A DNA stretch of 64,000 bases from Natronolimnohabitans sp. A-GB9 (lineage in GTDB: Archaea; Halobacteriota; Halobacteria; Halobacteriales; Natrialbaceae). The notes beneath the pieces are model-generated. The model did not search any database. It was not told the origin of the DNA and saw nothing but the letters and a program-made list of their open reading frames with translations. Of the stretch, positions 1 to 64,000 are shown in pieces (the stretch's first letter is position 1; each line of letters begins with the position of its first letter). The translations under genes and the position numbers were made by a program. The stretch spans positions 124,001 to 188,000 of the forward strand of contig NZ_JAVDDV010000003.1 of NCBI RefSeq assembly GCF_030848565.1, in the 5' to 3' direction.

Positions 1-7
1 GCGTAGT

Positions 8-43
8 TTTAGACACGACTGAGCAGCGCGAAGAGTGTCTAAA
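8..43. repeat. Inverted repeat (9-bp arms) left of cysK
   Basis: TTTAGACAC at 8-16 is the exact reverse complement of GTGTCTAAA at 35-43, giving a 9-bp stem with an 18-nt loop. A second, weaker arm pair (CGAAAG/CTTTCG) lies at about 47-72. The hairpin lies beyond the 3' end of the minus-strand cysteine synthase gene. It could end transcription or mark the boundary of the neighbouring unit, but no T-run follows, so the role is open. Confidence 0.5.
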
Positions 44-111
44 GCTCGAAAGACGAGCGGAGCGAGCTTTCGTTGCTTCCGGCACGAGTAGGGCCAAACG
101 GCTCTCGCGCC

Positions 112-1053
112 TTACTCGAGGTCGAACAGATCCGTCGAGAGGTATCGCTCACCGGTGTCAGGGAGGACGACGACGGTCGTCTCCTCGGGGTGTTCGCTCG
201 CGTAGTCGGCGGCGGCCGCGAGCGCGGCCCCGGAGGAGATCCCGACGAGCAGCCCTTCGGTCCGCCCCAGTTTCCGGCTCGCTTCCTTGGCACTCGAGGC
301 GTCGACGCCACGAACCTCGTCGATCAGGTCGGTCCGGAGCACGTCGGGGACGAACCCGGGACCGATCCCCTGGATGTCGTGGCCGTCGGAACACTGCTCG
401 GAGAGCGTCGGAGAGTCGGCGGGTTCGACGGCGATCGCGGTAAACGACTCCTTGCCCTGCCGTTCTTTCACGTACTCGCTGATGCCGGTGATCGTCCCGC
501 CGGTACCGACGCCCGCAACGAGCGCGTCGACGGCCCCTTCGGTCGCACGCCAGATCTCCGGCCCAGTAGTCTTGCGGTGGGCGGCGGGGTTTGCCTCGTT
601 CTCGAACTGTCTCGCAAGCACTGCGTTCTCGCGTTCGGCCGCGATCGCCGCTGCACGCTGGTTTGCACCCGTCATCCCGTCTTCGGCCGGCGTGAGCTCG
701 AGTTCCGCACCGAGTGCCCGCAACAGGCTTCGACGCTCCTCGGACATCGACTCGGGCATCGTCAGGACGCAGTCGTACCCGCGGGATGCGCTGACTGACG
801 CCAGGCCGATTCCCGTGTTACCGCTGGTCGCCTCGACGACGGTCCCACCCGGCTCGAGCGAACCCGCCCGCTCGGCGGCGTCGATCATCTCGCGAGCGAT
901 GCGATCTTTGACGGAGTAGGGATTCCCCGCTTCGACCTTGCCGTATAGGTTGTCGGCGAACGCGTCCAGTCGCAACAACGGCGTCTCGCCGATCAGTTCG
1001 TCGACAGTTTCTACGACGGTCACCGCCGGCTTGCTCTCGTCGGTGTTCGTCAT
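112..1053 (-). CDS. cysK: Cysteine synthase (O-acetylserine sulfhydrylase)
   Basis: A 313-residue PLP-dependent enzyme of the beta-family that makes cysteine from O-acetylserine and sulfide in the cytosol. The PLP lysine is K49 in NPYSVKDR, the substrate loop TSGNTG is at residues 76-81, and the glycine-rich phosphate loop AGVGTGGT is near residue 178. The C-terminal GISSGAA segment is also typical. Length matches the family. It is monocistronic: upstream is non-coding and downstream is the left edge of the window. A cystathionine beta-synthase or O-phosphoserine-using variant cannot be excluded from sequence alone, since these share the fold. Confidence 0.92.
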   Translation of the reverse strand: MTNTDESKPAVTVVETVDELIGETPLLRLDAFADNLYGKVEAGNPYSVKDRIAREMIDAAERAGSLEPGGTVVEATSGNTGIGLASVSASRGYDCVLTMPESMSEERRSLLRALGAELELTPAEDGMTGANQRAAAIAAERENAVLARQFENEANPAAHRKTTGPEIWRATEGAVDALVAGVGTGGTITGISEYVKERQGKESFTAIAVEPADSPTLSEQCSDGHDIQGIGPGFVPDVLRTDLIDEVRGVDASSAKEASRKLGRTEGLLVGISSGAALAAAADYASEHPEETTVVVLPDTGERYLSTDLFDLE

Positions 1054-1460
1054 CGGCGGTCGGTTCGTCCGGTGGCAGTAAATCTTCTTCTTTTGTGGCG
1101 CATCATCTGTCGTAACGAAGAGGACGATTCACACATCGTTCGCAGGGTTCACGGGTCACGTCGGTCCCCGCCCGCCAGTTCGGGGGACTCGCTCCGGTGG
1201 TCGCCTCGACCCGCGCTCCCCTCGGATGGTCGGGTGTGCAGTGACGTTCGGTGGCGACGAAAGTGGCGGACGTTTCGCTACGGCGGTCTCCGGGAGACCG
1301 ATCGTCGTCCGTCGTTCGTCCAACCCCGACAGACGCGTTTACAGACGACGCCAGGGATGAACAGTCCTAACACGAGAGTCACGACCGCTGGCGACGCCGA
1401 CGAGGACGAGCGTGACGAGGGCGCTACTGGCGACGACGTGAGACGACTCGAGGGGGTTCG
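1054..1460. other. Non-coding stretch upstream of cysK
   Basis: About 400 bases without a credible gene. The open frames here encode arginine/serine-rich, non-acidic translations unlike haloarchaeal proteins. It should hold the cysK promoter near 1055-1110. I see no RNA gene or long inverted repeat before the mobile element that begins at 1461. Confidence 0.5.
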
Positions 1461-1573
1461 TGATACTGTTGGACAGCACGATTCGACGATCGGTCGCGCG
1501 ACTGCGGCCGTCCCGAGGGTGACGGCCGCGATTTCGCGACCGACGTCTCACTGACTGCTGTCCAACAGTATTA
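1461..1573. mobile_element. Group A miniature inverted-repeat element
   Basis: The 113-bp element has ends TGATACTGTTGGACAGCA (left) and the reverse complement of TAATACTGTTGGACAGCA (right). The core runs TAC...GTA. Flanking trinucleotides are TGA and TTA, so no exact duplication remains here. The interior folds back on itself (ACGGCCGC-type arms). It encodes no protein. Its right flank TTA supplies the TAA stop of the minus-strand remnant that ends at 1571. Full group A copies elsewhere have the same 113-bp length. Confidence 0.85.
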
Positions 1574-2381
1574 CTCGAGTGCCTGTCGCCGTCGTCGACT
1601 GAATCTCCGGATTCGATCGCGTAGCTGTCGCCACAGCGCCTCGGAGACGTTCTGGTGGCGTTTCACCATTACCACCGTACTGTCGGCCTCGCGACCGATC
1701 GTCTCGGGGATCTCACCGACGAGCACTCGCCGCAGCAGTCCGCTCTCGGCCGCACCGACGATCGTCACGTCGTGGTCGCCGGTTCGCTCGAGAATCGTCT
1801 CTTGTGCCTCGCCTTCGAGAACTGTTTGCTCGACCGACGTGACGACACCCAGTTCCGTCGAGGTCTGGGTAAGCAACTCGCGGGCGTCGGCGACGCTTTT
1901 CTCGTCGTGATTGGAAACGACAGTAAGCAGTTCGACGCGAGCGTGTGGATGCGGGCGATCGAGCCGGCGACTCGAGCAGCAAGGTCGGTGTTCGGACCGC
2001 CAGCGACGGGAACGAGGACCGACGAGACGTCCGCCGGCCGGTCGGGATCGATCCGCTCGACGAGGACGTCACACGGTGCGTCGGCGAGGATCTCGTCGAT
2101 GTGACCGCCCAGCACGACGTCGCGCCGGCGCGGTCGCCCGCGCCAGCCAAGCAGGATCGTTTCGACCCGTTCGTCCTCGTCCCCGGCGATTGCGAGGACG
2201 CCACTCGAAACGCTTCGGCCGGACCGAATTCGCCCCGTTGCCGAGACGTCGCGTTCGCGAGCGCGCTCGAGAGCGTACTCGAGGACAGCCTCGTGGTCGT
2301 CGATCTCGAGGTCGTCACCGAGCGCGAACCGACCTCGACGAACTCGAGTCGCTGATCTTCGCGTGGCAAACACTCAAGCAC
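1571..2381 (-). pseudogene. Broken gene for tandem UspA domains (probably transporter C-terminus)
   Basis: Two reading frames must be joined to read one product. The N-proximal part (about 2381-1945) contains VLECLPREDQ, then LGDDLEIDDHEAVLEYALER and DVLVERIDPD, then the second domain start SSVLVPVAGGPNTDLA. Near 1945-1880 the frame is lost and continues in another frame as LTQTSTELGVV to the end, with TIVGAAESGLLRR and a basic tail LWRQLRDRIRRF. At least one further frameshift lies near 2320. Such tandem UspA domains with a basic tail are known at the C-terminus of haloarchaeal amino-acid permeases. The permease part and start codon are missing, so this is a truncated, frameshifted relic. 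Confidence 0.75.
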
Positions 2382-2433
2382 GTGAAATCCAACGGTATCC
2401 GCTTTGCCGACGGCACCGAGACGGGTGGCATCG

Positions 2434-2826
2434 GACGTTTTCTTCTCGGTCCCGGACGGCATCGAGGAGGCTGTCGACGCGGGCATCGAGGCGGTCGCCG
2501 CCGCCGGCGCGGACGACATCGGGCAGATCGACTTCGGCCTGACGGACGAGACCCGGGCCGAGTTGCGTGATCAGGCGCTCGAGGAGGCCCTCGCGAACGC
2601 CGACGACGAAGCGCGCTACATCGCCGAGAACCGTAACGTCACGATTACGGGGACGAAGTCCGTCTCGACGCGAAACGTCGACGTCGTCGCGGCGACGGCC
2701 GACCGGAGCTACATGACCGAGGCCGATGACGACGCTGCGGCGGGACCGAGCACCGACATCGACTCCGGTCCAGCGAGAGTCACCGCGTCGGTCGACGCCG
2801 TCTACGGGTTCGAGAACACTGATTGA
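2434..2826 (+). pseudogene. SIMPL (DUF541/YggE-like) domain protein, 5'-truncated
   Basis: The last about 130 residues of a SIMPL-domain protein are readable: VPDGIEEAVDAGIEAVAAAG, then DFGLTDETRAELRDQALEEA, then ARYIAENRNVTITG, ending ASVDAVYGFENTD. The family is normally over 200 residues with an N-terminal signal peptide and a first SIMPL half. Both are absent: the upstream 60 bases read as unrelated sequence and meet the head of the minus-strand UspA relic. I read it as a gene that lost its 5' half in a rearrangement. Expression is unlikely but the surviving frame is intact to its stop. Confidence 0.75.
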
Positions 2827-2850
2827 ATCCGAATCGGGACTGAAAAGATA

Positions 2851-2976
2851 GATACGGTCGACGACGTCGTCGTGACGGGCAGCCACGGCAGCAGCGTGGC
2901 CGAGCGACTGTTCGGCGACGACGTCGCGAAAACCGTCTTCCGACGCTCGCCGGTTCCGGTGTGGACCGTTCGGTAG
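2851..2976 (+). pseudogene. UspA C-terminal fragment
   Basis: A 41-codon in-frame fragment follows the SIMPL relic and ends at TAG 2976. It reads VVTGSHGSSVAERLFGDDVA, then SPVPVWTVR. This is the final helix-strand unit of a universal stress protein, with the conserved GSHG ... G(D)DVA ... SPVPV pattern. There is no start codon and nothing UspA-like lies before 2851. With the two neighbouring relics it forms a 1.4-kb strip made only of gene pieces. Confidence 0.75.
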
Positions 2977-3030
2977 TCGGCGAGGCGGTACGAAATTCGA
3001 AACGGCACAACGACAACGAACTGCTGCCGA

Positions 3031-4107
3031 TCAGTCGTCGGCGGGAACGGCGGTCGACGCTCGCGAATCGGCCATCGCGAGGACGTCGTCGAAGAAGTCG
3101 AGGGTGTCCTCCGGGCCTGGGTTGGCCTCGGGGTGGTACTGTCGGGTGATGATGTCGTGCTCGACGCCGTCTAGGCCTTCCGGCGTGTCGTCGTTGACGT
3201 TGATCTGGGTGACCTCGAGATGGTCGCCGGGTTCGTCGACGGTGTAGCCGTGGTTCTGCGTCGTCATGACGACCTGGCCCGACTCGAGGTCGATGACGGG
3301 CTGGTTGACGCCGCGGTGACCGAAGTCCATCTTCTCGGTGGTACCGCCCAGGGCCTCGGCGACGATCTGCTGGCCGAGACAGATGCCGGCGACGGGCGTG
3401 TCCTCGACGAACTCCTGGACCAGCGAGATGGCCTGCTCGTAGTTCGCTGGGTCACCGGGGCCGTTGGAGACGAACAGCACGTCCGGATCGATTTCGGCGA
3501 CGTCCTCGGCGCTTGCGTCGTAGGGGAGGACGTGGACGGTCGCCTCGCGAGCCAGCAGCGAGTCGACGATCGAACCCTTCGCACCGCAGTCGATGAGGGC
3601 GACGTCGGCACCGTCGTTGTCCTCGCCGTGGACGACCGTCTCGTCGACGCTGACCTGTGCGCCGATGTCGGTATGTTCGCTCATGCCCTTACACTGCTCG
3701 AGTTCGGCCAGGGCGTCTTCCTCGGTGACGTCCTCGCCGACGGCGATACCACACTTCATCGCACCCCCGTCGCGAATGTCGGTGACGACCTCGCGGGTGT
3801 CGAGGTGGTCGACGGCGGGGACGCCCTCCGATTCGAGCCACTCGGCGACGTCTTCGGTGAACTCCTTTGCCAGCGCGGCACGCGGGTGGACGCGGTCGTC
3901 CTCGAACCGCTCCTCGCGGACCCCGTAGTTACCGATCAGCGGGTAGGAGAAGGTCAGGACCTGTTCTTCGTAGGAAGGATCGGTCAAACTCTCCTCGTAG
4001 CCAGTATACGCCGTTGTGAAAACGAGTTCGCCGCGAGCCGTTCCCGGTGCACGACCACGACCCTCGATTACGTGGCCGCCCTCGAGTGCAACGTAGGCAG
4101 GTGTCAT
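3031..4107 (-). CDS. carA: Carbamoyl-phosphate synthase small (glutaminase) subunit
   Basis: A 358-residue protein with the CarA N-terminal domain (AYVALEGGHVIEGRG, TTAYTGYEESLTDPSY) and a class I glutamine amidotransferase domain. The catalytic Cys is in GICLGQQ and the His-Glu pair in RQYHPEANPGPED. It supplies ammonia to CarB for carbamoyl phosphate used in arginine and pyrimidine synthesis. carB is not in the window. A TATA-like CTTATGA on the minus strand at about 4131-4137 lies about 25 bases before the ATG, suggesting a leaderless mRNA. It is divergent from an Lrp regulator, with a palindrome in between. Confidence 0.95.
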   Translation of the reverse strand: MTPAYVALEGGHVIEGRGRAPGTARGELVFTTAYTGYEESLTDPSYEEQVLTFSYPLIGNYGVREERFEDDRVHPRAALAKEFTEDVAEWLESEGVPAVDHLDTREVVTDIRDGGAMKCGIAVGEDVTEEDALAELEQCKGMSEHTDIGAQVSVDETVVHGEDNDGADVALIDCGAKGSIVDSLLAREATVHVLPYDASAEDVAEIDPDVLFVSNGPGDPANYEQAISLVQEFVEDTPVAGICLGQQIVAEALGGTTEKMDFGHRGVNQPVIDLESGQVVMTTQNHGYTVDEPGDHLEVTQINVNDDTPEGLDGVEHDIITRQYHPEANPGPEDTLDFFDDVLAMADSRASTAVPADD

Positions 4108-4158
4108 TACGATCTACGTATTGGATCGACCGTCATAAGTGTTGTCTTCGAAGCTGAG

Positions 4159-4173
4159 TTACGAATTTCGTAA
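4159..4173. promoter_or_regulatory. Palindromic operator between carA and lrp
   Basis: TTACGAATTTCGTAA is a perfect 15-bp palindrome around a central T. It lies 52 bases before the carA ATG and 37 bases before the lrp ATG, next to both putative TATA regions. Lrp/AsnC proteins bind such short dyads. The likely binder is the adjacent regulator, controlling itself and possibly carA. This is inference from position and symmetry. Confidence 0.6.
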
Positions 4174-4209
4174 TCGGTAAGTGCGGGTCACCCGTATCGA
4201 CAGATCTCT

Positions 4210-4623
4210 ATGGACGATCTGGACCGACAAATCCTCGATATTCTCCGTCGAGACGCCCGAACACCGTACACGGAGATCGCAGACGAGGTCGGAACGAGCG
4301 AGGGGACCGTCCGCAACCGTGTCGAGCGGATGATGGAAGACGACGTCATCGAGCGGTTTACGATCTCGACCCGGACGGGCAACGTCAAGGCGATGATCGA
4401 AGTCAGCGTCGCGGTCGACGTCGACACCAAAGCGATCGCCGAACGCATGGCCGAGTGGGAGGAAGTGGACTTCGTCTGGATGGTTTCGGGCGAACAGGAC
4501 GTCGTACTCGTCGTCGACGCGGCAGACACCCGCGGGGTCAACGATCTCATCACGCAGGCCCGCGACCAGGAGGAAGTCGTCAGTACGAAAACGAGACTGA
4601 TCCTCGACGAGGAGCTCGGATAG
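4210..4623 (+). CDS. Lrp/AsnC family transcriptional regulator
   Basis: A 137-residue protein. Residues 1-50 form the AsnC-type helix-turn-helix (MDDLDRQILDILRRDARTPY, then EIADEVGTSEGTVRNRVERM), and residues 65-135 form the RAM ligand-binding domain (VDFVWMVSGEQDVVLVVDAA). It probably senses an amino acid or related metabolite. It is divergent from carA and a perfect palindrome sits between them, so autoregulation and control of carbamoyl-phosphate supply are plausible. The effector cannot be read from sequence. Confidence 0.9.
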   Translation: MDDLDRQILDILRRDARTPYTEIADEVGTSEGTVRNRVERMMEDDVIERFTISTRTGNVKAMIEVSVAVDVDTKAIAERMAEWEEVDFVWMVSGEQDVVLVVDAADTRGVNDLITQARDQEEVVSTKTRLILDEELG

Positions 4624-4653
4624 CGAGACGGTGACGACAGCGTATCGTGTCGC

Positions 4654-5118
4654 TTACGAATCGGTATGCGGGACGGCGACGACCGGGCAGTCCGCGTTCA
4701 ACAGCAGCGACTGCGTGACGCTTCCGAACAGTGCCTGGCCAAGCGGACGCCGTTTGCGGCCGCTGACGACGATGTACTCGGCGTCGTGTTCGGAGGCGTA
4801 GTTCCGAATGACTTCTGCGGCGTCGCCGACGAGTCCAGCCGCCTCGTAGGACTCGAGGCCGTTGGCCCGCTCGGCGGCCTCGACGGCAACTTTGGCCGCC
4901 TCGTCTTGGGCCTGCTCGAGAACGGTCTCCGAGAATCTGCCGGTCCGGGTTCGAAGCGCCTCCTCCGAGACGTCCGTAAAGGCCTCTCGGGCGTCGACCG
5001 TCGGGTCGCCTACGTGGACGACGTGTAATTCGACGTCGTATCGATCGGCCAGTTCGTTCGCCTGCTCGATCACTGCGACCGCTCGTTCGGATCGGTCGAC
5101 CGCTGCGACGATCGTCAT
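4654..5118 (-). CDS. Universal stress protein, UspA family
   Basis: A 154-residue single-domain UspA protein. It begins MTIVAAVDRSERAVAVIEQA and ends in the nucleotide-binding C-terminus SGRKRRPLGQALFGSVTQSL followed by DCPVVAVP. The ATG at 5118 is chosen because in-frame codons further upstream read through the end of a mobile element (5144 onward) and translate it as non-homologous sequence. It lies convergent with lrp. Specific function is unknown; family members bind ATP/AMP and act in stress tolerance. Confidence 0.9.
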   Translation of the reverse strand: MTIVAAVDRSERAVAVIEQANELADRYDVELHVVHVGDPTVDAREAFTDVSEEALRTRTGRFSETVLEQAQDEAAKVAVEAAERANGLESYEAAGLVGDAAEVIRNYASEHDAEYIVVSGRKRRPLGQALFGSVTQSLLLNADCPVVAVPHTDS

Positions 5119-5143
5119 ACCGTGGTGTACGGGCGACTCGGGT

Positions 5144-5338
5144 TTATACTGTCGGACAGCACGAGTCACCGATCGGTCGCATGGCTGCGGCCGTCACCTC
5201 GGAGACGACCGCGACGTCGCGACCGACGGCTCATACGGACTACTGTACGTCGTTACCGGCGCAACCGTGACCCGGCTGCGGTTGCGCCAGTACATCGTTA
5301 CAGCAATCCGTATCACTGACTGCTGTCCGACAGTATTA
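5144..5338. mobile_element. Group A element carrying a nested group C insertion
   Basis: Outer element: TTA + TACTGTCGGACAGC ... GCTGTCCGACAGTA + TTA, so it has a perfect TTA flanking duplication (5144-5146 and 5336-5338). At 5231-5315 it is interrupted by a second element with its own TCA duplication. Removing 82 bp (the inserted core plus one TCA) restores a 113-bp group A element, the same length as the copies at 1461 and 6720. The right half of the restored sequence reads GACGGCTCACTGACTGCTG, as in the intact copies. Confidence 0.9.
5231..5315. mobile_element. Group C element nested in the group A element
   Basis: The 79-bp core 5234-5312 starts TACGGACTACTGTACG and ends CATCGTTACAGCAATCCGTA. 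It is flanked by TCA at 5231-5233 and 5313-5315. Inner arms CCGGCGCAACCG/CGGTTGCGCC add to the fold. It has no coding capacity. The insertion interrupts an otherwise intact element, so group C was mobile after the group A copy landed. Confidence 0.9.
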
Positions 5339-5351
5339 GAACTACGGTCAC

Positions 5352-5389
5352 TGATACGGACTGCCGTATGACGACAGGAGTCCGTATGA
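5352..5389. repeat. Collapsed group D element (38 bp)
   Basis: TGA + TACGGACTGCCG ... GGAGTCCGTA + TGA. Both ends and a perfect TGA duplication remain, but the core is only 32 bp instead of about 79 bp. It looks like an internally deleted relic, 13 bp from the nested group A/C element. Confidence 0.6.
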
Positions 5390-5443
5390 CGGTATCGATG
5401 GTCGTCGGCTGCTTGCACCCATCAGTCGACGGTTGGAACGGTA

Positions 5444-6547
5444 CTAGCGGTTATGGCGGTTGTACAGCGTTCGTCCGGTCGCAACGAGTTTCCACGTCGG
5501 GCTTGTGCCGCGCTCCCAGTAGACGTTCGGGAGCAGCGTACCGCCGAACTCCTCTTTGAACTGGAACGCGCCGTCCTCGAAGTCCGCGCCGGCACCGCCG
5601 AAGTCGTAGCACTCGTAGCCGTTATCGATCCCCCACTGAAACAGGTAGTCGTAGAGCAGTTCCGAGGCGTGATACTGGAAATACTCGGCAGGAATACCGG
5701 AGAAGAAGCCGTGAATCGAGTTCTGTTCGTCGTTTAGCAACTCGAGGAAGCCACCGGCGTACTCGCCCTCGATATAGAGCTGGAGGAGCAGGACCCGATC
5801 CTCCATGGCCGCGAGTTCTTCGAAGAACTCGAGGGGGTAGACCATCGCGTCGATGTTGTTCATCCGGCGTTCGTACTGCCGGTGGAAGCGAGTCAGCTCC
5901 TCGGACGAGAGGTCGGCGTCGACGATCTCGTGATCGGTCTCCCGCCCGCGCCGGATCGCCCGTCGCTTGGAACTGGCCATCTCGTCGAACACCTGATCGT
6001 ATCCCTTCTCGAGGTTCATCACGAATCGCCCGCCGACGCGACTGGAGCCGTAGCCGTTGGCCTCGAGGAAGTCGTTGTACCGTAGGAAGTCGGTGTTACA
6101 GGCGCGGACCTCGTGGACGATCGTGCGCCGATCACAGAGTTCGGGAACCACCTCGAGGAGCAGCGAGAGCGAGTCGGTAACGTCGGTCGTCAACAACGGG
6201 CCGCCGAAGCCAGGATAGATCGAACTCAGTCGGTAAAACGGCGTCTTCGGGAGATCGACGACGAAGTTCGGAAAGAGTCCGATCGGGTTCGTATCCTTCT
6301 CGACGACGAGGTGTCTGGCTGGATGGCCGAGCGCGTTCTCGATCGCCGCGAGCCACTCGTATCGATGGAAGACGGTGCCGTGGTCGGAGCGTTCGACGAC
6401 GTCGTTCCATCGGTCGCGATCGATCGCCCGGATCGTGTTCCGTACGGTCACCTCGAGACCGGCGTCGGTGTCCGCCATCGTCCGGACGGCTCCGGCGGCC
6501 GTTCTCTCTCGGTCCGAGTAGGAACGTCCTGTCGCTTGGTGAGCCAT
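5444..6547 (-). CDS. FemAB/GNAT-type acyltransferase-like protein
   Basis: A 367-residue protein with the double-GNAT layout of FemAB-like and BioF2-like transferases. The first lobe has DHGTVFHRYEWLAAIENALG and FPNFVVDLPKTPF, then a helical stretch (ASSKRRAIRRGRE), then the second lobe with QLYIEGEYAGGFLELLNDEQ and the end motif YECYDFGGAGADFEDGAFQF KEEFGG. FemAB proteins use aminoacyl-tRNA in bacterial wall synthesis; haloarchaea lack that wall, so the substrate here is unknown, perhaps in cell-surface or exopolymer modification. The start is uncertain: an internal ATG at 6478 would remove a basic 23-residue segment. Its upstream region holds two overlapping inverted repeats. Confidence 0.75.
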   Translation of the reverse strand: MAHQATGRSYSDRERTAAGAVRTMADTDAGLEVTVRNTIRAIDRDRWNDVVERSDHGTVFHRYEWLAAIENALGHPARHLVVEKDTNPIGLFPNFVVDLPKTPFYRLSSIYPGFGGPLLTTDVTDSLSLLLEVVPELCDRRTIVHEVRACNTDFLRYNDFLEANGYGSSRVGGRFVMNLEKGYDQVFDEMASSKRRAIRRGRETDHEIVDADLSSEELTRFHRQYERRMNNIDAMVYPLEFFEELAAMEDRVLLLQLYIEGEYAGGFLELLNDEQNSIHGFFSGIPAEYFQYHASELLYDYLFQWGIDNGYECYDFGGAGADFEDGAFQFKEEFGGTLLPNVYWERGTSPTWKLVATGRTLYNRHNR

Positions 6548-6654
6548 TTGGCGTCTGTTCGGTGACTCTCGGCTAGGGCCCGGTTAAGTTATCGTCGCCT
6601 ACAGCAGTCAGTCACTACAGTTGACGCCCGTATTCACGGTGTAATTCGATTGTT

Positions 6655-6685
6655 GTACGAACAAACGGTACGCTGTTCGTACCGT
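6655..6685. promoter_or_regulatory. Two overlapping, mutually exclusive inverted repeats
   Basis: GTACGAACA (6655-6663) pairs with TGTTCGTAC (6674-6682). ACGGTACG (6665-6672) pairs with CGTACCGT (6678-6685). The 3' arms overlap, so only one hairpin can form at a time. It lies about 110-140 bases upstream of the minus-strand acyltransferase start. It could be a compound operator or an RNA switch-like element; this is inference. Confidence 0.4.
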
Positions 6686-6719
6686 CCGACCGCGACTCAT
6701 ACTACTGGACAGCAGTCAG

Positions 6720-6832
6720 TAATACTGTCGGACAGCAGTCAGTGAACCGTCGGTCGCGAAATCGCGGCTGTCTCCGAGGTGACGGCCGCAGCCATGCGAC
6801 CGATCGGTGACTCGTGCTGTCCGACAGTATCA
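6720..6832. mobile_element. Group A miniature inverted-repeat element, full length
   Basis: A 113-bp copy with ends TAATACTGTCGGACAGCA and TGCTGTCCGACAGTATCA. Relative to the copy at 5144 it is in reverse orientation. The flanks TAA and TCA differ in the middle base, so the duplication is decayed or absent. It adjoins a lone end fragment just to its left, as if two insertions met. Confidence 0.85.
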
Positions 6833-6903
6833 CCATGTCGAGTAACACACAGTCGAAGTCGGCAGGAGTTTCGGCCGATCGGATTCTCCATTACTCTTTT
6901 CTT

Positions 6904-7623
6904 TTATCCGCAATCTCGTGTTTCGGCGAGGTGAGCAATAGCTGTCGCCGACCGGGCTAACATCTCGTCGGGATGTTTCCGTTGGTGAACCCGTCGATAG
7001 CCATCTCGGAGTAGTTCGTCGACCGGACGGGTTTCGATGCGTGGTTCGACGCGACCGGCTCGGATGGCGTCGACGACCGATTCCGGCGTGAGCGTCTCCG
7101 CGTCGACCAACGTGTACGCCCGGCCCGCTTCGAAGGGGAAGTGGGCGTCGCTGCCGGCGACGATCGGTAGGTCGCGTTCGGCGGCGATCTCCTCGACGAG
7201 TGGCTTCGTACGCGGATGTTTGCCGTTTATTTCGACCGCGTCGAAGGGGACGTCTGCGAACCGGTCGCTCGTGACTTCACTATCGCGGTAGGGATGAGCG
7301 GCGATTGCGACACAGTCGCGGTCGTGTGCCAGTTCGACGACTTCGGCTGGCGTATACTCGAGCGGAACGGTCTCGGTCGGCGGATCGGGACCGATCACGA
7401 GGACGTGGCCGTGTGTCGTCGACACCTCGATCCCGGGGATCGTCGTCACGTCGGTCGCGGAAAACCGCGTGGAGTAGTCGTGGTTCGTCGTCGCAACGCC
7501 GTCGAGACCGCGACGATCGACGGCGTGAGCGAGCAGTCGAAAGCCGTAGGGGTCGAACCGATCCCCGAGGGATCGTCGTCCGTGGAAGAATCGCGTGTGC
7601 GCGTGAAGATCGACCGCGAACAT
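6904..7623 (-). CDS. PHP-domain metal-dependent phosphoesterase
   Basis: A 239-residue PHP-superfamily protein. Metal-binding motifs are visible in order: DLHAHTRFFHG at the N-terminus, GVATTNHD near residue 42, GIEVSTTHGHVLV, AIAAHPYRD near 115, and VAGSDAHFP near 160. Such stand-alone PHP proteins hydrolyse phosphoesters (for example nucleotide or histidinol phosphates) with two or three metal ions in the cytosol. The substrate cannot be assigned. It is divergent from the IDI-like gene with a 99-base gap that must hold both promoters. Confidence 0.88.
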   Translation of the reverse strand: MFAVDLHAHTRFFHGRRSLGDRFDPYGFRLLAHAVDRRGLDGVATTNHDYSTRFSATDVTTIPGIEVSTTHGHVLVIGPDPPTETVPLEYTPAEVVELAHDRDCVAIAAHPYRDSEVTSDRFADVPFDAVEINGKHPRTKPLVEEIAAERDLPIVAGSDAHFPFEAGRAYTLVDAETLTPESVVDAIRAGRVEPRIETRPVDELLRDGYRRVHQRKHPDEMLARSATAIAHLAETRDCG

Positions 7624-7722
7624 GGCCTACGTGTCGGTACGCCCGCCCCGTATTTCGGTGTTGTCGCTTCGACGACCGGACGAGGCGGTACTGGTTTGGG
7701 GATTCGCCACGACTGTGCCGGC

Positions 7723-8289
7723 ATGAGTAACCAGCGCGACGAGTTGCGCCACGAAAACGCCGAACAGCACGTCGTCGCCGTCGACGCCGACGACACCGAA
7801 CTCGAGGTCGTCAACCGACTCGAGGCCCACACCGGCGACGGGATTCGCCACCGGGCGTTTACCGCGCTCGTCTTCGACGGCGACGGGAACGTCTTACTCG
7901 CTCAGCGTGCACCCGAGAAACGGCTCTGGGGAACCTACTGGGATGGTACCGTTGCCTCCCACCCTATCGAAGGCCAGAGCCAGATTGAGGCGACGCGGGA
8001 ACGACTCCAGGAGGAACTAGGGATCACGCCCGACCAGTACGGCGATCTGCGTCTGACCGACCGCTTCGAGTACAAACGCTACTTCGAGAACGCGGGCGTC
8101 GAACACGAGGTCTGTGCCGTCCTGAAACTGACGTTGACCGACCGCAGCGTCGCGCCCAACGAGGAAGAGGTCGCGGGTCTGCTGTGGGCTCCCTACGAGC
8201 GACTCCATTCGAATCCGGAGTGGTACCGCCAACTGCGGCTCTGTCCGTGGTTCGAGATCGCGATGCGCCGTGACATTCGCGACACGTAG
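7723..8289 (+). CDS. idi: Type I isopentenyl-diphosphate isomerase-like Nudix protein
   Basis: A 188-residue protein related to type I IPP isomerase, which makes DMAPP for archaeal isoprenoid lipids. It contains GDGNVLLAQRAPEKRLWGTY, the Nudix-like segment QIEATRERLQEELGI, RFEYKRYFEN and EHEVCAVLK, where the second E matches the catalytic Glu region. However the position of the catalytic Cys of bacterial/eukaryotic type I enzymes (SVCGHP or NTCCSHP type) reads TVASHP, so the Cys is replaced by Ala. The ATG at 7723 is chosen since upstream codons are antisense to the PHP gene. Haloarchaea often also have a type II enzyme, so this may have a different role. Confidence 0.75.
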   Translation: MSNQRDELRHENAEQHVVAVDADDTELEVVNRLEAHTGDGIRHRAFTALVFDGDGNVLLAQRAPEKRLWGTYWDGTVASHPIEGQSQIEATRERLQEELGITPDQYGDLRLTDRFEYKRYFENAGVEHEVCAVLKLTLTDRSVAPNEEEVAGLLWAPYERLHSNPEWYRQLRLCPWFEIAMRRDIRDT

Positions 8290-8411
8290 TGTCTTCAGCC
8301 GAACAAAACGATTCCGTTTGCTGACTGTAACTGTTTCTGGCTGTATTCGTAAACGGATACTGGTCGATCATCGTGACGTTTCAGTTTCGACGCATGATAA
8401 CAGGCAACAAG

Positions 8412-8475
8412 GTTTATAAGTAACCCGTTCGTAGCCTGGGGCGAGGACCATGAAACCGGTCCGTGTGACGTAATG
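8412..8475 (+). promoter_or_regulatory. TATA box, leader hairpin and 7-codon upstream ORF
   Basis: TTTATAAG at about 8413-8420 fits a haloarchaeal TATA box, putting transcription start near 8440. The short leader carries GGACC (8445-8449) / GGTCC (8458-8462) and a mini-ORF ATG 8450 encoding MKPVRVT with TAA at 8471-8473. Its stop shares a base with the next gene's ATG (TAATG), so translational coupling is possible. Visible in sequence, but function is untested. Confidence 0.4.
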
Positions 8476-8784
8476 AGTTCCCAACCACCGGAAACCGAGA
8501 CGCACGAAGTCACGCTCTCCAGAGACGAGCAATGGGTCGCCCACGCCACCCTCGTAGACTATATCGACGGCGCTATCGACGACGACGAGACACCGCCGTC
8601 GTGGGCGATCGACCTCCTCGAAGAGATCGAAGCCGGAAACGGAACTGACGTATTCACCGGTCGGCAGATGCAACGACTCACCGACGCGATGAGCGACTAT
8701 CTCGACCGCGAGGACGTCCCTGAACGGGACTGCGTCCACGGATCGAACGTCGTCGAGCGCCTCGAGGATCGCCTCGAGGAGTAG
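8473..8784 (+). CDS. Small conserved-type haloarchaeal protein, function unknown
   Basis: A 103-residue acidic protein: MSSQPPETETHEVTLSRDEQ at the N-terminus, then helical WVAHATLVDYIDGAI, WAIDLLEEIEAGN and QRLTDAMSDYLD, ending ERLEDRLEE. No membrane segment, metal motif or known catalytic signature is seen. The composition and clean start make it a real gene. It follows a readable TATA box and overlaps a 7-codon upstream ORF. I recall similar small proteins being widespread in haloarchaea as domains of unknown function, but cannot verify the family here. Confidence 0.75.
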   Translation: MSSQPPETETHEVTLSRDEQWVAHATLVDYIDGAIDDDETPPSWAIDLLEEIEAGNGTDVFTGRQMQRLTDAMSDYLDREDVPERDCVHGSNVVERLEDRLEE

Positions 8785-8808
8785 ACGATCGAAACGCGTT
8801 TCGTATTT

Positions 8809-8835
8809 TTATACGGATGGCTGTAGTCCGTATCG
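8809..8835. repeat. Collapsed group C element
   Basis: TACGGATGGCTGTAGTCCGTA (8812-8832) joins a left end TACGGAT directly to a right end GTCCGTA. Flanks are TTA and TCG. It is a minimal relic between two genes, comparable to the collapsed copies at 5352 and 19553. Confidence 0.5.
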
Positions 8836-8889
8836 GCGACCCCACAGATAGGTCGTGGTTTCGCCGGTAAAACGGTACAGCAGGCCGTA

Positions 8890-9195
8890 TTAGGGCCGCG
8901 TCGTCGCCCAGACGGCCGTTACTGCAAGAAAGAACGCGGGGAACAGCGGGAGGATAATCAGCGCAACGTAGTAGCCGACACCTGGCGGCCAGAACGTAAT
9001 CGCGATCGGGGCGACGATAAACGTCAGGACGATCATCCCGACGACGACCCAGCCGCGCCAGTCGAACTCTCGGTCGGCTTCCTCGGGGTGGATCGGCCGC
9101 TCGAGCCACTCCTCGTCGGCTGACTCGGTCCGGTCCCCATCGTCGTCGAACGCGGTCGGATCGTGTACGTAGCCGCCGTCGTCGCTCGAGCTCAC
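8890..9195 (-). CDS. Small membrane protein with two transmembrane segments
   Basis: A 101-residue protein. An acidic N-terminal half (GGYVHDPTAFDDDG, EEWLERPIHPEEADREFDWR) is followed by two hydrophobic helices, WVVVGMIVLTFIVAPIAITF (about residues 43-63) and VALIILPLFPAFFLAVTAVW (about 73-95). The GTG at 9195 (VSSSDDGG) is preferred: codons further upstream are basic and run into an element end at 9278-9294. Membrane protein of unknown function; the context gives no clue. Confidence 0.7.
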   Translation of the reverse strand: MSSSDDGGYVHDPTAFDDDGDRTESADEEWLERPIHPEEADREFDWRGWVVVGMIVLTFIVAPIAITFWPPGVGYYVALIILPLFPAFFLAVTAVWATTRP

Positions 9196-9277
9196 ACACG
9201 AACGTTCGAGTCCGTGGTCAAAGCCCTCACGGTTTCGGCACGTTTCGAGTCGAGTCCGAACCCGATGGGGACGGAAC

Positions 9278-9294
9278 TCATACTGTCGGACAGC
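9278..9294. repeat. Solo end of a group A element
   Basis: TCATACTGTCGGACAGC matches the left end of group A. No partner end follows before the oxidoreductase gene ends at 9307. It is a fragment lying at the 3' end of that minus-strand gene. Confidence 0.6.
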
Positions 9295-9306
9295 CACCTG
9301 TCTGTC

Positions 9307-10332
9307 TCAGAGTTCGCTGTCCGGACGAACGACGACCTTGCCGAACCCTTCCCGGTTCTCGATGATCTCGTGTGCGCGTGCGGTCTCGCTCATCGGAAGC
9401 TCTTCGCGGATCGCGGGCTCGAAGGTGCCGTCCCAGACCAGACCCATTACGTCGTCGACCTGTTCTGGCGTGGCCATCGTCGAGCCGATGATCTCGAGTT
9501 GGTTCCAGAAGATCCGCGGAATGTCAGTTTCGGGGTTGCCACCGCCGGTCCCGCCGCAGGTGACCAGCCGGCCGCCCTTGGTGAGACTCTTGAGCGAGTC
9601 CTGCCAGGTGGGGGCCCCGACGTGTTCGACGACGACGTCGACGCCGCGACCGTCGGTTTCCGAGCGGACCCAGTCGGCGAAGTTCTCCTCCTCGTAGTTA
9701 CAGACGTAGTCGGCACCGTGGTCTTCGGCGTACTGGAGTTTTGCTTCCGTACTGCCGGTCGCATAAACCTCCGCGCCCGCGTAGTCGGCGATCTGTAAGG
9801 CAGCGTGGCCGACGCCGCCGCTTGCGCCCAAGACGAGGACCTTCTCGCCGGCGTCGAGTTCGGCGCGTTCGATCAGCATCCGCCAGGCGGTCTGGAAAAC
9901 CAGCGCACTCGAGCCGGCGACCGTCCAGTCGACGTCTTCGGGAACGGGAATCAGGTTCTCCTCCGGGAGCGCGGCGTACTCGGAGTGGACGCCCGTTACG
10001 TGTTCGCCGATGATGTGGAAGTTTGGATCGAGCGTCGGATCGTCCATCCGCAGGTCGCCGACGCCAGCCGAGACGGCGACGTGGTCGCCTTCCTCGAAGC
10101 GGGTGACGTCCTCGCCGACTTCCTCGACGACGCCGGCGCCGTCACTCCCCGGGATATGTGGCATCTCGAGATCCAGTCCCGGCATCCCACGTCGCGTCCA
10201 GATGTCGAGGTGGTTGAGTGCTGCCGCTTTAATGTCGACCAGAACGTCGCCGCGACCGACTTCAGGATCGGGATACTCGCCGTACTCGATGACGTCCGTG
10301 TCGCCGTGTTCCGTGACCTTGACTGCCTTCAT
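9307..10332 (-). CDS. MDR-superfamily NAD(P)-dependent oxidoreductase
   Basis: A 341-residue medium-chain dehydrogenase/reductase. The N-terminal GroES-like domain has ALNHLDIWTRRGMPG and IPGSDGAGVVEEVGEDV; the Rossmann domain has VLVLGASGGVGHAALQIA near residue 170 and VDVVVEHVGAPTW. The structural-zinc Cys cluster of alcohol dehydrogenases is absent, so it resembles the quinone-oxidoreductase branch more than true ADHs. The substrate is unknown. The ATG at 10332 (MKAVKVTEHG) fits the family start; the upstream in-frame extension is not conserved-looking. Confidence 0.85.
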   Translation of the reverse strand: MKAVKVTEHGDTDVIEYGEYPDPEVGRGDVLVDIKAAALNHLDIWTRRGMPGLDLEMPHIPGSDGAGVVEEVGEDVTRFEEGDHVAVSAGVGDLRMDDPTLDPNFHIIGEHVTGVHSEYAALPEENLIPVPEDVDWTVAGSSALVFQTAWRMLIERAELDAGEKVLVLGASGGVGHAALQIADYAGAEVYATGSTEAKLQYAEDHGADYVCNYEEENFADWVRSETDGRGVDVVVEHVGAPTWQDSLKSLTKGGRLVTCGGTGGGNPETDIPRIFWNQLEIIGSTMATPEQVDDVMGLVWDGTFEPAIREELPMSETARAHEIIENREGFGKVVVRPDSEL

Positions 10333-10394
10333 ACACCCCCGAATGACGAAAACACACCTCATAACGGTTTGCCTACCAGAACTGGACCTCCAAC

Positions 10395-10475
10395 TGATAC
10401 TGTTGGACAGCACGATTCGACGATCGGTCGCAGTAGCGCGACCGACGTCTCACTGACTGCTGTCCGACAGTATGA
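10395..10475. mobile_element. Group A element with internal deletion (81 bp)
   Basis: TGA + TACTGTTGGACAGCACG ... CTGTCCGACAGTA + TGA, with perfect TGA duplication at 10395-10397 and 10473-10475. It matches the copy at 1461 at both ends but lacks 32 bp of the central hairpin. It lies between divergent genes, so it may influence both promoters. Confidence 0.8.
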
Positions 10476-10539
10476 ACGATTCGGGGATCGAACCGTCGCA
10501 GTGACAGCGCTTTACCCCGTCGCGGTCGAACGGAGCGCC

Positions 10540-11211
10540 ATGACCGCGTCGGACTCGAGCGGAGACGAAACGTCACAGGGTAGTACGGACGGCTGGTCGG
10601 AGGCAAAACCCGAAACGAACGAGGACCACGACGAGCAGCCAGCCGAGGAAGAACGTTCGCTCGGCATCGGCGTCGTAACGATCGCGACGTCGCGATCGCT
10701 CGCGACCGATGCCGCCGGCGAAGCAGTCGTCACGGCCCTGAAGGCGGCCGGCCACGAGATCGCCACTCGCGAACACATCGGGAACGACCACGATCGCGTC
10801 CAGTCGATCGTCTCGCGAACGATCGACCGCGACGACGTCGACCTCGTCGTCACTGCCGGCGCGACCAGCATCGAGCCAAGCGATGTCGCGATCGAGGCCG
10901 TTGAACCGCTCTTGGACAAGAAGCTCTCGGCCTTCGGCGAGCTGTTCACCAAACTCGCCTACGACGCCGTCGGTACCCGTGCCGTCGCGTCGCGGACGGC
11001 TGCCGGCGTCACCGACGGCGTCCCGGTGTTCTCGCTGCCCGGCAACGAAGACGCCGCCCGCCTCGCCCTCGAGGAGATCATCCTCCCCGAGGCCGACCAT
11101 CTGGTCGCCCTCGCCCGCGAGACGCCCGACGAGGACAAGTGGGCCGCCGCTGAATCCTCCGAGTCCGACGAAGATGCCGAAGACGAAACTGCGGCAAACG
11201 GCGGTGAGTGA
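10540..11211 (+). CDS. moaB: MoaB/MogA-type molybdopterin-binding protein
   Basis: A 223-residue protein: an acidic haloarchaeal N-terminal extension (residues 1-40), then the MoaB/MogA fold with GIGVVTIATSRSLATDAAGE, DDVDLVVTAGATSIEPSDVA, LLDKKLSAFGELFTKLAYDA and GVPVFSLPGNEDAARLAL. The family adenylylates or binds molybdopterin in molybdenum/tungsten cofactor synthesis. The usual TGGTG motif reads TAGATS here, a departure that may affect activity. It is one base upstream of the formyl-THF cyclo-ligase gene and probably cotranscribed with it. Confidence 0.85.
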   Translation: MTASDSSGDETSQGSTDGWSEAKPETNEDHDEQPAEEERSLGIGVVTIATSRSLATDAAGEAVVTALKAAGHEIATREHIGNDHDRVQSIVSRTIDRDDVDLVVTAGATSIEPSDVAIEAVEPLLDKKLSAFGELFTKLAYDAVGTRAVASRTAAGVTDGVPVFSLPGNEDAARLALEEIILPEADHLVALARETPDEDKWAAAESSESDEDAEDETAANGGE

Positions 11212-11212
11212 G

Positions 11213-11962
11213 ATGGACGGTGCCGACCGACGGGCGGACGAGGCGCCCGACGACGCCGTCGACAAGGAGACGATCCGGAAGCGCGTCTGGGACGACCTCG
11301 AGGACAGCGGCGAGGCACGCTTCCCGTTTCCGCCCCACGGCCGGATACCGAACTTCGCCGGCGCGGACGAGGCTGCGGACCGACTCGCCGACCAGTCCGA
11401 ATGGCAGGCGGCGACGACGGTCAAGGCCAATCCCGACGCGCCCCAACTACCAGTCCGTCGCCGGGCACTTCGGGAAGGGAAGACCGTCTACATGGCGGTT
11501 CCCCGTCTCCGGGACGAGCAGTGTTTCCTCGAGCTCGATCCCGCCGAACTCGAGGATTACGACGCGGCGACGACCGTCTCGGGCTCGTCAGAACACGGCG
11601 TCCAGGTCGGCCCCGAGGACGTTCCCGAGATCGACCTGATCGTCTCGGGAAGCGTCGCGGTCACCGAGGATGGGGGCCGAATCGGTAAAGGCGAAGGCTA
11701 CAGCGACCTCGAGCACGCGATCCTGTACGATCTCGGGCTGATCGACGAATCGACGCCGGTCGCGACGACGGTCCACGAACGCCAGGTGATCGGCGATCCC
11801 GTCGCGCTCGACGCCCACGACGTCCCGATGGATCTGATCGTTACGCCCGACCGGACGCTCCGTCCCGCAGTCAGCGACGGTCCGACTGGAATCGACTGGA
11901 AGGCGGTATCCGAGGACCGACTCGAGGAGATTCCGGTACTGAAACGACTTCGCGATCGGTGA
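11213..11962 (+). CDS. 5-formyltetrahydrofolate cyclo-ligase-like protein
   Basis: A 249-residue protein of the MTHFS family, which converts 5-formyl-THF to methenyl-THF with ATP. Visible features are RKRVWDDLEDSGEARFPFPP, KTVYMAVPRLRDEQCF, the family hallmark GRIGKGEGYSDLEHAILYDL near residue 160, and VHERQVIGDPVALDAHDVPM DL near the C-terminus. The start ATG 11213 comes one base after the moaB stop, pointing to a two-gene operon. The family also contains archaeal members of unproven substrate, so the reaction is inferred. Confidence 0.85.
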   Translation: MDGADRRADEAPDDAVDKETIRKRVWDDLEDSGEARFPFPPHGRIPNFAGADEAADRLADQSEWQAATTVKANPDAPQLPVRRRALREGKTVYMAVPRLRDEQCFLELDPAELEDYDAATTVSGSSEHGVQVGPEDVPEIDLIVSGSVAVTEDGGRIGKGEGYSDLEHAILYDLGLIDESTPVATTVHERQVIGDPVALDAHDVPMDLIVTPDRTLRPAVSDGPTGIDWKAVSEDRLEEIPVLKRLRDR

Positions 11963-12064
11963 TGCGCTTCGAGAACGAGACGTACTGATACTGCTATGGC
12001 CTGCCGTCGGTTAGCGCCGACGCGACCGCAGCTCAGATACGATTATTCGACACGTCGAAACCAC

Positions 12065-12305
12065 CTCGAGGCGCGAAAAACGGCACGCCTCGAGTGCCAA
12101 CCGCAGGGTGAAACCACAGGCAGGTGCAGCGGGGCCTGGGTCGGTACCGGGATCGGTACGGTGTGGCAGTGGTGGGGGGAAGGGTGCTGTGGGTGGGGTT
12201 GCTGGAAGTCACGGGTACAGGCGGTGGATGCCTTGGTGGGGTCTCCCGTTGACCTCCATCTACACGATGGACGAGGTCCCACTTCAACGGGGGCGATGGT
12301 ACCAG
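12065..12305. ncRNA. Candidate structured RNA of unknown class
   Basis: Inverted repeats seen: CTCGAGGCG 12065-12073 with CGCCTCGAG 12086-12094; CCCGTTGA 12245-12252 with TCAACGGG 12284-12291, enclosing CCATC/GATGG (12256-12260, 12266-12270); and GGTAC near 12214 with GTACC at 12298-12302. The plus strand is strongly G-rich with a quadruplex-type motif at 12174-12198. Conserved landmarks of RNase P or SRP RNA are not recognised. The strand is undecided: a TATA-like AATTAAAT on the minus strand near 12333 would start a transcript at about 12305. Confidence 0.3.
12174..12198 (+). other. G-quadruplex motif
   Basis: Four G-runs of 6, 3, 3 and 4 with loops AA, TGCTGT and T meet the canonical G3+N1-7 pattern. 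It lies inside the candidate structured RNA, between two convergent genes. Confidence 0.5.
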
Positions 12306-12471
12306 TGTCTTATACCGGATTCCGTCGGATTTAATTCGCATTTACTTGTCCGAATTCGGCGTCGACACCGTTTATGCGGTAGATACTGACGAAATACCGA
12401 ATTTCAATTATAGGATCCAAACGTGGTCGGCTCGAGCCGGTTCCGAGAACGGAAACGAGTCGTGGACGGTG

Positions 12472-12798
12472 TTAATCGATCAGTTCGTCCGCGACGATCG
12501 CGGCGTCCATCAGTTTTGGATCGACGGCGAGATCGAGCTGTCCCTTGACGAACTCCGGTATCGTATCCCGTGCGTAGACGACGGTCCGAATCTCCTCGGA
12601 GAGGTCACAGACGATCGGGATCGTCGTCGCCTGTCCGATGTCGGTCAACACGTACAGGTCAGCCTCGAGGATTCCTGCCTCCTCGAGTGCGGGTCGGGTA
12701 ACGACGCCCGTGACACGGGTGACATCGGCGCCTTCGGCCTCGAGGGCTGCGGTGATGTCGTCCTCGTCGGGGCCGGCGACGATTACGTCTACACTCAT
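12472..12798 (-). CDS. Small TrkA-N-like Rossmann protein downstream of guaAb
   Basis: A 108-residue protein: [20 protein letters not shown], then [39 protein letters not shown], and [20 protein letters not shown]. It resembles a truncated TrkA-N nucleotide-binding fold, but GPDEDD stands where the GxGxxG loop should be, so NAD binding is doubtful. The start overlaps the guaAb stop by 4 bases, giving a pyrG-guaAb-orf operon. The position suggests a role tied to nucleotide synthesis; that is inference. Confidence 0.75.
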
Positions 12799-13712
12799 TC
12801 GTACTCGATCGTGGCCGGTGGCTTGTGAGTCACGTCGTAGACGACGCGGGCGACGTTGTCGTTCTGGCCAGTGATCCGCGACTGGATGCGCTGTAGCGTC
12901 TCCCAGTCGATCTCCTGGGCGCGGGCAGTCATGCCGTCACGCGAGTCGACCGAGCGGACGGAGACGACCCAGCCGTGGACGCGGTTGTCGCCTTTGACGC
13001 CCGTCGCCTTGCCGATGACGGCGGCCAGAGCCTGCCAGGGCTCGTACTCCTCGAGTTCCTCCTCGACGACGTGACAGGCGTGGCGGGCGACCTCGAGTTT
13101 CTCCTCGGTAACCTCGCCGATCACACGAACCGCGAGGCCGGGGCCGGGGAACGGCATCCGTTCGGCGACGATCTCGTCGAGTCCGAGGTGGCGTGCGACC
13201 TCACGGACTTCGTCCTTGTAGAGGTCGCGAACGGGTTCGACGATGCCGTCGAAGTCGACGACTTCGGGGAGCCCACCGACGTTGTGGTGGGATTTGATCC
13301 CGCCCTCGCTCTCGATGCGGTCGGGGTAGATCGTCCCCTGGACGAGGTAGTCAGCGTCGGCGTCTTTCGCCTCGCGCTCGAACTCCCGGATGAACTGCTC
13401 GCCGATGACCGACCGCTTCTCTTCGGGGTCGGTGATACCGGAGAGGGCCTCGAGGAATCGATCCTTGGCGTCGACGATCCGCAACGACTCCATGTAATCG
13501 AACGTCTCGCGGATCTGGTCGGTCTCGCCTTTTCGCATCAGGCCAGTGTCGACGTAGACCGGTGTGAGCTGGTCGCCGACGGCCTCGTAGGCCAACGCGG
13601 CGGCGACCGAGGAGTCGACACCCCCCGAGAGGGCGATGACGGCGTTTGCGTCGCCGATTTCGTCTTCTATCTCTTCGATCGCTTCCGGAACGAACGTGTC
13701 GGTCTCTACCAT
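12795..13712 (-). CDS. guaAb: GMP synthase ATP-pyrophosphatase subunit B
   Basis: A 305-residue archaeal stand-alone synthetase subunit of GMP synthase, which aminates XMP to GMP. The PP-loop [13 protein letters not shown] lies near residue 29, [15 protein letters not shown] and [12 protein letters not shown] follow, then [14 protein letters not shown] and the dimerisation domain ending [12 protein letters not shown]. The glutaminase subunit A is encoded elsewhere, as usual in archaea. It overlaps pyrG by one base (TAATG), so the two CTP/GMP amidation enzymes share a transcript. Confidence 0.95.
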
Positions 13713-15427
13713 TAGTGGGTTACCTCGGTTTCTTCAGTTTCGGTGTCGGTGTCGGTGTCGGTGTCGGTCGCTGCTTCGTTGTCGCTCTCGTCGGTCGTGT
13801 CTTCCTCGGACTCCTCGAGGACGGCCTCGACGAGCCCCAGGAACGGCGGACTGGGCTGGCCGGGCCGGGACGTGTACTCGGGGTGGAACTGCGTCCCGAG
13901 GAAGTAGGGGTGGTCCTCGAGTTCGAGGATCTCCATCCGGTTGCCCGCGGTGCCCGAGAACGTCAAGGGTTCGTCCTCGAAGGCGTCGAAGTACTCGGGG
14001 TTGACCTCGTAGCGGTGACGGTGTCGCTCGGTGCAGGACGTGTCGTCGTAGAGGTCGTAGGCCAGCGTCTCGGGTTCGATGACGGTCGTGTGCTCGCCGA
14101 GTCGCATCGTGCCGCCCATCTCCTCGACCTCGTACTGCTCGGGGAGGATGTCGATAACCGGGTGGGGCGTGTCTTCGACCATCTCAGCCGAGTGGGCGTC
14201 CTCGAGGCCGAGGACGTTCCGGGCGTACTCGACGACGGCCATCTGGAAGCCCAGACAGAGGCCGAGGAACGGAACGTCGTTCTCGCGGGCGTAGCGGACG
14301 GCCTCGATCTTTCCTTCGGAGCCACGCATCCCGAAGCCGCCGGGGACGATAATCCCGTCCATGCCCTCGAGTTGGCCGTCGTGGCCGTCTGCCATCTCGT
14401 CGGCGGACACCCAGTGGCGGTTGACGTCGACGCCGAGTTCGAAGCCAGCGTGTTTCAGCGACTCGTGGATCGACATGTACGCGTCCTCGAGATCGTACTT
14501 CCCGACCAGTGCGATGTCGATCTCGCCGTCTTTCTCGGTCGTGACGATCTCGCGCCAGTCGTTCGTGCGTTCTTCCGGCGGCAGTGCGTCGTCGTCCAGT
14601 CCGAAGTGCTCTAAGACGTACTGGTCTAGGCCTTCCTCCTCGACCATCAGCGGGACGTGATAGACGTCCTCGACGTCCGGGTTCGAGAACACCGCGTCGG
14701 TGGGGATGTCACAGAACAGCGCGATCTTCTCTTTGGTCTCGGGGTCGAGTCGGTCCTCACAGCGGCCGACGATGACGTCTGGCTGGAGCCCGATCGAGCG
14801 CACTTCCTTGACGCTGTGTTGGGTCGGTTTGGTCTTCTGTTCGCCGTTTTTCGAGTACGGAACGAGGGTGACGTGGGTGAAAAGAACGTTCTCCTCGGGT
14901 TCCTCGTGGGCGAACTGGCGCAGTGCCTCGAGGTACGGCATTCCCTCGATGTCACCGACGGTGCCGCCGACTTCGACGATACAGACGTCGGTCCCTTCGG
15001 CAGCCTCGCGGATCCGCCGTTTGATGTCGTCGGTGATGTGAGGGATGATCTGGACGGTCTTGCCCAGATAGTCGCCCGCACGTTCTTTCTCGATGACGTG
15101 CTGGTACGTTTTCCCCGTCGTGATGTTGTGATCGGAGGTCATATCGACGTCGAGGAACCGTTCGTAGTTCCCCAGGTCGAGGTCGACCTCGCCGCCGTCT
15201 TCCAGTACGTATACTTCCCCGTGTTGGTAGGGGTTCATCGTTCCCGCATCGACGTTGAGATACGGGTCAATTTTGACTGCGGTGACGTCGAACCCGGCGT
15301 TTTTGAGCAGTCGGCCGGTGCTCGCGGCCGTGATCCCTTTGCCGAGTCCAGACATCACGCCGCCGGTGACGAAGATGAACTTGTTCCCCAGGGAGGGGTC
15401 ATAATGAGTGTCCGATTCCGTCGGCAT
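13712..15427 (-). CDS. pyrG: CTP synthase
   Basis: A 571-residue enzyme converting UTP to CTP with glutamine. The synthetase domain has [18 protein letters not shown] at the N-terminus and [15 protein letters not shown]; the glutamine amidotransferase domain has [14 protein letters not shown], the nucleophile in [14 protein letters not shown], and [11 protein letters not shown]. The last about 35 residues form an acidic tail of repeated Thr-Asp pairs, encoded by a hexamer microsatellite, which is extra to the usual family length. It is the first gene of a pyrG-guaAb-orf operon. Confidence 0.97.
13741..13770. repeat. GGTGTC hexamer microsatellite in the pyrG tail
   Basis: GGTGTC is repeated about four times at 13742-13766, encoding alternating Asp and Thr on the minus strand. 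The unit is six bases, so copy-number changes keep frame and only lengthen or shorten the acidic tail. Confidence 0.75.
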
Positions 15428-15546
15428 ACCGAGTGTCCGCGCGACCGGTTGAAAACGATTTCGGGAGCGACCCGCCTCCGGGAGAGGCTGTCATTCTCGC
15501 GTGTGACAGGTTTTCGACGGCATCGGCTGCCGTCGCCGATCGCAAC

Positions 15547-16062
15547 CTACGGCTCCTCGTCCATTGGCGCTTTCCCCTGTGGCTCGTCTTCTTTCGACGT
15601 CTTTCCGTCCGCTTCTGGCTTCTCGGGATCGTGATCCTGGACTTCGACGATCGTGGCCTGCTCGAAGTACTCGATGCCCCCTCCCATTCTGCACTGCAGC
15701 GTTCGTCCTGGGAGCTCCGAGTCGTCCTCGTCGGTCGGCTCCTTCGGGACGGAGACGGCGGTGACGCCGTCGATCGTCACGGAACGTTGCTGGATCGGAT
15801 CGTCTTCGTATTCGACGGTCTCCCACGTCTCGACATCGAATTCGTCGATGTCTTCGCCGAAATACTCCTCCGAATCCGGGTTGACGGTGTCCTCGGTCTG
15901 TGACTCGCCGGTCGTCCGGTTGTCGTCGAACTGCACTTCCTCGTGTTTGTACTGACGGAGATGTACGAGCACGGCTGGAACCAACACGGGAAGCGTGGTA
16001 ACTGTTACAGGGGAAGATGCAAGGTCGTTCGCGCTCCGAACTCGTCCCGGTTGCTCGAGCAA
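15547..16062 (-). CDS. Acidic protein of unknown function
   Basis: A frame of up to 171 residues. Its distal 120 residues have typical halophilic composition: EEYFGEDIDEFDVETWETVE, then QRSVTIDGVTAVSVPKEPTD, RTLQCRMGGGIEYFEQATIV, ending with a charged, disordered-looking tail. The first about 40 residues (MLEQPGRVRSAND ...) are not acidic, so a downstream GTG near 15950 may be the true start. No known domain is recognised. It is divergent from the membrane protein at 16106. Confidence 0.55.
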   Translation of the reverse strand: MLEQPGRVRSANDLASSPVTVTTLPVLVPAVLVHLRQYKHEEVQFDDNRTTGESQTEDTVNPDSEEYFGEDIDEFDVETWETVEYEDDPIQQRSVTIDGVTAVSVPKEPTDEDDSELPGRTLQCRMGGGIEYFEQATIVEVQDHDPEKPEADGKTSKEDEPQGKAPMDEEP

Positions 16063-16105
16063 CCCTGATCTATATCATGTTTCGTCGATAACACGAAGCC
16101 AACGG

Positions 16106-17011
16106 ATGGCCCACGAACGACGGTCCCCGCTCGAGCCAGCCGTATCGAGCCCCGATCTCGCGTTCACCGCCGGATTCGGGTTCTACCTTGGCCTCGTCGC
16201 CGCCGGTGCCGTCTCGGTCGCCGCGCTCGTCGCCGGCGCGTCGACGGAGGCACTGTTGGCGACCGCACCCGGGACGGTGACCGCCGTGTTGCTCGCGGTC
16301 CTGATCACCGGAGAACGGTTGCGTGGGATACCCGAGCAGATCGGGCGGCGCCGCCGCAGTCGGGCTATCTGCTACGTCCCGGCCGCGGCCTTCGCCGCGG
16401 TCCTCCTGGTCCCCGCTGTGGGACCGCTCGCGTACACCGCCCGGTTTGCCATCGTCACGATCGCACTCGCTGCCCTCACCGCAGCGGCCGCCGTCGGCGT
16501 CGCACGCATGGCCAGAAATCGGTACGTCGAAGCGGTCACCGTCGACGAACCGGCCGCCACCTGGACGGGACACCGGACCGGGTTCGGCTCCGGCGAGGGC
16601 GCAATATCGGCGCTGATGGGGGTGCTCGTCGTCGTCGGCCTCGCCGGTGCGGTGACAAACGGCTGGATCGGCGGCGTTCTGGTGGCGGTATACGGCGTCG
16701 CTTTCCTCCTCGGCTCCCGTTTCGATCTCTGGGACGACTGGGACGAGTCCGACGGTCGGCGGAACCCGCCGACGTTTCGCGCCCACCAGGCCGGGCTGGT
16801 CTTCGAGCGACCCTACGAGCGGCGACTGCTTCCCTGGGCCGCGATCGAGGACGTCCGGCTAACCGCCGACGAACTCGTCCTCGAGCGTGATGGGCTTCGA
16901 TTCGACATCCGCTGTGACCGCTCGGCCATCGACGATCCCGAGGCGGTGCTCGAGACGATCGAACGCACGCGCAAGCGGGCGGCCGGGGACACGACGGAGT
17001 TAGCACACTAA
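16106..17011 (+). CDS. Polytopic membrane protein with C-terminal PH-like domain
   Basis: A 301-residue protein. Hydrophobic helices are seen at about residues 20-42 (AGFGFYLGLVAAGAVSVAAL), 45-65, 85-105, 110-130 and two more at about 175-215 (ALMGVLVVVGLAGAVTNGW). The C-terminal about 80 residues (AGLVFERPYERRLLPWAAIE, LTADELVLERDGLRFDIRCD) look like a bacterial PH/DUF-type cytosolic domain. The start ATG 16106 (MAHERRSPLEP) follows a TATA-like TATATCATG near 16071. Function unknown. A small cyclophilin-fold gene follows 26 bases later and may be cotranscribed. Confidence 0.75.
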   Translation: MAHERRSPLEPAVSSPDLAFTAGFGFYLGLVAAGAVSVAALVAGASTEALLATAPGTVTAVLLAVLITGERLRGIPEQIGRRRRSRAICYVPAAAFAAVLLVPAVGPLAYTARFAIVTIALAALTAAAAVGVARMARNRYVEAVTVDEPAATWTGHRTGFGSGEGAISALMGVLVVVGLAGAVTNGWIGGVLVAVYGVAFLLGSRFDLWDDWDESDGRRNPPTFRAHQAGLVFERPYERRLLPWAAIEDVRLTADELVLERDGLRFDIRCDRSAIDDPEAVLETIERTRKRAAGDTTELAH

Positions 17012-17037
17012 AGTAACGGTCTCCCGTTCGGTCACGT

Positions 17038-17436
17038 ATGACAGCCCTTCGTGTCACCGTCGACGATCGCACGCTCGAGGCGACCTGGACCGACGACGCG
17101 CCGGAAACACGGGCGAAACTCATGGACGCCTTCCCCGTCGCGGGCGAGGCCGTTCGCTGGGGCGACGAACTCTACTTCGACGTTTCGCTTGACGCGCCAC
17201 CCGAGGACGCACGCGAGGTCGTCCCCGAAGGAGCGATCGCCTACTGGCCCGCCGGCGGCAAACTCTGTCTGTTCTGGGGCCCGACGCCGGCGAGCGTCGA
17301 CGACGAGCCGCGTGCGGCTGCACCCGTGACCGTCGTCGCCCGGATCGACGACGTCTCGCCGCTGTCCGACCTCGAGGGCGGGGCTCGAGTGCGACTCGAG
17401 TCGGTCGACGAAGACGGTTCTGCCAGGAGTAACTGA
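17038..17436 (+). CDS. Cyclophilin-like fold protein (TM1367 type)
   Basis: A 132-residue protein resembling the cyclophilin-like TM1367 family: TLEATWTDDAPETRAKLMDA, AVRWGDELYFDV, EGAIAYWPAGGKLCLFWGPT, and ARIDDVSPLS at the end. The core of WGDE-YF and YWPxGxxLCLFxGPTP is characteristic. Biochemical function of this family is unsettled; peptidyl-prolyl isomerase residues are not conserved. Its TGA stop (17434-17436) is the left flank of a group B element. Confidence 0.85.
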   Translation: MTALRVTVDDRTLEATWTDDAPETRAKLMDAFPVAGEAVRWGDELYFDVSLDAPPEDAREVVPEGAIAYWPAGGKLCLFWGPTPASVDDEPRAAAPVTVVARIDDVSPLSDLEGGARVRLESVDEDGSARSN

Positions 17437-17547
17437 TACTACCGGACAAAAGTCAGTAAACACCCGATCGCGTCTCGACGTCTGTCGCGTTCCGCGACAG
17501 CGTCTCGAGTGCGATCGGTGTGTGCATCGTTTTGTCCGGAAGTATGA
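17434..17547. mobile_element. Group B miniature inverted-repeat element
   Basis: A 114-bp copy: TGA + TACTACCGGACAAAAGTCAG ... CGTTTTGTCCGGAAGTA + TGA, with a perfect TGA duplication. A central hairpin TGTCGCG-TTC-CGCGACA is visible. The left TGA is the stop codon of the upstream gene. Only a handful of base differences separate it from the copies at 29786 and 54678. Confidence 0.9.
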
Positions 17548-17608
17548 GCAACGATCGATCTACTCGAGAGAGTGGAAAGCGAGCCGGGAGACGGGGACCA
17601 GACGCTCG

Positions 17609-19408
17609 TTACTTGCCCCAGAAGGGGTCCCGGTTGCGCTGCTTGTCGAGATACATGTTCAGCGCCTCGAGTTCGTCGCCGGGGATCTCGTCGGTCAGCT
17701 CCTGCTCTAAGATCTTCGCGTGTTTCTCGGGGATTTCGGTCCAGAGTCGGTCGCCTTCCTCGATGTCGCGGCCGACGGTCGGCCCGTCGATCGCGACCGA
17801 GACGCGATCGCCGTTGCGGGCCTCGTCGACGTCCTCGCCCTGTTCCTGAATGCCTTTAACCTGACCGACGCGGTCGGGTTCGTTCCCCTCGAACTTCACG
17901 ACGTTCGAGTTGTTCTGTAAGGTGCCTGCGTCGACCTCGACACCGACGACCGCGGGGTCGTTCTGTCGGAAGGTGTGATCCGGCAGGATCCGGAACCGGG
18001 CGGGTCGGGTGATGTTTTCGAGGATGGTGTCCTGCTGGGCTTTCTCGATCGCCTCGATGTGGTCCTCGTACTCCTCGACGAGCTGGTAGATGACCTCGTC
18101 GGTGAAGACTTCGACGTCCTCGATCTCGGCGCGCTGTTGTGCGTCGCTGAGCACGTCGACGTTGAACCCGAGGATGACCTGTTGTTTCGGATCGTCGGCC
18201 GTCGAGGCGACCGAGATGTCACGCGGGGCGACGTCGCCGACCTCCGCACGGACGATCGGCACCTCGGCCTCGTCTAGGGCGTCGGCCATCGCCTCGAGGC
18301 TGCCCAGGGTATCTGCCTTGACGACGACACCTGCTTCGGCAGTGTCGACGGCGATGTCTGCGAGTTCGGCCTGGACCTCGCCGATGACGTCTTCGAGGTC
18401 CCGGTCGCGGACGACCCGGACCGGTGCGCCGGCCATCGCGTCCTCGAGTTCGGGGGCGGCGACCTTGATCCCGGCCGCAGCGCCGACCTCGTCGACGTTC
18501 TCGAATCGGCTCTCGGTGCGGATCTCCGCGAGCGGTCGGGGCTGGAGCAAGGCACGTACTTCGGTGACGATCGGGTCGTTCTGGCCGCCGACGACGATCG
18601 TATCGTCCTCACGGATCGTCCCGTCGTAGAGGACGATGTCGATCGTCTTTCCGAACCCTTTCTCCTCTTTGACCTCGAGGACGGTGCCGACGCCGGGGCC
18701 AGCGACGTCGATCTCCATCTCCTCTTTCATGTACCGCTGTGAGAGTCCCATCATCACCGTCAGCAGGTCCGGGACGCCCTCGCCGGTCATCGCGCTTACG
18801 GGAACGACCCCGACGTTGCGCTGGAAGTTCTGGACGCGCCAGTAGAGGTCGGCCGAGAACCCTTCGTCGCTTAGGTTACCGATGATCTCGTAGAGGCTCT
18901 CGTCGAGTCGCTCCCGGACCCGGTCGGACTGTGCCTCGTAGGTGTCGTTGATCGGCGTATCCTCGTTTTCGTCCCAGCCGGGGACGGTGTCGATCTTGTT
19001 CGCGGCGACGATAAACGGCGTCTGGGAGCGTTTGAGAATGTCCAGGGCCTCGAGGGTCTGGGGCTGGAAGCCGTCGTTGACGTCGACGACGAGGATGGCG
19101 ATGTCGGCCAGCGCACCGCCACGGGAGCGAAGCGTCGTAAAGGAGTGGTGACCCGGCGTGTCGATAAACAGCAGGCCGGGTAAGTCGAAGTCGTCCGGAT
19201 CGACGAGCTCACCCGCGATCGAGGAGATGATGTCCAGCGGGACGGCCGTCGCGCCGATGTGCTGGGTGATCGCGCCCGCTTCGCCCTCGATAACTGCGGA
19301 GCCGCGGATCTTGTCTAGGAGACTGGTCTTGCCGTGATCGACGTGTCCGAGGACGGCGACGATCGGTGTTCTGAGAGATGTGGGGTCGCGCGTATCCGTA
19401 TTCGACAT
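17609..19408 (-). CDS. infB: Translation initiation factor aIF-5B (IF-2 type)
   Basis: A 599-residue translational GTPase that promotes subunit joining in initiation. G motifs are in order: AVLGHVDHGKTSLLDKIRG at the N-terminus, then IDTPGHHSFTTLRSRGGALA, and AANKIDTVPGWD. Domains II-IV follow, ending KQRNRDPFWGK. The length fits archaeal aIF5B, which lacks the long bacterial N-terminus. An upstream TTAGATAA on the minus strand (near 19430) may be its TATA box. Confidence 0.96.
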   Translation of the reverse strand: MSNTDTRDPTSLRTPIVAVLGHVDHGKTSLLDKIRGSAVIEGEAGAITQHIGATAVPLDIISSIAGELVDPDDFDLPGLLFIDTPGHHSFTTLRSRGGALADIAILVVDVNDGFQPQTLEALDILKRSQTPFIVAANKIDTVPGWDENEDTPINDTYEAQSDRVRERLDESLYEIIGNLSDEGFSADLYWRVQNFQRNVGVVPVSAMTGEGVPDLLTVMMGLSQRYMKEEMEIDVAGPGVGTVLEVKEEKGFGKTIDIVLYDGTIREDDTIVVGGQNDPIVTEVRALLQPRPLAEIRTESRFENVDEVGAAAGIKVAAPELEDAMAGAPVRVVRDRDLEDVIGEVQAELADIAVDTAEAGVVVKADTLGSLEAMADALDEAEVPIVRAEVGDVAPRDISVASTADDPKQQVILGFNVDVLSDAQQRAEIEDVEVFTDEVIYQLVEEYEDHIEAIEKAQQDTILENITRPARFRILPDHTFRQNDPAVVGVEVDAGTLQNNSNVVKFEGNEPDRVGQVKGIQEQGEDVDEARNGDRVSVAIDGPTVGRDIEEGDRLWTEIPEKHAKILEQELTDEIPGDELEALNMYLDKQRNRDPFWGK

Positions 19409-19552
19409 GGTGAACCACCCGAGAAGGTCTTATCTAAGGCGTCGGTAGAGCGGTAGTTAAACCCATCGTCATCAACATCGGCCACGCCGGGCGGAAGTGT
19501 CCGATCCGACGTCGACGCTGTCGATCACGCTCGCTATCGGGCGTCGGTGACC

Positions 19553-19574
19553 TGATACTGTCCGACAGTATTCA
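19553..19574. repeat. Collapsed group A element
   Basis: TGATACTGTCCGACAGTATTC is a left end joined directly to a right end, leaving an imperfect 17-bp palindrome. It sits about 20 bases before the TATA box of the PRC-barrel gene, so it could now act in regulation. Confidence 0.55.
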
Positions 19575-19590
19575 CCTCGCTCCCCCATCG

Positions 19591-19600
19591 TTTAATACTG
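19591..19600 (+). promoter_or_regulatory. TATA box of the PRC-barrel/nob1 operon
   Basis: TTTAATACTG begins 30 bases before the ATG at 19621. With a start site about 25 bases downstream, the mRNA would be leaderless or nearly so. Confidence 0.6.
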
Positions 19601-19620
19601 ATTAGTAAGAACGGGTACGC

Positions 19621-19866
19621 ATGAGCGACATACTCGCCGAAAACCTCTCAGGGAAGTCCGTCATGGGGTCCGACGGCACTGAACTGGGGCTGCTTTACAA
19701 CATCACGATGGACATTAAATCGGGCAAGCTACACGACCTCGTCATCGACCCCGACGAGGAGATCTCACCACGGGCGGTCGACTTCGAGCGCGACGAAGCC
19801 GGTCGATTCCGTGTCCCCGTCAACCGCGTTCAGGCGGTCAAAGACTACATCGTCGTCCAGCGTTAA
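19621..19866 (+). CDS. PRC-barrel domain protein
   Basis: An 81-residue stand-alone PRC-barrel: MSDILAENLSGKSVMGSDGT, ELGLLYNITMDIKSGKLHDL, and PVNRVQAVKDYIVVQR. PRC-barrels occur in RimM and photosynthetic reaction centres and bind proteins or RNA; archaeal stand-alone forms are linked by context to cell division or ribosome biogenesis. It is 4 bases upstream of nob1, so a role near 16S rRNA maturation is possible by context. Confidence 0.9.
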   Translation: MSDILAENLSGKSVMGSDGTELGLLYNITMDIKSGKLHDLVIDPDEEISPRAVDFERDEAGRFRVPVNRVQAVKDYIVVQR

Positions 19867-19870
19867 GGGT

Positions 19871-20329
19871 ATGTACGTTCTCGACTCCTCGGCGTTTATT
19901 CACGACTTCCACACGACAGAACAGACTGCGACGATCCCCCTCGTCCGCGAAGAACTCGAGGACGAGTCCGCCTACCGGTACGACGCGATGGAGGGCTCGG
20001 GGATGCACATCCACATTCCAAACGAGGATACCACCGAGAAGGTCGAACGAGCGGCCAAGGAATCCGGTGACTTGGACGTCCTTTCAGAGACCGACATCCG
20101 CCTTATTGCGGCGAGTTTCGAACTCGACGGGACGCTCGTGACCGACGACTACGCGATGCAAAACGTCTCGGAGAAACTCAACGTCGACGTGGAAGTGATC
20201 GCCCGCGACGGGATCGAAGAACAGCGCCACTGGCACTACCAGTGTCAGGGCTGTGGTCGCGAGTTCGACGAACAGAAGGACCGCTGTCCGATCTGTGGGT
20301 CGGAACTGGCGCGCAAGAACCCGTCGTAG
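19871..20329 (+). CDS. nob1: rRNA endonuclease Nob1 (PIN domain plus zinc ribbon)
   Basis: A 152-residue protein. The PIN domain begins MYVLDSSAFIHDF with the first catalytic Asp, continues with the acidic DIRLIAASFELDGTLVTDDY segment, and a C-terminal zinc ribbon CQGCGREFDEQKDRCPICG is present. Nob1 cleaves the 3' end of 16S rRNA during small-subunit maturation. The ATG at 19871 lies 4 bases after the PRC-barrel stop; earlier in-frame codons overlap that gene. Confidence 0.93.
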   Translation: MYVLDSSAFIHDFHTTEQTATIPLVREELEDESAYRYDAMEGSGMHIHIPNEDTTEKVERAAKESGDLDVLSETDIRLIAASFELDGTLVTDDYAMQNVSEKLNVDVEVIARDGIEEQRHWHYQCQGCGREFDEQKDRCPICGSELARKNPS

Positions 20330-20340
20330 CTGACTGACCG

Positions 20341-21468
20341 CTACACCAACAGCGGCAGGAAGATCACCGCATTGTAGCAGCCGTGTGCAAGCGCCGGCAC
20401 CAGCAAGTTCTCCGTTCGCTCGTAGATGTGACCGAGGATCAGCGAGAGGACGAACAGTATCGAGAGGCTCGCAAGGAGCTGTCCGGCGCCAGCGGTCGCA
20501 TACGCCGTGACGTGAACCAGCGTGAACACGACGCTTGCGACGACGACGGCACCTTTGCGCGAAAACGTCTCGTACAGCGACTTCTGGATGACGTTTCGAT
20601 AGAGTAGTTCCTCGAACGGACCGACGACGAGTATCATCGCCGGCAGGATTACGAGCAACAGTTCGGGGTTTTCGGCCGCCTGCTGGGTCGTCGTGTGGTC
20701 GGCACCCTCGATACCCGCGGCGGTCATCAGCCACGAGATCACCATGTTCGAACCGAGAAGCAAGACGAGTCCGATACCGATCCAGCCGACCGTCCGCAGC
20801 GTCGGTCGCTCGAGGTCGATATACGACAGCTCACGTTCGCGGGCGGCGAGATAGCCGACCGAGACCGCACCGAGCCCGACGGCAAAGGCGAGGTATTCGA
20901 CGACCGTCCACTGGAACTCGGTGAGTTCACCGGCGACAAGCTGGACTGGCAACGCGAGGAGGACGGCCGCGGCAGTGATGCCGACCAATCCCATTCCGCC
21001 GAGAAACGTCATCTCGAGCAGCCGTTTGGTGCGATCGAACAGTCCTCGCTCGGTGATGCCGACGTAGTCAGCGACGCCGATCCCGACGGCTCCTGCCGCC
21101 ACGAAAAACGCGAGAAACAGCAGCGAAACGGACCACTCGAGACCCGGGACGGTGACCGAGCCGAGCGCTCCCTGGGTGATCGCATAGCCCGAGAGAACGA
21201 CGGCGAACAGACTCGAGCCGGTAGCGATGGGCGCGGCGATTCGCCGCGCGGCGAGATCGTGGCGTCGCGCGAGGAAGGCACCGACGGCGACGAGCGCCGC
21301 GGCCGCAGCGGCCGGGAGGGCGACCTCGCTGGTACTGGGCCCCGATCGGGCGGGGACAGCGAGCGCGACGAATGCGACGACTGCGAGAACGGTCCCGACG
21401 GTGGGCACGGCAGCAGTGACGGCCGGGCCGCGGTCAGAGTCGTCGGCGACCCGTGCAGTATCGCTCAT
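20341..21468 (-). CDS. CPBP-family intramembrane metalloprotease
   Basis: A 375-residue polytopic protein with about ten hydrophobic segments. The CPBP/Abi motifs lie in the C-terminal part: VVGPFEELLYRNVIQKSLYE (motif 1, EE and R), VVFTLVHVTAYA (motif 2, His), and LVPALAHGCYNAVIFLPLLV (motif 3, His and Asn). The family includes Rce1-type CAAX proteases; the archaeal substrate is unknown. It is convergent with nob1, with only 11 bases between stops. Confidence 0.9.
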   Translation of the reverse strand: MSDTARVADDSDRGPAVTAAVPTVGTVLAVVAFVALAVPARSGPSTSEVALPAAAAAALVAVGAFLARRHDLAARRIAAPIATGSSLFAVVLSGYAITQGALGSVTVPGLEWSVSLLFLAFFVAAGAVGIGVADYVGITERGLFDRTKRLLEMTFLGGMGLVGITAAAVLLALPVQLVAGELTEFQWTVVEYLAFAVGLGAVSVGYLAARERELSYIDLERPTLRTVGWIGIGLVLLLGSNMVISWLMTAAGIEGADHTTTQQAAENPELLLVILPAMILVVGPFEELLYRNVIQKSLYETFSRKGAVVVASVVFTLVHVTAYATAGAGQLLASLSILFVLSLILGHIYERTENLLVPALAHGCYNAVIFLPLLV

Positions 21469-21543
21469 ACTCGAGTGTTCGAGCGGGGACGGATAGGCGC
21501 TCCGGGACCGGCCGGCTGCTCTCGAGCGGGTGCCGAGCCCGGA

Positions 21544-22845
21544 TTACCGCTCGATCCGAAGCTCCGTCTTCTCGGCGACTGCCTCGGCTTCCTCGAAGTC
21601 GCCGCCGCCGAGCAGCCCTCGAGTTGCTTTCTTTGCCCACTCGACGGCCGGCTGTTCGAACGTGTTGACGCCGTAGAGTTCGCCCGCGAGGACGGTCGCG
21701 GCCTCCATCCCGTACAACAGTCCACCGAGTTCGTACTCGTCGACGCCGTCGAGTTCGATCCGGACGTTCGGTCGTCCCGCGGCGGCGAGACTCGCCTCGG
21801 TCGCCTCGAACTCGGCCTCGAGCAACTCGCCGAGCGTCGAGTCGCCGAGATACGACAGCGCCTCGACGTCCGTTTCGGGGATCGGTCGGTCGTCGAACGA
21901 GCCCGGAGAGACGAATGTGACGAGCTTGTCCCGCGGTCCGGCGCGGTAGAGTTGGAGCTGTGAGTGTTGGTCGGTGACGCCGAGTGCCCGCACCGGGGTC
22001 TGGCCGAGGTCGTCCTTTCCGAGACTTTCGGCCCAGAGCTGGGCGAACCACTCGGCGTAGGTCTCCAGTGACTCCGCGTAGGGAACCATCGCGTTGACGC
22101 CGGCGCCGCGCTGGTCTAACGCGTAGGTCGTCGCGCCGTAGGCGTAGGCCGGACAGTCGAACAGCGAGCCCGTAAGCGTCTCGGCTTCTGCAGCGGCGCC
22201 GGAGAGGAAGGCCTCGAGGTCGTGACCACAGACTGCCGCGGCGACCATTCCGACTGCCGACAGCGCCGAAAACCGGCCTGGGACGCCGTCGGGGACCTTC
22301 AGCGACGGCAGATCGTGGCGCTCCGAGAGGTCACGCAGTGGCCCGGACTCGCCGGTCGTGACGATCGTTCGTTCAGTCCAGTCGACGCCGGCCGACTCGA
22401 AAGCGTCTCGGACGACGAGGAAGTTCGCCAGCGTCTCCGCCGTGGTTCCTGATCGGGAGACGACGTTGATCGCCGTGTTCTCGAGGGGCAGTCGCTCGAG
22501 GTGGGCCGTGATCCACTCGGGGTCGACGTTGTCGAGGTAGATCGCCTCGGTGTCGCTCTCGTCGGCTAACGCCTCCGTGATCGTCGCCGCACCCAACGCG
22601 CTGCCGCCGATGCCGACGGTGAGCAACGCGTCGGCGTCGGCGACCGGCTCGACTGCTCGTCGGATCTCGTCGGGGTCGGTCCGCTGGGGGAGGTTCAGCG
22701 CCTCGTAGCCGTGTTCCGCGTTCGCCATTCCGGTCTCGATTCGCTCGTGGGCGTCTGCAACCTGGTCGTCGAGGCGCTCGAGGGACTCCCTCGAGACGCC
22801 CGGCGACGCGACGGACGCGAGCGCGTTTCCGATATCGACGTTCAT
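21544..22845 (-). CDS. pgi: Glucose-6-phosphate isomerase
   Basis: A 433-residue PGI of the phosphoglucose isomerase superfamily, interconverting glucose-6-P and fructose-6-P. Visible are TVGIGGSALGAATITEAL near residue 78, NVVSRSGTTAETLANFLVV near 130, the GVNAMVPYAESLETYAEWFA block, GVTDQHSQLQLYR with the catalytic His region, and NTFEQPAVEWAKK. The ATG at 22845 (MNVDIGNALA) is preferred over upstream frames, which are basic. In haloarchaea it serves mainly gluconeogenesis and sugar interconversion. Confidence 0.95.
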   Translation of the reverse strand: MNVDIGNALASVASPGVSRESLERLDDQVADAHERIETGMANAEHGYEALNLPQRTDPDEIRRAVEPVADADALLTVGIGGSALGAATITEALADESDTEAIYLDNVDPEWITAHLERLPLENTAINVVSRSGTTAETLANFLVVRDAFESAGVDWTERTIVTTGESGPLRDLSERHDLPSLKVPDGVPGRFSALSAVGMVAAAVCGHDLEAFLSGAAAEAETLTGSLFDCPAYAYGATTYALDQRGAGVNAMVPYAESLETYAEWFAQLWAESLGKDDLGQTPVRALGVTDQHSQLQLYRAGPRDKLVTFVSPGSFDDRPIPETDVEALSYLGDSTLGELLEAEFEATEASLAAAGRPNVRIELDGVDEYELGGLLYGMEAATVLAGELYGVNTFEQPAVEWAKKATRGLLGGGDFEEAEAVAEKTELRIER

Positions 22846-22996
22846 ACGGGAGGGAGCGACCGCCGGGAGTAAAGACGTTCCGTGATGTGGCCGTCTCTCG
22901 ACTCCGAGCGAACTGGACCGACCGTGAATTGAAACGGGACCACTACGTGTGTAGGAGCCACGTTTAGGCACCGGAACCGTCTAGTCGACACCGACG

Positions 22997-23449
22997 ATGA
23001 CAACTCACACACCGACCGAGCCGGTCGACGTACTCCTCGTCGAGGACAATCCGGGTGACGTTCGACTGACACGGGAGGCGTTCAAATCGATCGACAGCGA
23101 GGTCGAGTTTCACACGGTCACGGACGGCAAGGAGGCGACGAAGTACTTCGACGTGTGTGAGACGGAGACCGAGCGTCCCGATCCCGATCTGATCCTGCTC
23201 GATCTGAACCTCCCCCGCATCGACGGCTTCAGGGTCCTCGAGATCCTGCAAAACGAACTCGACGTTCCGCCGCCACCGATTCTCGTCCTCTCGAGTTCGG
23301 AGGCCAAAGCGGACATCGTCGAAAGCTACGAGCGAGCCGCCAACGCCTATCTCACCAAACCGGAGTCGCCCGCCGAGTTCGACACGCTGGCACAGGCGAT
23401 CGAGGACTTCTGGCTCGAGTCGGCACACCATCCACCTGCACCGTCCTGA
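22997..23449 (+). CDS. Single-domain response regulator
   Basis: A 150-residue receiver-only protein similar to cyanobacterial Rcp1-type regulators. It has LLVEDNPGDVRLTREAF (acidic pocket), DLILLDLNLPRIDGFRVLEI with the phospho-acceptor Asp, VLSSSEAKADI (Ser switch) and YLTKPESPAEF (conserved Lys). There is no output domain. It probably acts with a histidine kinase encoded elsewhere. It is convergent with the TrmB-type gene 27 bases downstream. Confidence 0.92.
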   Translation: MTTHTPTEPVDVLLVEDNPGDVRLTREAFKSIDSEVEFHTVTDGKEATKYFDVCETETERPDPDLILLDLNLPRIDGFRVLEILQNELDVPPPPILVLSSSEAKADIVESYERAANAYLTKPESPAEFDTLAQAIEDFWLESAHHPPAPS

Positions 23450-23476
23450 TGGTCGTGCCGGCGACTCCGTGCTCGA

Positions 23477-24292
23477 TCACACGAGCCCGTTCTCCGTCGA
23501 GGAGAGCCCTGCGTTCACTAATCGACGAAGCAGGACGACGATTCCGTTCTGAAGACCGTTCGCAAAAACTGCCTGTTCTGTCGTTTCGTCGTTTCCAGGA
23601 TAGTACGAACCGATCAGTAGCGTCTCTCGGTCGACGAGCAGGATACGACTGATCGCCACCTCGTCGCCCCCGCCATGCTCGGCGCACGTGAGCCAATCCA
23701 TGTCGGTTTCGACGACGCGAACGTCGGAGAGGTGCGACTCGACTCGTTCTTTCGCCGACGCCGTCTGCCCGCCGAAGCGAACGGACACGTCCCGATCGAC
23801 CGCCCGCTGGAGTTCGTCGAACAGCGCTTCGGACAGCACGTCCTCGTCGACGACGAGCAGTGTTACCTCTGACTCCGCGTTCTCGACGAGTTCGATCGTT
23901 CGCGACGTGATCGCGTCGCTGCCGGTCAGCGACCAGATCTCCTGGACTGGATCGCCGTTTGTCGGCTTCCGGACGTCGATATTCCTGAGATGTGTCTCGA
24001 GGGTATCGACCCGGTCGGTGTACTTCCGGCGCAGGATCCGTGTCGCCTCGTCGATACCGACGGCCCGATATCGCTGTGGACTCGAGTGTTGGACTTCGAC
24101 CAGTCCCTGTGACTCGAGGACGCGGATTGCGTCGTACACCCTCGTTCGCGGCACGTCGGAGAGTTCGTGGATCTCCTTGGCCGTTCCGCTAGGGAGTCTG
24201 TTCAATGCGATGAAACAGCGAGCCTCGTATTCCTGTAGTCCGAGTTCCTGTAGCAGACTGACTGCCTCTGCCGTTGTTTCGTCCTGTGTCAT
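23477..24292 (-). CDS. TrmB-family transcriptional regulator
   Basis: A 271-residue protein. The N-terminal winged helix is clear (EAVSLLQELGLQEYEARCFI, GTAKEIHELSDVPRTRVYDA, ESQGLVEVQHSSPQRYRAVG), followed by a helical linker and a PLD-like effector domain with ENAESEVTLLVVDEDVLSEA. TrmB proteins regulate sugar metabolism in archaea. It is shorter than sugar-binding TrmB (about 340 residues), so the effector may differ. The upstream 400 bases are non-coding and contain a palindrome. Confidence 0.88.
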   Translation of the reverse strand: MTQDETTAEAVSLLQELGLQEYEARCFIALNRLPSGTAKEIHELSDVPRTRVYDAIRVLESQGLVEVQHSSPQRYRAVGIDEATRILRRKYTDRVDTLETHLRNIDVRKPTNGDPVQEIWSLTGSDAITSRTIELVENAESEVTLLVVDEDVLSEALFDELQRAVDRDVSVRFGGQTASAKERVESHLSDVRVVETDMDWLTCAEHGGGDEVAISRILLVDRETLLIGSYYPGNDETTEQAVFANGLQNGIVVLLRRLVNAGLSSTENGLV

Positions 24293-24698
24293 GGCCCAAC
24301 CACGAATGCTGATAACTGAACACGCCGGGTACGATTTGGGGATGCAAAAGAATTCGTGTTCGAAGATAGTTTTATGAGAGTATTTTATTAATTAATAGAG
24401 TGAATAACAGTGTTCACTCAGATAATCACACAAAGTTCTTAGTGATACGGCCGCTAGAGCGGACCGGCAGGTCCCGCTGGCCCAACCACGATGGGGCCTG
24501 CCGACCGCGACTCGGCGTCCAACAGCCGCGTCGAGGGGTATGTCAGAGGCACTCGACCGCGCCCGGTCTCGAGACCCGAGGGCCGTCCGAGGGCCGGCGG
24601 CGTTTCTGTCGGGCGTTTCGTAGCGCTTCGACCGAGATACCGCTCTCGCTCGATCGAAAGCCGAAACCCCGAAAACGACCCGACGCCTACGGATCCGT
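24293..24698. other. Long non-coding region with A/T-rich island
   Basis: About 400 bases without a gene. The part 24345-24460 is much richer in A and T than the surroundings (for example TATTTTATTAATTAATAG at about 24381-24398) and holds a palindromic site. The rest (24470-24690) reads only as arginine-rich translations. It must carry the TrmB-gene promoter and that of the plus-strand gene at 24699. Confidence 0.55.
24400..24417. promoter_or_regulatory. Palindromic site upstream of the TrmB-family gene
   Basis: GTGAATAACAGTGTTCAC contains half-sites GTGAATA and TGTTCAC (reverse complement GTGAACA) around a 4-base spacer, next to an A/T-rich tract. It is 108 bases upstream of the regulator's start and 280 upstream of the gene at 24699. 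An operator is plausible, but the binder is unknown. Confidence 0.4.
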
Positions 24699-25172
24699 AT
24701 GACCGAAATGACGGGTACGTTCGTCGTCACCCACGCCGAAAGCGAATCGGCAGTCGTCCGTGACGTCGAGACCGCACAGGTCCACACGCTCGGTTCGAAC
24801 CCCGGCCTCGAGGTCAACGACGTCCTCGAGGCCACTGTCGCCCCGGAACCGCCACTGGAGGTCACCTGGCAGGTGGTCGACGTCGAGAGCCGACGTTCGA
24901 TCGAACTGGTCGACAGCGACCTCGAGCCGACCCAGCGCGAAAAGGAGATCGCCGCCGAGGCCGACGTCGGCGACCTCGTCCAGGAGGAACGGGCCGGCAC
25001 CGGCGAGATTCACGTCTTTTGCGTTCCACGCGGCGAAGCCGAGGCCGCAGCCCAAGACGTCCTCGAGGACGATGAGACGATCGCCCGAGCGGCGCGACTC
25101 GAGGCCGTCCGCGTCGAGGTCCGCTGTGCCGACGACGACGGCGTCCTGAGCGTTCGCTATCTGCCGGACTGA
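24699..25172 (+). CDS. Haloarchaeal DUF5812-type protein
   Basis: A 157-residue acidic protein: MTEMTGTFVVTHAESESAVV, VHTLGSNPGLEVNDVLEATV, SIELVDSDLEPTQREKEIAA, and a C-terminal half with GTGEIHVFCVPRGEAEAAAQ and VRCADDDGVLSVRYLPD. I recognise it as the DUF5812 family, common in haloarchaea, of unknown function. No membrane or metal motif is seen. An alternative ATG lies at 24708. Confidence 0.8.
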   Translation: MTEMTGTFVVTHAESESAVVRDVETAQVHTLGSNPGLEVNDVLEATVAPEPPLEVTWQVVDVESRRSIELVDSDLEPTQREKEIAAEADVGDLVQEERAGTGEIHVFCVPRGEAEAAAQDVLEDDETIARAARLEAVRVEVRCADDDGVLSVRYLPD

Positions 25173-25187
25173 GACGCTCTCCTGTAG

Positions 25188-25297
25188 TCATACTGTCGGA
25201 CAGTACGAGTCATCGATCGGTCGCGCGACTGCGGCCGTCCTCGCGGGGGCGCCGCGTTCGCGACCGACCGGTCACTGACTGCTGTTCGGCAGTATCA
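25188..25297. mobile_element. Group A miniature inverted-repeat element
   Basis: A 110-bp copy: TCA + TACTGTCGGACAGTACGAG ... CTGCTGTTCGGCAGTA + TCA, with perfect TCA duplication (25188-25190, 25295-25297). The right TCA is the TGA stop of the minus-strand gene that follows. The central part GCGGCCGTC ... is partly degenerate. Confidence 0.88.
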
Positions 25298-25588
25298 GTT
25301 CCGGGTGGGCCCGTCCGCGCTCTGTACTCGCCAGCCGCCCTCGAGGCCACAGGCCTCACGGACGTCGTAGTCGATCTCGGTGTCGGCTCCCATTTCGGAG
25401 CCGCCGTCGACGCGTTCGACCCGCAGCGGGACGTCTAGCGTGTTGCCACAGCAGCCGACGCCGACGAACTCCTCCCAGACGTCGCCGATGGCGGCCGTCT
25501 CGCGGGTCTTTCGCAGGAACGCGCGAAACGACGGTTTCTCGACCTGGAACCGTCCCCACTCCGAGAGGTCGGCGGGATAAGAGAGCAC
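25295..25588 (-). CDS. Small conserved-type haloarchaeal protein, function unknown
   Basis: A 97-residue protein: MLSYPADLSEWGRFQVEKPS FRAFLRKTRETA, then DVWEEFVGVGCCGNTLDVPL RVERVD, and EACGLEGGWRVQSADGPTRN. The GVGCCGNTLDVPL segment with paired cysteines is distinctive and could bind a metal, but no family assignment is made. Its stop codon is the right flank of a group A element. It is divergent from secF. Confidence 0.75.
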   Translation of the reverse strand: MLSYPADLSEWGRFQVEKPSFRAFLRKTRETAAIGDVWEEFVGVGCCGNTLDVPLRVERVDGGSEMGADTEIDYDVREACGLEGGWRVQSADGPTRN

Positions 25589-25794
25589 GACGCGGTCGGC
25601 GGTCGATCGGATGTGTCGCCCCGCCGGTCGAGCGATGCTGGGTCTCGTTCGGATTGGGCGTCGGAGTCGGGCATCTCGACCGAAATACGGGCTCGAGGGG
25701 CTTCAGACCGTCGCCGTTTCGCCGGATCATCTCACGAAACAATATCACAGAAATTGGGAAGGCTTACCTGAACCGACTACCTGTGGTTCTGCAC

Positions 25795-26679
25795 ATGGGG
25801 AATTTCGACGTACCGGAGTTCGATTACACCCGGTACAGTAACCGCCAACTCGCGGCGGTGCCGCTTGCGGTGCTTGCGGTTGCGCTGCTCATCCTCACTG
25901 GATCGTTTCTCGCGACGGGAGCGCCGGTCCAGCTGGGGATGGATTTCGCCGGCGGGTCCGAGCTGACCGTCCAGACGACCTCCTCCGAGGAGGAGATCGT
26001 CGAGGCGTTCGACGAGGAACCGGAATCGGTCCAGTCGGTCACAGCGCCAGACACTGAGAACCAGTACATCGTACAGTTCACGTCGACCGACCTCGACGCG
26101 TTGAGCGATCAGGCCGAGCAGAACCTAGAGCAGGATGGCGATGCCGATATCGTCCAACTCGAGTCGACGGTATCGGAAAGCTTCGGCGCACAGACCCAGC
26201 AGACGGCCCTGCTGGGGATCGCCGTCGCGTTCGTCGGGATGAGCGTCATCGCGTTCTTGCTGTTTCGGACGTTCGTCCCGTCGATCGCGATCGTCGTCTC
26301 GGCGTTTTCCGACATCGTGATTCCGCTCGCCTTCATGACGGTGACAGGCATCTCACTCTCGCTTGGGACCGTCGCCGCCTTGCTGATGTTGATCGGTTAC
26401 TCGGTCGACTCCGACATCCTGTTGAACAATCACATCCTACGCCGGCAGGGTGACTTCTACGAGAGTACCCGTCGGGCGATGCAGACCGGCGTTACGATGA
26501 CAGTGACGTCCATGTGTGCGATGCTCGTCATGGGCGTCGCCGCGTGGCTGTTCGGCGTCGAGTTGCTCGCGTCGATCGGCATCATCCTCTTTGTCGGCCT
26601 CGCGGCTGACCTGATGAATACGTACATGTTGAACCTGAGTCTCCTTCGCTGGTACAAGTTCGAGGGGATCCGATCATGA
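25795..26679 (+). CDS. secF: Protein-export membrane protein SecF
   Basis: A 294-residue polytopic protein with six membrane segments and a first extracellular domain. Hallmarks: an N-terminal helix LAVLAVALLILTGSFLATGA, LGMDFAGGSELTVQT, then the RND-like core SIAIVVSAFSDIVIPLAFMT, LMLIGYSVDSDILLNNHILR and STRRAMQTGVTMTVTSMCAM. SecDF assists late steps of Sec translocation using ion gradients. The ATG at 25795 (MGNFDVPEFDYTRYSNRQLA) is the family-like start. It overlaps secD by 4 bases (ATGA), the usual archaeal F-before-D order. Confidence 0.95.
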   Translation: MGNFDVPEFDYTRYSNRQLAAVPLAVLAVALLILTGSFLATGAPVQLGMDFAGGSELTVQTTSSEEEIVEAFDEEPESVQSVTAPDTENQYIVQFTSTDLDALSDQAEQNLEQDGDADIVQLESTVSESFGAQTQQTALLGIAVAFVGMSVIAFLLFRTFVPSIAIVVSAFSDIVIPLAFMTVTGISLSLGTVAALLMLIGYSVDSDILLNNHILRRQGDFYESTRRAMQTGVTMTVTSMCAMLVMGVAAWLFGVELLASIGIILFVGLAADLMNTYMLNLSLLRWYKFEGIRS

Positions 26680-28307
26680 TGGGACCGAAACAGTTCGTCC
26701 TCGAGTATTGGCGGCTCATGCTGTTGATCCTCTTCGTCGGGGGTGCACTCGTCGCCCTCTTCATCCCCGGCGGGATTATGGCCGACGACAGCTACGTCGA
26801 GGGCGAACGCGTCGACGACACGCCGACGAACATCGAGTACGGCCTCGGTCTCGAGGGCGGGACACGCATTAGCGCGCCGGCTGTCGGTATGGTCGCCGAG
26901 GACATCGACGCCGGCGTCGTCGACGACGACGGGGCCGTCGATCGCGAACGAGCCACCGAGATCGAGAACACCCTGTACGAGGAACTCGACCTCGAGACCG
27001 GCGATGCGAGCGTCACCATCGACGACGACGGCAGCGTCCACGCCGAACTCTTTACAGATGAGGTGACCAGAGAAGACTTCGCCGCGGTACTCAGTGCGGA
27101 GGTAGATGGCGAGATCGACCCCGACGAGGACGTCCGTGACGGCGTCTCGGACGCGACCCGCGGCGAGATGATCACGACGATCGAGTCGAAGATCAACGAG
27201 GCCGGGCTCTCCGGCGGAGAGGTCTACGAGTCGGCTCAGCTCGGTGGTGGCTACTACATCGTCACTGAAGTGCCGGACATGGACCCCGACGAGCTCCGCG
27301 AGTTACTCTCCGAACGTGGTCTCGTCGAAGTCCAGGCGTACTATCCCGACGAGGACGGCAATCACACCAACGAAACGGTGTTGACCGGACAGGATATCGT
27401 GACGGCCGATTCGCCGGAGCCGAACGAGCGGGGGTCGGGATACTTCGTTTCGGTCGAGGTCGATAGTAACGCCGCCCCGTCGTTCCAGGAGCGGATGAAC
27501 GAGATCGGTTTCACCGATCCGGCCGAAGGTGTCGGTCAGTGTAACCTCCGTGGCGATGGCGAGAGCATCGACTTCGATCACACGGGCGAGCAGTACTGTC
27601 TGCTGACGGTCGTCGACGGCGAGGTCGTCGACGCTCACTCGATGGGTGACCTCGCCGAGCCGATGCGGGCCGAAACCTGGGACAGCGATCCGACGTTCCA
27701 GATGGGCGCCCAGAACGTAGAGCAGGCCCAGGGGCTCTCCGTGAGCCTCCAGGCCGGTGCGCTTCCCGCACCGATGGACTTCGATCAGGAACAGACCTAC
27801 TCGCTGTCGCCGGCGCTTGCCGATCAGTTCAAGCTCTACTCGCTGATCATCGGCGCGCTGTCGATCGTGACGGTAAGTGGCGTCGTCTTCCTGCGGTATC
27901 GGGACGTCCGCGTCGCGACGCCGATGATCCTCACCGCGATGTCGGAGGTGGTGATCCTGCTTGGCTTTGCGGCGCTGATACGCATGCCGCTGGATCTCTC
28001 CCACGTCGCCGGCTTCATCGCGGTCGTCGGGACCGGGGTCGACGACCTGTTGATCATCGCCGACGAGGTGATGGACGACGGCGAGGTCAACTCACAGCGG
28101 GTGTTCGAATCCCGCTTCCGGAAGGCGTTCTGGATCATCGGCGCCGCCGCGGCGACGACGATCATCGCCATGTCGCCACTTGCCGTGTTGAGCCTCGGTG
28201 ACCTCCGTGGGTTCGCCATCATCACCATCCTCGGCGTGCTGATCGGGGTGCTCATCACCCGGCCCGCCTACGGGGACATCCTCCAGCGGCTCCTGACGGA
28301 CAAGTAA
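26676..28307 (+). CDS. secD: Protein-export membrane protein SecD
   Basis: A 543-residue partner of SecF. An N-terminal anchor (WRLMLLILFVGGALVALFIP) is followed by GLGLEGGTRISAPAVG, a large extracellular P1-type domain to about residue 370, then GALPAPMDFDQEQTYSLSPA and five membrane helices with VAGFIAVVGTGVDDLLIIAD and SRFRKAFWIIGAAAATTIIA. The start overlaps secF by 4 bases. A strong hairpin follows the stop. Confidence 0.95.
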   Translation: MMGPKQFVLEYWRLMLLILFVGGALVALFIPGGIMADDSYVEGERVDDTPTNIEYGLGLEGGTRISAPAVGMVAEDIDAGVVDDDGAVDRERATEIENTLYEELDLETGDASVTIDDDGSVHAELFTDEVTREDFAAVLSAEVDGEIDPDEDVRDGVSDATRGEMITTIESKINEAGLSGGEVYESAQLGGGYYIVTEVPDMDPDELRELLSERGLVEVQAYYPDEDGNHTNETVLTGQDIVTADSPEPNERGSGYFVSVEVDSNAAPSFQERMNEIGFTDPAEGVGQCNLRGDGESIDFDHTGEQYCLLTVVDGEVVDAHSMGDLAEPMRAETWDSDPTFQMGAQNVEQAQGLSVSLQAGALPAPMDFDQEQTYSLSPALADQFKLYSLIIGALSIVTVSGVVFLRYRDVRVATPMILTAMSEVVILLGFAALIRMPLDLSHVAGFIAVVGTGVDDLLIIADEVMDDGEVNSQRVFESRFRKAFWIIGAAAATTIIAMSPLAVLSLGDLRGFAIITILGVLIGVLITRPAYGDILQRLLTDK

Positions 28308-28311
28308 ACGA

Positions 28312-28338
28312 CCGCGGGCGCGGTGGCCCGCGGCTTTT
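28312..28338 (+). terminator. Hairpin terminator after secFD
   Basis: CCGCGGGC (28312-28319) pairs with GCCCGCGG (28326-28333), followed by CTTTTG. The 8-bp G/C stem plus short T-run five bases after the secD stop fits a transcription terminator. Confidence 0.7.
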
Positions 28339-28656
28339 GTAATTCCCTCAAATTCAGCTGTGAAGCACTCCCTGTGAGGCGATCTCGTGGGATGAGGTTG
28401 GACGGTTTACATCCACGCTACCTAAATTGGTGTTGTGGCGTCCCGACCCGACCCGGCGCACCCGCACTTGCGGCGGGGTTTTGCGAGGCCGGTAGTTATC
28501 CGCATCACTGTGACTGTCATCGCCAGTCTCTGTTTTTGCAATCCATCGCACCGCAGCATTCACACTCGCGTTTCGATCCGAGTGATCTTGCTCGAGAGCA
28601 CACGCATCGTTTTGCTTTTATTATAGACTCGAGCGACGAGTTCCTCGCATCGGCTT
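28339..28656. other. Non-coding stretch, possibly a decayed insertion
   Basis: About 320 bases with no credible gene. Base composition is uneven, with A/T-richer patches (TACCTAAATTGGTGTTGTGG near 28420-28440 and TTTTGCTTTTATTATAGACT near 28611-28630) around a G/C-rich middle. I could not match it to a known element; it may be the wreck of an inserted sequence. Confidence 0.35.
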
Positions 28657-28694
28657 TCTGTTACGCCGGTACATCGGTACAGCAATCCGTATCA
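28657..28694. repeat. Right half of a group C element
   Basis: CTGTTACGCCGGTACATCGG TACAGCAATCCGTATCA matches the right half of the nested copy at 5231, ending CCGTA + TCA. The left half is missing. It lies 1-2 bases from the stop of the antiporter gene. Confidence 0.65.
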
Positions 28695-28695
28695 G

Positions 28696-29706
28696 TCACG
28701 TCGGGACGACGTTCGTCACCCCCACGCTCTCGAGGACGAGCCAGACGACGAACAGGCCATACAGCGCGAGCAACGTCCAGGCCTCTCGCTCCGAGAGCAC
28801 CATCCCGGTCCGGGCGATGGTAAAGAAGACGATCGTCGCGAGGATCAGAAAGGCCATCATCGGCACGATGTGTGCGAACGTGATCGCCAGCGTGCCGGCG
28901 ACGAGGATGCCGACCGGCACGGCGACGAGCAGGTCGAAGACGTTGCTCCCGAGCACGTTCGCGAGACTGACCGACGGTCGTCCAGACCGGGCAGCGACGA
29001 TGCTGACGAACGCGTCGGGGACGCTCGAGCCGGCGGCGACGACGATCATCCCCCAGAGAAACGCCGGCGTGCCGAACGCGTCGCCGAGGCCGAGTGCGGC
29101 CAGGACGAGTCCCTCGACGCCGACGACGATAACCACGAGGCCGAGGCCAAACCAGAGCCAGGCCCGACCGCGATCGACGTCGATGTCTGCCTCGAGTTCG
29201 TCTTCGGTCGCGTCGAGATACTGTGTGAACACGTACAGTCCGTAGAGCAACAACGGGAACAACGCGAGTGGGCGCGTGACGTTGCCCTGCAACCCAGCTC
29301 CCTCGAGTGGGTTGTAAATGACCGCCAGCGAGAACGTCAACAGCAGCGTAGCGACCGCGAGCATGTAAAACAGCGCTTCCTTGTAGACGAGGTCACGACC
29401 CGTCGTCATCTCACCCTCGCCGGCCAGCGCCGCGGCAGCCGGGATGACGAGCAGGTTGAACACCGCCGAGCCGACGATGGCGCCGACCCCGAGTTCGAAC
29501 TCGCCGTGGCGCAGCGTCGCGAGGAGCACACTCACAAGTTCTGGCATACTCGAGCCCACGGCGGCGATGACCGCCCCCTGAACGACCGCTGGCACGCCGT
29601 AGCCGACCGCGAGCCGATCGGCAGCAGCCTCGAGCCACGTGCTTCCCTTCCAGACGACGGCCGTCGCGACTGCAGCGAGCGCGAGGAGCGCGATCACGTC
29701 GAGCAC
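28696..29706 (-). CDS. CaCA-family Na+/Ca2+ exchanger
   Basis: A 336-residue membrane antiporter with about ten helices in two inverted halves. The alpha-repeat motifs are GAVIAAVGSSMPELVSVLLA near residue 50 and GMIVVAAGSSVPDAFVSIVA near 225, each followed by GSAVFNLLVIP or GSNVFDLLVAVP. A polar loop at about 150-180 separates the halves. It likely exports Ca2+ using Na+, though archaeal members can move other cations. It is monocistronic between repeat elements. Confidence 0.92.
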   Translation of the reverse strand: MLDVIALLALAAVATAVVWKGSTWLEAAADRLAVGYGVPAVVQGAVIAAVGSSMPELVSVLLATLRHGEFELGVGAIVGSAVFNLLVIPAAAALAGEGEMTTGRDLVYKEALFYMLAVATLLLTFSLAVIYNPLEGAGLQGNVTRPLALFPLLLYGLYVFTQYLDATEDELEADIDVDRGRAWLWFGLGLVVIVVGVEGLVLAALGLGDAFGTPAFLWGMIVVAAGSSVPDAFVSIVAARSGRPSVSLANVLGSNVFDLLVAVPVGILVAGTLAITFAHIVPMMAFLILATIVFFTIARTGMVLSEREAWTLLALYGLFVVWLVLESVGVTNVVPT

Positions 29707-29785
29707 GGCTCACTCGTTTTTCGTATGAGCGAATAAAACGATCGCCAGCACCGGTCGAGGTCGTGGTCGACACGATAGTCACGGC

Positions 29786-29899
29786 TCATACTTCCGGACA
29801 AAACGATGCACACACCGATCGCACTCGAGACGCTGTCGCGGAACGCGACAGGCGTCGAGGCGCGATCGGGTGTTTACTGACTGTTGTCCGGTAGTATCA
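29786..29899. mobile_element. Group B miniature inverted-repeat element
   Basis: A 114-bp copy in reverse orientation to that at 17434: TCA + TACTTCCGGACAAAACG ... CTGTTGTCCGGTAGTA + TCA, with perfect TCA duplication. The right TCA (29897-29899) is the TGA stop of rnhB. Confidence 0.9.
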
Positions 29900-30583
29900 A
29901 AACTGTTCGAGTCCGGTCTGCTGGGCCGCCGCGAGGACGTCCTCGCAGGTCGACCACGACTCGCGGGCACACGGCGGTAACTCGTCGTGGTCGTCGACGT
30001 AGGACTCGAGGAACTCGCGGGTGTTCGGATCGCTCGGATAGCCGCTGCCGACAGTGTCGTACGCGTCGTACTCCGCCGCGAGCGCCGTCACGTGAGTGTC
30101 GCGTTCGACCTTGGCGACGATGCTTGCCGCACCGACGAGCGTCGAGTCGTCGTCGGCGCCGTGGCGGGCTTCGATCTCGAGTGCCGGCTCGAGCTGGAAC
30201 TCCTCGAGACAGGCGTCGGCCACCCGTTTCGCGAACCGGTCGGCGTCGGTATCACAGGCGTCACAGAGGCCGCTGATCGTGTCCGTCTCGGGCTCGAGGC
30301 CCGCGACCGCTGTCGCGATCGCTTCGGCGTGGGCCGTGACGGCCAAAGTGTTCATGTCCGTCTCGGGGTCGTCGATTCGGTCGGTCGGAATCTCGGCGAC
30401 GCCGACGTGGATGCGATCGTCCCCGCGGATCGTCGTTGCCAGTTCCTCACGTCGATCGGGCGTGAGTCGTTTCGAGTCCGCGATCCCGTCGGGGAGGGTC
30501 GCGGAATCGTCACAGTAGACGGCCGCAGCGAACATCGAACCGAGGGCGGGACCCTTGCCCGCTTCGTCGACGCCGAATGGCAT
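29897..30583 (-). CDS. rnhB: Ribonuclease HII
   Basis: A 228-residue RNase HII that removes RNA from RNA-DNA hybrids and single ribonucleotides. The active-site motif GVDEAGKGPALGSMF is at the N-terminus, with DSKRLTPDRREEL near residue 38, and a third acidic region at STLVGAASIVAKVERD near 150. The GSGYPSDPNTREFLE segment is also family-typical. Length is normal. Its stop codon is the right flank of the group B element at 29786, so that insertion left the protein unchanged. Confidence 0.94.
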   Translation of the reverse strand: MPFGVDEAGKGPALGSMFAAAVYCDDSATLPDGIADSKRLTPDRREELATTIRGDDRIHVGVAEIPTDRIDDPETDMNTLAVTAHAEAIATAVAGLEPETDTISGLCDACDTDADRFAKRVADACLEEFQLEPALEIEARHGADDDSTLVGAASIVAKVERDTHVTALAAEYDAYDTVGSGYPSDPNTREFLESYVDDHDELPPCARESWSTCEDVLAAAQQTGLEQF

Positions 30584-30617
30584 AGCTCGAGGGTCGAACG
30601 ACGGCCCAAAAACCGTT

Positions 30618-30697
30618 TACGGATTGCTGTAACGATTTCCCGGCGCAACCGCGACCCGGGCTGCGGTTGCGCCGGTAACGACTGACAGCAGTCCGTA
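30618..30697. mobile_element. Group C miniature inverted-repeat element
   Basis: The 80-bp core starts TACGGATTGCTGTAACG and ends CGACTGACAGCAGTCCGTA, with inner arms CGGCGCAACCGC/GCGGTTGCGCCG. Flanking trinucleotides GTT and TTG do not match, so no target duplication is visible. It lies between rnhB and pus10. Confidence 0.8.
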
Positions 30698-30742
30698 TTG
30701 TGGCTCGCGGTCGATCGGCGGGACGTGACGAAGGAGACCGTC

Positions 30743-32119
30743 TCAGTCCGCCGTCGCGACCGAATCCGAGCCGTCCTCGCGGGGGTCGTCGAGGAAGTAC
30801 TCCTCGAGTTCGAACGGCTCGTTCTCGCCTTCGACTCCGATCACGTCTAAGGCCGTCACCGCCGCGTCGGTCTCGAGCAGGCCAGCCAGACTCGGCTCGG
30901 TCCGGCCCTCGTCGCTGCTGACGAGTTCCTTGATGTAGAGCCCGCCCTCGCCGTGGATACGGACCTCAGCCTCGGTCGGCGCCTGCAGTTCGCCGTCGGC
31001 GTCGTAGACCGTCCGCTCGCGGGTGAGAGCGGCCCGCCGGTGGTCGACGCGCTGGGGCGTCTCCTGCTCGACCGTCGTCCCCGACAGTTTCTCGAGTGCC
31101 GCCTCGAAGGCGTCCTCGTCGACGGGATCGGCGAACTCGACGTCGGCGCGGTACTGTTTGCTCGCGTCGTGTTCTTTGACGCGTTCGACCATCTCGTAGG
31201 TCGCCAGCCGGAGTCCCTCGACCTCGACGGAACCCTCCGCGGCGTCGTTGATCTCGCGCTCGAGGGTCTCGACGTCCGGGTCACGCGTTTTCGGGCGCTT
31301 GACCTCGAGGACGAACGGCCGACCCTCTTCGAGCATGCGGGCGTCGACGTCCTCCCGGCCTGCGCCGTGGAAGGTGCCTTCCTCGCCGTCCATCGCGTCG
31401 ACGACGTGGGGGCGGACCGTCTGTTCGACGCTCGTCTCGTACATGTAACCCGACCCGCCACAGTAGTCACAGGGTTCCTCGCCGTCGTCGCCGAGCTGGA
31501 TCCCACTGCCGCCACACTCCCGGCAGGGCCACTCGGTCTGGGGGATGTCGCGCTCGAGTTTGCGGTACCGGCCGTAGACGAACGCCGGATTGACCTGGAC
31601 GTCGACCGCGTGGCTCGTGACCGACTCGGAATCGAGGGCCTCGAGCGGATCGAACGCGTCCAGATCGACGACCGCGAGGACGTCCGGCCGATCGAAGTCG
31701 ACGTCGGTACCGGTCTTCGCGCCGACACGACGGCCGACCTCTCGGTTGCACTCGCGTTTGAACGACTCGCCCACGTCGGGCTCGAGACCTGCATCCTCCC
31801 GGAGGAGTCGGTCGTTCTCCTCGACAAGCGGTGGGACGCGGGTTCCGACCTGGTAGGTCGCGAAGTCGACGTCCTCGAGGGCCTCGACGATCGATTCGGC
31901 GATCGCGTCGAACGTTCCGGCGTACCCATCACACACCCAACACGTCTCGGGATCGTCGGGTTCGTAGGGTTCGTCGTCCTCGATCGCGATCGTCGTCCGC
32001 AGCGCCCGACCACGCTCCGCGTTGGTCAGTCCGAAGCTCCGATCGGCGAAGGGCCGACCGAGACAGGAGTCACAGACGGGGCCCGTCTCGAGTAGTGTAC
32101 GGGCGTCTTCCGTGTTCAT
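30743..32119 (-). CDS. pus10: tRNA pseudouridine(54/55) synthase Pus10
   Basis: A 458-residue Pus10. The N-terminal zinc-binding part has VCDSCLGRPFADRSFG and CWVCDGYAGTF, then a THUMP-like region, a second knuckle CRECGGSGIQ ... CDYCGGSGYMYE typical of haloarchaeal forms, and the catalytic segment GAGREDVDARMLEEGRPF with the Asp before ARML. It makes pseudouridine at tRNA positions 54 and/or 55. TrmY, encoded at 34914, methylates pseudouridine 54. The gene stands alone. Confidence 0.93.
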   Translation of the reverse strand: MNTEDARTLLETGPVCDSCLGRPFADRSFGLTNAERGRALRTTIAIEDDEPYEPDDPETCWVCDGYAGTFDAIAESIVEALEDVDFATYQVGTRVPPLVEENDRLLREDAGLEPDVGESFKRECNREVGRRVGAKTGTDVDFDRPDVLAVVDLDAFDPLEALDSESVTSHAVDVQVNPAFVYGRYRKLERDIPQTEWPCRECGGSGIQLGDDGEEPCDYCGGSGYMYETSVEQTVRPHVVDAMDGEEGTFHGAGREDVDARMLEEGRPFVLEVKRPKTRDPDVETLEREINDAAEGSVEVEGLRLATYEMVERVKEHDASKQYRADVEFADPVDEDAFEAALEKLSGTTVEQETPQRVDHRRAALTRERTVYDADGELQAPTEAEVRIHGEGGLYIKELVSSDEGRTEPSLAGLLETDAAVTALDVIGVEGENEPFELEEYFLDDPREDGSDSVATAD

Positions 32120-32268
32120 ACCACGGGTGTCGGGGAGCCGGGGGTAACACGTTTTCCCTTCGGTCGGGCCGATGGCGCCGGTTCTCGGCCCGACCGATCA
32201 GTTCCGGCACCGGCCGGCCGTCGTATCAGACCCCGGAGTACAAATGGAATGAATACAGTCACTCTACC

Positions 32269-33429
32269 ATGAACGATTTCCGACCGGATCGCCGGGGAGT
32301 TCTCTCGCTCGTCAGCGCCGGACTCGTCGGCGCCGTCGCCGGCTGTGTCGAACCGCGGTCCACCGCGGCCGTTCCGAGCGAAACGGCCACCTCGAGTCCC
32401 ATCAGTCGGGACGAACGCGCGGACGGGACGGTGTACACCGACGTCTACGAGAGTGCCATCGACGCCGTCACCCAGGTTCGAGCGCGAGGCGTCGGCAACC
32501 CGCTCTTCGGCGAGCGCGAGGGCCAGGGATCGGGCTTTCTCTTCGACGACTCACACGTCGTCACGAACGAACACGTCGTCGCCGACGCCGACGACATCGA
32601 TCTTCAGTATATCAACGGTGACTGGACGGATACCCAACTCGTCGGCACCGACTTTTACAGCGATCTGGCCGTCCTCGAGGTCGATCACGTGCCCGAGAAC
32701 GTGACGCCGCTGTCGTTTACCGAGGAATTCCCCGTCGTCGGACAGGAAGTGCTGGCGATCGGCAACCCCTACGGCCTCGAGGGGACGATGACACAAGGGA
32801 TCGTCAGCGGCGTCGATCGCACGGTCACCGTTCCGGACCGCGAGTTCTCGTTCTCGAACGTGGTTCAGACCGACGCCGCAGTCAACCCCGGCAACAGCGG
32901 CGGCCCGCTCGTCGATCTGGACGGCGACGTCGTCGGCGTCGTCAACGCCAGGGCAGGCGAGAACATCGGCTTTGCGATCTCGGCGGCGATGACGCGTCGC
33001 GTCGTTCCGTCACTCGTCGAGACCGGCCGATACGAACACTCGTACGTCGGCATCAGTTTTGCGACCGTCGACCGCACTATCGCCTCGGTCAACGACCTCC
33101 CCGACACGACCGGGATCGTCGTCACGGATGTCGAAAGCGACGGTCCCGCAGACGGCGTTCTCGAGGCTGCGACGTCTCGCCGACGCGACGGCGTACCAGT
33201 CGGCGGCGACGTCGTCTTCGCGATCGACGACGAGCCGATCCCGGATCAGCACGCCCTTTCGACGTATCTCGCCCTCGAGACGAGTCCGGGAGACACGGTC
33301 GAACTCGAGTGCTGGCGAGATGGGGCGGAGACGTCGGTCTCGCTGACGCTGGGTGCGCGGCCCGACCCCGACGACTCGAGTGGGTTCGGTAGCATCGGAT
33401 CGGTCGAAGAAACGGTCGAAATCGTTTAA
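32269..33429 (+). CDS. HtrA/DegP-like serine protease, Tat lipoprotein
   Basis: A 386-residue secreted protease. The N-terminus DRRGVLSLVSAGLVGAVAGC is a Tat signal with lipobox Cys. The trypsin-like domain has the triad His in VVTNEHVVADAD, Asp in DFYSDLAVLEVDH and Ser in NPGNSGGPLVDLDG, followed by a PDZ domain (about residues 265-365) with GIVVTDVESDGPADG and GGDVVFAIDDEPI. It likely acts on misfolded proteins outside the membrane. The ATG at 32269 begins the signal peptide; the region before it is antisense to pus10. Confidence 0.93.
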   Translation: MNDFRPDRRGVLSLVSAGLVGAVAGCVEPRSTAAVPSETATSSPISRDERADGTVYTDVYESAIDAVTQVRARGVGNPLFGEREGQGSGFLFDDSHVVTNEHVVADADDIDLQYINGDWTDTQLVGTDFYSDLAVLEVDHVPENVTPLSFTEEFPVVGQEVLAIGNPYGLEGTMTQGIVSGVDRTVTVPDREFSFSNVVQTDAAVNPGNSGGPLVDLDGDVVGVVNARAGENIGFAISAAMTRRVVPSLVETGRYEHSYVGISFATVDRTIASVNDLPDTTGIVVTDVESDGPADGVLEAATSRRRDGVPVGGDVVFAIDDEPIPDQHALSTYLALETSPGDTVELECWRDGAETSVSLTLGARPDPDDSSGFGSIGSVEETVEIV

Positions 33430-33433
33430 CGTC

Positions 33434-33517
33434 TGATCCGGATCCCTGTACCGACGTCCCGCTGATCGCCACACGGGATCGGCCATCGGCGGCACGTGAC
33501 GACAGGAGACCGTATGA
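33434..33517. mobile_element. Group D miniature inverted-repeat element
   Basis: An 84-bp copy: TGA + TCCGGATCCCTGTACCGACG ... GACGACAGGAGACCGTA + TGA, with perfect TGA duplication; the first core base triplet has drifted (TCC for TAC). It follows the htrA stop by 4 bases. Confidence 0.7.
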
Positions 33518-33725
33518 AGTCCCTAAACCGACGATCGACACGTCACCAGAGCGCAACGACCCCGTAGACGGACCGTACAGGTCAGCGACGATTTCGTTCT
33601 CGAGTCGATGAACGATCGTACAGAACTGGCCGCCATCGTCTCCGTTTAGCGGGTTAGTAAGGAGATAACAATAGGTGAGAGGCCGGAATCTACGTCCGGA
33701 GCGATCACCGTATCGCCCGTCATGT

Positions 33726-33917
33726 ATGACCCCGGATGCCGACACCGACTCCCCGACCGACGCATCGCCGACCGGACTCGATTGTGTCACGATCGAGAAC
33801 GAAGACGCCCCCGATGAGTGTGCACTCTTCCCACGGGAGGCAAGCGAGGACGAACTGGAAGGCGCCTGGATCGTCGCCTACGACGATGGGTTCGTCCCGC
33901 TGGAATCGATGCGCTAA
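33726..33917 (+). CDS. Small acidic protein, function unknown
   Basis: A 63-residue protein: MTPDADTDSPTDASPTGLDC, VTIENEDAPDECALFPREAS, EDELEGAWIVAYDDGFVPLE SMR. It has two cysteines, no membrane segment, and strongly halophilic composition. Very similar short proteins ending in W(I)VAYD-FV-L-MR are, as I recall, widespread in haloarchaea (a DUF7511-like family, unverified). It is four bases upstream of a small membrane protein gene and likely cotranscribed with it. Confidence 0.75.
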   Translation: MTPDADTDSPTDASPTGLDCVTIENEDAPDECALFPREASEDELEGAWIVAYDDGFVPLESMR

Positions 33918-33921
33918 GGAC

Positions 33922-34107
33922 ATGCACCTCGGGAACTCAGTCACCGCCGCCGGGTTCTGGCTCGGAACCCTCTTTCCCGTCGCCTACCTTCCCGTCTTCC
34001 TCTCCGGTATCGATTCCGTCTGGTCCCTTTCGCTGGTCTTCGGCCTCCTCACGCTCCACGCTCTCGCTTTGGTCGTTGGTCACGATTATCCTGGTTCACG
34101 ACGGTGA
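33922..34107 (+). CDS. Small two-helix membrane protein
   Basis: A 61-residue protein that is almost all membrane: SVTAAGFWLGTLFPVAYLPV and SLSLVFGLLTLHALALVVGH. It starts 4 bases after the preceding small acidic gene's stop, which supports translation as an operon. No family is assigned. Confidence 0.65.
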   Translation: MHLGNSVTAAGFWLGTLFPVAYLPVFLSGIDSVWSLSLVFGLLTLHALALVVGHDYPGSRR

Positions 34108-34304
34108 CAGGCCGTCGGTACCGGGGAAACGAATCCGCAGACTTTCGTCTCGGTGCCGAACTCATCGGGCCTGTGACGACAGAGACGGGCGCCGATACGT
34201 CGTTGTAGCACCCGTCAGGAGGTCCCGGGAAGACTGTTTTCAGCCGCCATCGTGTCGCGGAAATCCGTGAAAGGTGTATATGTAGTATCGTGGGGCCACA
34301 CCAC

Positions 34305-34463
34305 ATGCGAGCTCGCTGTCCGCTCTGTCGGCGAGAGGTCTCGAAGAACGAACAGCACTGGTGTGAGTGTGGCCAGCCGATGGATACACGCTGTTACGAC
34401 GCCCACGGTGACTGGTGTAGCGTCCACGGACGAGATGCCTGGATCGGTGCGCTGGAGTTGTAG
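34305..34463 (+). CDS. Zinc-finger microprotein (52 residues)
   Basis: A short frame too small for most callers. It reads MRARCPLCRREVSKNEQHWC, then ECGQPMDTRCYDAHGDWCS, then VHGRDAWIGALEL. CPLC and CEC form one Cys4-type knuckle, and C-x7-C-xx-H supplies further ligands. Haloarchaea encode many such one- or two-finger microproteins. A TATA-like GTATATGTAG lies about 30 bases upstream (34275-34285), giving a near-leaderless mRNA. Function unknown; RNA or protein binding is plausible. Confidence 0.7.
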   Translation: MRARCPLCRREVSKNEQHWCECGQPMDTRCYDAHGDWCSVHGRDAWIGALEL

Positions 34464-34524
34464 CGTTCACCACGACCACGAGCAGGCGTCACGCGATCGG
34501 ATCGCGATCCGATCCAACGCGGCG

Positions 34525-34710
34525 CTACTCACCCGGCTGCCAGAGCTGAACGCGTGGCGTGTCACAGCTCTCACAGACGACCGCCTGGTTGTCCTTGTAG
34601 ATGCCGCGCTCGAGTGTCCCATCCGTGCAGTACGGACAGGCCTGTCCCTCGAGAGCCGCGAGTAACTGCCGATCTGCGCCGCCCGTCGGTGACGACTGTG
34701 ATTTCGCCAT
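34525..34710 (-). CDS. Small CPxC-type zinc-finger protein
   Basis: A 61-residue protein: MAKSQSSPTGGADRQLLAAL, EGQACPYCTDGTLERGIYKD, NQAVVCESCDTPRVQLWQPG E. CPYC and CESC make one zinc knuckle, and the ending VQLW is characteristic of a small haloarchaeal zinc-finger family (HVO_A0556-like, from memory). The ATG at 34710 is preferred over an upstream in-frame start that adds a basic segment. It is convergent with the 52-residue zinc microprotein gene. Confidence 0.8.
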   Translation of the reverse strand: MAKSQSSPTGGADRQLLAALEGQACPYCTDGTLERGIYKDNQAVVCESCDTPRVQLWQPGE

Positions 34711-34913
34711 ATACGCATCACATACTCGAGACACTCGAAACGGTTGGCCATGCCTATGCAATGCTATCGATCCCTAACCTCTGCGTATGGTCGACACGAA
34801 ACGATACTGAAACCCACTCAGCGCGGGTGATTTCGGGATACGGTAGCCCTACGAGTGCCGTGAGTGGCGACGCGAACCGTGGCGGCTATCCCGTCGGTTG
34901 TCCTCGTACCGAT

Positions 34914-35510
34914 ATGCGCCAGTTCGTACTCATCGGTCACGATATCCCCACCGAGCCCGACTTCTCGCTCGACGATCTTGCGGGCGGAGCCGGCCGCCTC
35001 GATGCGCTTTGCCGGTCGATCACCGCGTCGTTCGTCACCTCCCATGGCATCCGCGAAGACGTTCGAGCGCATCTCGTCGCCCAAGACGAACTCACGATCA
35101 CCTTCGACGGGAGCGAGCTTCGCGGCTTAAACCCCGACGAGCGAAGCACCGCCGCGTTGGTCCGCAAAGCCCTCGAGCACCGCGACGAGGCCATCGGTGC
35201 GCTGCCGGCCGAGCCGAGTCCGGGTATCGAGGTGTATCGACGCGGGTTCGAAGCGACCCTCGAGGCGGTCGCCGATGAGGGGACCGTCGTCCAACTCCAC
35301 GAGGACGGTGACGCCATCGGTTCGGTCGACGAACTCGAGGATCCCGTATTCGTGCTGTCGGACCATCGGGACTTCACCGACGACGAACAGCGAGTACTCG
35401 AAGCCGTCGTCGAGCAGCGTCTCCGACTCGGACCGGAGCTACTGCATGCCGATCAGGCGATCACTGTCGCCCATCACTTCCTGGATACGGACGGCTACGA
35501 ACGGTTTTGA
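34914..35510 (+). CDS. trmY: tRNA (pseudouridine54-N1)-methyltransferase TrmY
   Basis: A 198-residue SPOUT methyltransferase. Features: MRQFVLIGHDIPTEPDFSLD at the start, LDALCRSITASFVTSHGIRE, VLSDHRDFTDDEQRVLEAVV with the SAM-knot region, and LGPELLHADQAITVAHHFLD at the C-terminus. It forms N1-methylpseudouridine at tRNA position 54, the product of Pus10 at 30743 being its substrate. The ATG at 34914 gives the family start; earlier codons are not homologous-looking. Confidence 0.93.
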   Translation: MRQFVLIGHDIPTEPDFSLDDLAGGAGRLDALCRSITASFVTSHGIREDVRAHLVAQDELTITFDGSELRGLNPDERSTAALVRKALEHRDEAIGALPAEPSPGIEVYRRGFEATLEAVADEGTVVQLHEDGDAIGSVDELEDPVFVLSDHRDFTDDEQRVLEAVVEQRLRLGPELLHADQAITVAHHFLDTDGYERF

Positions 35511-35591
35511 GCGGCGACTCGAATGCGTGAATCACTCGCAGGAAGTGCCTTTCGCAAGCGTTAAAGTATCGGACGCTCACAATCCAAACGC

Positions 35592-35664
35592 GGGCCGGTG
35601 GGGTAGCTTGGTATCCTTCGGCCTTCGGGTGGCCGTAACCGCAGTTCGAATCTGCGCCGGCCCA
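35592..35664 (+). tRNA. tRNA-Pro (anticodon CGG)
   Basis: A 73-nt intronless tRNA. The acceptor arms GGGCCGG and CCGGCCC pair perfectly with discriminator A. The D arm contains GGGGTAGCTTGGTATCC. The anticodon arm CGGCC-TTCGGGT-GGCCG gives anticodon CGG, reading the proline codon CCG. The T arm is CGCAG-TTCGAAT-CTGCG. No CCA is encoded. A TATA-like TTAAAGTATC is at about 35560-35570. Confidence 0.97.
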
Positions 35665-35838
35665 CTTTCTCCCACCGAACACCAACCGACGAGCGAAGCG
35701 AATCGCCCCCGTGAAGTGGAAGAAATGCGGCCACGAAGATTTGAGGCGAAGCGATCGTCGAAGGCGACGTCCCGATTATCGACGACGAAACGATCCGACT
35801 CGAGCGTTCCGCCACGGCTGCGACGAAGTCGGGGTCGG

Positions 35839-36243
35839 TCAGTTCGTCTCCCGAGCGTCGACGATTTCGTCGATCCGAATTCGAAAGAGCACACGCTCTG
35901 TCTTGATCGGTTCCGCGTACTCTTCGCCTGTGTACCGTCGTGCGAGTTCGTCGATGTGTTCTCGAGCGCCGGTCGTGGTCACCTCGTCGACCTCGCCGAT
36001 GATCGACAGCCGACGATAGGGGTTGTCGGGATCGGTCATGCTGACGCCGACCGAGGGGTCCTCCCGGACGTTACGTTCCTTGCGCCGGCCACGTTCGGTG
36101 TTGATCAGGAGCCGTTCGTCGTCGGCGTCGTAGTCGATCCAGACGGGCGTGACGTGGGGATCGGGCTCCTCGGTCAGCGTCGCGACGTGGGCGAACGTCG
36201 CTTTCTCGAACAGGTCTTGGAACTCCTCGGGAACAGCAACCAT
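35839..36243 (-). CDS. PPOX-class (probably F420- or FMN-dependent) oxidoreductase
   Basis: A 134-residue split-barrel flavin/F420-binding protein. It has FEKATFAHVATLTEEPDPHV, TPVWIDYDADDERLLINTER, GRRKERNVREDPSVGVSMTD and NPYRRLSIIGEVDEVTT. The start ATG 36243 (MVAVPEEFQDLF) fits the TIGR03618-type family. The window also encodes CofC and CofG for F420, so F420 is a reasonable cofactor, but FMN cannot be excluded from sequence. It is divergent from the gene at 36361. Confidence 0.82.
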   Translation of the reverse strand: MVAVPEEFQDLFEKATFAHVATLTEEPDPHVTPVWIDYDADDERLLINTERGRRKERNVREDPSVGVSMTDPDNPYRRLSIIGEVDEVTTTGAREHIDELARRYTGEEYAEPIKTERVLFRIRIDEIVDARETN

Positions 36244-36360
36244 GGAACACGGTTCGATATCGGTCGACTTCCGTCTGTTGTCTCCAGTAGGAAGGGGATA
36301 TATTTCAGCTATTGCTGAAATAGTGAGAAGATTGATGACCGCTGGCTGCATGTCGAGTGT

Positions 36361-36609
36361 ATGCACGCGCGCAATCCTGAGCGCGACGCGATCTGGAACG
36401 AGATCCTCGAGTGGATGGTGTTTCGGGAACTACCACTTCGACCACACGAGATCGAAGGGTACGATTCGGTTCTCGTCCGGGACGTCCTCGAGACGATGAC
36501 ACTCGAGGGGTGGGTCGCGTACGACGCCCGTGGCGATTTCTTCGAACCCGGTCCGCGAGTCGAACGGTTCGACGACGGCGTCGGCATCCCGCGTCGGAGC
36601 TGTTGGTGA
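36361..36609 (+). CDS. Small protein, possibly winged-helix-like
   Basis: An 82-residue protein: MHARNPERDAIWNEILEWMV, FRELPLRPHEIEGYDSVLVR, DVLETMTLEGWVAYDARGDF, FEPGPRVERFDDG. The helix-helix-helix then beta pattern (VLETMTLEGWVAYD) suggests a wHTH, without proof. It is separated by 117 bases from a divergent PPOX gene. The TGA stop (36607-36609) is the left flank of a solo group A end. Confidence 0.6.
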   Translation: MHARNPERDAIWNEILEWMVFRELPLRPHEIEGYDSVLVRDVLETMTLEGWVAYDARGDFFEPGPRVERFDDGVGIPRRSCW

Positions 36610-36624
36610 TACTGTCCGACAGCA
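36607..36624. repeat. Solo end of a group A element
   Basis: TGATACTGTCCGACAGCA matches the group A left end except for one CG swap. No right end follows within 200 bases. The TGA is the stop codon of the preceding gene. Confidence 0.6.
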
Positions 36625-36724
36625 ACATGCGTTCGGCGAGTCGGTCGGTCACTCCTCTTTCCCGCTCGGAGGGTGGCGAGTGTCGGCCAGCGGCTTATCC
36701 GACGCCGGACGGAACTATTCCGTC

Positions 36725-36994
36725 GTGAGCCAAGAGCAACGGACGCGACGACGACTGCTACAGGGTGCGGGTGCAGTGGCGGCGACGGCGCTGGTCGCCG
36801 GCTGTGGCGGTCCAGGCGAAGAGGAAGACGATGCCGTCGAAGAAGAGGACGAGCCTGCCGCCGAGGAAGGAACGGGGAACGGGCAGGACATGGAAGACGA
36901 CGAGGACGAAGACGAGGAGAACGACACCGTCGGCGAGGACGCAGTCGCACACGAAGAAGACGAGGACGAGGAGATCAACGGCGACGACGAGTAA
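36725..36994 (+). CDS. Acidic Tat-type lipoprotein
   Basis: An 89-residue protein with GTG start (VSQEQRTRRRLLQGAGAVAA TALVAGCGG). The twin arginines, hydrophobic stretch and lipobox VAGC indicate Tat export and lipid attachment. The mature part is nearly all Glu/Asp (EEEDDAVEEEDEPAAEEG, EDDEDEDEENDTV) and is probably disordered. Function unknown; a surface cation-binding or spacer role is conceivable. Confidence 0.7.
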   Translation: MSQEQRTRRRLLQGAGAVAATALVAGCGGPGEEEDDAVEEEDEPAAEEGTGNGQDMEDDEDEDEENDTVGEDAVAHEEDEDEEINGDDE

Positions 36995-37080
36995 TTCCGT
37001 ACGGAACGCTGTACCGATATCCCGGCGCGACCACAACGGGTCACGGTCGCGCCAGAAATAACGGACACCGATCCGTCCGA
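36995..37080. repeat. Degenerate group C element
   Basis: TACGGAACGCTGTACCG, then CCGGCGCGACC/GGTCGCGCC arms (about 37021-37055) and AACGGACACCGATCCG resemble group C but both ends have drifted and no flanking duplication is clear. No gene lies in the 256 bases around it. Confidence 0.45.
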
Positions 37081-37250
37081 ACCACGGTCCGACACGAGTG
37101 GCCCGGAGTTCCTGTTCTGGCGGCCGCCTTTGGACACCCACGAGACGGTCGAACCGAGCGTGATGGATTCGATTTACTGGGAGATCGAGTCGACACGTCG
37201 TGTGGCCGTGAGACACAACGGATATCGGTCTCGAGCCCTTCTCGCGACCG

Positions 37251-37982
37251 ATGGCTGACGGACTCGAGACGGACGTCGAGGGAGTAGAAGACGTCGCTTC
37301 GCGACGCGACGAACTAGCAGCCCGCGTGCGAACCCACGCCGGTGAGATCGCCCGCGAGCTCGCCGTGTTCCAGGGCGGCGATTACGGACAGGAGTCGTTC
37401 GACACCGACCGCGGGACGTGGACGCTCAAGTACGAGGCCGGCGACGTCCACTATCTTCGATTCGAGCCGAACTCGGGTGAGGAGATCTACGTCGTCTCGA
37501 GCAAACAGCCGCCAGAGCCCGACGCCCTCGAGACCGCGATGAGCGATTACGGAGCGTTCGTCGAGACCTACAACGCCTACGTCCGTTCCCTCGACGGGCT
37601 GTTCGAGACCGTCCCGGCGACGTTCCCCGAGATCGAGTCGACAGCGGAGCTCGTCGCCGAGCGCGATCGGATCCTCGAACGTATCCGCGAGGTCGGAGAC
37701 GCGATGGCGCGCGAACTCAACCGCTACGAAGGCGAGTACGGGACGTACACGACGACGATATCTGGAACGCGCTGGGAACTCAAATTCGACGGCGACAGGG
37801 CCTCGTATCTGCGGGTCGGTGGCGCCGACGGGACGTATCTCATCTCACAGTATGGCCCACCCGCTGCCTCCGAACTGCGGCGTCTCGCCGACGACATGGC
37901 TGTGTTCGTCCGCGAGTTCAACGACCACGTCGACGAACTCGAGGCCGATCTCTCACACGTTTCGTTCGACGAAGACAGGTAA
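37251..37982 (+). CDS. Duplicated-domain protein of unknown function
   Basis: A 243-residue acidic protein built of two similar halves. Half 1 (about residues 25-115) has HAGEIARELAVFQGGDYGQE, TWTLKYEAGDVHYLRFEP and YGAFVETYNAYV. Half 2 (about 140-230) has VGDAMARELNRYEGEYGTYT, RWELKFDGDRASYLRVGG and MAVFVREFNDHV. Each half is a helix, a beta-sheet core and a closing helix. No catalytic motif or membrane segment is seen. It is a soluble protein and stands alone. Confidence 0.75.
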   Translation: MADGLETDVEGVEDVASRRDELAARVRTHAGEIARELAVFQGGDYGQESFDTDRGTWTLKYEAGDVHYLRFEPNSGEEIYVVSSKQPPEPDALETAMSDYGAFVETYNAYVRSLDGLFETVPATFPEIESTAELVAERDRILERIREVGDAMARELNRYEGEYGTYTTTISGTRWELKFDGDRASYLRVGGADGTYLISQYGPPAASELRRLADDMAVFVREFNDHVDELEADLSHVSFDEDR

Positions 37983-38135
37983 GCGGTTCGATGTTTGGTC
38001 TCCATACCTCGCTGTAGGCTGGTGTTTCGAACAGTATGGTAGCGCTACACTGAGCGGCTCCGAGTAAACGTGACGACAATCAGGGGAACTGACTGAGCCG
38101 TTTTTGGGGAGTTCGACCCCCTTTCCAAACGTAGT

Positions 38136-39434
38136 ATGACGCTATCACGACGTTCGACAATCAAGGCGATCGGTGTAGTCGGTACAGGAGCGGCCCTTTC
38201 CGGATCGGCACTGGCCGTCAGTGAACACGAAGACGACGAGCGAGATCCCGAAGCGGTTCCCGACGACGAGGAACTCGGCGCTATTCGCGTAGGACACTTC
38301 TCCCCCGATGCGCCGAACGTCGACGTCTACGTCGACGACCAGCAGATCCTCTCTGACGTCGGCTACGACGAGCTCTCACCGTACCTCGAGATCGTTCCGG
38401 GGAACTATACGCTGACGATCACGGCCGCCGGCGACGACGAGCCGGTCTATGAAGAGACCATCGTCGTCGGGACGGACTACTATACGGCCGCGGCAATCGG
38501 CGAGATCGAGCCCGACGAACCAACCGATGACGAGCCGACCGACGAGACGGTCGACGACGAGGCCGAAGAACCGACGGCTGAGTCGCCGATGGAGGAAGAC
38601 GACGAAACCGACCCCGACGTCGAAGATGACGACGACACAGAGGAGGTCGAAGACGACGAACCCGAACCAGCGGTCACCACACCGGGGACGTTCGAGGTCC
38701 TGCTGCTGTTCGACGCCGAGCCGGATGAGGTCGAGGCGGAGACGTCACAGATCCGGCTGCTTCACGCCTCGCCCGACGCGCCCGCAGTCGACGTCGCTGC
38801 GGATGGGATGGCCCTGTTCGAAAACGCCACCTTCAGTGAACCGTCCGGGTATATTCCGGTCGAACCCGGCAGCCGAACGCTCGAAATCTTCGAGGCTGGC
38901 GAAGTCGATCTGAATATGCTCCCCGAAGATGAGGAGGAGGAGGTGGATCCCGAGGACGAAGACGATGAACTGGAGGACGATGATGACCTCGAGGACGAAG
39001 ACGACGAGGAACTAGAAGACGATGACGACCTCGAGGAAGACGACGCTGCCGAGGACGACGAAGCGATCGGGCAGCCCGATCCAGTTGCGACCGTCGACAT
39101 CGATCTCGAGGAAGAGACGGCGTATACGGCGTTCGCAATCGGCTACCTCGGCGAAGCAGACGGCGAGGACGACGACCTCGAGGACGAAGACGACGCGGTC
39201 GACGATACGGACGACCGACCGTTCGACGTGCGTCTCGCCGTCGACGGCATGGAAGAAGAGGACGTCGACGAAGCGCCGGACGAAACGGAGCCGGACGAAG
39301 AAATGATCGAGGAGGACGAACCCGAAGACGATGACCTCGAGGATGAAGACGATACAGAAGCGCTCGAGGACGACGATGACGAGGACGACTACGACACGGA
39401 AACGGAAGAAGAGCCGATGACGGCCGACGACTGA
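38136..39434 (+). CDS. Tat-exported DUF4397-domain protein with acidic repeats
   Basis: A 432-residue protein. A Tat signal (SRRSTIKAIGVVGTGAALSG) precedes two DUF4397 beta-domains: the first with IRVGHFSPDAPNVDVYVDDQ and EIVPGNYTLTITAAGDD, the second with IRLLHASPDAPAVDVAADG and VEPGSRTLEIFEAGEVDLN. Long Asp/Glu stretches (about residues 128-180, 265-310 and 345-432) interrupt the domains, with a repeated LEDDDDLEDEDDE unit. The acidic inserts split the beta-domains internally. It is probably a secreted or surface adhesin-like protein. Confidence 0.82.
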   Translation: MTLSRRSTIKAIGVVGTGAALSGSALAVSEHEDDERDPEAVPDDEELGAIRVGHFSPDAPNVDVYVDDQQILSDVGYDELSPYLEIVPGNYTLTITAAGDDEPVYEETIVVGTDYYTAAAIGEIEPDEPTDDEPTDETVDDEAEEPTAESPMEEDDETDPDVEDDDDTEEVEDDEPEPAVTTPGTFEVLLLFDAEPDEVEAETSQIRLLHASPDAPAVDVAADGMALFENATFSEPSGYIPVEPGSRTLEIFEAGEVDLNMLPEDEEEEVDPEDEDDELEDDDDLEDEDDEELEDDDDLEEDDAAEDDEAIGQPDPVATVDIDLEEETAYTAFAIGYLGEADGEDDDLEDEDDAVDDTDDRPFDVRLAVDGMEEEDVDEAPDETEPDEEMIEEDEPEDDDLEDEDDTEALEDDDDEDDYDTETEEEPMTADD

Positions 39435-39479
39435 TCGCGAACGAGCGTCTATGGAACACTAGTGGCGGTCCACGCCTGA

Positions 39480-39525
39480 ACTGCTGGGTCGAATCTTGCG
39501 GTGTCGTCCGACTCGACCCAGCAGT
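39480..39525. repeat. 13-bp perfect inverted repeat
   Basis: ACTGCTGGGTCGA (39480-39492) pairs with TCGACCCAGCAGT (39513-39525) across a 20-nt loop, 46 bases after the DUF4397 stop. There is no T-run, so it may stabilise the 3' end rather than terminate. Confidence 0.6.
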
Positions 39526-39655
39526 CGACGGGTGGAACGGTACTAACCGTATTTTTGCTGTATCAGACGGTCTCTGTACCGATGTGTCGGCGAACCGATA
39601 GATGTATCGGCGAACCCACAGGCGGATTGCGGCGCACCGGAACTATCGTCGTCAC

Positions 39656-39740
39656 TGATACGAACTGCTGTACCGACGTACTGCCGAGCGCCAGATCAGA
39701 GTCGGCAATCGACGGGACGTGACGACAGCTGCACGTATGA
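39656..39740. mobile_element. Group D miniature inverted-repeat element
   Basis: An 85-bp copy: TGA + TACGAACTGCTGTACCGACG ... GACGACAGCTGCACGTA + TGA, with a perfect TGA duplication (39656-39658, 39738-39740). The ends have diverged by a few bases from the consensus TACGGACTGCTGT. Confidence 0.75.
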
Positions 39741-39876
39741 CAGTCACTACACGGGTGTCGATTGGACGGTCGACACGGTCGGTTCGCTGATCGTCGATCG
39801 CATAGCTGCTCGGGTGGACGACGACCTGACCCGGCGGTCACCGGTCTATGACACCGTTCGAGAACGGCCAGGTGGG

Positions 39877-40152
39877 TCAAACGTCTACGTACTGGTTAAC
39901 CCACTCCTGGCGGCGCTGCAGCGCTCTGCGCCCTTTCGGTGTCAGGGCGTAGTAGTTCGTCCGTCGATCGAGTTGTCCTTTCTCGACGAGTTCCTTTTCG
40001 ACGAGCGTGTCGAGGTTGGGATACAGTCGGCCATGCGTGACCGGCTGGTCGATGTACTCGTTGATGTCGTCGAGGATCTCCTGGCCCGACGGACGGTCTT
40101 TTCCTGCGATCACGTACAGCAAGTCACGTTGGAATCCTGTTAGCTGATCCAT
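39877..40152 (-). CDS. PadR-family transcriptional regulator
   Basis: A 91-residue winged-helix regulator: MDQLTGFQRDLLYVIAGKDR, PSGQEILDDINEYIDQPVTH, GRLYPNLDTLVEKELVEKGQ, and LDRRTNYYALTPKGRRALQR. The GRLYPNLDTL and YYALTPKGR segments are PadR hallmarks. It lacks the long C-terminal dimerisation helix of larger PadR proteins. The target is unknown; a TATA-like TTTGTTATAG lies upstream at about 40190-40200. Confidence 0.88.
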   Translation of the reverse strand: MDQLTGFQRDLLYVIAGKDRPSGQEILDDINEYIDQPVTHGRLYPNLDTLVEKELVEKGQLDRRTNYYALTPKGRRALQRRQEWVNQYVDV

Positions 40153-40327
40153 GGATCACCCTCTGAGTGGCGACGTTCACCGATCTGTGACTTTGTTATA
40201 GATCCGGTACGAGCGCGGAGACGGCCGTCTAATACAGTATTGAGCGAGTAACTCCGACTATCACGTCGGTGACACGTCGCGACGCCGTGGCGCGGCGTTT
40301 TTGACGAACACCGCCATACGGACCGCT

Positions 40328-40906
40328 ATGCCGACGGATCCACTCGCCTGGGAGACGCTCGATCGACGCATAGCCTACACCTGTCCGGGCTTCGATATCG
40401 TTAACGAGTCCGTTCAACTGCCCGACGGTACCGAAACCGAGTTCGACTATCTCTCCGAATCCGCAAGCGTCTGCGTGTTGCCGTTTACCCCCGATGGCGA
40501 CGTCGTCTGTATCGAGGAGTGGCGCCAGGCCGTCGACCGGGTCAACTACGGGCTCCCGGTCGGTGGTGTCGAACCCGACGACGACGACCTCGAGGCCGCT
40601 GCCCGACGTGAGCTGGCCGAGGAGACGGGCCACGAAGCCGACCGACTCGAGTCGCTGGTGACCGTCGAGCCGGCCAACGGAGTTGCCGATACCGTACTCC
40701 ACGTCTTCGTCGCCGACGGCTGTCGCCCGACCGCCGAGCAGCGCCTCGACCACAACGAAAGTATCCGCGTGGCGCCGACACCGTTCGACGATCTGTTCGA
40801 GGCGATTCGCGACGGCGACGTCCGTGACGGACGGATGGTGCTTGCCGTCTCGTACTATCAGCTGTTTGGGGACGACGACCGGGACGCCCCGGCTGAGTGC
40901 TCGTAG
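40328..40906 (+). CDS. Nudix hydrolase (ADP-ribose pyrophosphatase-like)
   Basis: A 192-residue Nudix protein. The Nudix box reads GGVEPDDDDLEAAARRELAE followed by ETGHEA, with the metal-binding Glu residues in REL AEETG. Upstream, FDYLSESASVCVLPFTPDGD and EEWRQAVDRVNYGLPVGG match ADP-ribose or nucleoside-diphosphate-sugar hydrolases. The exact substrate is open. The ATG at 40328 gives the family-like start. tgtA follows 132 bases later. Confidence 0.88.
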   Translation: MPTDPLAWETLDRRIAYTCPGFDIVNESVQLPDGTETEFDYLSESASVCVLPFTPDGDVVCIEEWRQAVDRVNYGLPVGGVEPDDDDLEAAARRELAEETGHEADRLESLVTVEPANGVADTVLHVFVADGCRPTAEQRLDHNESIRVAPTPFDDLFEAIRDGDVRDGRMVLAVSYYQLFGDDDRDAPAECS

Positions 40907-41038
40907 TCGACGCGCCACGACGTGAACCCATGCGATGGACGCTACCGGCGACGGAAGATCGTTCGATTCTCCGGTTTCGGACGATCGCTGGTCGAAATCC
41001 TTCAATGTATTACGGCCGCCGATCCAACACACGACCGA

Positions 41039-42514
41039 ATGCGCGAGCACTTCGAACTCCGGGATACCGACGCCGGCGGGCGAATCGGCGAACTCACCGT
41101 GCCACGGGCCGACGTCACCGTCGAGACGCCGGCGCTGTTGCCGGTGATCAACCCGAACCTCGATACGATCGCTCCCCGGCGACTGGCCGAGGAGTTCGGC
41201 GCCGAAATTCTCATCACTAACTCCTATATCATCCACGGGACCGACGACGTCCGCGAGCAGGCCCTCGAGGACGGCCTCCACGAGATGCTCGATTTCCCGG
41301 GCGCGATCATGACCGACTCCGGTTCGTTTCAACTCTCCGAGTACGGCGATATCGACGTCACAACCGAGGAGATCCTCGAGTTCCAGCACGCGATCGGATC
41401 GGACATCGCGACGCCGGTCGACATTCCGACGCCGCCGGACGTCCCCCGCGAGCGCGCCGAGGACGAACTCGAGACGACCCAGGAGCGCCTGGAAATCGCC
41501 GAGAGCGTCGATACCGGCGAGATGCTGGTCACGGCGCCAGTCCAGGGATCGACGTACCCCGACCTCCGCGAGGAGGCCGGTCGACACGCCGACGGCACCG
41601 ACCTCGACGTCTTCCCCGTCGGCGCGGTCGTACCGTTGATGAACGACTACCGCTACGACGACATGGTCGACGTCGTCGCCGGCGCCAAACGCGGGTTAGG
41701 CGCCGACACACCGGTCCACCTCTTCGGCGCCGGCCATCCGATGATGTTCGCACTCGGCGTCGCGATGGGCTGTGACCTGTTCGACTCCGCCGCGTACGCG
41801 CTGTACGCTCGCGACGACCGATACCTCACCGTTCGCGGGACGCGTCTGCTCGAGGATCTCGACTATCTCCCCTGTTCCTGTCCTGTCTGTACCAGCTACT
41901 CGCCTGCGGAACTCCGTTCGTTGCCCGACGACGAACGCGAGTCGGAACTCGCCGCACACAACCTTCACGTCACGTTCGAGGAGATTCGCCGGATCAAACA
42001 GGCGATCCGAGCGGGCAACCTGCTCGAACTCGTCGAGCAACGCGCACGCGCCCATCCGACGATGCTCGACGGCTACCGTACGCTGCTCGATCACGCCGCC
42101 CAACTCGAGCGCTCCGACCCCGTCTCGAAGGGCGCGTTCTTTTATACCTCTTCGGAGAGCGCTCGCCGGCCCGAAGTGTTGCGTCATCACAAGCGCCTCG
42201 AGCGGCTATCGGTGCCCCAGTCGCTGTTTCTCACCGAGGGACAGCCGGCCCGTGGCGACGAGTTCGACGCGTCGTGGCGCGTCGAGGCTCCCTTCGGTCC
42301 CTTCCCGCGGGCGCTCTCGAAGAGCTATCCGCTCACCGCAGAGGTGCCGGAACGGACCGACCGCGCGGCGCTCGAGGCGGCAGCCGACGGCGTTGCCCGT
42401 CTCGCCGAGACGAATCCGGAGGCCGACCTCACCCTGGGCCATCGCGGGTGGCCCGAGGCCGTCCTCGAACGGGTACCGGACGACGTAGCACTGATAGATC
42501 TGACGAGTGAATGA
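41039..42514 (+). CDS. tgtA: Archaeosine tRNA-guanine transglycosylase
   Basis: A 491-residue enzyme that exchanges guanine 15 of tRNA for preQ0, the first step to archaeosine. The catalytic-domain motifs [30 protein letters not shown] (nucleophile Asp region), [17 protein letters not shown]-type segment and the zinc site CSCPVC ... are present. The C-terminal part carries the archaeal extension without a PUA domain in this chain. The ATG at 41039 ([19 protein letters not shown]) fits the family. Confidence 0.95.
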
Positions 42515-42612
42515 CGTTCCTGGGAAACGATAAGCGAGATACACCTCTGGCGTAGTGTTCGTTCTAGGTGTGTACCAGACGGTATATTTCCCAGAGGGCC
42601 CTACAGCCGGTC

Positions 42613-44550
42613 GTGCCCGAACTGTCTACGACAAACGTCTTTCTGGGGATCTTCGTCGTCGTCGTGCTCGGAAGTGCGGGACTGTTCGTCGTCGAGGGCG
42701 GAACGGGACCGCCGGACCCCGTCTCGTTCGACGACACCGTACAGGTCGGCCTCACGGTAGAGGCCACGGGTGAAGTCGGCGGTGACGTCGAACTCCCTCG
42801 TGCACAGGTGTTTTACTCCCAATACGAGTACGTCGTCGGCTACTACGGCGTCGAGACGTTCGCTGAGGACCAGCGGCAGCCGGAACACGAACAACGGTTC
42901 GGGCATCCGCTGGCGATATACGTCACGGACTACAGCGACACCGGCGTCGAACTGACCGACGAGGGACATCCCACGACGGACAGTCAGCCCGAATGGACTG
43001 ACGCCGAAACGGCGTGGTACGTCATCGGGAGTGATGCGGAGACGCCGGCTGGAGATACCGCCGTTCCGTTTACCGACCGCGACGATGCCGACGCGTTCGC
43101 CGACGAGTACGGCGGCGACGTCCACGGCTGGGAGACGGTCCTCGAGACCGAGTACGATCGCGACGACGCGACGGTCGCACGCGACCGCGTCGACGACCAT
43201 CGGCAACTCGCCGACGAACGGGCCGAAGCAACGGCCGATCTCGCGGAGCGAGAGCCGTCCGTGGTCGTCGGCGAGGACACCGAGACGATTCAGGAAGCGG
43301 TCGACGAGGCGCCGGCCAACACGACGGTCGTCGTCCCCGACGGGACCTACGAGGAGACCGTCGAGATCGACCGTCCGCTGACGATCGCCGGTGACGAGAA
43401 TACAACGGTCCGTGGCGACGACAACAGCTCGGTCTTTACCGTCACCGCCGAGCGCGTCGCGATCCGGGACGTCGCGATCGACGGCGTCGGCGACACGACG
43501 AGAGGCGGTGACGGAATCCCGGTCGACGTCGACGACGAGGACTGGGATGCGACGTTTACGAGGGACTACGCCGGTACTGACGCGGGTATCGCAGCCTACA
43601 CTGCGGACGAACTGCTGGTACAGAACGTCCACATCGAGACGCCGGCGAGCGGAATCCTCACGTACGGAACGTCCGACGCCGCCGTCCGAAACGTCACGGT
43701 CATCGGCCCGGACGATCCGACGGATGGTCTCGCTGGGATTCTTACCTTCCAGTCGAGCAGTGTAATCGAAAACTCCACGTTCGACGGGACCGCCAACGGC
43801 GTGTACCTCTATCGGTCTCCGACGACGGTCGTCCGTTCGAACACGATCGTGGACAACCAGCTGGGCGTCCACCTGATGCATACGGACGATTCGCTTCTCA
43901 CGGACAACGAAGTACACGGACAGCCCTATACGGGGATCTACATCATGACGGGTCCCGAACGGAACGCGGTCGTCGGAAACACGATCCGGGACTCCTCGAC
44001 CGGACTCAGTCCGGGCGGCAGCGACACGTACGTCGCGGACAACGTCATCGAGGACTCGAGGCTCGGTCTTCGCGTCGACACGTCTTCCTCGATCTACGAA
44101 GGGAACGTCATCGCCGGCAACGAGATCGGTGCAGACGTGACCGGGATGTTACCGACGAACCGCGTCGTCGACAACGACTTCGTCGGCAACGACGAACACG
44201 CAACGGTCACTACCGGACCACTGCGCATCTGGAGCCACGACGGCGCCGGTAACTACTGGCAAGGCGGTGCCGGTGTCGCCGACGGCGACCACGCCGATCG
44301 GTCGTACACGCCGACCAACGACGTCGACAAGCGCTTGCACACGACCGACGGGACGCCGACGCTCGTCCGAGCGCCGGCACTCGGGGCCCTCGAGGGCCTT
44401 GAGGGAACGGTCCCCGGAATGCGAACCGGCAGCATCACCGACCAGTATCCGTCCTGCGAACCGATCAACACGGACAAACTCGAGGCGACCGGCTGGGACG
44501 ACCAGGCCTGGACGTGCTACGAAACGACACGAATCTCGACCGATGACTGA
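42613..44550 (+). CDS. nosD: NosD-type copper-delivery protein with NosL-like N-terminal part
   Basis: A 645-residue exported protein with GTG start and an N-terminal anchor (NVFLGIFVVVVLGSAGLFVV). Residues about 45-190 contain LAIYVTDYSDTGVEL and AVPFTDRDDADAFADEYGGD, similar to the NosL pattern. Residues about 215-560 form a right-handed beta-helix with PbH1 repeats (ETIQEAVDEAPANTTVVVPD, GVYLYRSPTTVVRSNTIVDN, GIYIMTGPERNAVVGNTI). NosD works with NosF and NosY in building the CuZ centre of N2O reductase. Its stop overlaps nosF by 8 bases. nosZ is not in the window. Confidence 0.9.
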   Translation: MPELSTTNVFLGIFVVVVLGSAGLFVVEGGTGPPDPVSFDDTVQVGLTVEATGEVGGDVELPRAQVFYSQYEYVVGYYGVETFAEDQRQPEHEQRFGHPLAIYVTDYSDTGVELTDEGHPTTDSQPEWTDAETAWYVIGSDAETPAGDTAVPFTDRDDADAFADEYGGDVHGWETVLETEYDRDDATVARDRVDDHRQLADERAEATADLAEREPSVVVGEDTETIQEAVDEAPANTTVVVPDGTYEETVEIDRPLTIAGDENTTVRGDDNSSVFTVTAERVAIRDVAIDGVGDTTRGGDGIPVDVDDEDWDATFTRDYAGTDAGIAAYTADELLVQNVHIETPASGILTYGTSDAAVRNVTVIGPDDPTDGLAGILTFQSSSVIENSTFDGTANGVYLYRSPTTVVRSNTIVDNQLGVHLMHTDDSLLTDNEVHGQPYTGIYIMTGPERNAVVGNTIRDSSTGLSPGGSDTYVADNVIEDSRLGLRVDTSSSIYEGNVIAGNEIGADVTGMLPTNRVVDNDFVGNDEHATVTTGPLRIWSHDGAGNYWQGGAGVADGDHADRSYTPTNDVDKRLHTTDGTPTLVRAPALGALEGLEGTVPGMRTGSITDQYPSCEPINTDKLEATGWDDQAWTCYETTRISTDD

Positions 44551-45280
44551 CACATCACCGATACTCGAGGCGAGGGGCATCGACCACGACTACGGGACGG
44601 TCTCCGTCCTCCAGGACGTTTCGGTAACGATTCCGAAGGGAAGCGTCACGGCCTTGATCGGGCCGAACGGGGCCGGCAAGACGACGCTGATTCGAGATCT
44701 GGCCGGCCTTCACGAGCCGACGGCCGGTGAGATCACGTATCACGGTCCCGAGACGGCCCGGGAGATCGGGTATCTCCCCCAGCATCCGGCGTTTCGACCC
44801 GGGTTTACGTGTCGCGAGACCCTGGAGTTTTACGCGTCGCTCGTCGGCGACGACGAGGCCGCCGCGATGGAGCATCTGTCCCGCGTCGGGCTCGAGGACG
44901 CGGCCGAGCGCAACGTCGAGGCTCTCTCCGGCGGGATGACGCGACTGCTCGGGATCGCACAGGCGACGATCGGTGATCCACCGATTATCGTACTCGACGA
45001 ACCCGGCAGCGGTCTCGATCCGGGGATGAGCATGCACGTCTTCGACGTGGCATCGGAACTCGCCGACGAGGGGATCACGATCCTGCTGAGCTCTCACGAC
45101 CTCGAGTTGGTCGAGCGAATCGCCGACGAGGTGTTGGTGTTGTCCGACGGACAGATCGTCCAGCGCGGATCGATGACCGAACTCAGGAATCGCTTCGGGG
45201 TCGACTCGCTGTGGTCGGTCTACGAAAACGCCATCGGCGGCGACCTCGATACCGTTCGCGTCCAGGGTGAACACGCATGA
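44543..45280 (+). CDS. nosF: ABC transporter ATP-binding protein NosF
   Basis: A 245-residue ABC ATPase. Walker A is LIGPNGAGKTTLIRDLAG near residue 37, the Q-loop YLPQHPAF near 80, signature EALSGGMTRLLGIAQATIG near 132, Walker B PPIIVLDEPGSGLDPGMS near 152, and the H-loop SSHDLELVERIAD near 180. With NosY it forms the transporter that supports copper-centre assembly. It overlaps nosD by 8 bases and nosY by 4. Confidence 0.94.
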   Translation: MTDTSPILEARGIDHDYGTVSVLQDVSVTIPKGSVTALIGPNGAGKTTLIRDLAGLHEPTAGEITYHGPETAREIGYLPQHPAFRPGFTCRETLEFYASLVGDDEAAAMEHLSRVGLEDAAERNVEALSGGMTRLLGIAQATIGDPPIIVLDEPGSGLDPGMSMHVFDVASELADEGITILLSSHDLELVERIADEVLVLSDGQIVQRGSMTELRNRFGVDSLWSVYENAIGGDLDTVRVQGEHA

Positions 45281-46173
45281 GTGAAGACGTCTCCGCTTCG
45301 AGCCAATCGGCGACAGTACAGGAAACCGAGACAGGGACCGACCGATCGACCCGGTCGGCACCGAGCCCGAGACATCGTCTCGGAACGATTATCCGGCGTG
45401 AACTGCGGACGGTCGTTCGCACACGGACGTTTTTCGTCCTGGCACTGGCGTTTGCTGCCGTCGTCCTCGGCATCGTCTGGGTCGGCGAGAGCGTCCAGGC
45501 CGGCTACGTGCCGACGCTCGTCGATCTGCTCACGCCCCTCGAGTTACTCGTTCCCGTGATCGCGATTGCCTTCGGCTATCGGGCGATCCTCGGTGACGAA
45601 CAGCGTGGCGAACTCGACGTGCTCGAGACCTACCCCGTTCGGGGTCGCGAACTCGTCTTTGGGGTTTACATCGGCCGTGCGGTCGGACTCCTCGTTACGA
45701 TCCTCGTGCCACTTGCACTCGTCGCGGTCGCGGTCGTCGTGACCGAAAGCGACGCGTTAACCGTCTACGCGACCCACACCGGGGCCGATTCACCGGTGTT
45801 GTTCGGCCGGTTCGTCGTACTGACGGCGCTGTTTGCGCTTTCGGTTCTTGCGGTCGCACTCGCGATCTCGTCGATCGTCAGCGGGACCCGCAGCGCGCTC
45901 GCGTTGGCGGTCGTCGCGCTCGTCGTCTTGCTCGTCGGGATGGATCTGGCGATCGCCTACGGCTTCTCGGCCGGCGTCATCGGCGACTCCGGGCTCATCT
46001 ACTCGCTCGCGATGAGCCCGCTCAGTGCGTACCGGGGGCTCGTCTTCGAGAGCGCGGTCGTCGTCGCCGCCGGCACCGGACCGGAGGTCGCCGCGCCGAT
46101 CGCGAGTCTGGTGAGTCTCGTCGTCTGGACGGTCGGCTCGCTGGCCGTCGCGACGTGGGCACTGAACCGGTAA
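45277..46173 (+). CDS. nosY: ABC transporter permease NosY
   Basis: A 298-residue ABC-2-type permease with about six membrane helices, including TRTFFVLALAFAAVVLGIVW, LLTPLELLVPVIAIAFGYRA, GLLVTILVPLALVAVAVVV and GTRSALALAVVALVVLLVGM. GDEQRGELDVLETYPVRGRELVF is the coupling-helix region. A 4-base overlap with nosF and a hairpin terminator after the stop mark nosDFY as one unit. Confidence 0.9.
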   Translation: MSEDVSASSQSATVQETETGTDRSTRSAPSPRHRLGTIIRRELRTVVRTRTFFVLALAFAAVVLGIVWVGESVQAGYVPTLVDLLTPLELLVPVIAIAFGYRAILGDEQRGELDVLETYPVRGRELVFGVYIGRAVGLLVTILVPLALVAVAVVVTESDALTVYATHTGADSPVLFGRFVVLTALFALSVLAVALAISSIVSGTRSALALAVVALVVLLVGMDLAIAYGFSAGVIGDSGLIYSLAMSPLSAYRGLVFESAVVVAAGTGPEVAAPIASLVSLVVWTVGSLAVATWALNR

Positions 46174-46212
46174 CTCGTCTCGGAGTCGAGTGAACCGAAG
46201 ATTTCCGGACAG

Positions 46213-46236
46213 CCCCGAGGCACTCGGCCCCTTTTT
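46213..46236 (+). terminator. Hairpin terminator after nosDFY
   Basis: CCGAG (46215-46219) pairs with CTCGG (46223-46227) over a 3-base loop, followed by CCCCTTTTT. Position 40 bases after the nosY stop fits transcription termination. Confidence 0.6.
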
Positions 46237-46336
46237 CCTGTAGAATCGGAACAGCTAGCGATTCCCTGCTATCGATTCCGAACAGTACCCTCGAGTGGAA
46301 AACGAATCCGTCGTTCAGCGCACGTTCACAGACGAG

Positions 46337-46933
46337 TTACATCAACGACATGACGAGCTCCTGACTGATCTCGTCGTGGTCGTAGATGTCTCCGCCGTAC
46401 TCGTCGGCGAAGTCGTCGGCGTCGTCGCCGTCGTTGAAGCCGACGATCGAATCTCCCATCGCGCCCTGGACCTCGCTGTCGACGACCATCGTAAGGTCGT
46501 CTACGTCGCTGAATGTATCCGCCTCGAGGTGTCGCGAGAGGACGAGTGCACCCTGGTCGTCTTCGACCTCCCAGTCGACGGTATCGAGGGAGTAGTCGGT
46601 CAGATAGATCACTTCGGGTTCGGCCTCGGCTTCGTTGTCGAACGTAAACGCGTACGTACACAGCGAACTACAGAAGTAGCCGGGACGGTCCTCCTCGAAC
46701 AGTTCCGTCGGCTCCTCGTAGTGGGCCTGTCCGACCGGGCCCGGATGCTGGCTGATCACCATCGTACACCACTCACACTCGTGGTCGTCGTCGATGGTGA
46801 CCGGATCGGGGACCTCCGCATCGTCGTCGAGACAGCCGGCGATCGCACCCAGGGAAGCGACACCGAGACTGCCGAGGACGGTTCGACGGGAAAGGGGTCG
46901 ATCGGTGCCGGTCGGTGAATTCGACTGATCCAT
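46337..46933 (-). CDS. nosL: NosL-family copper-binding lipoprotein
   Basis: A 198-residue lipoprotein. The Tat signal and lipobox read LSRRTVLGSLGVASLGAIAG C. The copper site CEWCTMVISQHPGPVGQAHY and GYFCSSLCTYAFTF matches NosL, which holds Cu(I) for N2O reductase or other cuproproteins. The tail VGFNDGDDADDFADEYGGDI matches the last NosL strand. It is convergent with nosY and divergent from the SCO gene, so it has its own promoter. An ATG 7 codons earlier (46954) is possible. Confidence 0.9.
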   Translation of the reverse strand: MDQSNSPTGTDRPLSRRTVLGSLGVASLGAIAGCLDDDAEVPDPVTIDDDHECEWCTMVISQHPGPVGQAHYEEPTELFEEDRPGYFCSSLCTYAFTFDNEAEAEPEVIYLTDYSLDTVDWEVEDDQGALVLSRHLEADTFSDVDDLTMVVDSEVQGAMGDSIVGFNDGDDADDFADEYGGDIYDHDEISQELVMSLM

Positions 46934-47051
46934 ATCCGTTGTTAGGAACTCCACGGTAAACCCGATATGGTACGGTTCACGAAAAGAACGCCCGTTCGTC
47001 TTCGATAGCCCTACCAGACGCTACTTGATCGAACCGTCCTTACAGTGGGAT

Positions 47052-47735
47052 ATGAACCGACGAGCGTTTCTCGCGACGGGCACAAGCGTCGGTATCGGGC
47101 TCACTGCTGGTTGTCTTACCGACGTCATCGCGGGCGAAGAGATTCCCGAGGAGATGATCCTCGAGCCACCCGAAGACGAACACGGCGGTAACGACGACCT
47201 CGCGTATCCGACCTACGGCGAGACGTTTCCGACCATCGAACTCCCAGATCCACTCGCGGAAACGACGGTCGACACGAGCACGTTCGACGACGAAGCGATC
47301 GTCTGTACCGGATTCTACGCGACCTGTCCGTCCGAGTGTATCCCCCTGATGAACAACGTTGCAGCGGTCCAGTACGAGAGCATCGATAGCGGGTTCGAAG
47401 ACGACGTCCGCTTTCTGGCGATCACGTTCGATCCTGAACAGGATACGCCGGCGGAACTCGACGAACACGCCGACATGGTCGGTGTCGATCGCGACGCCGG
47501 GAACTGGCACTATCTCCGGCCGGCCGACGCCGACGAAGCCAGATCGGTCGTCAACGACGAGCTCGGAATCATGTTCGATCGGGACGGCGAGGGTCCGGCT
47601 GCGGACTTTACGCACATCGTCGTCACGTTTCTGGTCAATCCAGACGGCTACGTCGAGCGGAGCTACCGGGGCGAACACCTAGACGTCGACCGAGTCAGTT
47701 CGGATCTCGAGACGGTCGTCGACGAGGCGAACTGA
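47052..47735 (+). CDS. SCO1/SenC-type copper chaperone
   Basis: A 227-residue Tat-exported thioredoxin-fold protein. RRAFLATGTSVGIGLTAGC is a Tat lipoprotein signal. The copper ligands are the CxxxC pair in GFYATCPSECIPLMNNVAA and the His in DFTHIVVTFLVNPDGY. SCO proteins deliver Cu to the CuA site of cytochrome oxidase and N2O reductase. It lies next to nosL. Its TGA stop is the left flank of a group A element. Confidence 0.88.
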   Translation: MNRRAFLATGTSVGIGLTAGCLTDVIAGEEIPEEMILEPPEDEHGGNDDLAYPTYGETFPTIELPDPLAETTVDTSTFDDEAIVCTGFYATCPSECIPLMNNVAAVQYESIDSGFEDDVRFLAITFDPEQDTPAELDEHADMVGVDRDAGNWHYLRPADADEARSVVNDELGIMFDRDGEGPAADFTHIVVTFLVNPDGYVERSYRGEHLDVDRVSSDLETVVDEAN

Positions 47736-47844
47736 TACTGTCGGACAGCAGTCAGTGAGCCGTCGGTCGCGACGTCGCGGCCGTCACCGTCGGCAACGGC
47801 CGCAGTCGTGCGACGACGGTGACTCGTGCTGTCCGACAGTATGA
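47733..47844. mobile_element. Group A miniature inverted-repeat element
   Basis: A 112-bp copy: TGA + TACTGTCGGACAGCAGTCAG ... GTGCTGTCCGACAGTA + TGA, with perfect TGA duplication (47733-47735, 47842-47844). Internal arms GCGGCCGT/ACGGCCGC make the whole element a long fold-back. The left TGA is the stop of the SCO gene. Confidence 0.92.
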
Positions 47845-47956
47845 CCGATGTCGAACGAACGCCGATCGTATCGCTGAGACCGATGGATCGAATCCGGAGT
47901 TCCCGATGGTGGGACGGAACACAACAGCAAAGGCCAACGACCGCTCAGACGTGAAC

Positions 47957-48319
47957 ATGCTCGGGGCAGCGTCGCTCATACTTGGAGTGATCGTGATGGT
48001 CGCGTTCGGCTCGTGGCTGATCGGACGGGTTCGTGGCTCGAGCGGCTCTAAAGCCCAACGAGAGTCCTACGAACGCCATCGGGAGGCACAGATGCGGGAG
48101 CCGCCGGTCGAGATCGGCGACACCGAAACGGTCGCCGTCCACGAGTTTACCGACCACCACTCGGGACAGCAACAGGCCGTCTGCAAGGTCGAGGGGTTCG
48201 TCGTTTTCGTCGAGGACATCCCCGACGCACTCGAGGTCGGCGACGTAATCGAAGTACAGATCCTTTCGTTCAACCGCGGCCACACCTCGGCGACGGCGAC
48301 GTACACCGGACCGGCCTGA
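47957..48319 (+). CDS. Membrane-anchored TRAM-domain protein
   Basis: A 120-residue protein. An N-terminal membrane helix (AASLILGVIVMVAFGSWLIG) is followed by a linker and a C-terminal TRAM-like OB fold: TVAVHEFTDHHSGQQQAVCK, VEGFVVFVEDIPDALEVGDV, IEVQILSFNRGHTSATATY. TRAM domains bind tRNA or other RNA, so a membrane-tethered RNA-binding role is possible. An upstream ATG at 47906 and a frame running into the element at 47842 are alternatives; the ATG beside the membrane helix is chosen. Confidence 0.7.
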   Translation: MLGAASLILGVIVMVAFGSWLIGRVRGSSGSKAQRESYERHREAQMREPPVEIGDTETVAVHEFTDHHSGQQQAVCKVEGFVVFVEDIPDALEVGDVIEVQILSFNRGHTSATATYTGPA

Positions 48320-50269
48320 CTACGCTTCGTCTACGGCGGGGAGCGTAAACGAGAACGTCGAGCCCTCTCCCGGCGTCGAGTCGACCCAGATCTCACCATC
48401 GTGGCGCTCGACGATCCGTCGACAGAGCGCCAGCCCGATTCCCGTCCCCTCGTACTCATCACGACTGTGAAGACGATCGAAGACGGAGAAGATCCGTTCT
48501 TGATCGTCTGGCTCGATTCCGATCCCGTTGTCGTGGATCGAGATCACCCACTCCATTCGGCGTCGATTCGCATCGATCCGTACACGAGGCGGCGAGCCGT
48601 CGCTGTACGTGATCGCGTTCTCGAGGAGGTTCTGGAAGACTTGTCTGAGCTGGTTTCTGTCACCCTCGACGCGAGGGAGGTCAGCAGCCGTAATCTCGGC
48701 GTCTGTTTCGTCAATCTGGAGTTGGAGATCCGCGAGCACGTCCTCGAGAACCGTCTCCAGATCGACAGCTTCGAACGGATCGCCCCGCGTTTCGACCCTG
48801 GAGTAGGCGAGCAGGCCGTCGATCATCGCCCGCATGCGCTCGGCGCCGTCGACGGCGAACTCGAGGAACTCCTCGCCGTCCTCGTCGAAGGCGTCGCCGT
48901 AGCGGCTTTCGAGCAACTGGAGGTAGCTCGTCACCATCCGCAACGGCTCCTGTAAGTCGTGACTGGCCGCGTAGGCGAACTGCTCTAGACGCTCGTTGGA
49001 CTCCTCGAGTGCCTGTTTGCGGTGCTTTCGCTCGATCTCGTAGCTGACCCACTTCCCCATCAACTCGAGGAACGTGCGCTCGATCGCGGAGAACTCGCGG
49101 TCGCGCGGTTCTCTGCTGCCGAGCCACAGCGTCCCGTAGGGCGTCGCACCGTCCATCACCTTTGTCCCGAGGTAACACGTCAGACCGTACTCCTGGTAAA
49201 TCTCGTCGTCCTCCCAGTCAGTGCCGCGCACGTCGGCCATTCCGACCGGTTTGTCCGCCATGATCGCCTGTCGACAGTAACAGCCCTCTCCGGGGTCGGT
49301 CCACAGCTCGCCGGACTCGTCCTCGCCGTACTTGATCGTAACCTCGTTGAGAAACCGATCGTCCCAGGAGGGACAACGGGTCAATCCTGCCACCTCGAGC
49401 CCCATCCAGTCACAGCCCAGTTCGAGCAGTCGCTCGACTTTCGTCTCGAACGCCAGGTCGGAGTTAGACGTGATCCGGTAACTTCGGCGGAGGAAGCGTT
49501 CGCGTCGCTGGCGTTTGACTTTCGAGTCGGTCTGGTCCCGAAGCGTCCCGAGCAGGCGATCGATCTCGTGGGCCGATTTCTCGGAGCCGAGAAACTCCGC
49601 TGGTGGGGTGTAGTAGACGTTGTAACTGATCCGGTTGTCGTGGATGAGCAACGGATGTGTGCTGATAACGTCGCGGATGACCGCCGGCGGGAACCGCTCG
49701 CGGTTGTACTGACAAAGGACGATCACGTCGGCGTCGTCGAAGAGGTAGTTGGCCTTGGCTTCACACTCGAGGAGCTGTTCGCAGTCGGGGTCTGCCTGCA
49801 GGACGCTGCTCATCTCGCCGGTCACGCGCAGGGCCTCGTACTCCGTCGTCGCCGCGTCGATGGCGTCGTCGAGGAACTCGACGGTTCCGTCCGCGCTGAA
49901 CGTCCCGTTTCGGAGGTAGGTTTCGTCGCCGTCGTGAAACGAGAGCTGTCCCGACTCGAGAGCCGCATCGACGTCGATTCCGTCGGCTCGCATCGCCGAC
50001 TTGATCTCGGCTTTCGAGTTCTCGTGGATGATGTACAGACACCGCTCGTTTCGCTCGAGTCCCTGGCGGAGAAACGGAATTACGGCCGCGAACTGCTCGG
50101 CCTGGGACTCGTAGATGAGCGCGAAGTGGTCGTTTGCGTGTGCGTGCTCGTGGTCGTCGAGCGGTTCGGCCGGACCGTGAAACGCCGAACTCGACCGGAG
50201 CCCCTCGAGTCCCGTCTCGAGCGTTACTGATTCGTCCGCCATCCCATCCGAGGTGGTGTGGTTATTCAT
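48320..50269 (-). CDS. Sensor histidine kinase with MEDS and GAF domains
   Basis: A 649-residue cytosolic kinase. Residues about 45-215 form a MEDS (DcmR-type) sensory domain (HFALIYESQAEQFAAVIPFL). A GAF domain at about 265-415 has CDWMGLEVAGLTRCPSWDD, LGTKVMDGATPYGTLWLGS and several Cys/His that could bind a ligand. The kinase has the H-box FAYAASHDLQEPLRMVTSYL, the N-box NLLENAITYSDGSPP, and G boxes DNGIGIEPDDQERIFSVFDR and GTGIGLALCRRIVERHDG. No receiver domain or membrane segment is present. The partner regulator is unknown. Confidence 0.93.
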   Translation of the reverse strand: MNNHTTSDGMADESVTLETGLEGLRSSSAFHGPAEPLDDHEHAHANDHFALIYESQAEQFAAVIPFLRQGLERNERCLYIIHENSKAEIKSAMRADGIDVDAALESGQLSFHDGDETYLRNGTFSADGTVEFLDDAIDAATTEYEALRVTGEMSSVLQADPDCEQLLECEAKANYLFDDADVIVLCQYNRERFPPAVIRDVISTHPLLIHDNRISYNVYYTPPAEFLGSEKSAHEIDRLLGTLRDQTDSKVKRQRRERFLRRSYRITSNSDLAFETKVERLLELGCDWMGLEVAGLTRCPSWDDRFLNEVTIKYGEDESGELWTDPGEGCYCRQAIMADKPVGMADVRGTDWEDDEIYQEYGLTCYLGTKVMDGATPYGTLWLGSREPRDREFSAIERTFLELMGKWVSYEIERKHRKQALEESNERLEQFAYAASHDLQEPLRMVTSYLQLLESRYGDAFDEDGEEFLEFAVDGAERMRAMIDGLLAYSRVETRGDPFEAVDLETVLEDVLADLQLQIDETDAEITAADLPRVEGDRNQLRQVFQNLLENAITYSDGSPPRVRIDANRRRMEWVISIHDNGIGIEPDDQERIFSVFDRLHSRDEYEGTGIGLALCRRIVERHDGEIWVDSTPGEGSTFSFTLPAVDEA

Positions 50270-50537
50270 GACACGCTTTCAGCTGATCGCTCGCGATTCG
50301 GCGACACCGTGCCGGGAGCGCCGGGTTCGAAGCGATTCCCGACCCGTCGAGGAGACGTGCCAGCCGTCGTTTCTCGACCACAGGCGCCGGCCCGGCCGAC
50401 GGCATCGGACTCCAGTTCATGTCAAACGAATCGTGGCGAGAGGGAAAAAAGCGTCGTGAATGCTGTCCGTTGATATCACACCACTCGAGTAAAGAGGAGA
50501 CGAACAGGCGGAAACCGGCCTCGCTCGAACCGAACTG

Positions 50538-50924
50538 TCACGTTCGGAACCGTGCGTGTACGAAGAGAGCGGCCAGAATCGCCAGGTTTGCCAGGATTCC
50601 TGTGGACGCGACCGTCCAGTCGAGCGTCGTCAGTAGCAGCGAAAACAACGTGACGGCGACCAACAGCGCGCGCCAGTAGCGCCAGCCGGCGACCAGCGCG
50701 ACGGCCGACGCGACGAACCCGACGGCAGCCACACCGTTTAGCGCACCGAAGACGCGTATCCCCGTATCACCGACGTCGACGACACCGCCCAGCAGCGTCG
50801 TCTTGTACGGCAGGTCCGCGACCGCGGCGAGCTCGAAGTACACCACGATCCCGAGGAGATGAATGAGACCGTGGATTGAGAGCGCGAGTGCGGTCGCGTA
50901 TCTGCGGTATTCAGCCATCGTCAC
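50538..50924 (-). CDS. Four-helix membrane protein, function unknown
   Basis: A 128-residue protein with four hydrophobic helices: ATALALSIHGLIHLLGIVVY, VFGALNGVAAVGFVASAVAL, YWRALLVAVTLFSLLLTTLD and STGILANLAILAALFVHARF. There are no motifs beyond this. The start is ATG 50924 or two codons later at 50918. It lies between the DCC-family oxidoreductase gene and the kinase gene. Confidence 0.7.
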   Translation of the reverse strand: MTMAEYRRYATALALSIHGLIHLLGIVVYFELAAVADLPYKTTLLGGVVDVGDTGIRVFGALNGVAAVGFVASAVALVAGWRYWRALLVAVTLFSLLLTTLDWTVASTGILANLAILAALFVHARFRT

Positions 50925-50999
50925 TCACCCCTGGGCCGCTGTCCCGGTGCAGCATGGAGGACGAATCTCGGTGACCGATACTGGCCACCAGGAGTCCTC

Positions 51000-51416
51000 T
51001 CACTCGAGAATCCGTTCCTGGACGTTTCCGGTCGGCATCATACACTGCTCTTTCTTGCCGAAGATCCGGTAGCGGTGCTCGGCGACGAGATCGTACACCC
51101 AGTCACGGAGCCGTCGTGGGAGATAGCGGAACGGACCGAGCAGTCGATAGATGCCCCCCAGATGCTGAGCGATACGGATCACCGCACCCGACTTTACGTA
51201 ACAGTCGTCGCCCTCGATCAGGACGACCGACTCGAGGTCGTAGTCTTCGAGGCCGTGGTCGGCCAGTAGTTCCTGACCGACGTCGGACTGTAGCGACGCG
51301 AAGTAAAACTGCGCCTCGCTGTCACGGGGAACGATGAACTGCACGAAGCCGTGACAGAGATTGCAGACGCCGTCGAAGAGGACGATCGGGGCGTCCTCCG
51401 GTACGTCCGTTGCCAT
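51000..51416 (-). CDS. DCC-family (DUF393) thiol-disulfide oxidoreductase-like protein
   Basis: A 138-residue protein of the DCC family, named after the motif near the N-terminus: IVLFDGVCNLCHGFVQFIVP holds a CNLC pair. Later segments YFASLQSDVGQELLADHG, VVLIEGDDCYVKSGAVIRIA and RYLPRRLRDWVYDLVAEHRY match the family. Thiol-disulfide exchange is proposed but not shown for this family. It has its own start and is 75 bases from the four-helix membrane protein gene. Confidence 0.88.
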   Translation of the reverse strand: MATDVPEDAPIVLFDGVCNLCHGFVQFIVPRDSEAQFYFASLQSDVGQELLADHGLEDYDLESVVLIEGDDCYVKSGAVIRIAQHLGGIYRLLGPFRYLPRRLRDWVYDLVAEHRYRIFGKKEQCMMPTGNVQERILE

Positions 51417-51489
51417 CGCGATACTACACGTTGTGACGGCCGGCTAATTCAGCGTTCCGGTCGGCACACCGTCTCCGGGTTCGATGGTA

Positions 51490-52653
51490 TCAACGCGTGT
51501 CCATCGTTCGCAGGTGGTCGATTCGTGCGTCGACCGACGGATGGTCGACGGCCGCCCCGGCAGCGGCGGCCGAGGACCGCGCGCCCCACTCGAGGACGCC
51601 GGCGACGGGACCGAAATAGCGACTCTCGCAGACGGTCCCGAACGGCCAGAGACGATCGAGGAGTCGAACGGAGAGATGGCGGTCCGGCCGCGAGACGAGA
51701 TCCGTCGCGTACGGCAACAGCGAGACGGCCAACACGCCGTGGTTACGTGCACGCGCGTCGACCTCGCTCGGCGAGCGATCGTGAAGCGTCTCCAGTGCAC
51801 TCGCAAGCGGCGCTGCCGTGCCGGTGATCTCGACGGCACCGCGGTCGGCGGCCAGTTCCCGGTCGCGGGTCAGCGGTGCCGTGACGTACCCCATCGACGC
51901 CTGAAACAGGCCGACCGCCAGAGCGAGCAAACACACCTGGACGACCAGCACGACGAAAACCGGGACCGAGAACCACTCGCCGAGTGCGATCGTCGAGTAG
52001 CCGACCGCAACGACTGCATACGAGGCGATAACGCCGGCTTCCACGTTGATCGGTTTCGCGCCGAACGTCGGCAAGAGCAAAAGCAGCACCTGGAGGAGGA
52101 CGTTGTTGACGACGAACACGCCACAGATGATCGTCATGAGAATGCTGTCCCGGTTACTGACGTGTGCCAGTTCGTGAGCGAGCACGGCGTCGACTTCCTC
52201 GTCCTCGAGTCGCTCGAGCAGTGCCGAGGTGACGACGAGGACGGCGTCGCCCGGCCGGCCGACGGTAAACGAGTTCGGAACCGACGCGTCCGCGACGACG
52301 ACGTCGGGTGCGGGCACGCCAGCCTGTTTTGCCAACCGCGTGACTCGCGGCTCGAGGTTCGCGTCGTCCCCCAGTTGGTCGTCGTCGAGAAAGTGACGAG
52401 GATCGAGCCACCGGCGTGTCAGCACGTAGGTGCCGGCGATCAAAAGCGGGGTGAGAATTCCGATCCAGAGGAGCCACGAAACGTCGGTGACGACGGCGGC
52501 CGAGGAAACGCCGAGCGCCCCGAGACCCGTCGCGATCGATCGTCCGACGTACGTGATCACTCCCGCGAGGAGCGCGTACGGTCCGACGACGAGACACATC
52601 CCGAGAGCGATCCGCAACTGAAGTCGACGGTTCGGCGTGAGGGAGCGACCCAT
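51490..52653 (-). CDS. HtpX-like M48 membrane metalloprotease
   Basis: A 387-residue protease. Two N-terminal helices (LGMCLVVGPYALLAGVITYV, VTDVSWLLWIGILTPLLIAG) precede the zinc motif VDAVLAHELAHVSNRDSILM near residue 180 and two more helices (CGVFVVNNVLLQVLLLLLPT, VPVFVVLVVQVCLLALAVGL). The third ligand region is RDRELAADRGAVEITG. HtpX cleaves membrane proteins during stress. It is divergent from gpmI. Confidence 0.92.
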   Translation of the reverse strand: MGRSLTPNRRLQLRIALGMCLVVGPYALLAGVITYVGRSIATGLGALGVSSAAVVTDVSWLLWIGILTPLLIAGTYVLTRRWLDPRHFLDDDQLGDDANLEPRVTRLAKQAGVPAPDVVVADASVPNSFTVGRPGDAVLVVTSALLERLEDEEVDAVLAHELAHVSNRDSILMTIICGVFVVNNVLLQVLLLLLPTFGAKPINVEAGVIASYAVVAVGYSTIALGEWFSVPVFVVLVVQVCLLALAVGLFQASMGYVTAPLTRDRELAADRGAVEITGTAAPLASALETLHDRSPSEVDARARNHGVLAVSLLPYATDLVSRPDRHLSVRLLDRLWPFGTVCESRYFGPVAGVLEWGARSSAAAAGAAVDHPSVDARIDHLRTMDTR

Positions 52654-52773
52654 CTCGTTTCGGTAGTGGGGCGGCCAGACCTATTGGTTTGGTCATTCCG
52701 AACGCGGCCTTCGTGTTCCGGCACCCGCTCGAACAACGACAGCTAGTTACGACAGGGGGGCAACCCGTCGCAC

Positions 52774-54345
52774 ATGGACGCTGCGTTGATCATCCTCGAC
52801 GGGTGGGGACTCGGCGAGGAGACGAGTAGAGACGCCGTCGATGCGGCCGAGACGCCGAACTTCGATCGGCTCGCGGAGACCGGCGCCGACGGAACCCTCG
52901 AGGTAGCGGGCCGACGCGTCGGCCTTCCGGAAGGGCAGATGGGCAACAGCGAAGTCGGCCATCTCAACATCGGCGCCGGCCGCGTCGTCTACCAGGAGTA
53001 CACCCGAATTTCGGACTCGATCGCGGACGGCTCGTTCCGGGAGAACGACGCGATCAACGCGGCCTTCGACCACGCACGCGAGAACGACGGTCGCGTCCAC
53101 TTCCTCGGACTCGTCAGCGATGGCGGGGTCCACTCCGATCACGAACACCTCCACGCGCTAATCGAACTGGCCGCCGACCGCGACGTCGAGGCCATCACCC
53201 ACGCGTTTACCGACGGGCGGGACACCTCGCCGGCCGGTGGCCGAGAGTACCTCGAGACACTCGAGTCGGTCGTCGACGAACACGGGACGGGCCACGTCGC
53301 TACGGTCTCGGGTCGATACTACGCGATGGACCGCGACCAAAACTGGGAGCGAACGAAACGCGTCTACGACGCCATCGTCCACCGCGAGGCGGACTACGAG
53401 GCGGCATCGGCCGTCGAGGCCGTCGAGCAGTCCTACGACCGCGACGTGATGGACGAGTTCATCGAACCGACGCTCATCGAGAGCGAGGCACGTAACGCCT
53501 CGGAGGGCGAACGGCGAAGCCACAAGCAGGACCGGTCGGCGCTCGAGGACGGCGACTCGGTCGTCTGGTTCAACTTCCGCTCGGATCGCGCCCGCCAGCT
53601 GACGCGGATGCTCGCCGACATCCGTCCGGAGGACTGGGCCGACCAGTTCGAGACCGAGCCGCCGGAGACGGAGGTCGTGATGATGACCCAGTACGACAAG
53701 ACGTTCGATCTCCCGATCGCGTACCCGCCGAACCAGCCGAAAAACGTGCTTGGCGAGGTGCTTTCCGATGCCGGCAAGACCCAGTTGCGCATCGCCGAAT
53801 CCGAGAAGTACGCCCACGTCACTTACTTCCTCAACGGCGGCCGCGAGGTCGAGTTCGACGGCGAGATCCGCGAGATCGTCGAGAGCCCCGACGTTCCGAC
53901 CTACGACCAGCAACCGGAGATGAGCGCCCCCGAGGTCACGGACACCGCGATCGACGTCATCGAGACCGAGGATCCGGAGACGCTCGTGCTCAACTACGCC
54001 AACCCCGACATGGTCGGCCACACCGGCGACTACGAGGCCGCGATTACGGCCGTCGAGGCCGTCGACGAACAGCTGGGACGGCTCACGGACACGCTCGAGG
54101 AGTACGGTGCACACGTCGTCGTGACCGCAGATCACGGTAACGCCGACGATATGGGGACGCCGGAGGATCCCCACACCGCCCACACGTACCACGACGTTCC
54201 GTTCGTCTACTGTGCACCCGATGGGACTGACGGCGGACGGACGGTCCGTGAAGGTGGGACCTTGGCCGACATCGCGCCGACGCTGCTCGAGTTGATCGAC
54301 GTCGACCAGCCACCGGAGATGACTGGCGAGCCGTTGCTCGAGTAG
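52774..54345 (+). CDS. gpmI: Cofactor-independent phosphoglycerate mutase
   Basis: A 523-residue iPGM of the alkaline phosphatase superfamily, interconverting 3- and 2-phosphoglycerate. The first metal site is MDAALIILDGWGLGEE, the phosphoserine region EGQMGNSEVGHLNIGAGRVV (Ser near residue 62), then AFTDGRDTSPAGG, NFRSDRARQLT, and the second metal cluster LNYANPDMVGHTGDYEAAIT, VTADHGNADDMGT. Length is normal. It lies divergent from htpX with a short gap. Confidence 0.96.
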   Translation: MDAALIILDGWGLGEETSRDAVDAAETPNFDRLAETGADGTLEVAGRRVGLPEGQMGNSEVGHLNIGAGRVVYQEYTRISDSIADGSFRENDAINAAFDHARENDGRVHFLGLVSDGGVHSDHEHLHALIELAADRDVEAITHAFTDGRDTSPAGGREYLETLESVVDEHGTGHVATVSGRYYAMDRDQNWERTKRVYDAIVHREADYEAASAVEAVEQSYDRDVMDEFIEPTLIESEARNASEGERRSHKQDRSALEDGDSVVWFNFRSDRARQLTRMLADIRPEDWADQFETEPPETEVVMMTQYDKTFDLPIAYPPNQPKNVLGEVLSDAGKTQLRIAESEKYAHVTYFLNGGREVEFDGEIREIVESPDVPTYDQQPEMSAPEVTDTAIDVIETEDPETLVLNYANPDMVGHTGDYEAAITAVEAVDEQLGRLTDTLEEYGAHVVVTADHGNADDMGTPEDPHTAHTYHDVPFVYCAPDGTDGGRTVREGGTLADIAPTLLELIDVDQPPEMTGEPLLE

Positions 54346-54413
54346 TCGGTTCGTCGTTGCTGTCACAGAACTTCTCGAGAAGGCTTATTAGAGTGCGAGG
54401 AACAGTACCGATA

Positions 54414-54587
54414 ATGAGTGGCAGTATGCCAAACACGGCAGTAGAGGGCGGCGAACGAAAGACGGAGATCAAACGGGCGATGTACATTCTGATCGTCTGG
54501 ATCAGCGTCGCCATCTTGGCAGGGATCCTCCTGGTGTTGCTGAGCGATCAGTTCGCGTCGCTCATCAGCCTCGGTGGCACAGTCTGA
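54414..54587 (+). CDS. Single-helix small membrane protein
   Basis: A 57-residue protein: MSGSMPNTAVEGGERKTEIK followed by a membrane helix AMYILIVWISVAILAGILLV and SDQFASLISLGGTV. A TATA-like GCTTATTAGAG lies 30 bases upstream, giving a near-leaderless mRNA. The TGA stop (54585-54587) is also the left flank of a group D element. Function unknown. Confidence 0.65.
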   Translation: MSGSMPNTAVEGGERKTEIKRAMYILIVWISVAILAGILLVLLSDQFASLISLGGTV

Positions 54588-54669
54588 GACGGACTGCTGT
54601 AACGATGTACTGCCGATCGCCAGGACGGATTCGGCGATCGGCGGGAATTGACTACGGGAGACCGTAGAC
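54585..54669. mobile_element. Group D miniature inverted-repeat element
   Basis: An 85-bp copy whose core starts GACGGACTGCTGTAACG (one base off TACGGAC) and ends CTACGGGAGACCGTA at 54666. The left TGA is the stop of the preceding small gene; the right flank reads GAC, so the duplication is not exact. The inner arms CCGATCGCC/GGCGATCGG are strong. A group B element begins 9 bases later. Confidence 0.75.
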
Positions 54670-54677
54670 CACCCTCG

Positions 54678-54791
54678 TTATACTTCCGGACAAAAGTCAG
54701 TAAACACCCGATCGCGCCTCGACGCCTGTCGCGTTCCGCGACAGCGTCTCGAGTGCGATCGGTGTGTGCATCGTTTTGTCCGGTAGTATTA
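54678..54791. mobile_element. Group B miniature inverted-repeat element
   Basis: A 114-bp copy: TTA + TACTTCCGGACAAAAGTCAG ... TTTTGTCCGGTAGTA + TTA, with perfect TTA duplication (54678-54680, 54789-54791). Its interior runs in the same direction as the copy at 17434, but its end sequences are those of the opposite orientation. It stands 50 bases before metY. Confidence 0.9.
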
Positions 54792-54841
54792 GCATCCAAC
54801 ACCTCACGCTTTTACGTCAACCACGTACAACGAAGACACGT

Positions 54842-56125
54842 ATGAGCGACGACTCCGACAACGAGTTCGCCACGAACAGCATCCACGCCGGCCAGGAAGC
54901 CGACCCGACGACGGGTGCACGCGCGCCGCCGCTGTATCAGACGACCTCCTACGAGTTCGAGGACACCGACCACGCCGCCGCGCTGTTCGGCCTCGAGGAG
55001 CCCGGCAACATCTACTCGCGGATCATGAACCCGACGAACGCGATGTTAGAGGAACGCATCGCGACGCTGGAAGGCGGTGTCGCCGCGTTAGCGACGTCGT
55101 CGGGGATGGCCGCCCTCGATCTCGCGACGTTCATTCTCGCCGACGTCGGGGACAACATCGTCTCCGCGTCGTCGCTGTACGGCGGCACTTACACCTATCT
55201 CACCCACACCGTCGCGAAACGCGGTGTCGAGACGACGTTCGTCGACACCTTAGACTACGAGGCCTACGAGGAGGCAATCGACGACGACACCGCGTTCGTC
55301 CACCTCGAGACGATCGGCAACCCCGCGCTGGTGACGCCCGATATCGAACGTATCGCGGACATCGCCCACGACCACGACGTGCCGCTGTTCGTCGACAACA
55401 CCTTCGCGACGCCGTATCTCTGCCAGCCGCTCAAGCACGGCGCGGACCTGGTCTGGAACTCGACGACCAAGTGGATCCACGGCGCCGGTTCGACGGTCGG
55501 TGGGATCCTCGTCGACGGCGGCTCGTTCCCGTGGCCGGAGGGTGACTATCCCGAAATCACGGAGCCGAATCCGGCCTATCACGGCGTCAACTTCTACGAG
55601 ACGTTCGGCGACGCGGCGTTTGCCACCGTTGCCCGGACGCGTGGTCTGCGCGACCTTGGCAACCAGCAGTCGCCGTTCGACGCCTGGGTGACCCTCCAGA
55701 AACTCGAGTCGCTACCGCTGCGGATGGAGAAACACTGTGAGAACGCGATGGCCGTCGCGGAGTACCTCGAGGACCACTCGAAGGTGTCGTGGGTCAACTA
55801 TCCCGGCCTCGAGAGCCACGAGACCCACGACAACGCCAGCGAGTACCTCGACGGCGGGTACGGCGGCATGATCACGTTCGGACTCGAGGGCGGCTACGAC
55901 GCCGCCGAGACCGTCTGCAACGAGGTCGAACTGTTCAGCTTGCTAGCAAACGTCGGCGACGCGAAGTCGCTGATCATCCATCCCGCGAGCACGACCCACC
56001 AGCAACTCACGGAAGAAGAGAAGTTGGCGAGTGGAACCACCGACGACCTCGTGCGTCTCTCGGTCGGCGTCGAGAACGTCGACGACATTATCGAAGATCT
56101 CGATCGAGCGATCGAGTCGGCCTGA
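54842..56125 (+). CDS. metY: O-acetylhomoserine sulfhydrylase
   Basis: A 427-residue PLP enzyme of the Cys/Met gamma-family, making homocysteine from O-acetylhomoserine and sulfide. It has TNSIHAGQEADPTTGARAPP, YSRIMNPTNAMLEERIATLE, the SSLYGGTYTYLTHTVAKRG block, DNTFATPYLCQPLKHGADLV and the PLP Lys in WNSTTKWIHGAGSTVGGILV. The C-terminal HPASTTHQQLT is also diagnostic. The ATG at 54842 avoids a frame through the group B element. Its TGA stop is the left flank of a group D element. A cystathionine-forming role is less likely. Confidence 0.92.
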   Translation: MSDDSDNEFATNSIHAGQEADPTTGARAPPLYQTTSYEFEDTDHAAALFGLEEPGNIYSRIMNPTNAMLEERIATLEGGVAALATSSGMAALDLATFILADVGDNIVSASSLYGGTYTYLTHTVAKRGVETTFVDTLDYEAYEEAIDDDTAFVHLETIGNPALVTPDIERIADIAHDHDVPLFVDNTFATPYLCQPLKHGADLVWNSTTKWIHGAGSTVGGILVDGGSFPWPEGDYPEITEPNPAYHGVNFYETFGDAAFATVARTRGLRDLGNQQSPFDAWVTLQKLESLPLRMEKHCENAMAVAEYLEDHSKVSWVNYPGLESHETHDNASEYLDGGYGGMITFGLEGGYDAAETVCNEVELFSLLANVGDAKSLIIHPASTTHQQLTEEEKLASGTTDDLVRLSVGVENVDDIIEDLDRAIESA

Positions 56126-56207
56126 TACGGTCTCCTGGGATCACGTCCCGCCGATCGCCAGAACGGAATCGGCGATCGGCGACACATCGGGACAGCAGTC
56201 CGTCTGA
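56123..56207. mobile_element. Group D miniature inverted-repeat element
   Basis: An 85-bp copy in reverse orientation: TGA + TACGGTCTCCTGGGATCACG ... GGGACAGCAGTCCGTC + TGA, with perfect TGA duplication (56123-56125, 56205-56207). Inner arms CCGATCGCC/GGCGATCGG are visible. The left TGA ends metY. Confidence 0.85.
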
Positions 56208-56242
56208 TACGGAGGGCGAAAACGGACGACGGCGAACGTCGA

Positions 56243-56443
56243 CTACTCGCGGCGTCGGACGGCAGTTCCGTCCCCGTCCTCGGTCGACCGGTCGGCATTC
56301 CGCTCGTGATGATCGCGGTCGGGATCCTCTTCGGCCGTCTGGCTCGAGTCGCTGCCGATCGGCAGCCCGCATCCGAGTTCGCCGTCCGTTCCGAGGAGGC
56401 GTGCGAATCGGCGGCGTTCGGCGGCGTGTCTGTCGAGACTCAT
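56243..56443 (-). CDS. Possible small acidic/charged protein
   Basis: A 66-residue frame: MSLDRHAAERRRFARLLGTD, GELGCGLPIGSDSSQTAEED, PDRDHHERNADRSTEDGDGT. Start and stop are clean and the composition is hydrophilic, but nothing ties it to a family. The 500-base gap between metY and the DUF5813 gene has no other candidate. It may be spurious. Confidence 0.35.
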   Translation of the reverse strand: MSLDRHAAERRRFARLLGTDGELGCGLPIGSDSSQTAEEDPDRDHHERNADRSTEDGDGTAVRRRE

Positions 56444-56636
56444 GCCGTCGAAAAACGTCGATATCCGTTGTAGTAATGCGTCCCGTGTCGTTCGGAAACG
56501 ACGGGCTACAGTCGTGAAACGATCCCGGCGCCGGCTGTCGGTTTCGTCCCCGTAACGGCGCGTTTCGCCGAAACGATCCCGGGGTGTATCACGGACAACG
56601 AAACACCCTTTTCGATCACGGCCGTTCGATGTGACG

Positions 56637-57161
56637 ATGACCGACCTTCCAGCGTCCGTCGAACGCGAACTCGAGTCTCACGACGCCTTCGAACCGACCG
56701 CGGAGGGCTACGCCCTCACGACGACCGTCTTCGATGCGGCCGTCACTGCGACCGAGGGCGAGGGGAAACGAGACGGCGAGTTCCACGTTACCGTTTCTCT
56801 CCCGACCCTCGATGCGGCCGTCGCCAGCGAAACCGTCGCGACGGTCGTCGAAGACGGCTGGTTCGAGACCCTCGAGCGTCGCCTCGAGGACGCCTTTACC
56901 GTCGCGAACACGAGCACACACGACGAGCCGACCGTCGACCGCGAAGCCGACGAGGTAGTCGTCACCCTCGAGTACGTCGCCTGGGACGCGGCCGAAGGCG
57001 TCGAGGACGCCAAGGCCCTCATCGAGTTCGTCGAAGGGACCTTCGCACAGGGGATCGTCCCCGGATACGAGTACCGTGGGCCGGCGGCGACGCTGCTCGA
57101 GAGCGCCCAGAACCGCGGTCAACAGGCCAGCGACGAACGCAGCGGCGGCATGCCGATGTGA
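56637..57161 (+). CDS. Haloarchaeal DUF5813-type protein
   Basis: A 174-residue acidic protein: MTDLPASVERELESHDAFEP, GYALTTTVFDAAVTATEGEG, EFHVTVSLPTLDAAVASETV, VTLEYVAWDAAEGVEDAKAL and PGYEYRGPAATLLESAQNRG. I recognise the DUF5813 family of haloarchaea; function unknown. An ATG two codons upstream (56631) is the alternative start. It is convergent with the small RAM-domain gene. Confidence 0.8.
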   Translation: MTDLPASVERELESHDAFEPTAEGYALTTTVFDAAVTATEGEGKRDGEFHVTVSLPTLDAAVASETVATVVEDGWFETLERRLEDAFTVANTSTHDEPTVDREADEVVVTLEYVAWDAAEGVEDAKALIEFVEGTFAQGIVPGYEYRGPAATLLESAQNRGQQASDERSGGMPM

Positions 57162-57209
57162 GAGTGGCGGCGATCGAAGAAGCGAAACGTTCGGCGGCGT
57201 TCGACGACG

Positions 57210-57440
57210 TTAATCGAGGGCGATGTACGTCTTCGTGTCGGTGACGCCTTCCAGCGCCTGCACGCCCGAGGAGGCCGACTCGAGGACGTCGTAGACTTCG
57301 GGCGCATCGACTTCGGCGATGATGTCGTAGTTGCCGGCGACGATGTGGGCCTCGGAGACGCGCTCGAGGTCCCTGATCGCTGCGAGGAGTCCCTCGGACT
57401 TCCCGGCGGCCGTTTTGATCATAATAAACGCGTGAACCAT
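57210..57440 (-). CDS. Stand-alone Lrp/AsnC ligand-binding (RAM) domain protein
   Basis: A 76-residue RAM domain without DNA-binding part: MVHAFIMIKTAAGKSEGLLA, AIRDLERVSEAHIVAGNYDI, IAEVDAPEVYDVLESASSGV, QALEGVTDTKTYIALD. It probably oligomerises and binds a small ligand. It is divergent from the trkA gene, and a close relative of the gene at 58280, so the two may form mixed or parallel sensors. Confidence 0.9.
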   Translation of the reverse strand: MVHAFIMIKTAAGKSEGLLAAIRDLERVSEAHIVAGNYDIIAEVDAPEVYDVLESASSGVQALEGVTDTKTYIALD

Positions 57441-57560
57441 CCCTCTGGTGTGTTACCTCACCACATGACTAAAACCTTTGCCCGATAGCGTCCGCCGACT
57501 AGAATAGTCGAATGGTAACTAGGGGCAACCTTATTGACGGGGGCGAGCGTACCACCGAGC

Positions 57561-58280
57561 ATGCGGTTCGTGATTATCGGGGCCGGACGGGTTGGTCTGC
57601 GTACAGCGCGTGTCCTCCGAGACGAAGGCCACGAGGTGACGCTGATCGAACGAGACGACGGACGGATCCGACGCGCTCGCGAAGAGGAGTTTCCCGTCAT
57701 CGATGGCGACGGCTCCCGCGAAACGATCCTCGAGGAGGCCGGGATTACTGAGGCCGACGCCCTCGGTGCGCTGACCAGTGACTTAAACGTCAACTTCACC
57801 GCCTGCATGATCGGCGATCACTACGGCTGCCGGACGGTCATGCGCATCGACGAGGCCTACCGTGAGGGAATCTACCGCAAGTACGCCGAGGAGGTCGACG
57901 AGGTGATCTACCCCGAACGCCTCGGCGCTATCGGCGCGAAAAACGCCTTACTGGGCGGAACGATCCGTGCCATCGCGGACATCGCGCCACACCTACAGGT
58001 CGTCGAACTGACGATCACCAACGGCGCGCCCGTCAACGGGTACACGATGGGCGAACTAGAACTCCCCGCCGACGCGACTATCCTCGCGTTCGGAAAACGC
58101 AACCACCCCCTCGAACTCCCCGATCCGGACCTCTCACTCGAGGATGGCGATCGGCTCGTCGTACTCGCGGACTTCGACGTCTTGAGCGACGTTCGCCAGC
58201 TGCTGGTCGGTGAGTCACCGGGCGAAGCGGTTTCGAACGCGGGTTCGGACACGACATCGGGCACTGGAGGTGTCAACTGA
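57561..58280 (+). CDS. TrkA-type K+ uptake regulatory protein
   Basis: A 239-residue protein with an RCK/TrkA-N domain (MRFVIIGAGRVGLRTARVLR, then HEVTLIERDDGRIRR and VIDGDGSRETILEEAG) that binds NAD(H)/ATP, and a TrkA-C domain at about 140-215 (LQVVELTITNGAPVNGYTMG, EDGDRLVVLADFDVL). It likely gates a K+ channel or transporter, important for salt-in osmoadaptation. The ATG at 57561 fits the Rossmann start. Its stop overlaps the next gene's ATG (TGATG), coupling it to a RAM protein. Confidence 0.92.
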   Translation: MRFVIIGAGRVGLRTARVLRDEGHEVTLIERDDGRIRRAREEEFPVIDGDGSRETILEEAGITEADALGALTSDLNVNFTACMIGDHYGCRTVMRIDEAYREGIYRKYAEEVDEVIYPERLGAIGAKNALLGGTIRAIADIAPHLQVVELTITNGAPVNGYTMGELELPADATILAFGKRNHPLELPDPDLSLEDGDRLVVLADFDVLSDVRQLLVGESPGEAVSNAGSDTTSGTGGVN

Positions 58281-58510
58281 TGGTTACGGCATTTATCATG
58301 ATCAAGGCGAACACCGGAGAGGCGGATCGGCTCCGAGAGGACATCGAAGCGATCGACGGCGTTCAGTCGGCCCACATCGTCGCTGGCGACGTCGACCTCA
58401 TCGCGAAAGCACAGGTCGAGACCCCTGCCGCGGTCAAAGAGATCGCCGCAACTCACATTCAGGGTGTCGACGGCGTCGAGAACACACAGACGTATATCGC
58501 GATGGATTAG
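58280..58510 (+). CDS. Stand-alone Lrp/AsnC ligand-binding (RAM) domain protein
   Basis: A 76-residue protein: MVTAFIMIKANTGEADRLRE, DIEAIDGVQSAHIVAGDVDL, IAKAQVETPAAVKEIAATHI, QGVDGVENTQTYIAMD. It begins in the trkA stop codon (TGATG), so translation is coupled. It resembles the divergent RAM protein at 57210 over its whole length. Together with TrkA-N/C it suggests ligand-dependent control of K+ flux; the ligand is unknown. Confidence 0.9.
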   Translation: MVTAFIMIKANTGEADRLREDIEAIDGVQSAHIVAGDVDLIAKAQVETPAAVKEIAATHIQGVDGVENTQTYIAMD

Positions 58511-58599
58511 TAACGGCGTTTTGCGCTGTAGGCGCGGCGGAGCCGCGCCCTCGGCAACGATGAACGCACTCCCCTTCCGTTCGGTCCTTTCGGTCGTGG

Positions 58600-58612
58600 C
58601 CCGACAGTATCA
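58600..58612. repeat. Solo right end of a group A element
   Basis: CCGACAGTA + TCA matches the last bases of group A. No left end precedes it within 80 bases. The TCA (58610-58612) is the TGA stop of tmk on the minus strand. Confidence 0.55.
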
Positions 58613-59209
58613 CTCGGTAGCGACTGCGTCGGCCAGTATGCCTTCCACTTCGTCGCGGACGGCCGCCTGCGCCTGTGTCGCGTCGACGCGGACGAACCGA
58701 TCCGGGTGGCGCTCGAGCAGTCGTTCGTAGTTTTCCTGTACCGACTCGAGGTAGTCGACGCGTTCGAACTTGTTCGTCGCGCCTGCGCGTTCGGCGGCGG
58801 TTTCGGGATCGACGTCGAGGTAGATCGTCAGATCGGGTGGGATCGAGAACGGCTCGTGGACGTCGACGACGTACTCGAGGGGATCGGCGTCGAGTCTGTC
58901 GACGGTCTCGAGGGTCGCGCCCTGGTAGGCAAAGCGGGAGTCGGAGTAGCGATCCGAGATCACGAGGTCGCCGCGCTCGAGGGCGGGTTCGATCACTCGC
59001 GACAGATGATCGGCGTGGTCGGCAGTGTAGAGGAACAGTTCCGCCAGGGAGTCGGCGTCGTCGTCGTCGATCGACCGGTAGACGGCGTCGCCGTACCAGG
59101 AGTCGTTCGTGGGTTCGCGGGTGAAGACAGCGTCGGGATACCGTTCCTGTAGGCTCTCCCAGACCGTCGTCTTGCCGCTGCCGTCCAGTCCCTCGAGCGT
59201 GACCAGCAT
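58610..59209 (-). CDS. tmk: Thymidylate kinase
   Basis: A 199-residue kinase converting dTMP to dTDP. The P-loop [20 protein letters not shown] is at the N-terminus; DR(Y/H) motif [20 protein letters not shown] is near residue 92; the LID region [20 protein letters not shown] near 140 is short. Length is typical. Its stop codon is the flank of a solo group A end. It is divergent from the epimerase gene. Confidence 0.94.
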
Positions 59210-59312
59210 GCTCGCACCTCGTAGACAGAACTATTTAGGAGTCGCTATCGAGCGTCGGGGCCAAACCACGGAGGCGGCCAGCTATTTATCGTTCGGAATG
59301 CATATTACGACT

Positions 59313-60233
59313 ATGAAGGTCCTCGTTGCTGGTGGCACTGGCTTCATCGGTACGAATCTCTGTACGGAACTTCACGAGCGCGGCCACGACGTGACGGCGC
59401 TGGCTCGCGATCCAAGCGGCGCCGACCTCCCTGCGGCCGTCGACCGCGCGATGGGCGACGTCAGCGCCTTCGATTCGATCGCCGACACCGTCGCAGGCCA
59501 CGACGCCGTCGTCAACCTCGTCGCGCTCTCGCCGCTGTACCAGCCCCAGGGGGAAGCCGATCACGAGACCGTCCACCTCGGCGGGACGAGAAACCTCGTC
59601 GCCGCCGCCGAGGACGGCGACGTCTCTCGGTTCCTCCAGATGAGCGCGCTCGGGGCCGATCCCGACGGCGACACCGATTATATCCGTGCAAAAGGCAAGG
59701 CCGAGACCGTCGTTCGTGAGTCGTCTCTCGAGTGGACGATCGTCCGCCCCTCGATCGTCTTCGGCGACGGCGGTGAGTTCGTCGAGTTTACGAAGCGGCT
59801 GACGACGCCGTACGTGACGGGGCTGCCGGGCGGCGGCCAGACGCGGTTCCAACCCATCTGGATCGGAGATCTGGCGCCGATACTCGCGGACGCACTCGAG
59901 GACGACGCACACGTCGGCGAGACCTACGAGATTGCCGGACCACAGATCGTCACGCTGGCGGATGCGACGGAGTTGGCCTACGAGGCCGACGGGAAATCGG
60001 TCACCGTTCTCTCGGTACCGATGACGGTGACGAAACTCGGACTGTCGGCGATCGATCCCGTCCCGTTTATCCCCTTTGGCGTCGATCAGGCCCGCTCGCT
60101 CGAGTTGAACAACACCGTCGTCTCCAACGACGTGACTGCCTTCGGCGTCTCGGAGGACGAACTGACGACGCTTGGCTCCTACCTCGGCGTGACTCGACCC
60201 GGCCACGGGGAGTCACAGCGAACGTCGGTGTGA
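59313..60233 (+). CDS. NAD(P)-binding epimerase-like protein (NDUFA9/atypical SDR type)
   Basis: A 306-residue atypical short-chain dehydrogenase. The nucleotide loop MKVLVAGGTGFIGTNLCTEL is at the N-terminus. GDVSAFDSIADTVAGHDAVV and VHLGGTRNLVAAAEDGDVSR follow, then MSALGADPDGDTDYIRAKGK with a YxxxK-like pair. TFEIAGPQ-like ETYEIAGPQIVTLADATEL marks the C-terminal part. It resembles complex I NDUFA9 homologues; the substrate is unknown. An ATG 5 codons upstream (59298) is possible. The TGA stop belongs to a half group C element. Confidence 0.85.
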   Translation: MKVLVAGGTGFIGTNLCTELHERGHDVTALARDPSGADLPAAVDRAMGDVSAFDSIADTVAGHDAVVNLVALSPLYQPQGEADHETVHLGGTRNLVAAAEDGDVSRFLQMSALGADPDGDTDYIRAKGKAETVVRESSLEWTIVRPSIVFGDGGEFVEFTKRLTTPYVTGLPGGGQTRFQPIWIGDLAPILADALEDDAHVGETYEIAGPQIVTLADATELAYEADGKSVTVLSVPMTVTKLGLSAIDPVPFIPFGVDQARSLELNNTVVSNDVTAFGVSEDELTTLGSYLGVTRPGHGESQRTSV

Positions 60234-60290
60234 TACGGACTGCTGTCCGTCGATCCCGGCGCGACCGCAGGCGGACCGCGGTCGAATAAA
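60231..60290. repeat. Left half of a group C element
   Basis: TGATACGGACTGCTGTCCG followed by CCGGCGCGACCGCAGG and CGGACCGCGGTCG resembles the left half of group C; the right end is missing. The TGA is the stop of the epimerase gene. Confidence 0.6.
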
Positions 60291-60296
60291 TATAAA

Positions 60297-60317
60297 GAAT
60301 CGGAGTGGATCCGATTC
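60297..60317. promoter_or_regulatory. 8-bp inverted repeat upstream of cetZ
   Basis: GAATCGGA (60297-60304) and TCCGATTC (60310-60317) flank a 5-base loop, just after an A/T-rich AATAAATATAAAG. A second small dyad GTTCTGAGAAC lies near 60327-60337. It could end the epimerase transcript or serve as an operator for cetZ, whose ATG is 150 bases downstream. Confidence 0.45.
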
Positions 60318-60466
60318 CGACTATCAGTTCTGAGAACAAAATCTCCGAGAAAACGTCGCTTGATTGCGATTTCGTCGACCTAAATGGAGACGTGAAATTC
60401 ACCTCAACAAAAGACTTATGTCCTTGATCACACTGTTTCCAATCCAACGGAGCCCCCTGACAAACA

Positions 60467-61642
60467 ATGAAGCTGGCGATGATCGGATTCGGACAGGCTG
60501 GTGGGAAGATCGTCGATCGATTTCTCGAGTACGACGATCGAACGAACAGCGGGATCGTCCGTGCGGCGATCGCCGTAAACTCCGCGAAAGCGGACCTCAT
60601 CGGCCTCGAGAATATACCACAGGAGAATCGCGTACTCATCGGCCAGGCCCGGGTGAAAGGCCACGGCGTGGGTGCGGACAACGAACTCGGCGCGGAAATC
60701 GCCGAAGAGGACATCGACGAGGTTCAAAACGCCATCGACGCGATCCCGACCCACGAGGTCGACGCGTTCCTGGTCGTCGCCGGCATGGGCGGCGGGACCG
60801 GCTCCGGTGGCGCGCCCGTTCTCGCGAAACACCTCAAGCGTATCTATACCATTCCGGTCTACGGACTGGGTGTGCTTCCGGGCACGGACGAGGGCGGTAT
60901 CTATACGCTCAACGCCGCGCGCTCGTTCCAGACGTTCGTCCGCGAAGTCGACAACCTGCTGGTCTTCGACAACGACTCCTGGCGACAGACCGGCGAGTCC
61001 GTCGAGGGCGGCTACGAGCAGATCAACGAAGAGATCGTTCGCCGCTTTGGGATTCTCTTCGGGGCCGGCGAAGTCGGTGACGGCGAGGAGGTCGCCGAGA
61101 GCGTCGTCGACTCCTCGGAGATCATCAACACCCTCTCCGGTGGGGGCGTCTCGACGGTCGGCTTCGCCAGCGAGGAGGTCGAACTGAACACGGGCGGTGG
61201 CCTGCTCTCGCGGTTTACCGGCGACAGCGGCGGCGACGACCTCGACGCGGCGAACACGACCAATCGTATTACGAGCCTCGTCCGGAAGGCCGCACTCGGC
61301 CGACTGACCCTGCCCTGTGAGATCGAGGGGACCGAACGCGCGCTGCTCGTGCTCTCGGGGCCCTCGGAGTATCTGAACCGGAAAGGGATCGAACGCGGAC
61401 GCAAGTGGCTCGAAGAGGAGACCGGCAGCATGGAAGTCCGCGGTGGCGACTACCCACGCGAGGAGCCCGAAGTCGCCGCAGCAATCTTGCTCTCGGGTGT
61501 GACGAACGTCCCGCGGATCAAACGTCTTCAGCAGGTCGCAATCGAGGCCCAGGACAATATCGACGACATCCAGGCCGAAAGCGAGGAGAACTTAGAGGAA
61601 CTCGTCGAAGACGACGAGGACGAACTCGAGCCGCTGTTTTAG
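60467..61642 (+). CDS. cetZ: CetZ tubulin-like GTPase
   Basis: A 391-residue FtsZ/tubulin-superfamily protein of the archaeal CetZ class, involved in cell-shape control. Features: MKLAMIGFGQAGGKIVDRFL at the N-terminus, the GTP signature VAGMGGGTGSGGAPVLAKHL near residue 107, DNDSWRQTGESVEGGYEQIN near 170, and a T7-region GGVSTVGFASEEV. The C-terminus ends in an acidic EDDEDELEPLF. The length matches CetZ1 of Haloferax. A TATA-like GACTTATG lies about 50 bases upstream. cofC follows. Confidence 0.95.
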   Translation: MKLAMIGFGQAGGKIVDRFLEYDDRTNSGIVRAAIAVNSAKADLIGLENIPQENRVLIGQARVKGHGVGADNELGAEIAEEDIDEVQNAIDAIPTHEVDAFLVVAGMGGGTGSGGAPVLAKHLKRIYTIPVYGLGVLPGTDEGGIYTLNAARSFQTFVREVDNLLVFDNDSWRQTGESVEGGYEQINEEIVRRFGILFGAGEVGDGEEVAESVVDSSEIINTLSGGGVSTVGFASEEVELNTGGGLLSRFTGDSGGDDLDAANTTNRITSLVRKAALGRLTLPCEIEGTERALLVLSGPSEYLNRKGIERGRKWLEEETGSMEVRGGDYPREEPEVAAAILLSGVTNVPRIKRLQQVAIEAQDNIDDIQAESEENLEELVEDDEDELEPLF

Positions 61643-61747
61643 GCTCGGCTTCGTTCGCGACTCGAAGCGCCAGCGACCGCGCTCGTGTCGGGGGGCACGA
61701 CGGGACAGTCGACGTGTTTTTGGGGCCGTCGAGAGTACGCTCGCCCG

Positions 61748-62425
61748 ATGGAGGTCGTCGTCCCGTTTGCCGCGACGGAGCCAAAGACCCGTCTCGCGGA
61801 CGTCCTGACGCCCGCGGAGCGATCGACGGTCGCTCGAGCGATGCTCGGGGACGTGTTGACCGCGATCGTCGAGACGGGCCACGAGCCGACGGTCGTCGCG
61901 ACGGCACCGCTGGATCTTACTGAAGTCGAACTCCCCGACGGCGTCCGTGGGTCGACGGCAGTGACGGTCGACGACCGACCGCTCACCGAGGCGGTCAACG
62001 CGCGCTTGCCGGCCGCCCGAACCGACGACTCCGTGGCCGTCGTTATGGCCGATCTCGCGTTGGCGACACCGGACGCACTCGAGTCGCTGCTCTCGAGCGA
62101 CGCCGACGTCGCCGTCGCGCCGGGCCGGGGCGGTGGTACGAACGCGCTGGTCGTCTCCCATCCCGACTTCCGGGTCGACTACCACGGTGCGTCCTATCTG
62201 GACCACTGCGAGATTGCCCGCGACGTCGGCGCATCCCTCGAGACGATCGACTCCTTCCGGCTGGGGACCGACGTCGACGAGCCAGCGGACCTGGTGGAAG
62301 TGTTGATCCACGGCACGGAGCCCGCGCGGACGCCAGCCTGCCTCCGGGAGCTGGGATTCGAACTCGACCGTGACGACGGGCGGGTCGATATCGTCCGCCT
62401 CGGTGATTCGGTCCGGACGAGGTAG
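61748..62425 (+). CDS. cofC: 2-phospho-L-lactate guanylyltransferase
   Basis: A 225-residue nucleotidyltransferase that makes the activated lactate (or phosphoenolpyruvate) donor in coenzyme F420 synthesis. Features: MEVVVPFAATEPKTRLADVL with the GTP-binding N-terminus, SVAVVMADLALATPDALESL, VAVAPGRGGGTNALVV and GASYLDHCEIARDVGASLE. It lies 105 bases after cetZ and 66 before cofG, so cofC and cofG may share a transcript. Confidence 0.93.
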   Translation: MEVVVPFAATEPKTRLADVLTPAERSTVARAMLGDVLTAIVETGHEPTVVATAPLDLTEVELPDGVRGSTAVTVDDRPLTEAVNARLPAARTDDSVAVVMADLALATPDALESLLSSDADVAVAPGRGGGTNALVVSHPDFRVDYHGASYLDHCEIARDVGASLETIDSFRLGTDVDEPADLVEVLIHGTEPARTPACLRELGFELDRDDGRVDIVRLGDSVRTR

Positions 62426-62491
62426 CCCCTGACGAGACGACGCTTCGCCGAAGTGAAGCCCTTATGTGGCGAGCGACGGGACTCCGAGGTA

Positions 62492-63670
62492 ATGGTTCCC
62501 GGGGCGAGCGAGTACGGCGTCGATCTCGCAGTCGACGACGCGGCGGTCGAGGAACTGCTTTCGGTAGCACCATCCGACGTCGACGCGCCCGAGGCGTTGA
62601 CCTTCGCACGAAACGTCTTCGTACCGTTGACGACCGCGTGTCGGTACACCTGTACGTACTGTACCTACTTCGACCCGCCGGGCCAGGCCTCGCTGCTCAG
62701 CCTCGAGGAGGTCCGTGACATCTGTCGGCGCGGTGCCGACGCAGGCTGTACGGAGGCGTTGTTTACGTTCGGTGACGACCCCGACGACCGCTACACCGAG
62801 ATCCACGACCAGCTCGCCGAGTGGGGTCACGATTCGATTCATACCTATCTGCGTGAGGCCTGTGACGTCGCTCTCGAGGAGGGGCTGCTCCCCCACGCGA
62901 ATCCGGGCGACCAGACCGTAGAGCAGATGGCCGAAGTCGCGGACGTCAACGCCAGTATGGGCGTGATGCTCGAGACGACTGCCGACGTGGACGCCCACGC
63001 CGGCCCACGGCGGAAGGAGCCGGGCCAGCGGCTGCAAACGATCGAGAACGCCGGGAAACTCGACGTTGCGTTCACGACCGGCATCCTCGTCGGCATCGGC
63101 GAATCCTGGCGCGATCGGGCCGAGAGCCTGCTGGCGATCCGTGAGCTACACGACCGGTACGACCACATCCAGGAGGTGATCGTCCAGCCGGTCGTCAACA
63201 ACGAACGCTGGGACGAGGGATCGCCCGACCTCGAGACGATGCGCCGGGTGACGGCGATGGCCCGCGCTGCGTTGCCCGAGGAGGTATCGGTACAGGTCCC
63301 ACCGAACCTCGCTCCTGCCCGCGACCTGATCGACTGTGGCGTCGACGATCTGGGTGGGGTCTCGCCGGTGACCGACGACCACATCAACCCCGACTACACG
63401 TGGCCCGCACTGCGCGAACTCGAGGGGATCGCCGACGCCGCCGACCTGCCGCTTTACGAGCGACTGCCGGTCTACGAGCGGTTCCTCCCCGCTGACCTGC
63501 GAACCGACGGCTTCGACGGCGTGGCAGCCGATGGCACGGCCGGCGCCGCGGACACACGGAACCCCGACGCCGATCGGAAGTGGCTCTCGGCGACGATTCG
63601 CGAGGCACTCGAGGGCGACGACACGGCCGGGCGACGGTACCGGTCGGTCCTCGAATCAGCCGGGCGCTGA
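62492..63670 (+). CDS. cofG: FO synthase subunit CofG
   Basis: A 392-residue radical SAM enzyme that, with CofH, builds the deazaflavin FO of F420. The iron-sulfur motif CRYTCTYCTYFDPPG (Cys-x3-Cys-x2-Cys) is at about residue 52. ALFTFGDDPDDRYTEIHDQL, GVMLETTADVDAHAGPRRKE and TGILVGIGESWRDRAESLLA are family blocks. The ATG at 62492 gives the usual start. CofH is not in the window. The TGA stop is the left flank of a group A element. Confidence 0.94.
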   Translation: MVPGASEYGVDLAVDDAAVEELLSVAPSDVDAPEALTFARNVFVPLTTACRYTCTYCTYFDPPGQASLLSLEEVRDICRRGADAGCTEALFTFGDDPDDRYTEIHDQLAEWGHDSIHTYLREACDVALEEGLLPHANPGDQTVEQMAEVADVNASMGVMLETTADVDAHAGPRRKEPGQRLQTIENAGKLDVAFTTGILVGIGESWRDRAESLLAIRELHDRYDHIQEVIVQPVVNNERWDEGSPDLETMRRVTAMARAALPEEVSVQVPPNLAPARDLIDCGVDDLGGVSPVTDDHINPDYTWPALRELEGIADAADLPLYERLPVYERFLPADLRTDGFDGVAADGTAGAADTRNPDADRKWLSATIREALEGDDTAGRRYRSVLESAGR

Positions 63671-63789
63671 TACTGTCGGACCGAGTCAGTAAACCGCCGG
63701 TCGCGAATTCGCGGCCATCGCCCACGGGGACGGCCGTAGTCGCGTGATCGACCGTTGAACTCACTACGCGATACTGCCCGCCAGTATCA
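63668..63789. mobile_element. Group A element, diverged (122 bp)
   Basis: TGA + TACTGTCGGACC ... ATACTGCCCGCCAGTA + TCA. The ends are recognisable but have several mismatches and about 10 extra bases inside. Flanks TGA and TCA differ in the middle base. They serve as the stop codons of cofG (plus strand) and of the edge gene (minus strand) at once. Confidence 0.7.
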
Positions 63790-64000
63790 GAGGTACGTGG
63801 ACTCGACGTACCCGTCGTCGAGACTCGCGTCCTCGAAGCTGACACCGATGCGTCCGTTACGACAGATACTTTCGATCGTCGCGATCGCCTCCGTTCGGAT
63901 CAGATACCCCTGATCGGAAGTACAACTTTCGTACACGATGACGTACCTCGGGACGCGGAGGCGATCGCCCACGGAAACGTCAGTGGTCGATGACTGTGCT
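63787..64000 (-). CDS. Partial gene at the right edge, function unknown
   Basis: The frame stays open to the right edge, so the 5' end is outside the window. The visible 71 residues include DVSVGDRLRVPRYVIVYESC, TSDQGYLIRTEAIATIESIC and RNGRIGVSFEDASLDDGYVE STYL. A GTG at 63972 could be an internal start, but no stop separates it from upstream codons. No family is recognised. The stop TGA (63787-63789) is the right flank of the element at 63668. Confidence 0.5.
   Translation of the reverse strand, partial: AQSSTTDVSVGDRLRVPRYVIVYESCTSDQGYLIRTEAIATIESICRNGRIGVSFEDASLDDGYVESTYL

Follow-up and report, generated by a model that had tools for sequence, protein, structure and literature searches.

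The 195-bp block at positions 5144-5338 of the window is one mobile element, A, interrupted by a second, C. The window is the whole stretch of DNA analysed, 64,000 nucleotides, within a 343-kb contig of a Natrialbaceae haloarchaeon with a genome of 4.3 Mb. A and C are large MITE-like, non-coding, hairpin-forming families with TNA target duplication. Very probably both insert at TNA and C came to be nested in A through target preference. The composite lies on the plus strand, and its outer TTA repeats were read directly from the sequence (left copy 5144-5146, right copy 5336-5338). The left part of A (5147-5233, plus strand, 87 bp), placed by nhmmer and alignments, has a TACTGTCGGACAG terminus and includes the left copy of the TCA duplicated by C (5231-5233). 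The core of C follows (5234-5312, plus strand, 79 bp, TACGG...CCGTA). It is a single imperfect hairpin with a calculated fold of -38.4 kcal/mol (RNA parameters). The right part of A (5313-5335, plus strand, TCACTGACTGCTGTCCGACAGTA) has the right TCA copy at its start (5313-5315).

A preliminary description had read the block as A split by C, and its coordinates and arithmetic were confirmed. Removal of 5234-5312 and one TCA left a product of 113 bp, the size given there for the intact A copies at 1461-1573 and 6720-6832. The comparison proposed there, with the reverse complement of 6720-6832, gave 107 of 113 bases identical. The excision junction TCACTGACTG was identical in both intact copies (the product reads GACGGCTCACTGACTG, the intact copies GACGGTTCACTGACTG and GACGTCTCACTGACTG). 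A junction mismatch with the intact copies had been named as evidence against nesting; the junctions agree. Without flanking bases these un-nested copies span 1463-1571 (plus strand) and 6722-6830 (minus strand), the latter being the nearest relative of the outer element (95.4%). Most A copies have matching flanks, but each of these two has TGA at one end and TTA at the other.

Both families were counted by profile searches of sampled stretches totalling 1.65 of the 4.30 Mb, picked irrespective of element positions within contigs. There were 121 hits for A, 57 of them full length under strict limits, and 178 for C, 119 of them full length, or approximately 73 and 108 hits per Mb. Genome-wide, the A-type terminal 15-mer occurred 363 times compared to 0 for its reversed control, and the C-type terminal pattern 201 times compared to 0 for its control. 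The families are therefore not due to chance. Both are non-coding. A measures 107-108 bp with a shorter class of 77-78 bp, and C measures 78-80 bp. Two sizes are likewise seen among A-type elements of other genera, 106-108 bp and 77-78 bp. The terminal inverted repeats are TACTG..CAGTA in A and TACGG..CCGTA in C. Further copies in the window include a short A of the 77-bp class at 10397-10473 (plus strand, flanks TGA/TGA), A copies at 25190-25295 (plus strand) and 47735-47842 (minus strand), both with flanks TCA/TCA, and an un-nested C at 30618-30697 (minus strand). Three copies of an A-like subgroup with TACTACCGGACA ends (17434-17549, 29784-29899 and 54680-54793) are 96-97% identical. They seem to be more recent than most copies of A or C, which makes them candidates for the latest activity. 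Viral contigs contained no A ends and eight C-pattern matches. No description of families A and C was found in the open papers that were searched.

The central 8-bp stem of C was paired in 89% of cells across 75 diverged copies. Double changes were present at all eight pairs, in 110 cells compared to a maximum of 52 in 200 shuffles, a comparison between related copies that carries no p-value. Slid controls were far lower. Quasipalindrome correction would yield the same pattern. A, short A and C could also be grouped as one orphan hairpin superfamily restricted to the Natrialbaceae (77-80 or 106-110 bp), whose members a putative enzyme needing the whole hairpin would move at TNA. This grouping is unlikely. 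If true, the whole-hairpin requirement would account for the classes of length as well as for the compensatory changes seen in C's central stem.

A target profile for C was built from 40 un-nested insertions. The consensus is palindromic, CGWCTSAGWCG. When the profile was applied to intact A, 26% of the weight fell at the nested TCA and 44% at the overlapping TGA three bases on (70% together). One sampled nest, L033, is at this TGA. The 1.65-Mb sample contained seven nests of C in A, of which two are weak matches. Weighted by target, 1.8 nests would be expected if insertions survive anywhere and 5.9 if they survive in non-coding DNA only, using a crude ORF mask. Seven nests against approximately six expected in non-coding DNA means that ordinary target preference suffices and active targeting is not needed. 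Programmed targeting, in which C would seek a feature of A as SMR-A seeks PATE palindromes in Haloquadratum, is a very unlikely alternative. It would account for the repeated use of one 3-bp site and has a precedent for strong targeting in another haloarchaeon (PMC3119063). Against it, besides the agreement of the count with preference alone, the site was predicted by a model made from un-nested copies, C enters A at other positions too, and A enters C. Nests of A in C and of A in A were both present. In L169 (G000:C2:116196-116363) the nesting is reversed, with A inside a C-like element and TCA duplicated.

Target preference is also the preferred reading of the recurrence of the nest. The same TCA of A carries C at four loci of the genome, in both orientations. 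These are the window, C12:351321-351511, C45:181269-181433 and C71, where C is inverted and the A host is diverged. The search was widened by a junction search over 125 family genomes and a scan of GTDB species genomes. Composites at the same TCA were found in Salinadaptatus halalkaliphilus (G013), Natrarchaeobius chitinivorans and Natronorubrum halalkaliphilum, and a diverged composite was found in G087, of the same genus as the Natrarchaeobius genome. Nests at this TCA occur in three or four genera beyond that of the window.

The common site could instead reflect common descent, through the spread of a single ancient composite of A with C. All composites use the same TCA, mostly with C in the same orientation, and composites move as units in N. 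halalkaliphilum, as would be expected of such a spread. The nearest relatives of the halves conflict with it. For the four nested C segments of the genome these were un-nested C copies (95.0, 97.5, 96.3 and 96.3% identity). The two full-length nested A elements were likewise nearest to un-nested A (95.4 and 94.5%), a comparison confined to full-length hosts since the hosts at C45 and C71 carry internal deletions and cannot be placed. The un-nested nearest relatives of each half in the full-length cases indicate that the nests arose independently. C is present in both orientations, being inverted in C71 and in the Natrarchaeobius composite G085a. The inner C elements also differ in subtype, that of G013 matching those of the window genome at 55-58 of 77-78 positions, and the A halves differ independently of the C subtypes. 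Common descent is largely refuted and is highly improbable as the explanation of the shared site. The independent recurrence of the nest, together with a mobile composite in N. halalkaliphilum, goes beyond the preliminary description.

Two composites in N. halalkaliphilum are near-identical throughout, one at a site with a TCA duplication and the other at an unrelated site with a TGA duplication. Near-identity combined with different flanks and TNA repeats indicates that the composite moved as a unit in this species. A run of ten N bases was present in the loop region of the nested composite L187 (Natronorubrum halalkaliphilum NZ_WUYX01000042.1) and is probably an assembly gap at the hairpin. 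The clear order of events claimed earlier, A first and then C, is certain for the nesting itself. For the locus at 5144-5338 it is likely and does not strictly follow, because composites can move as units.

The target duplication was established from the families and not from the nest. At 5144-5338 alone the phase is ambiguous, as any 82-bp excision starting between the TCA registers gives the same product; the identical flank pairs in the family census settle that the inner target base is duplicated. The same trinucleotide was present on both sides of 44 of 69 exact-end C copies (27 TCA, 15 TGA, 1 TTA and 1 other). This bears out the earlier view that C is mobile as a discrete unit. For A the figure was 31 of 46 exact-end copies (14 TCA, 11 TGA, 4 TTA and 2 TAA). 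Approximately one third of copies had mismatched flanks, a point against the mechanism proposed below. The duplicated base was independent of C orientation, with 16 TCA and 9 TGA on the plus strand and 11 TCA and 6 TGA on the minus strand. Because the two flanks change their middle base together, whatever the orientation of C, the TCA is duplicated target, and its assignment to C itself was rejected. The earlier claim that the ends and the 3-bp duplication of C were fixed to the base overstates the precision. As T and A of TNA are invariant, the sequence does not distinguish a 79-bp element with a 3-bp duplication from an 81-bp element with a 1-bp duplication. Single-strand insertion of the IS200/IS605 type (PATE- or REP-like), with TCA as an upstream target word and as the right end of the element and with no duplication, would suit a hairpin with TCA on both sides at 5144-5338 but has a negligible probability, given flanks that change together (TCA/TCA, TGA/TGA, TTA/TTA) whatever the orientation, and inverted-repeat ends, in conflict with the IS605 and PATE features in PMC3119063.

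In the mechanism proposed, A and C are gene-less MITE-like hairpins, unlike in sequence, which would both insert at T-N-A with duplication of the target. A would first have inserted in front of the gene for a universal stress protein, between TTA flanks. C would then have entered A at the TCA of the CTCACTGACTG segment. The two best C-target words in A lie in this segment, and independent C insertions would recur there by target preference. Insertion of C keeps the ends of A intact, and composites remain movable as units. A DDE-type transposase with TNA specificity presumably acted in trans and was perhaps lost.

The search for such an enzyme gave no candidate, a result that weighs against the mechanism. 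No autonomous element with A or C ends was found in 1.65 Mb of the genome. Wherever two A or C ends with equal TNA lay 500-3500 bp apart, they turned out to belong to separate short copies or to match poorly. The best of these pairs, L082:17107-18676, consists of two complete A copies with an alcohol dehydrogenase-like gene between them and was rejected as an autonomous element. These copies are inverted around the gene, which is of the zinc type, and TCA is present at both outer edges. This is possibly a gene-carrying unit, although TCA repeats also flank each A individually. The DDE_Tnp_1 and DDE_3 loci of the genome gave no candidate, and its 12 PF01609 loci were without matching ends. DDE_Tnp_1_2 (PF13586) was essentially absent from 41 relatives, with one sub-threshold hit, and DDE_Tnp_4 was absent from 31 relatives. 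Thus none of the families PF01609, PF13586, PF13358 and PF13359 yielded a candidate whose ends match. Even the closest element copies are several percent apart, and for many the difference is 10-20%. This divergence suggests that movement in the genome may be old and that the enzyme may be gone.

The composite begins 26 bp upstream of the ATG of the universal stress protein gene (minus strand; Usp, E 5e-24) and is downstream of a FemAB/GNAT-like gene. In the region 5119-5150, in the direction of usp, the outer end of A and the TTA flank together give TATAAA, approximately 23-28 bp upstream of the usp ATG. The A insertion therefore adjoins or itself forms what is likely the TATA box of this gene. 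In the same-genus orthologue of usp, a TATA-like word is found at about the corresponding position. Just past the composite, at approximately 5354-5391, TGA-TACGGACTGCCGTATGACGACAGGAGTCCGTA-TGA resembles a C element that has lost internal sequence, approximately 35 bp long and bordered by TGA at either end. In the one same-genus genome compared the locus is without A and C, and the intergenic DNA does not align and gives no base-precise empty site. The genes of this genome are only approximately 80% identical to those of the window.

Insertion of one element into another is common among the MITEs, SMRs and PATEs of Haloquadratum walsbyi (PMC3119063). Like prokaryotic and haloarchaeal MITEs (PMC3119063; review PMC10969869), A and C are short and non-coding with inverted ends and target duplication, and they are mostly intergenic, high in copy number and found inside other mobile elements. 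MITEs are defined by ends in common with a parent transposon (PMC3119063). Unlike them, A and C are near-complete palindromes of nearly fixed length and their parent was not found in the sampled DNA or at transposase loci. The SMRs reportedly show no target duplication and target PATE/IS605 palindromes strongly (PMC3119063). A and C resemble SMR-A and SMR-B in their size of approximately 80-110 bp, inverted repeats, lack of a known parent and recurrent insertion at a fixed place in another element (PMC3119063). They differ in duplicating TNA and in nesting at approximately the rate expected by chance. PATEs and other IS200-IS605 derivatives are likewise palindromic, non-coding and very short, but PATEs are without terminal inverted repeats and without duplication (PMC3119063), whereas A and C have both. 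Membership of the SMR or PATE families is excluded by the target duplication of A and C. The IS1031 subgroup of the IS5 family makes a TNA-type 3-bp duplication. A 3-bp target duplication is also described for the eukaryotic PIF/Harbinger elements (Tourist MITEs). A and C share the TNA-type duplication with both, with 3 bp assumed and 1 bp possible, and differ from them in that no such transposase was found (in relatives, DDE_Tnp_4 was absent and DDE_Tnp_1_2 essentially so). The behaviour of A and C is that of MITEs and they have the defining features of MITEs save for an unfound parent transposon. For two abundant repeat families of haloarchaea, the nest is evidence at base level of mobility with duplication of a TNA target. 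It gives a defined target consensus, nested composites that are still able to move, and concrete ends, TACTGYCGGACAG or TACGG, for tracing the transposase. Among known systems, miniature transposons nesting in one another are fairly ordinary, and this is a clean example.

Follow-up and report, generated by a model that had tools for sequence, protein, structure and literature searches.

Genomic context and organization of the locus

In the 64,000-nucleotide window of Natronolimnohabitans sp. A-GB9 that we analysed, the gene for 5-FTHF cyclo-ligase (plus strand, stop codon at 11962) and a DUF7126 gene (minus strand, 12472-12798) are convergently arranged; the genes for GMP synthase and CTP synthase precede DUF7126 on the minus strand. 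The gap between the two convergent genes holds a G-rich, repeat-bearing stretch, as the initial annotation of this DNA had described, and the stretch is present in a single copy in the A-GB9 genome. The Rfam covariance-model search that the annotation had proposed gave no match in the stretch at the gathering score, and with relaxed thresholds it gave one lncRNA match of 13.4 bits, which we took as chance. Using positions 11980-12420 as a query, we obtained one match per genome in 110 of the 125 genomes of the family, representing 25 of its 29 genera; conservation, which the annotation had proposed to check in relatives, is thus found across the family. It spans approximately 280 bp, and at its core lies an unpaired stretch that is near-invariant. 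The unit, including its putative promoter, reaches to about 12345, past the 12305 given in the initial annotation, and comprises the following features, listed in the direction of the proposed transcription:

12308-12345, minus strand: upstream promoter array, with adenines that recur every 10-11 bp within units resembling TTNAATTCGG
12281-12300, minus strand: predicted core promoter, an ACSGTC-like box and a TATA-like box
12259-12280, minus strand: predicted promoter spacer, 22 nt and constant in length, with a T/A pair at -10 (AT in the window)
12064-12261, minus strand: predicted non-coding RNA, based on minus-strand folding and covariation, with approximate ends
12203-12258, minus strand: helix P1, with its 5′ arm at 12258-12245 (bulge at 12249) and its 3′ arm at 12215-12203
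12160-12202, minus strand: C-rich, nearly invariant unpaired segment, in RNA sense roughly GCAACCCCACCACAGCACCCUUCCCCCACCAUUGCCA (alignments A3-A6)
12113-12142, minus strand: helix P2, whose loop reads CUGCACCGG in many relatives
12096-12108, minus strand: conserved P2-P3 linker CCCUGCGGUUGGC (alignments)
12066-12093, minus strand: helix P3, supported by covariation

Structure of the predicted RNA

The comparative analysis was based on the window sequence and 89 of the 109 matches in other genomes of the family, i.e., 90 sequences, whose counts should not be read as counts of independent events. After the removal of near-identical sequences, 59 rows remained; alignments A4 and A6 omit two and ten of the more divergent sequences, respectively, and alignment A5 consists of 35 hand-picked sequences, with locus L058 unparsed and L131 and L132 left out. 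Nine divergent loci were found through their synteny with DUF7126 and parsed by hand rules. The alignments show the predicted elements of the minus strand in the order P1, C-rich single strand, P2, linker and P3. P1 closes a variable loop that holds a small inner GGC/GCC hairpin, and the lengths of the C-runs vary within the C-rich segment.

We examined 34 named base pairs in 49 sequences and found that 95.4% of the cells were paired, versus 38.9-47.0% in slid controls. Changes on both sides occurred at 18 pairs (87 cells), while the shuffle control gave a mean of 7.7 pairs, and 0 of 500 shuffles reached any of the five measures. All 18 pairs are located in P2 and P3, where every pair shows such changes (9 of 9 in each helix, with 95.1% and 92.7% of cells paired, respectively). 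The 13 pairs of P1 are paired in 99.4% of cells and show one-sided changes only in this main set; among the nine divergent loci, a U-A pair is replaced by C-G in six and a G-C pair by A-U in two, with failures at pair 1 in three loci, pair 7 in two and pair 8 in three. One pair of the inner hairpin fails in 14 of the 49 sequences. RNAalifold, unaided, recovered P1, P2 and most of P3, and on the minus strand it predicted a 12-bp stem in which nearly all changes are one-sided and keep G-U, G-C or A-U pairs. A pairwise covariation G-test was dropped for the named helices, as it appeared to be dominated by changes shared within one clade.

Several of the pairings noted earlier are present in the window but are poorly kept in its relatives. 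The 9-bp hairpin at 12065-12073/12086-12094 exists and coincides with P3, a conserved and covarying helix; its exact register, however, has nine Watson-Crick pairs in only 5 of 90 sequences (at least seven in 52 of 90). Likewise, of the eight outer-arm pairs of the compound hairpin (12245-12252/12284-12291), all form in 2 of 90 sequences and at least six in 56 of 90; we assign the 5′ arm to P1 and the 3′ arm to the promoter box, a pairing that mixes the RNA with its promoter. The GGTAC/GTACC pair lost its standing as a conserved feature, with GGTACC found in only 15 of 90 sequences.

Strand of the predicted RNA

Folding the window sequence of the predicted RNA on the minus strand gave a z score of -3.98, with 0 of 200 shuffles as good, versus a z score of 0.29 on the plus strand (12064-12261), with 115 of 200 shuffles as good; the shuffled-control folding suggested with the initial annotation therefore singles out the minus strand. 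The wobble pairs of the 90 sequences have the same preference. Cells with a wobble pair possible on the minus strand only, versus the plus strand only, number 153 and 8 in P1, 87 and 30 in P2, and 97 and 51 in P3, those of P1 lying nearly all at two pairs. This strand bias indicates that selection acts on an RNA.

The initial annotation had looked at the G-rich strand, which is opposite to the C-rich segment and would be the template on our reading. A G-rich RNA or a quadruplex element of the plus strand finds some support in the canonical quadruplex pattern at 12174-12198 of the window, in the wobble pairs of the inner hairpin (33 plus-only versus 9 minus-only), and in a GTTYATAC box at 12370-12377 that could serve as a plus-strand TATA box, though directed away from the element. 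The quadruplex pattern, however, is kept in 5 of 90 sequences only, the plus-strand fold is no better than its shuffles, P1 drawn on the plus strand has an A-C mismatch at one pair in 89 of 90 sequences and at another in 58 of 90, and we noticed by eye no TATA-like box just before 12064 on the plus strand. We therefore regard a plus-strand element as extremely improbable. The outermost pair of P1 is standard in 90 of 90 sequences on the plus strand versus 83 of 90 on the minus strand, and a small GGCA/UGCU pairing predicted on the plus strand in the C-rich part has a G-U pair that is absent on the minus strand.

Predicted core promoter and 5′ end

Upstream of P1 on the minus strand, we identified an ACSGTC-like box at 12300-12295 (ACCATC in the window) and a TATA-like (G)TTSAAGT box at 12288-12281 (GTTGAAGT in the window). 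Measured without a preset spacing limit, TTSAAGT and the base that opens P1 (YGGAG) are 29 nt apart in 89 of the 90 aligned sequences, 30 nt in the remaining one, and 29 nt in all nine divergent loci. Other distances in the element vary, namely 43-70 between the P1 arms and 33-40 across the C-rich part. The spacer is low in information except at positions 12-13 (T in 77 of 87 and A in 75 of 87 sequences), which are ten and nine bases before the P1 stem, and at a few C/G positions. We read it as a promoter spacer because its length is constant while its sequence drifts, and we place the 5′ end of the RNA at approximately 12259-12261 because the TTSAAGT box lies at a fixed distance of 29 nt from P1.

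These positions are consistent with what excerpts of two reports give for haloarchaeal promoters, i.e., BRE and TATA centroids at -38 and -29 for sRNAs (PMC5892119) and a -10 "WW" element (PMC4983044), which would suit the spacing of the TTSAAGT box and the T/A pair, respectively. The CGAAA BRE, in its published form, was not seen before TTSAAGT. In the A-GB9 genome itself, the SRP RNA and tRNA-Pro genes have TTAAGT and GTTAAAGT ahead of their starts, while no such TATA-like box precedes the start of the RNase P RNA.

A GTATRAAC box on the minus strand (GTTYATAC on the plus strand; GTTTATGC in the window) is kept at 12370-12377 in most relatives; it is flanked by poorly conserved stretches and precedes the predicted start of the RNA by about 110-117 nt. 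In its plus-strand orientation, it resembles a haloarchaeal TATA box. We had considered a minus-strand transcript starting at about 12345, after this box, and gave it up, because a distance fixed at 29 nt implies a start close to 12260.

Most haloarchaeal mRNAs are leaderless, and the predicted 5′ end carries ATG in 54, GTG in 23 and TTG in 3 of 89 sequences. The element could thus be a leaderless gene for a small protein or a leader peptide, from which a short peptide would be made. Nevertheless, the reading frames from this triplet range from 5 to 171 codons, with 9 of 89 stopless to the end of the excerpt; the core is 141-169 nt long, and its length differences are not multiples of three and break the frames. 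Furthermore, conservation tracks the helices, the triplet is ACG or GCG in 7 of 89 sequences, and the A/G-T-G is also accounted for by a purine start followed by the first pairs of P1. The comparison of frames and lengths revealed no conserved reading frame in the predicted RNA, and we consider a coding function very unlikely.

The predicted 3′ end and possible termination signals

A terminator-like stem (12099-12081) followed by TTTTT (12080-12076) overlaps P3 and is found on the minus strand only; it is the one site returned by a terminator scan in which 0.3 sites were expected from shuffles. It possibly marks the 3′ end of the RNA, which we would place between approximately 12064 and 12080, giving a predicted length of roughly 180-198 nt. 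Of the 90 sequences, 37 have a T-run of at least four no more than 110 nt from P2.

The same site bears on the proposal that the region is a DNA element only, i.e., a two-sided terminator zone with a protein-binding site, whose hairpins are terminators. P3 covaries and lies about 100 bp past the cyclo-ligase stop codon, the TTTTT-bearing site is terminator-like on the minus strand, and the phased array upstream of the promoter could bind a protein, all of which would fit such an element. However, termination requires neither 43 nt of near-invariant unpaired sequence nor a second covarying hairpin, the T-runs are weakly kept, and the strand-specific wobble bias speaks of selection on an RNA. 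The strong bidirectional terminator zone of the initial annotation is likewise at odds with approximately 280 bp of conservation around a near-invariant unpaired core and with a single terminator-like site on one strand. We find it quite unlikely that the locus acts as DNA alone.

Instead, we consider it probable, judging from the sequence comparisons, that the intergenic stretch encodes on its minus strand a stand-alone, non-coding RNA that is structured, about 190 nt long and driven by its own promoter. Such a gene would lie downstream of pyrG-guaA-DUF7126 and face the cyclo-ligase gene convergently. The stable non-coding RNA that had first been suggested as one possibility is supported by single-copy, family-wide conservation, by covariation and by strand-specific folding.

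A phased adenine array upstream of the predicted promoter

The array comprises adenines at 12342/12341, 12331/12330, 12321/12320 and 12311/12310, plus 12300. Numbered with respect to TTSAAGT, the fraction of A in 89 sequences is 0.85-1.00 at -55/-54, -44/-43, -34/-33 and -24/-23 and 1.00 at -13; in the nine divergent sequences, it is 0.67-1.00 at most of the same positions. The array is gap-free across genera, and its adenines fall on one face of the helix. The analysis used 98 of 99 sequences. The lag-10 autocorrelation is 0.46 for the 89 sequences, a value reached in 1 of 2000 column permutations, and 0.60 for the nine divergent ones, reached in 0 of 2000; the region used had been chosen after the pattern was seen. 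The exact array pattern is found in 6 of 228 loci and is too strict to be useful.

Phylogenetic distribution

A degenerate pattern of the core matched 52 records in the named collection. We counted 48 of them, all haloarchaea, as Natrialbaceae, including Natrialba, Natrinema, Natronorubrum, Natronococcus, Halobiforma, Halopiger, Halostagnicola, Halovivax and Natrarchaeobius; the other four, from unrelated bacteria (Janthinobacterium, two Herbaspirillum and a Prevotellaceae bin), were taken as chance. At an E value of 0.001, covariance model R1 matched 93 of the 391 class genomes, all of them within the 101 genomes drawn from the family. Model R2, in whose construction the divergent members were included, matched 93 family genomes; it gave two second matches inside the family (E values of 0.017-0.026) and two matches outside it (0.043-0.048), the latter taken as chance. 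The covariance models thus detected no convincing homologue in the 290 genomes outside the family. A degenerate helix pattern matched 140 of the 391 class genomes, and the extra-family cases among the matches listed resemble chance hits or coding sequence. One pattern was searched in viral contigs and gave 0 matches.

DUF7126 itself, which adjoins GMP synthase in the window, has a match in 23 of 24 haloarchaeal genomes searched, belonging to several families. Among 23 DUF7126 loci, the RNA is located beside DUF7126 in nine; in the other 14, no copy was seen by eye within 560 nt. In one of these (G121), the same strand carries a match over 1 kb beyond DUF7126, and therefore the RNA gene need not directly follow DUF7126. 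In L126, the next gene is a different one (metG-like, read by eye). No copy was seen beside DUF7126 in genus g7, in two of the four g2 genomes examined or, by eye, in eight loci from other families. Two g2 genomes carry a distant copy (L131 and L132), in which the first stem is perfect over 10 bp and additional hairpins precede TCCAGCATCACTCCCCC; this suggests that g2 may have kept only a part of the RNA.

Comparison with known RNAs

The archaeal SRP RNA (RF01857) and RNase P RNA (RF00373) are likewise structured and have one match each in the A-GB9 genome, on other contigs; neither model matches the stretch described here, and only the SRP RNA of the two shares a similar TATA-like box. Based on its high conservation, and on a promoter box resembling those ahead of the SRP RNA and tRNA-Pro, the element could be an H/ACA or C/D modification-guide RNA or another housekeeping ribonucleoprotein RNA particular to the family. 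Neither of the C/D boxes, RUGAUGA and CUGA, was found in the predicted RNA of the window, however, and no pseudouridylation pocket with an adjacent ACA was recognized by eye: P1 has one bulge, P2 has no internal loop, GCA follows P1, and an ACA after P2 is present in some relatives and is not constant. The lack of an Rfam match also argues against this reading, as does the lack of unusual pairing to an rRNA operon, the control for which is weak. We judge a guide or housekeeping ribonucleoprotein RNA to be unlikely.

The C-rich segment was not unusually complementary to an rRNA operon from a related genome or to the SRP and RNase P RNAs of A-GB9, with 13, 3 and 8 of 25 shuffles as good, respectively, in a test that is weak because the single-letter shuffles were scored more coarsely than the real segment. 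The archaeal SSU and LSU rRNA models had no match in the A-GB9 assembly, while the LSU model matched two of three related genomes; rRNA contigs may be missing from the assembly.

As described in excerpts of the report on it, sRNA132 of H. volcanii (PMC6560208) is comparable to the RNA predicted here in being a small intergenic unit with a TATA-like promoter and no conserved frame. Set against such descriptions of haloarchaeal trans sRNAs, the A-GB9 RNA differs by its open C-rich segment, its phased promoter array and the absence of a convincing homologue in the 290 extra-family genomes. Excerpts of a halite metatranscriptome study mention 22 ncRNAs found in several Halobacteria, with no function assigned (PMC7002113); compared by description alone, they are the same kind of finding, and an overlap is possible. 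No name for this RNA was found in the excerpts of open-licence literature covered, including PMC7002113, PMC8303175, PMC4983044, PMC5892119 and PMC12482152; PMC8303175 refers to RNA-seq of the family member Natrinema sp. J7-2 at three salinities. It is very probably a previously unrecognized structured non-coding RNA.

Proposed function

That the RNA is transcribed, its exact ends and its mode of action are what we infer from comparative data. Transcription of the minus strand from the TTSAAGT promoter would give the predicted RNA of about 190 nt, in which the C-rich segment would be held open between stable hairpins. The C-rich strand, followed by P2 and P3, with their drifting sequence and kept pairing, is likely the working part. 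Most likely, the RNA would regulate in trans, its C-rich segment pairing with G-rich stretches of target RNAs or being gripped by a protein that recognizes it. We favor G-rich mRNA sites or a specific protein as the partner because the complementarity to rRNA, SRP RNA and RNase P RNA is not unusual. In this scheme, factors that occupy the phased array upstream would control expression of the RNA.

Bacterial sRNAs with C-rich loops, such as those of Staphylococcus, pair with G-rich ribosome-binding sites. A C-rich unpaired stretch held by hairpins is common to them and to the predicted RNA, a likeness that we take as an analogy only: the bacterial sRNAs pair at ribosome-binding sites, whereas haloarchaeal mRNAs largely lack leaders.

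More speculatively, and with considerable doubt, the family-wide RNA may be one, perhaps a scaffold for a housekeeping ribonucleoprotein, that uses its C-rich strand to bind either a dedicated protein or numerous G-rich mRNAs. Its promoter may also be of a new archaeal kind, with five helically phased sites that form a rigid array along one face of the DNA and would recruit an oligomeric activator to the TTSAAGT box.

Descriptions of archaeal regulatory RNAs have mostly been limited to single species. With its covarying structure, a C-rich open strand that is near-invariant and a promoter whose geometry is fixed, an RNA kept at a single locus across nearly the whole family would give practical access to the workings of haloarchaeal sRNAs. 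It could seed a new RNA family model, and its promoter array could serve for testing helically phased activation in an archaeal system.

Elsewhere in the window, at 28284-28496 on the minus strand, the Rfam model of the sense overlapping transcript RNA sot2652 has a match of 90.5 bits. Sense overlapping transcript RNAs are linked to insertion sequences.
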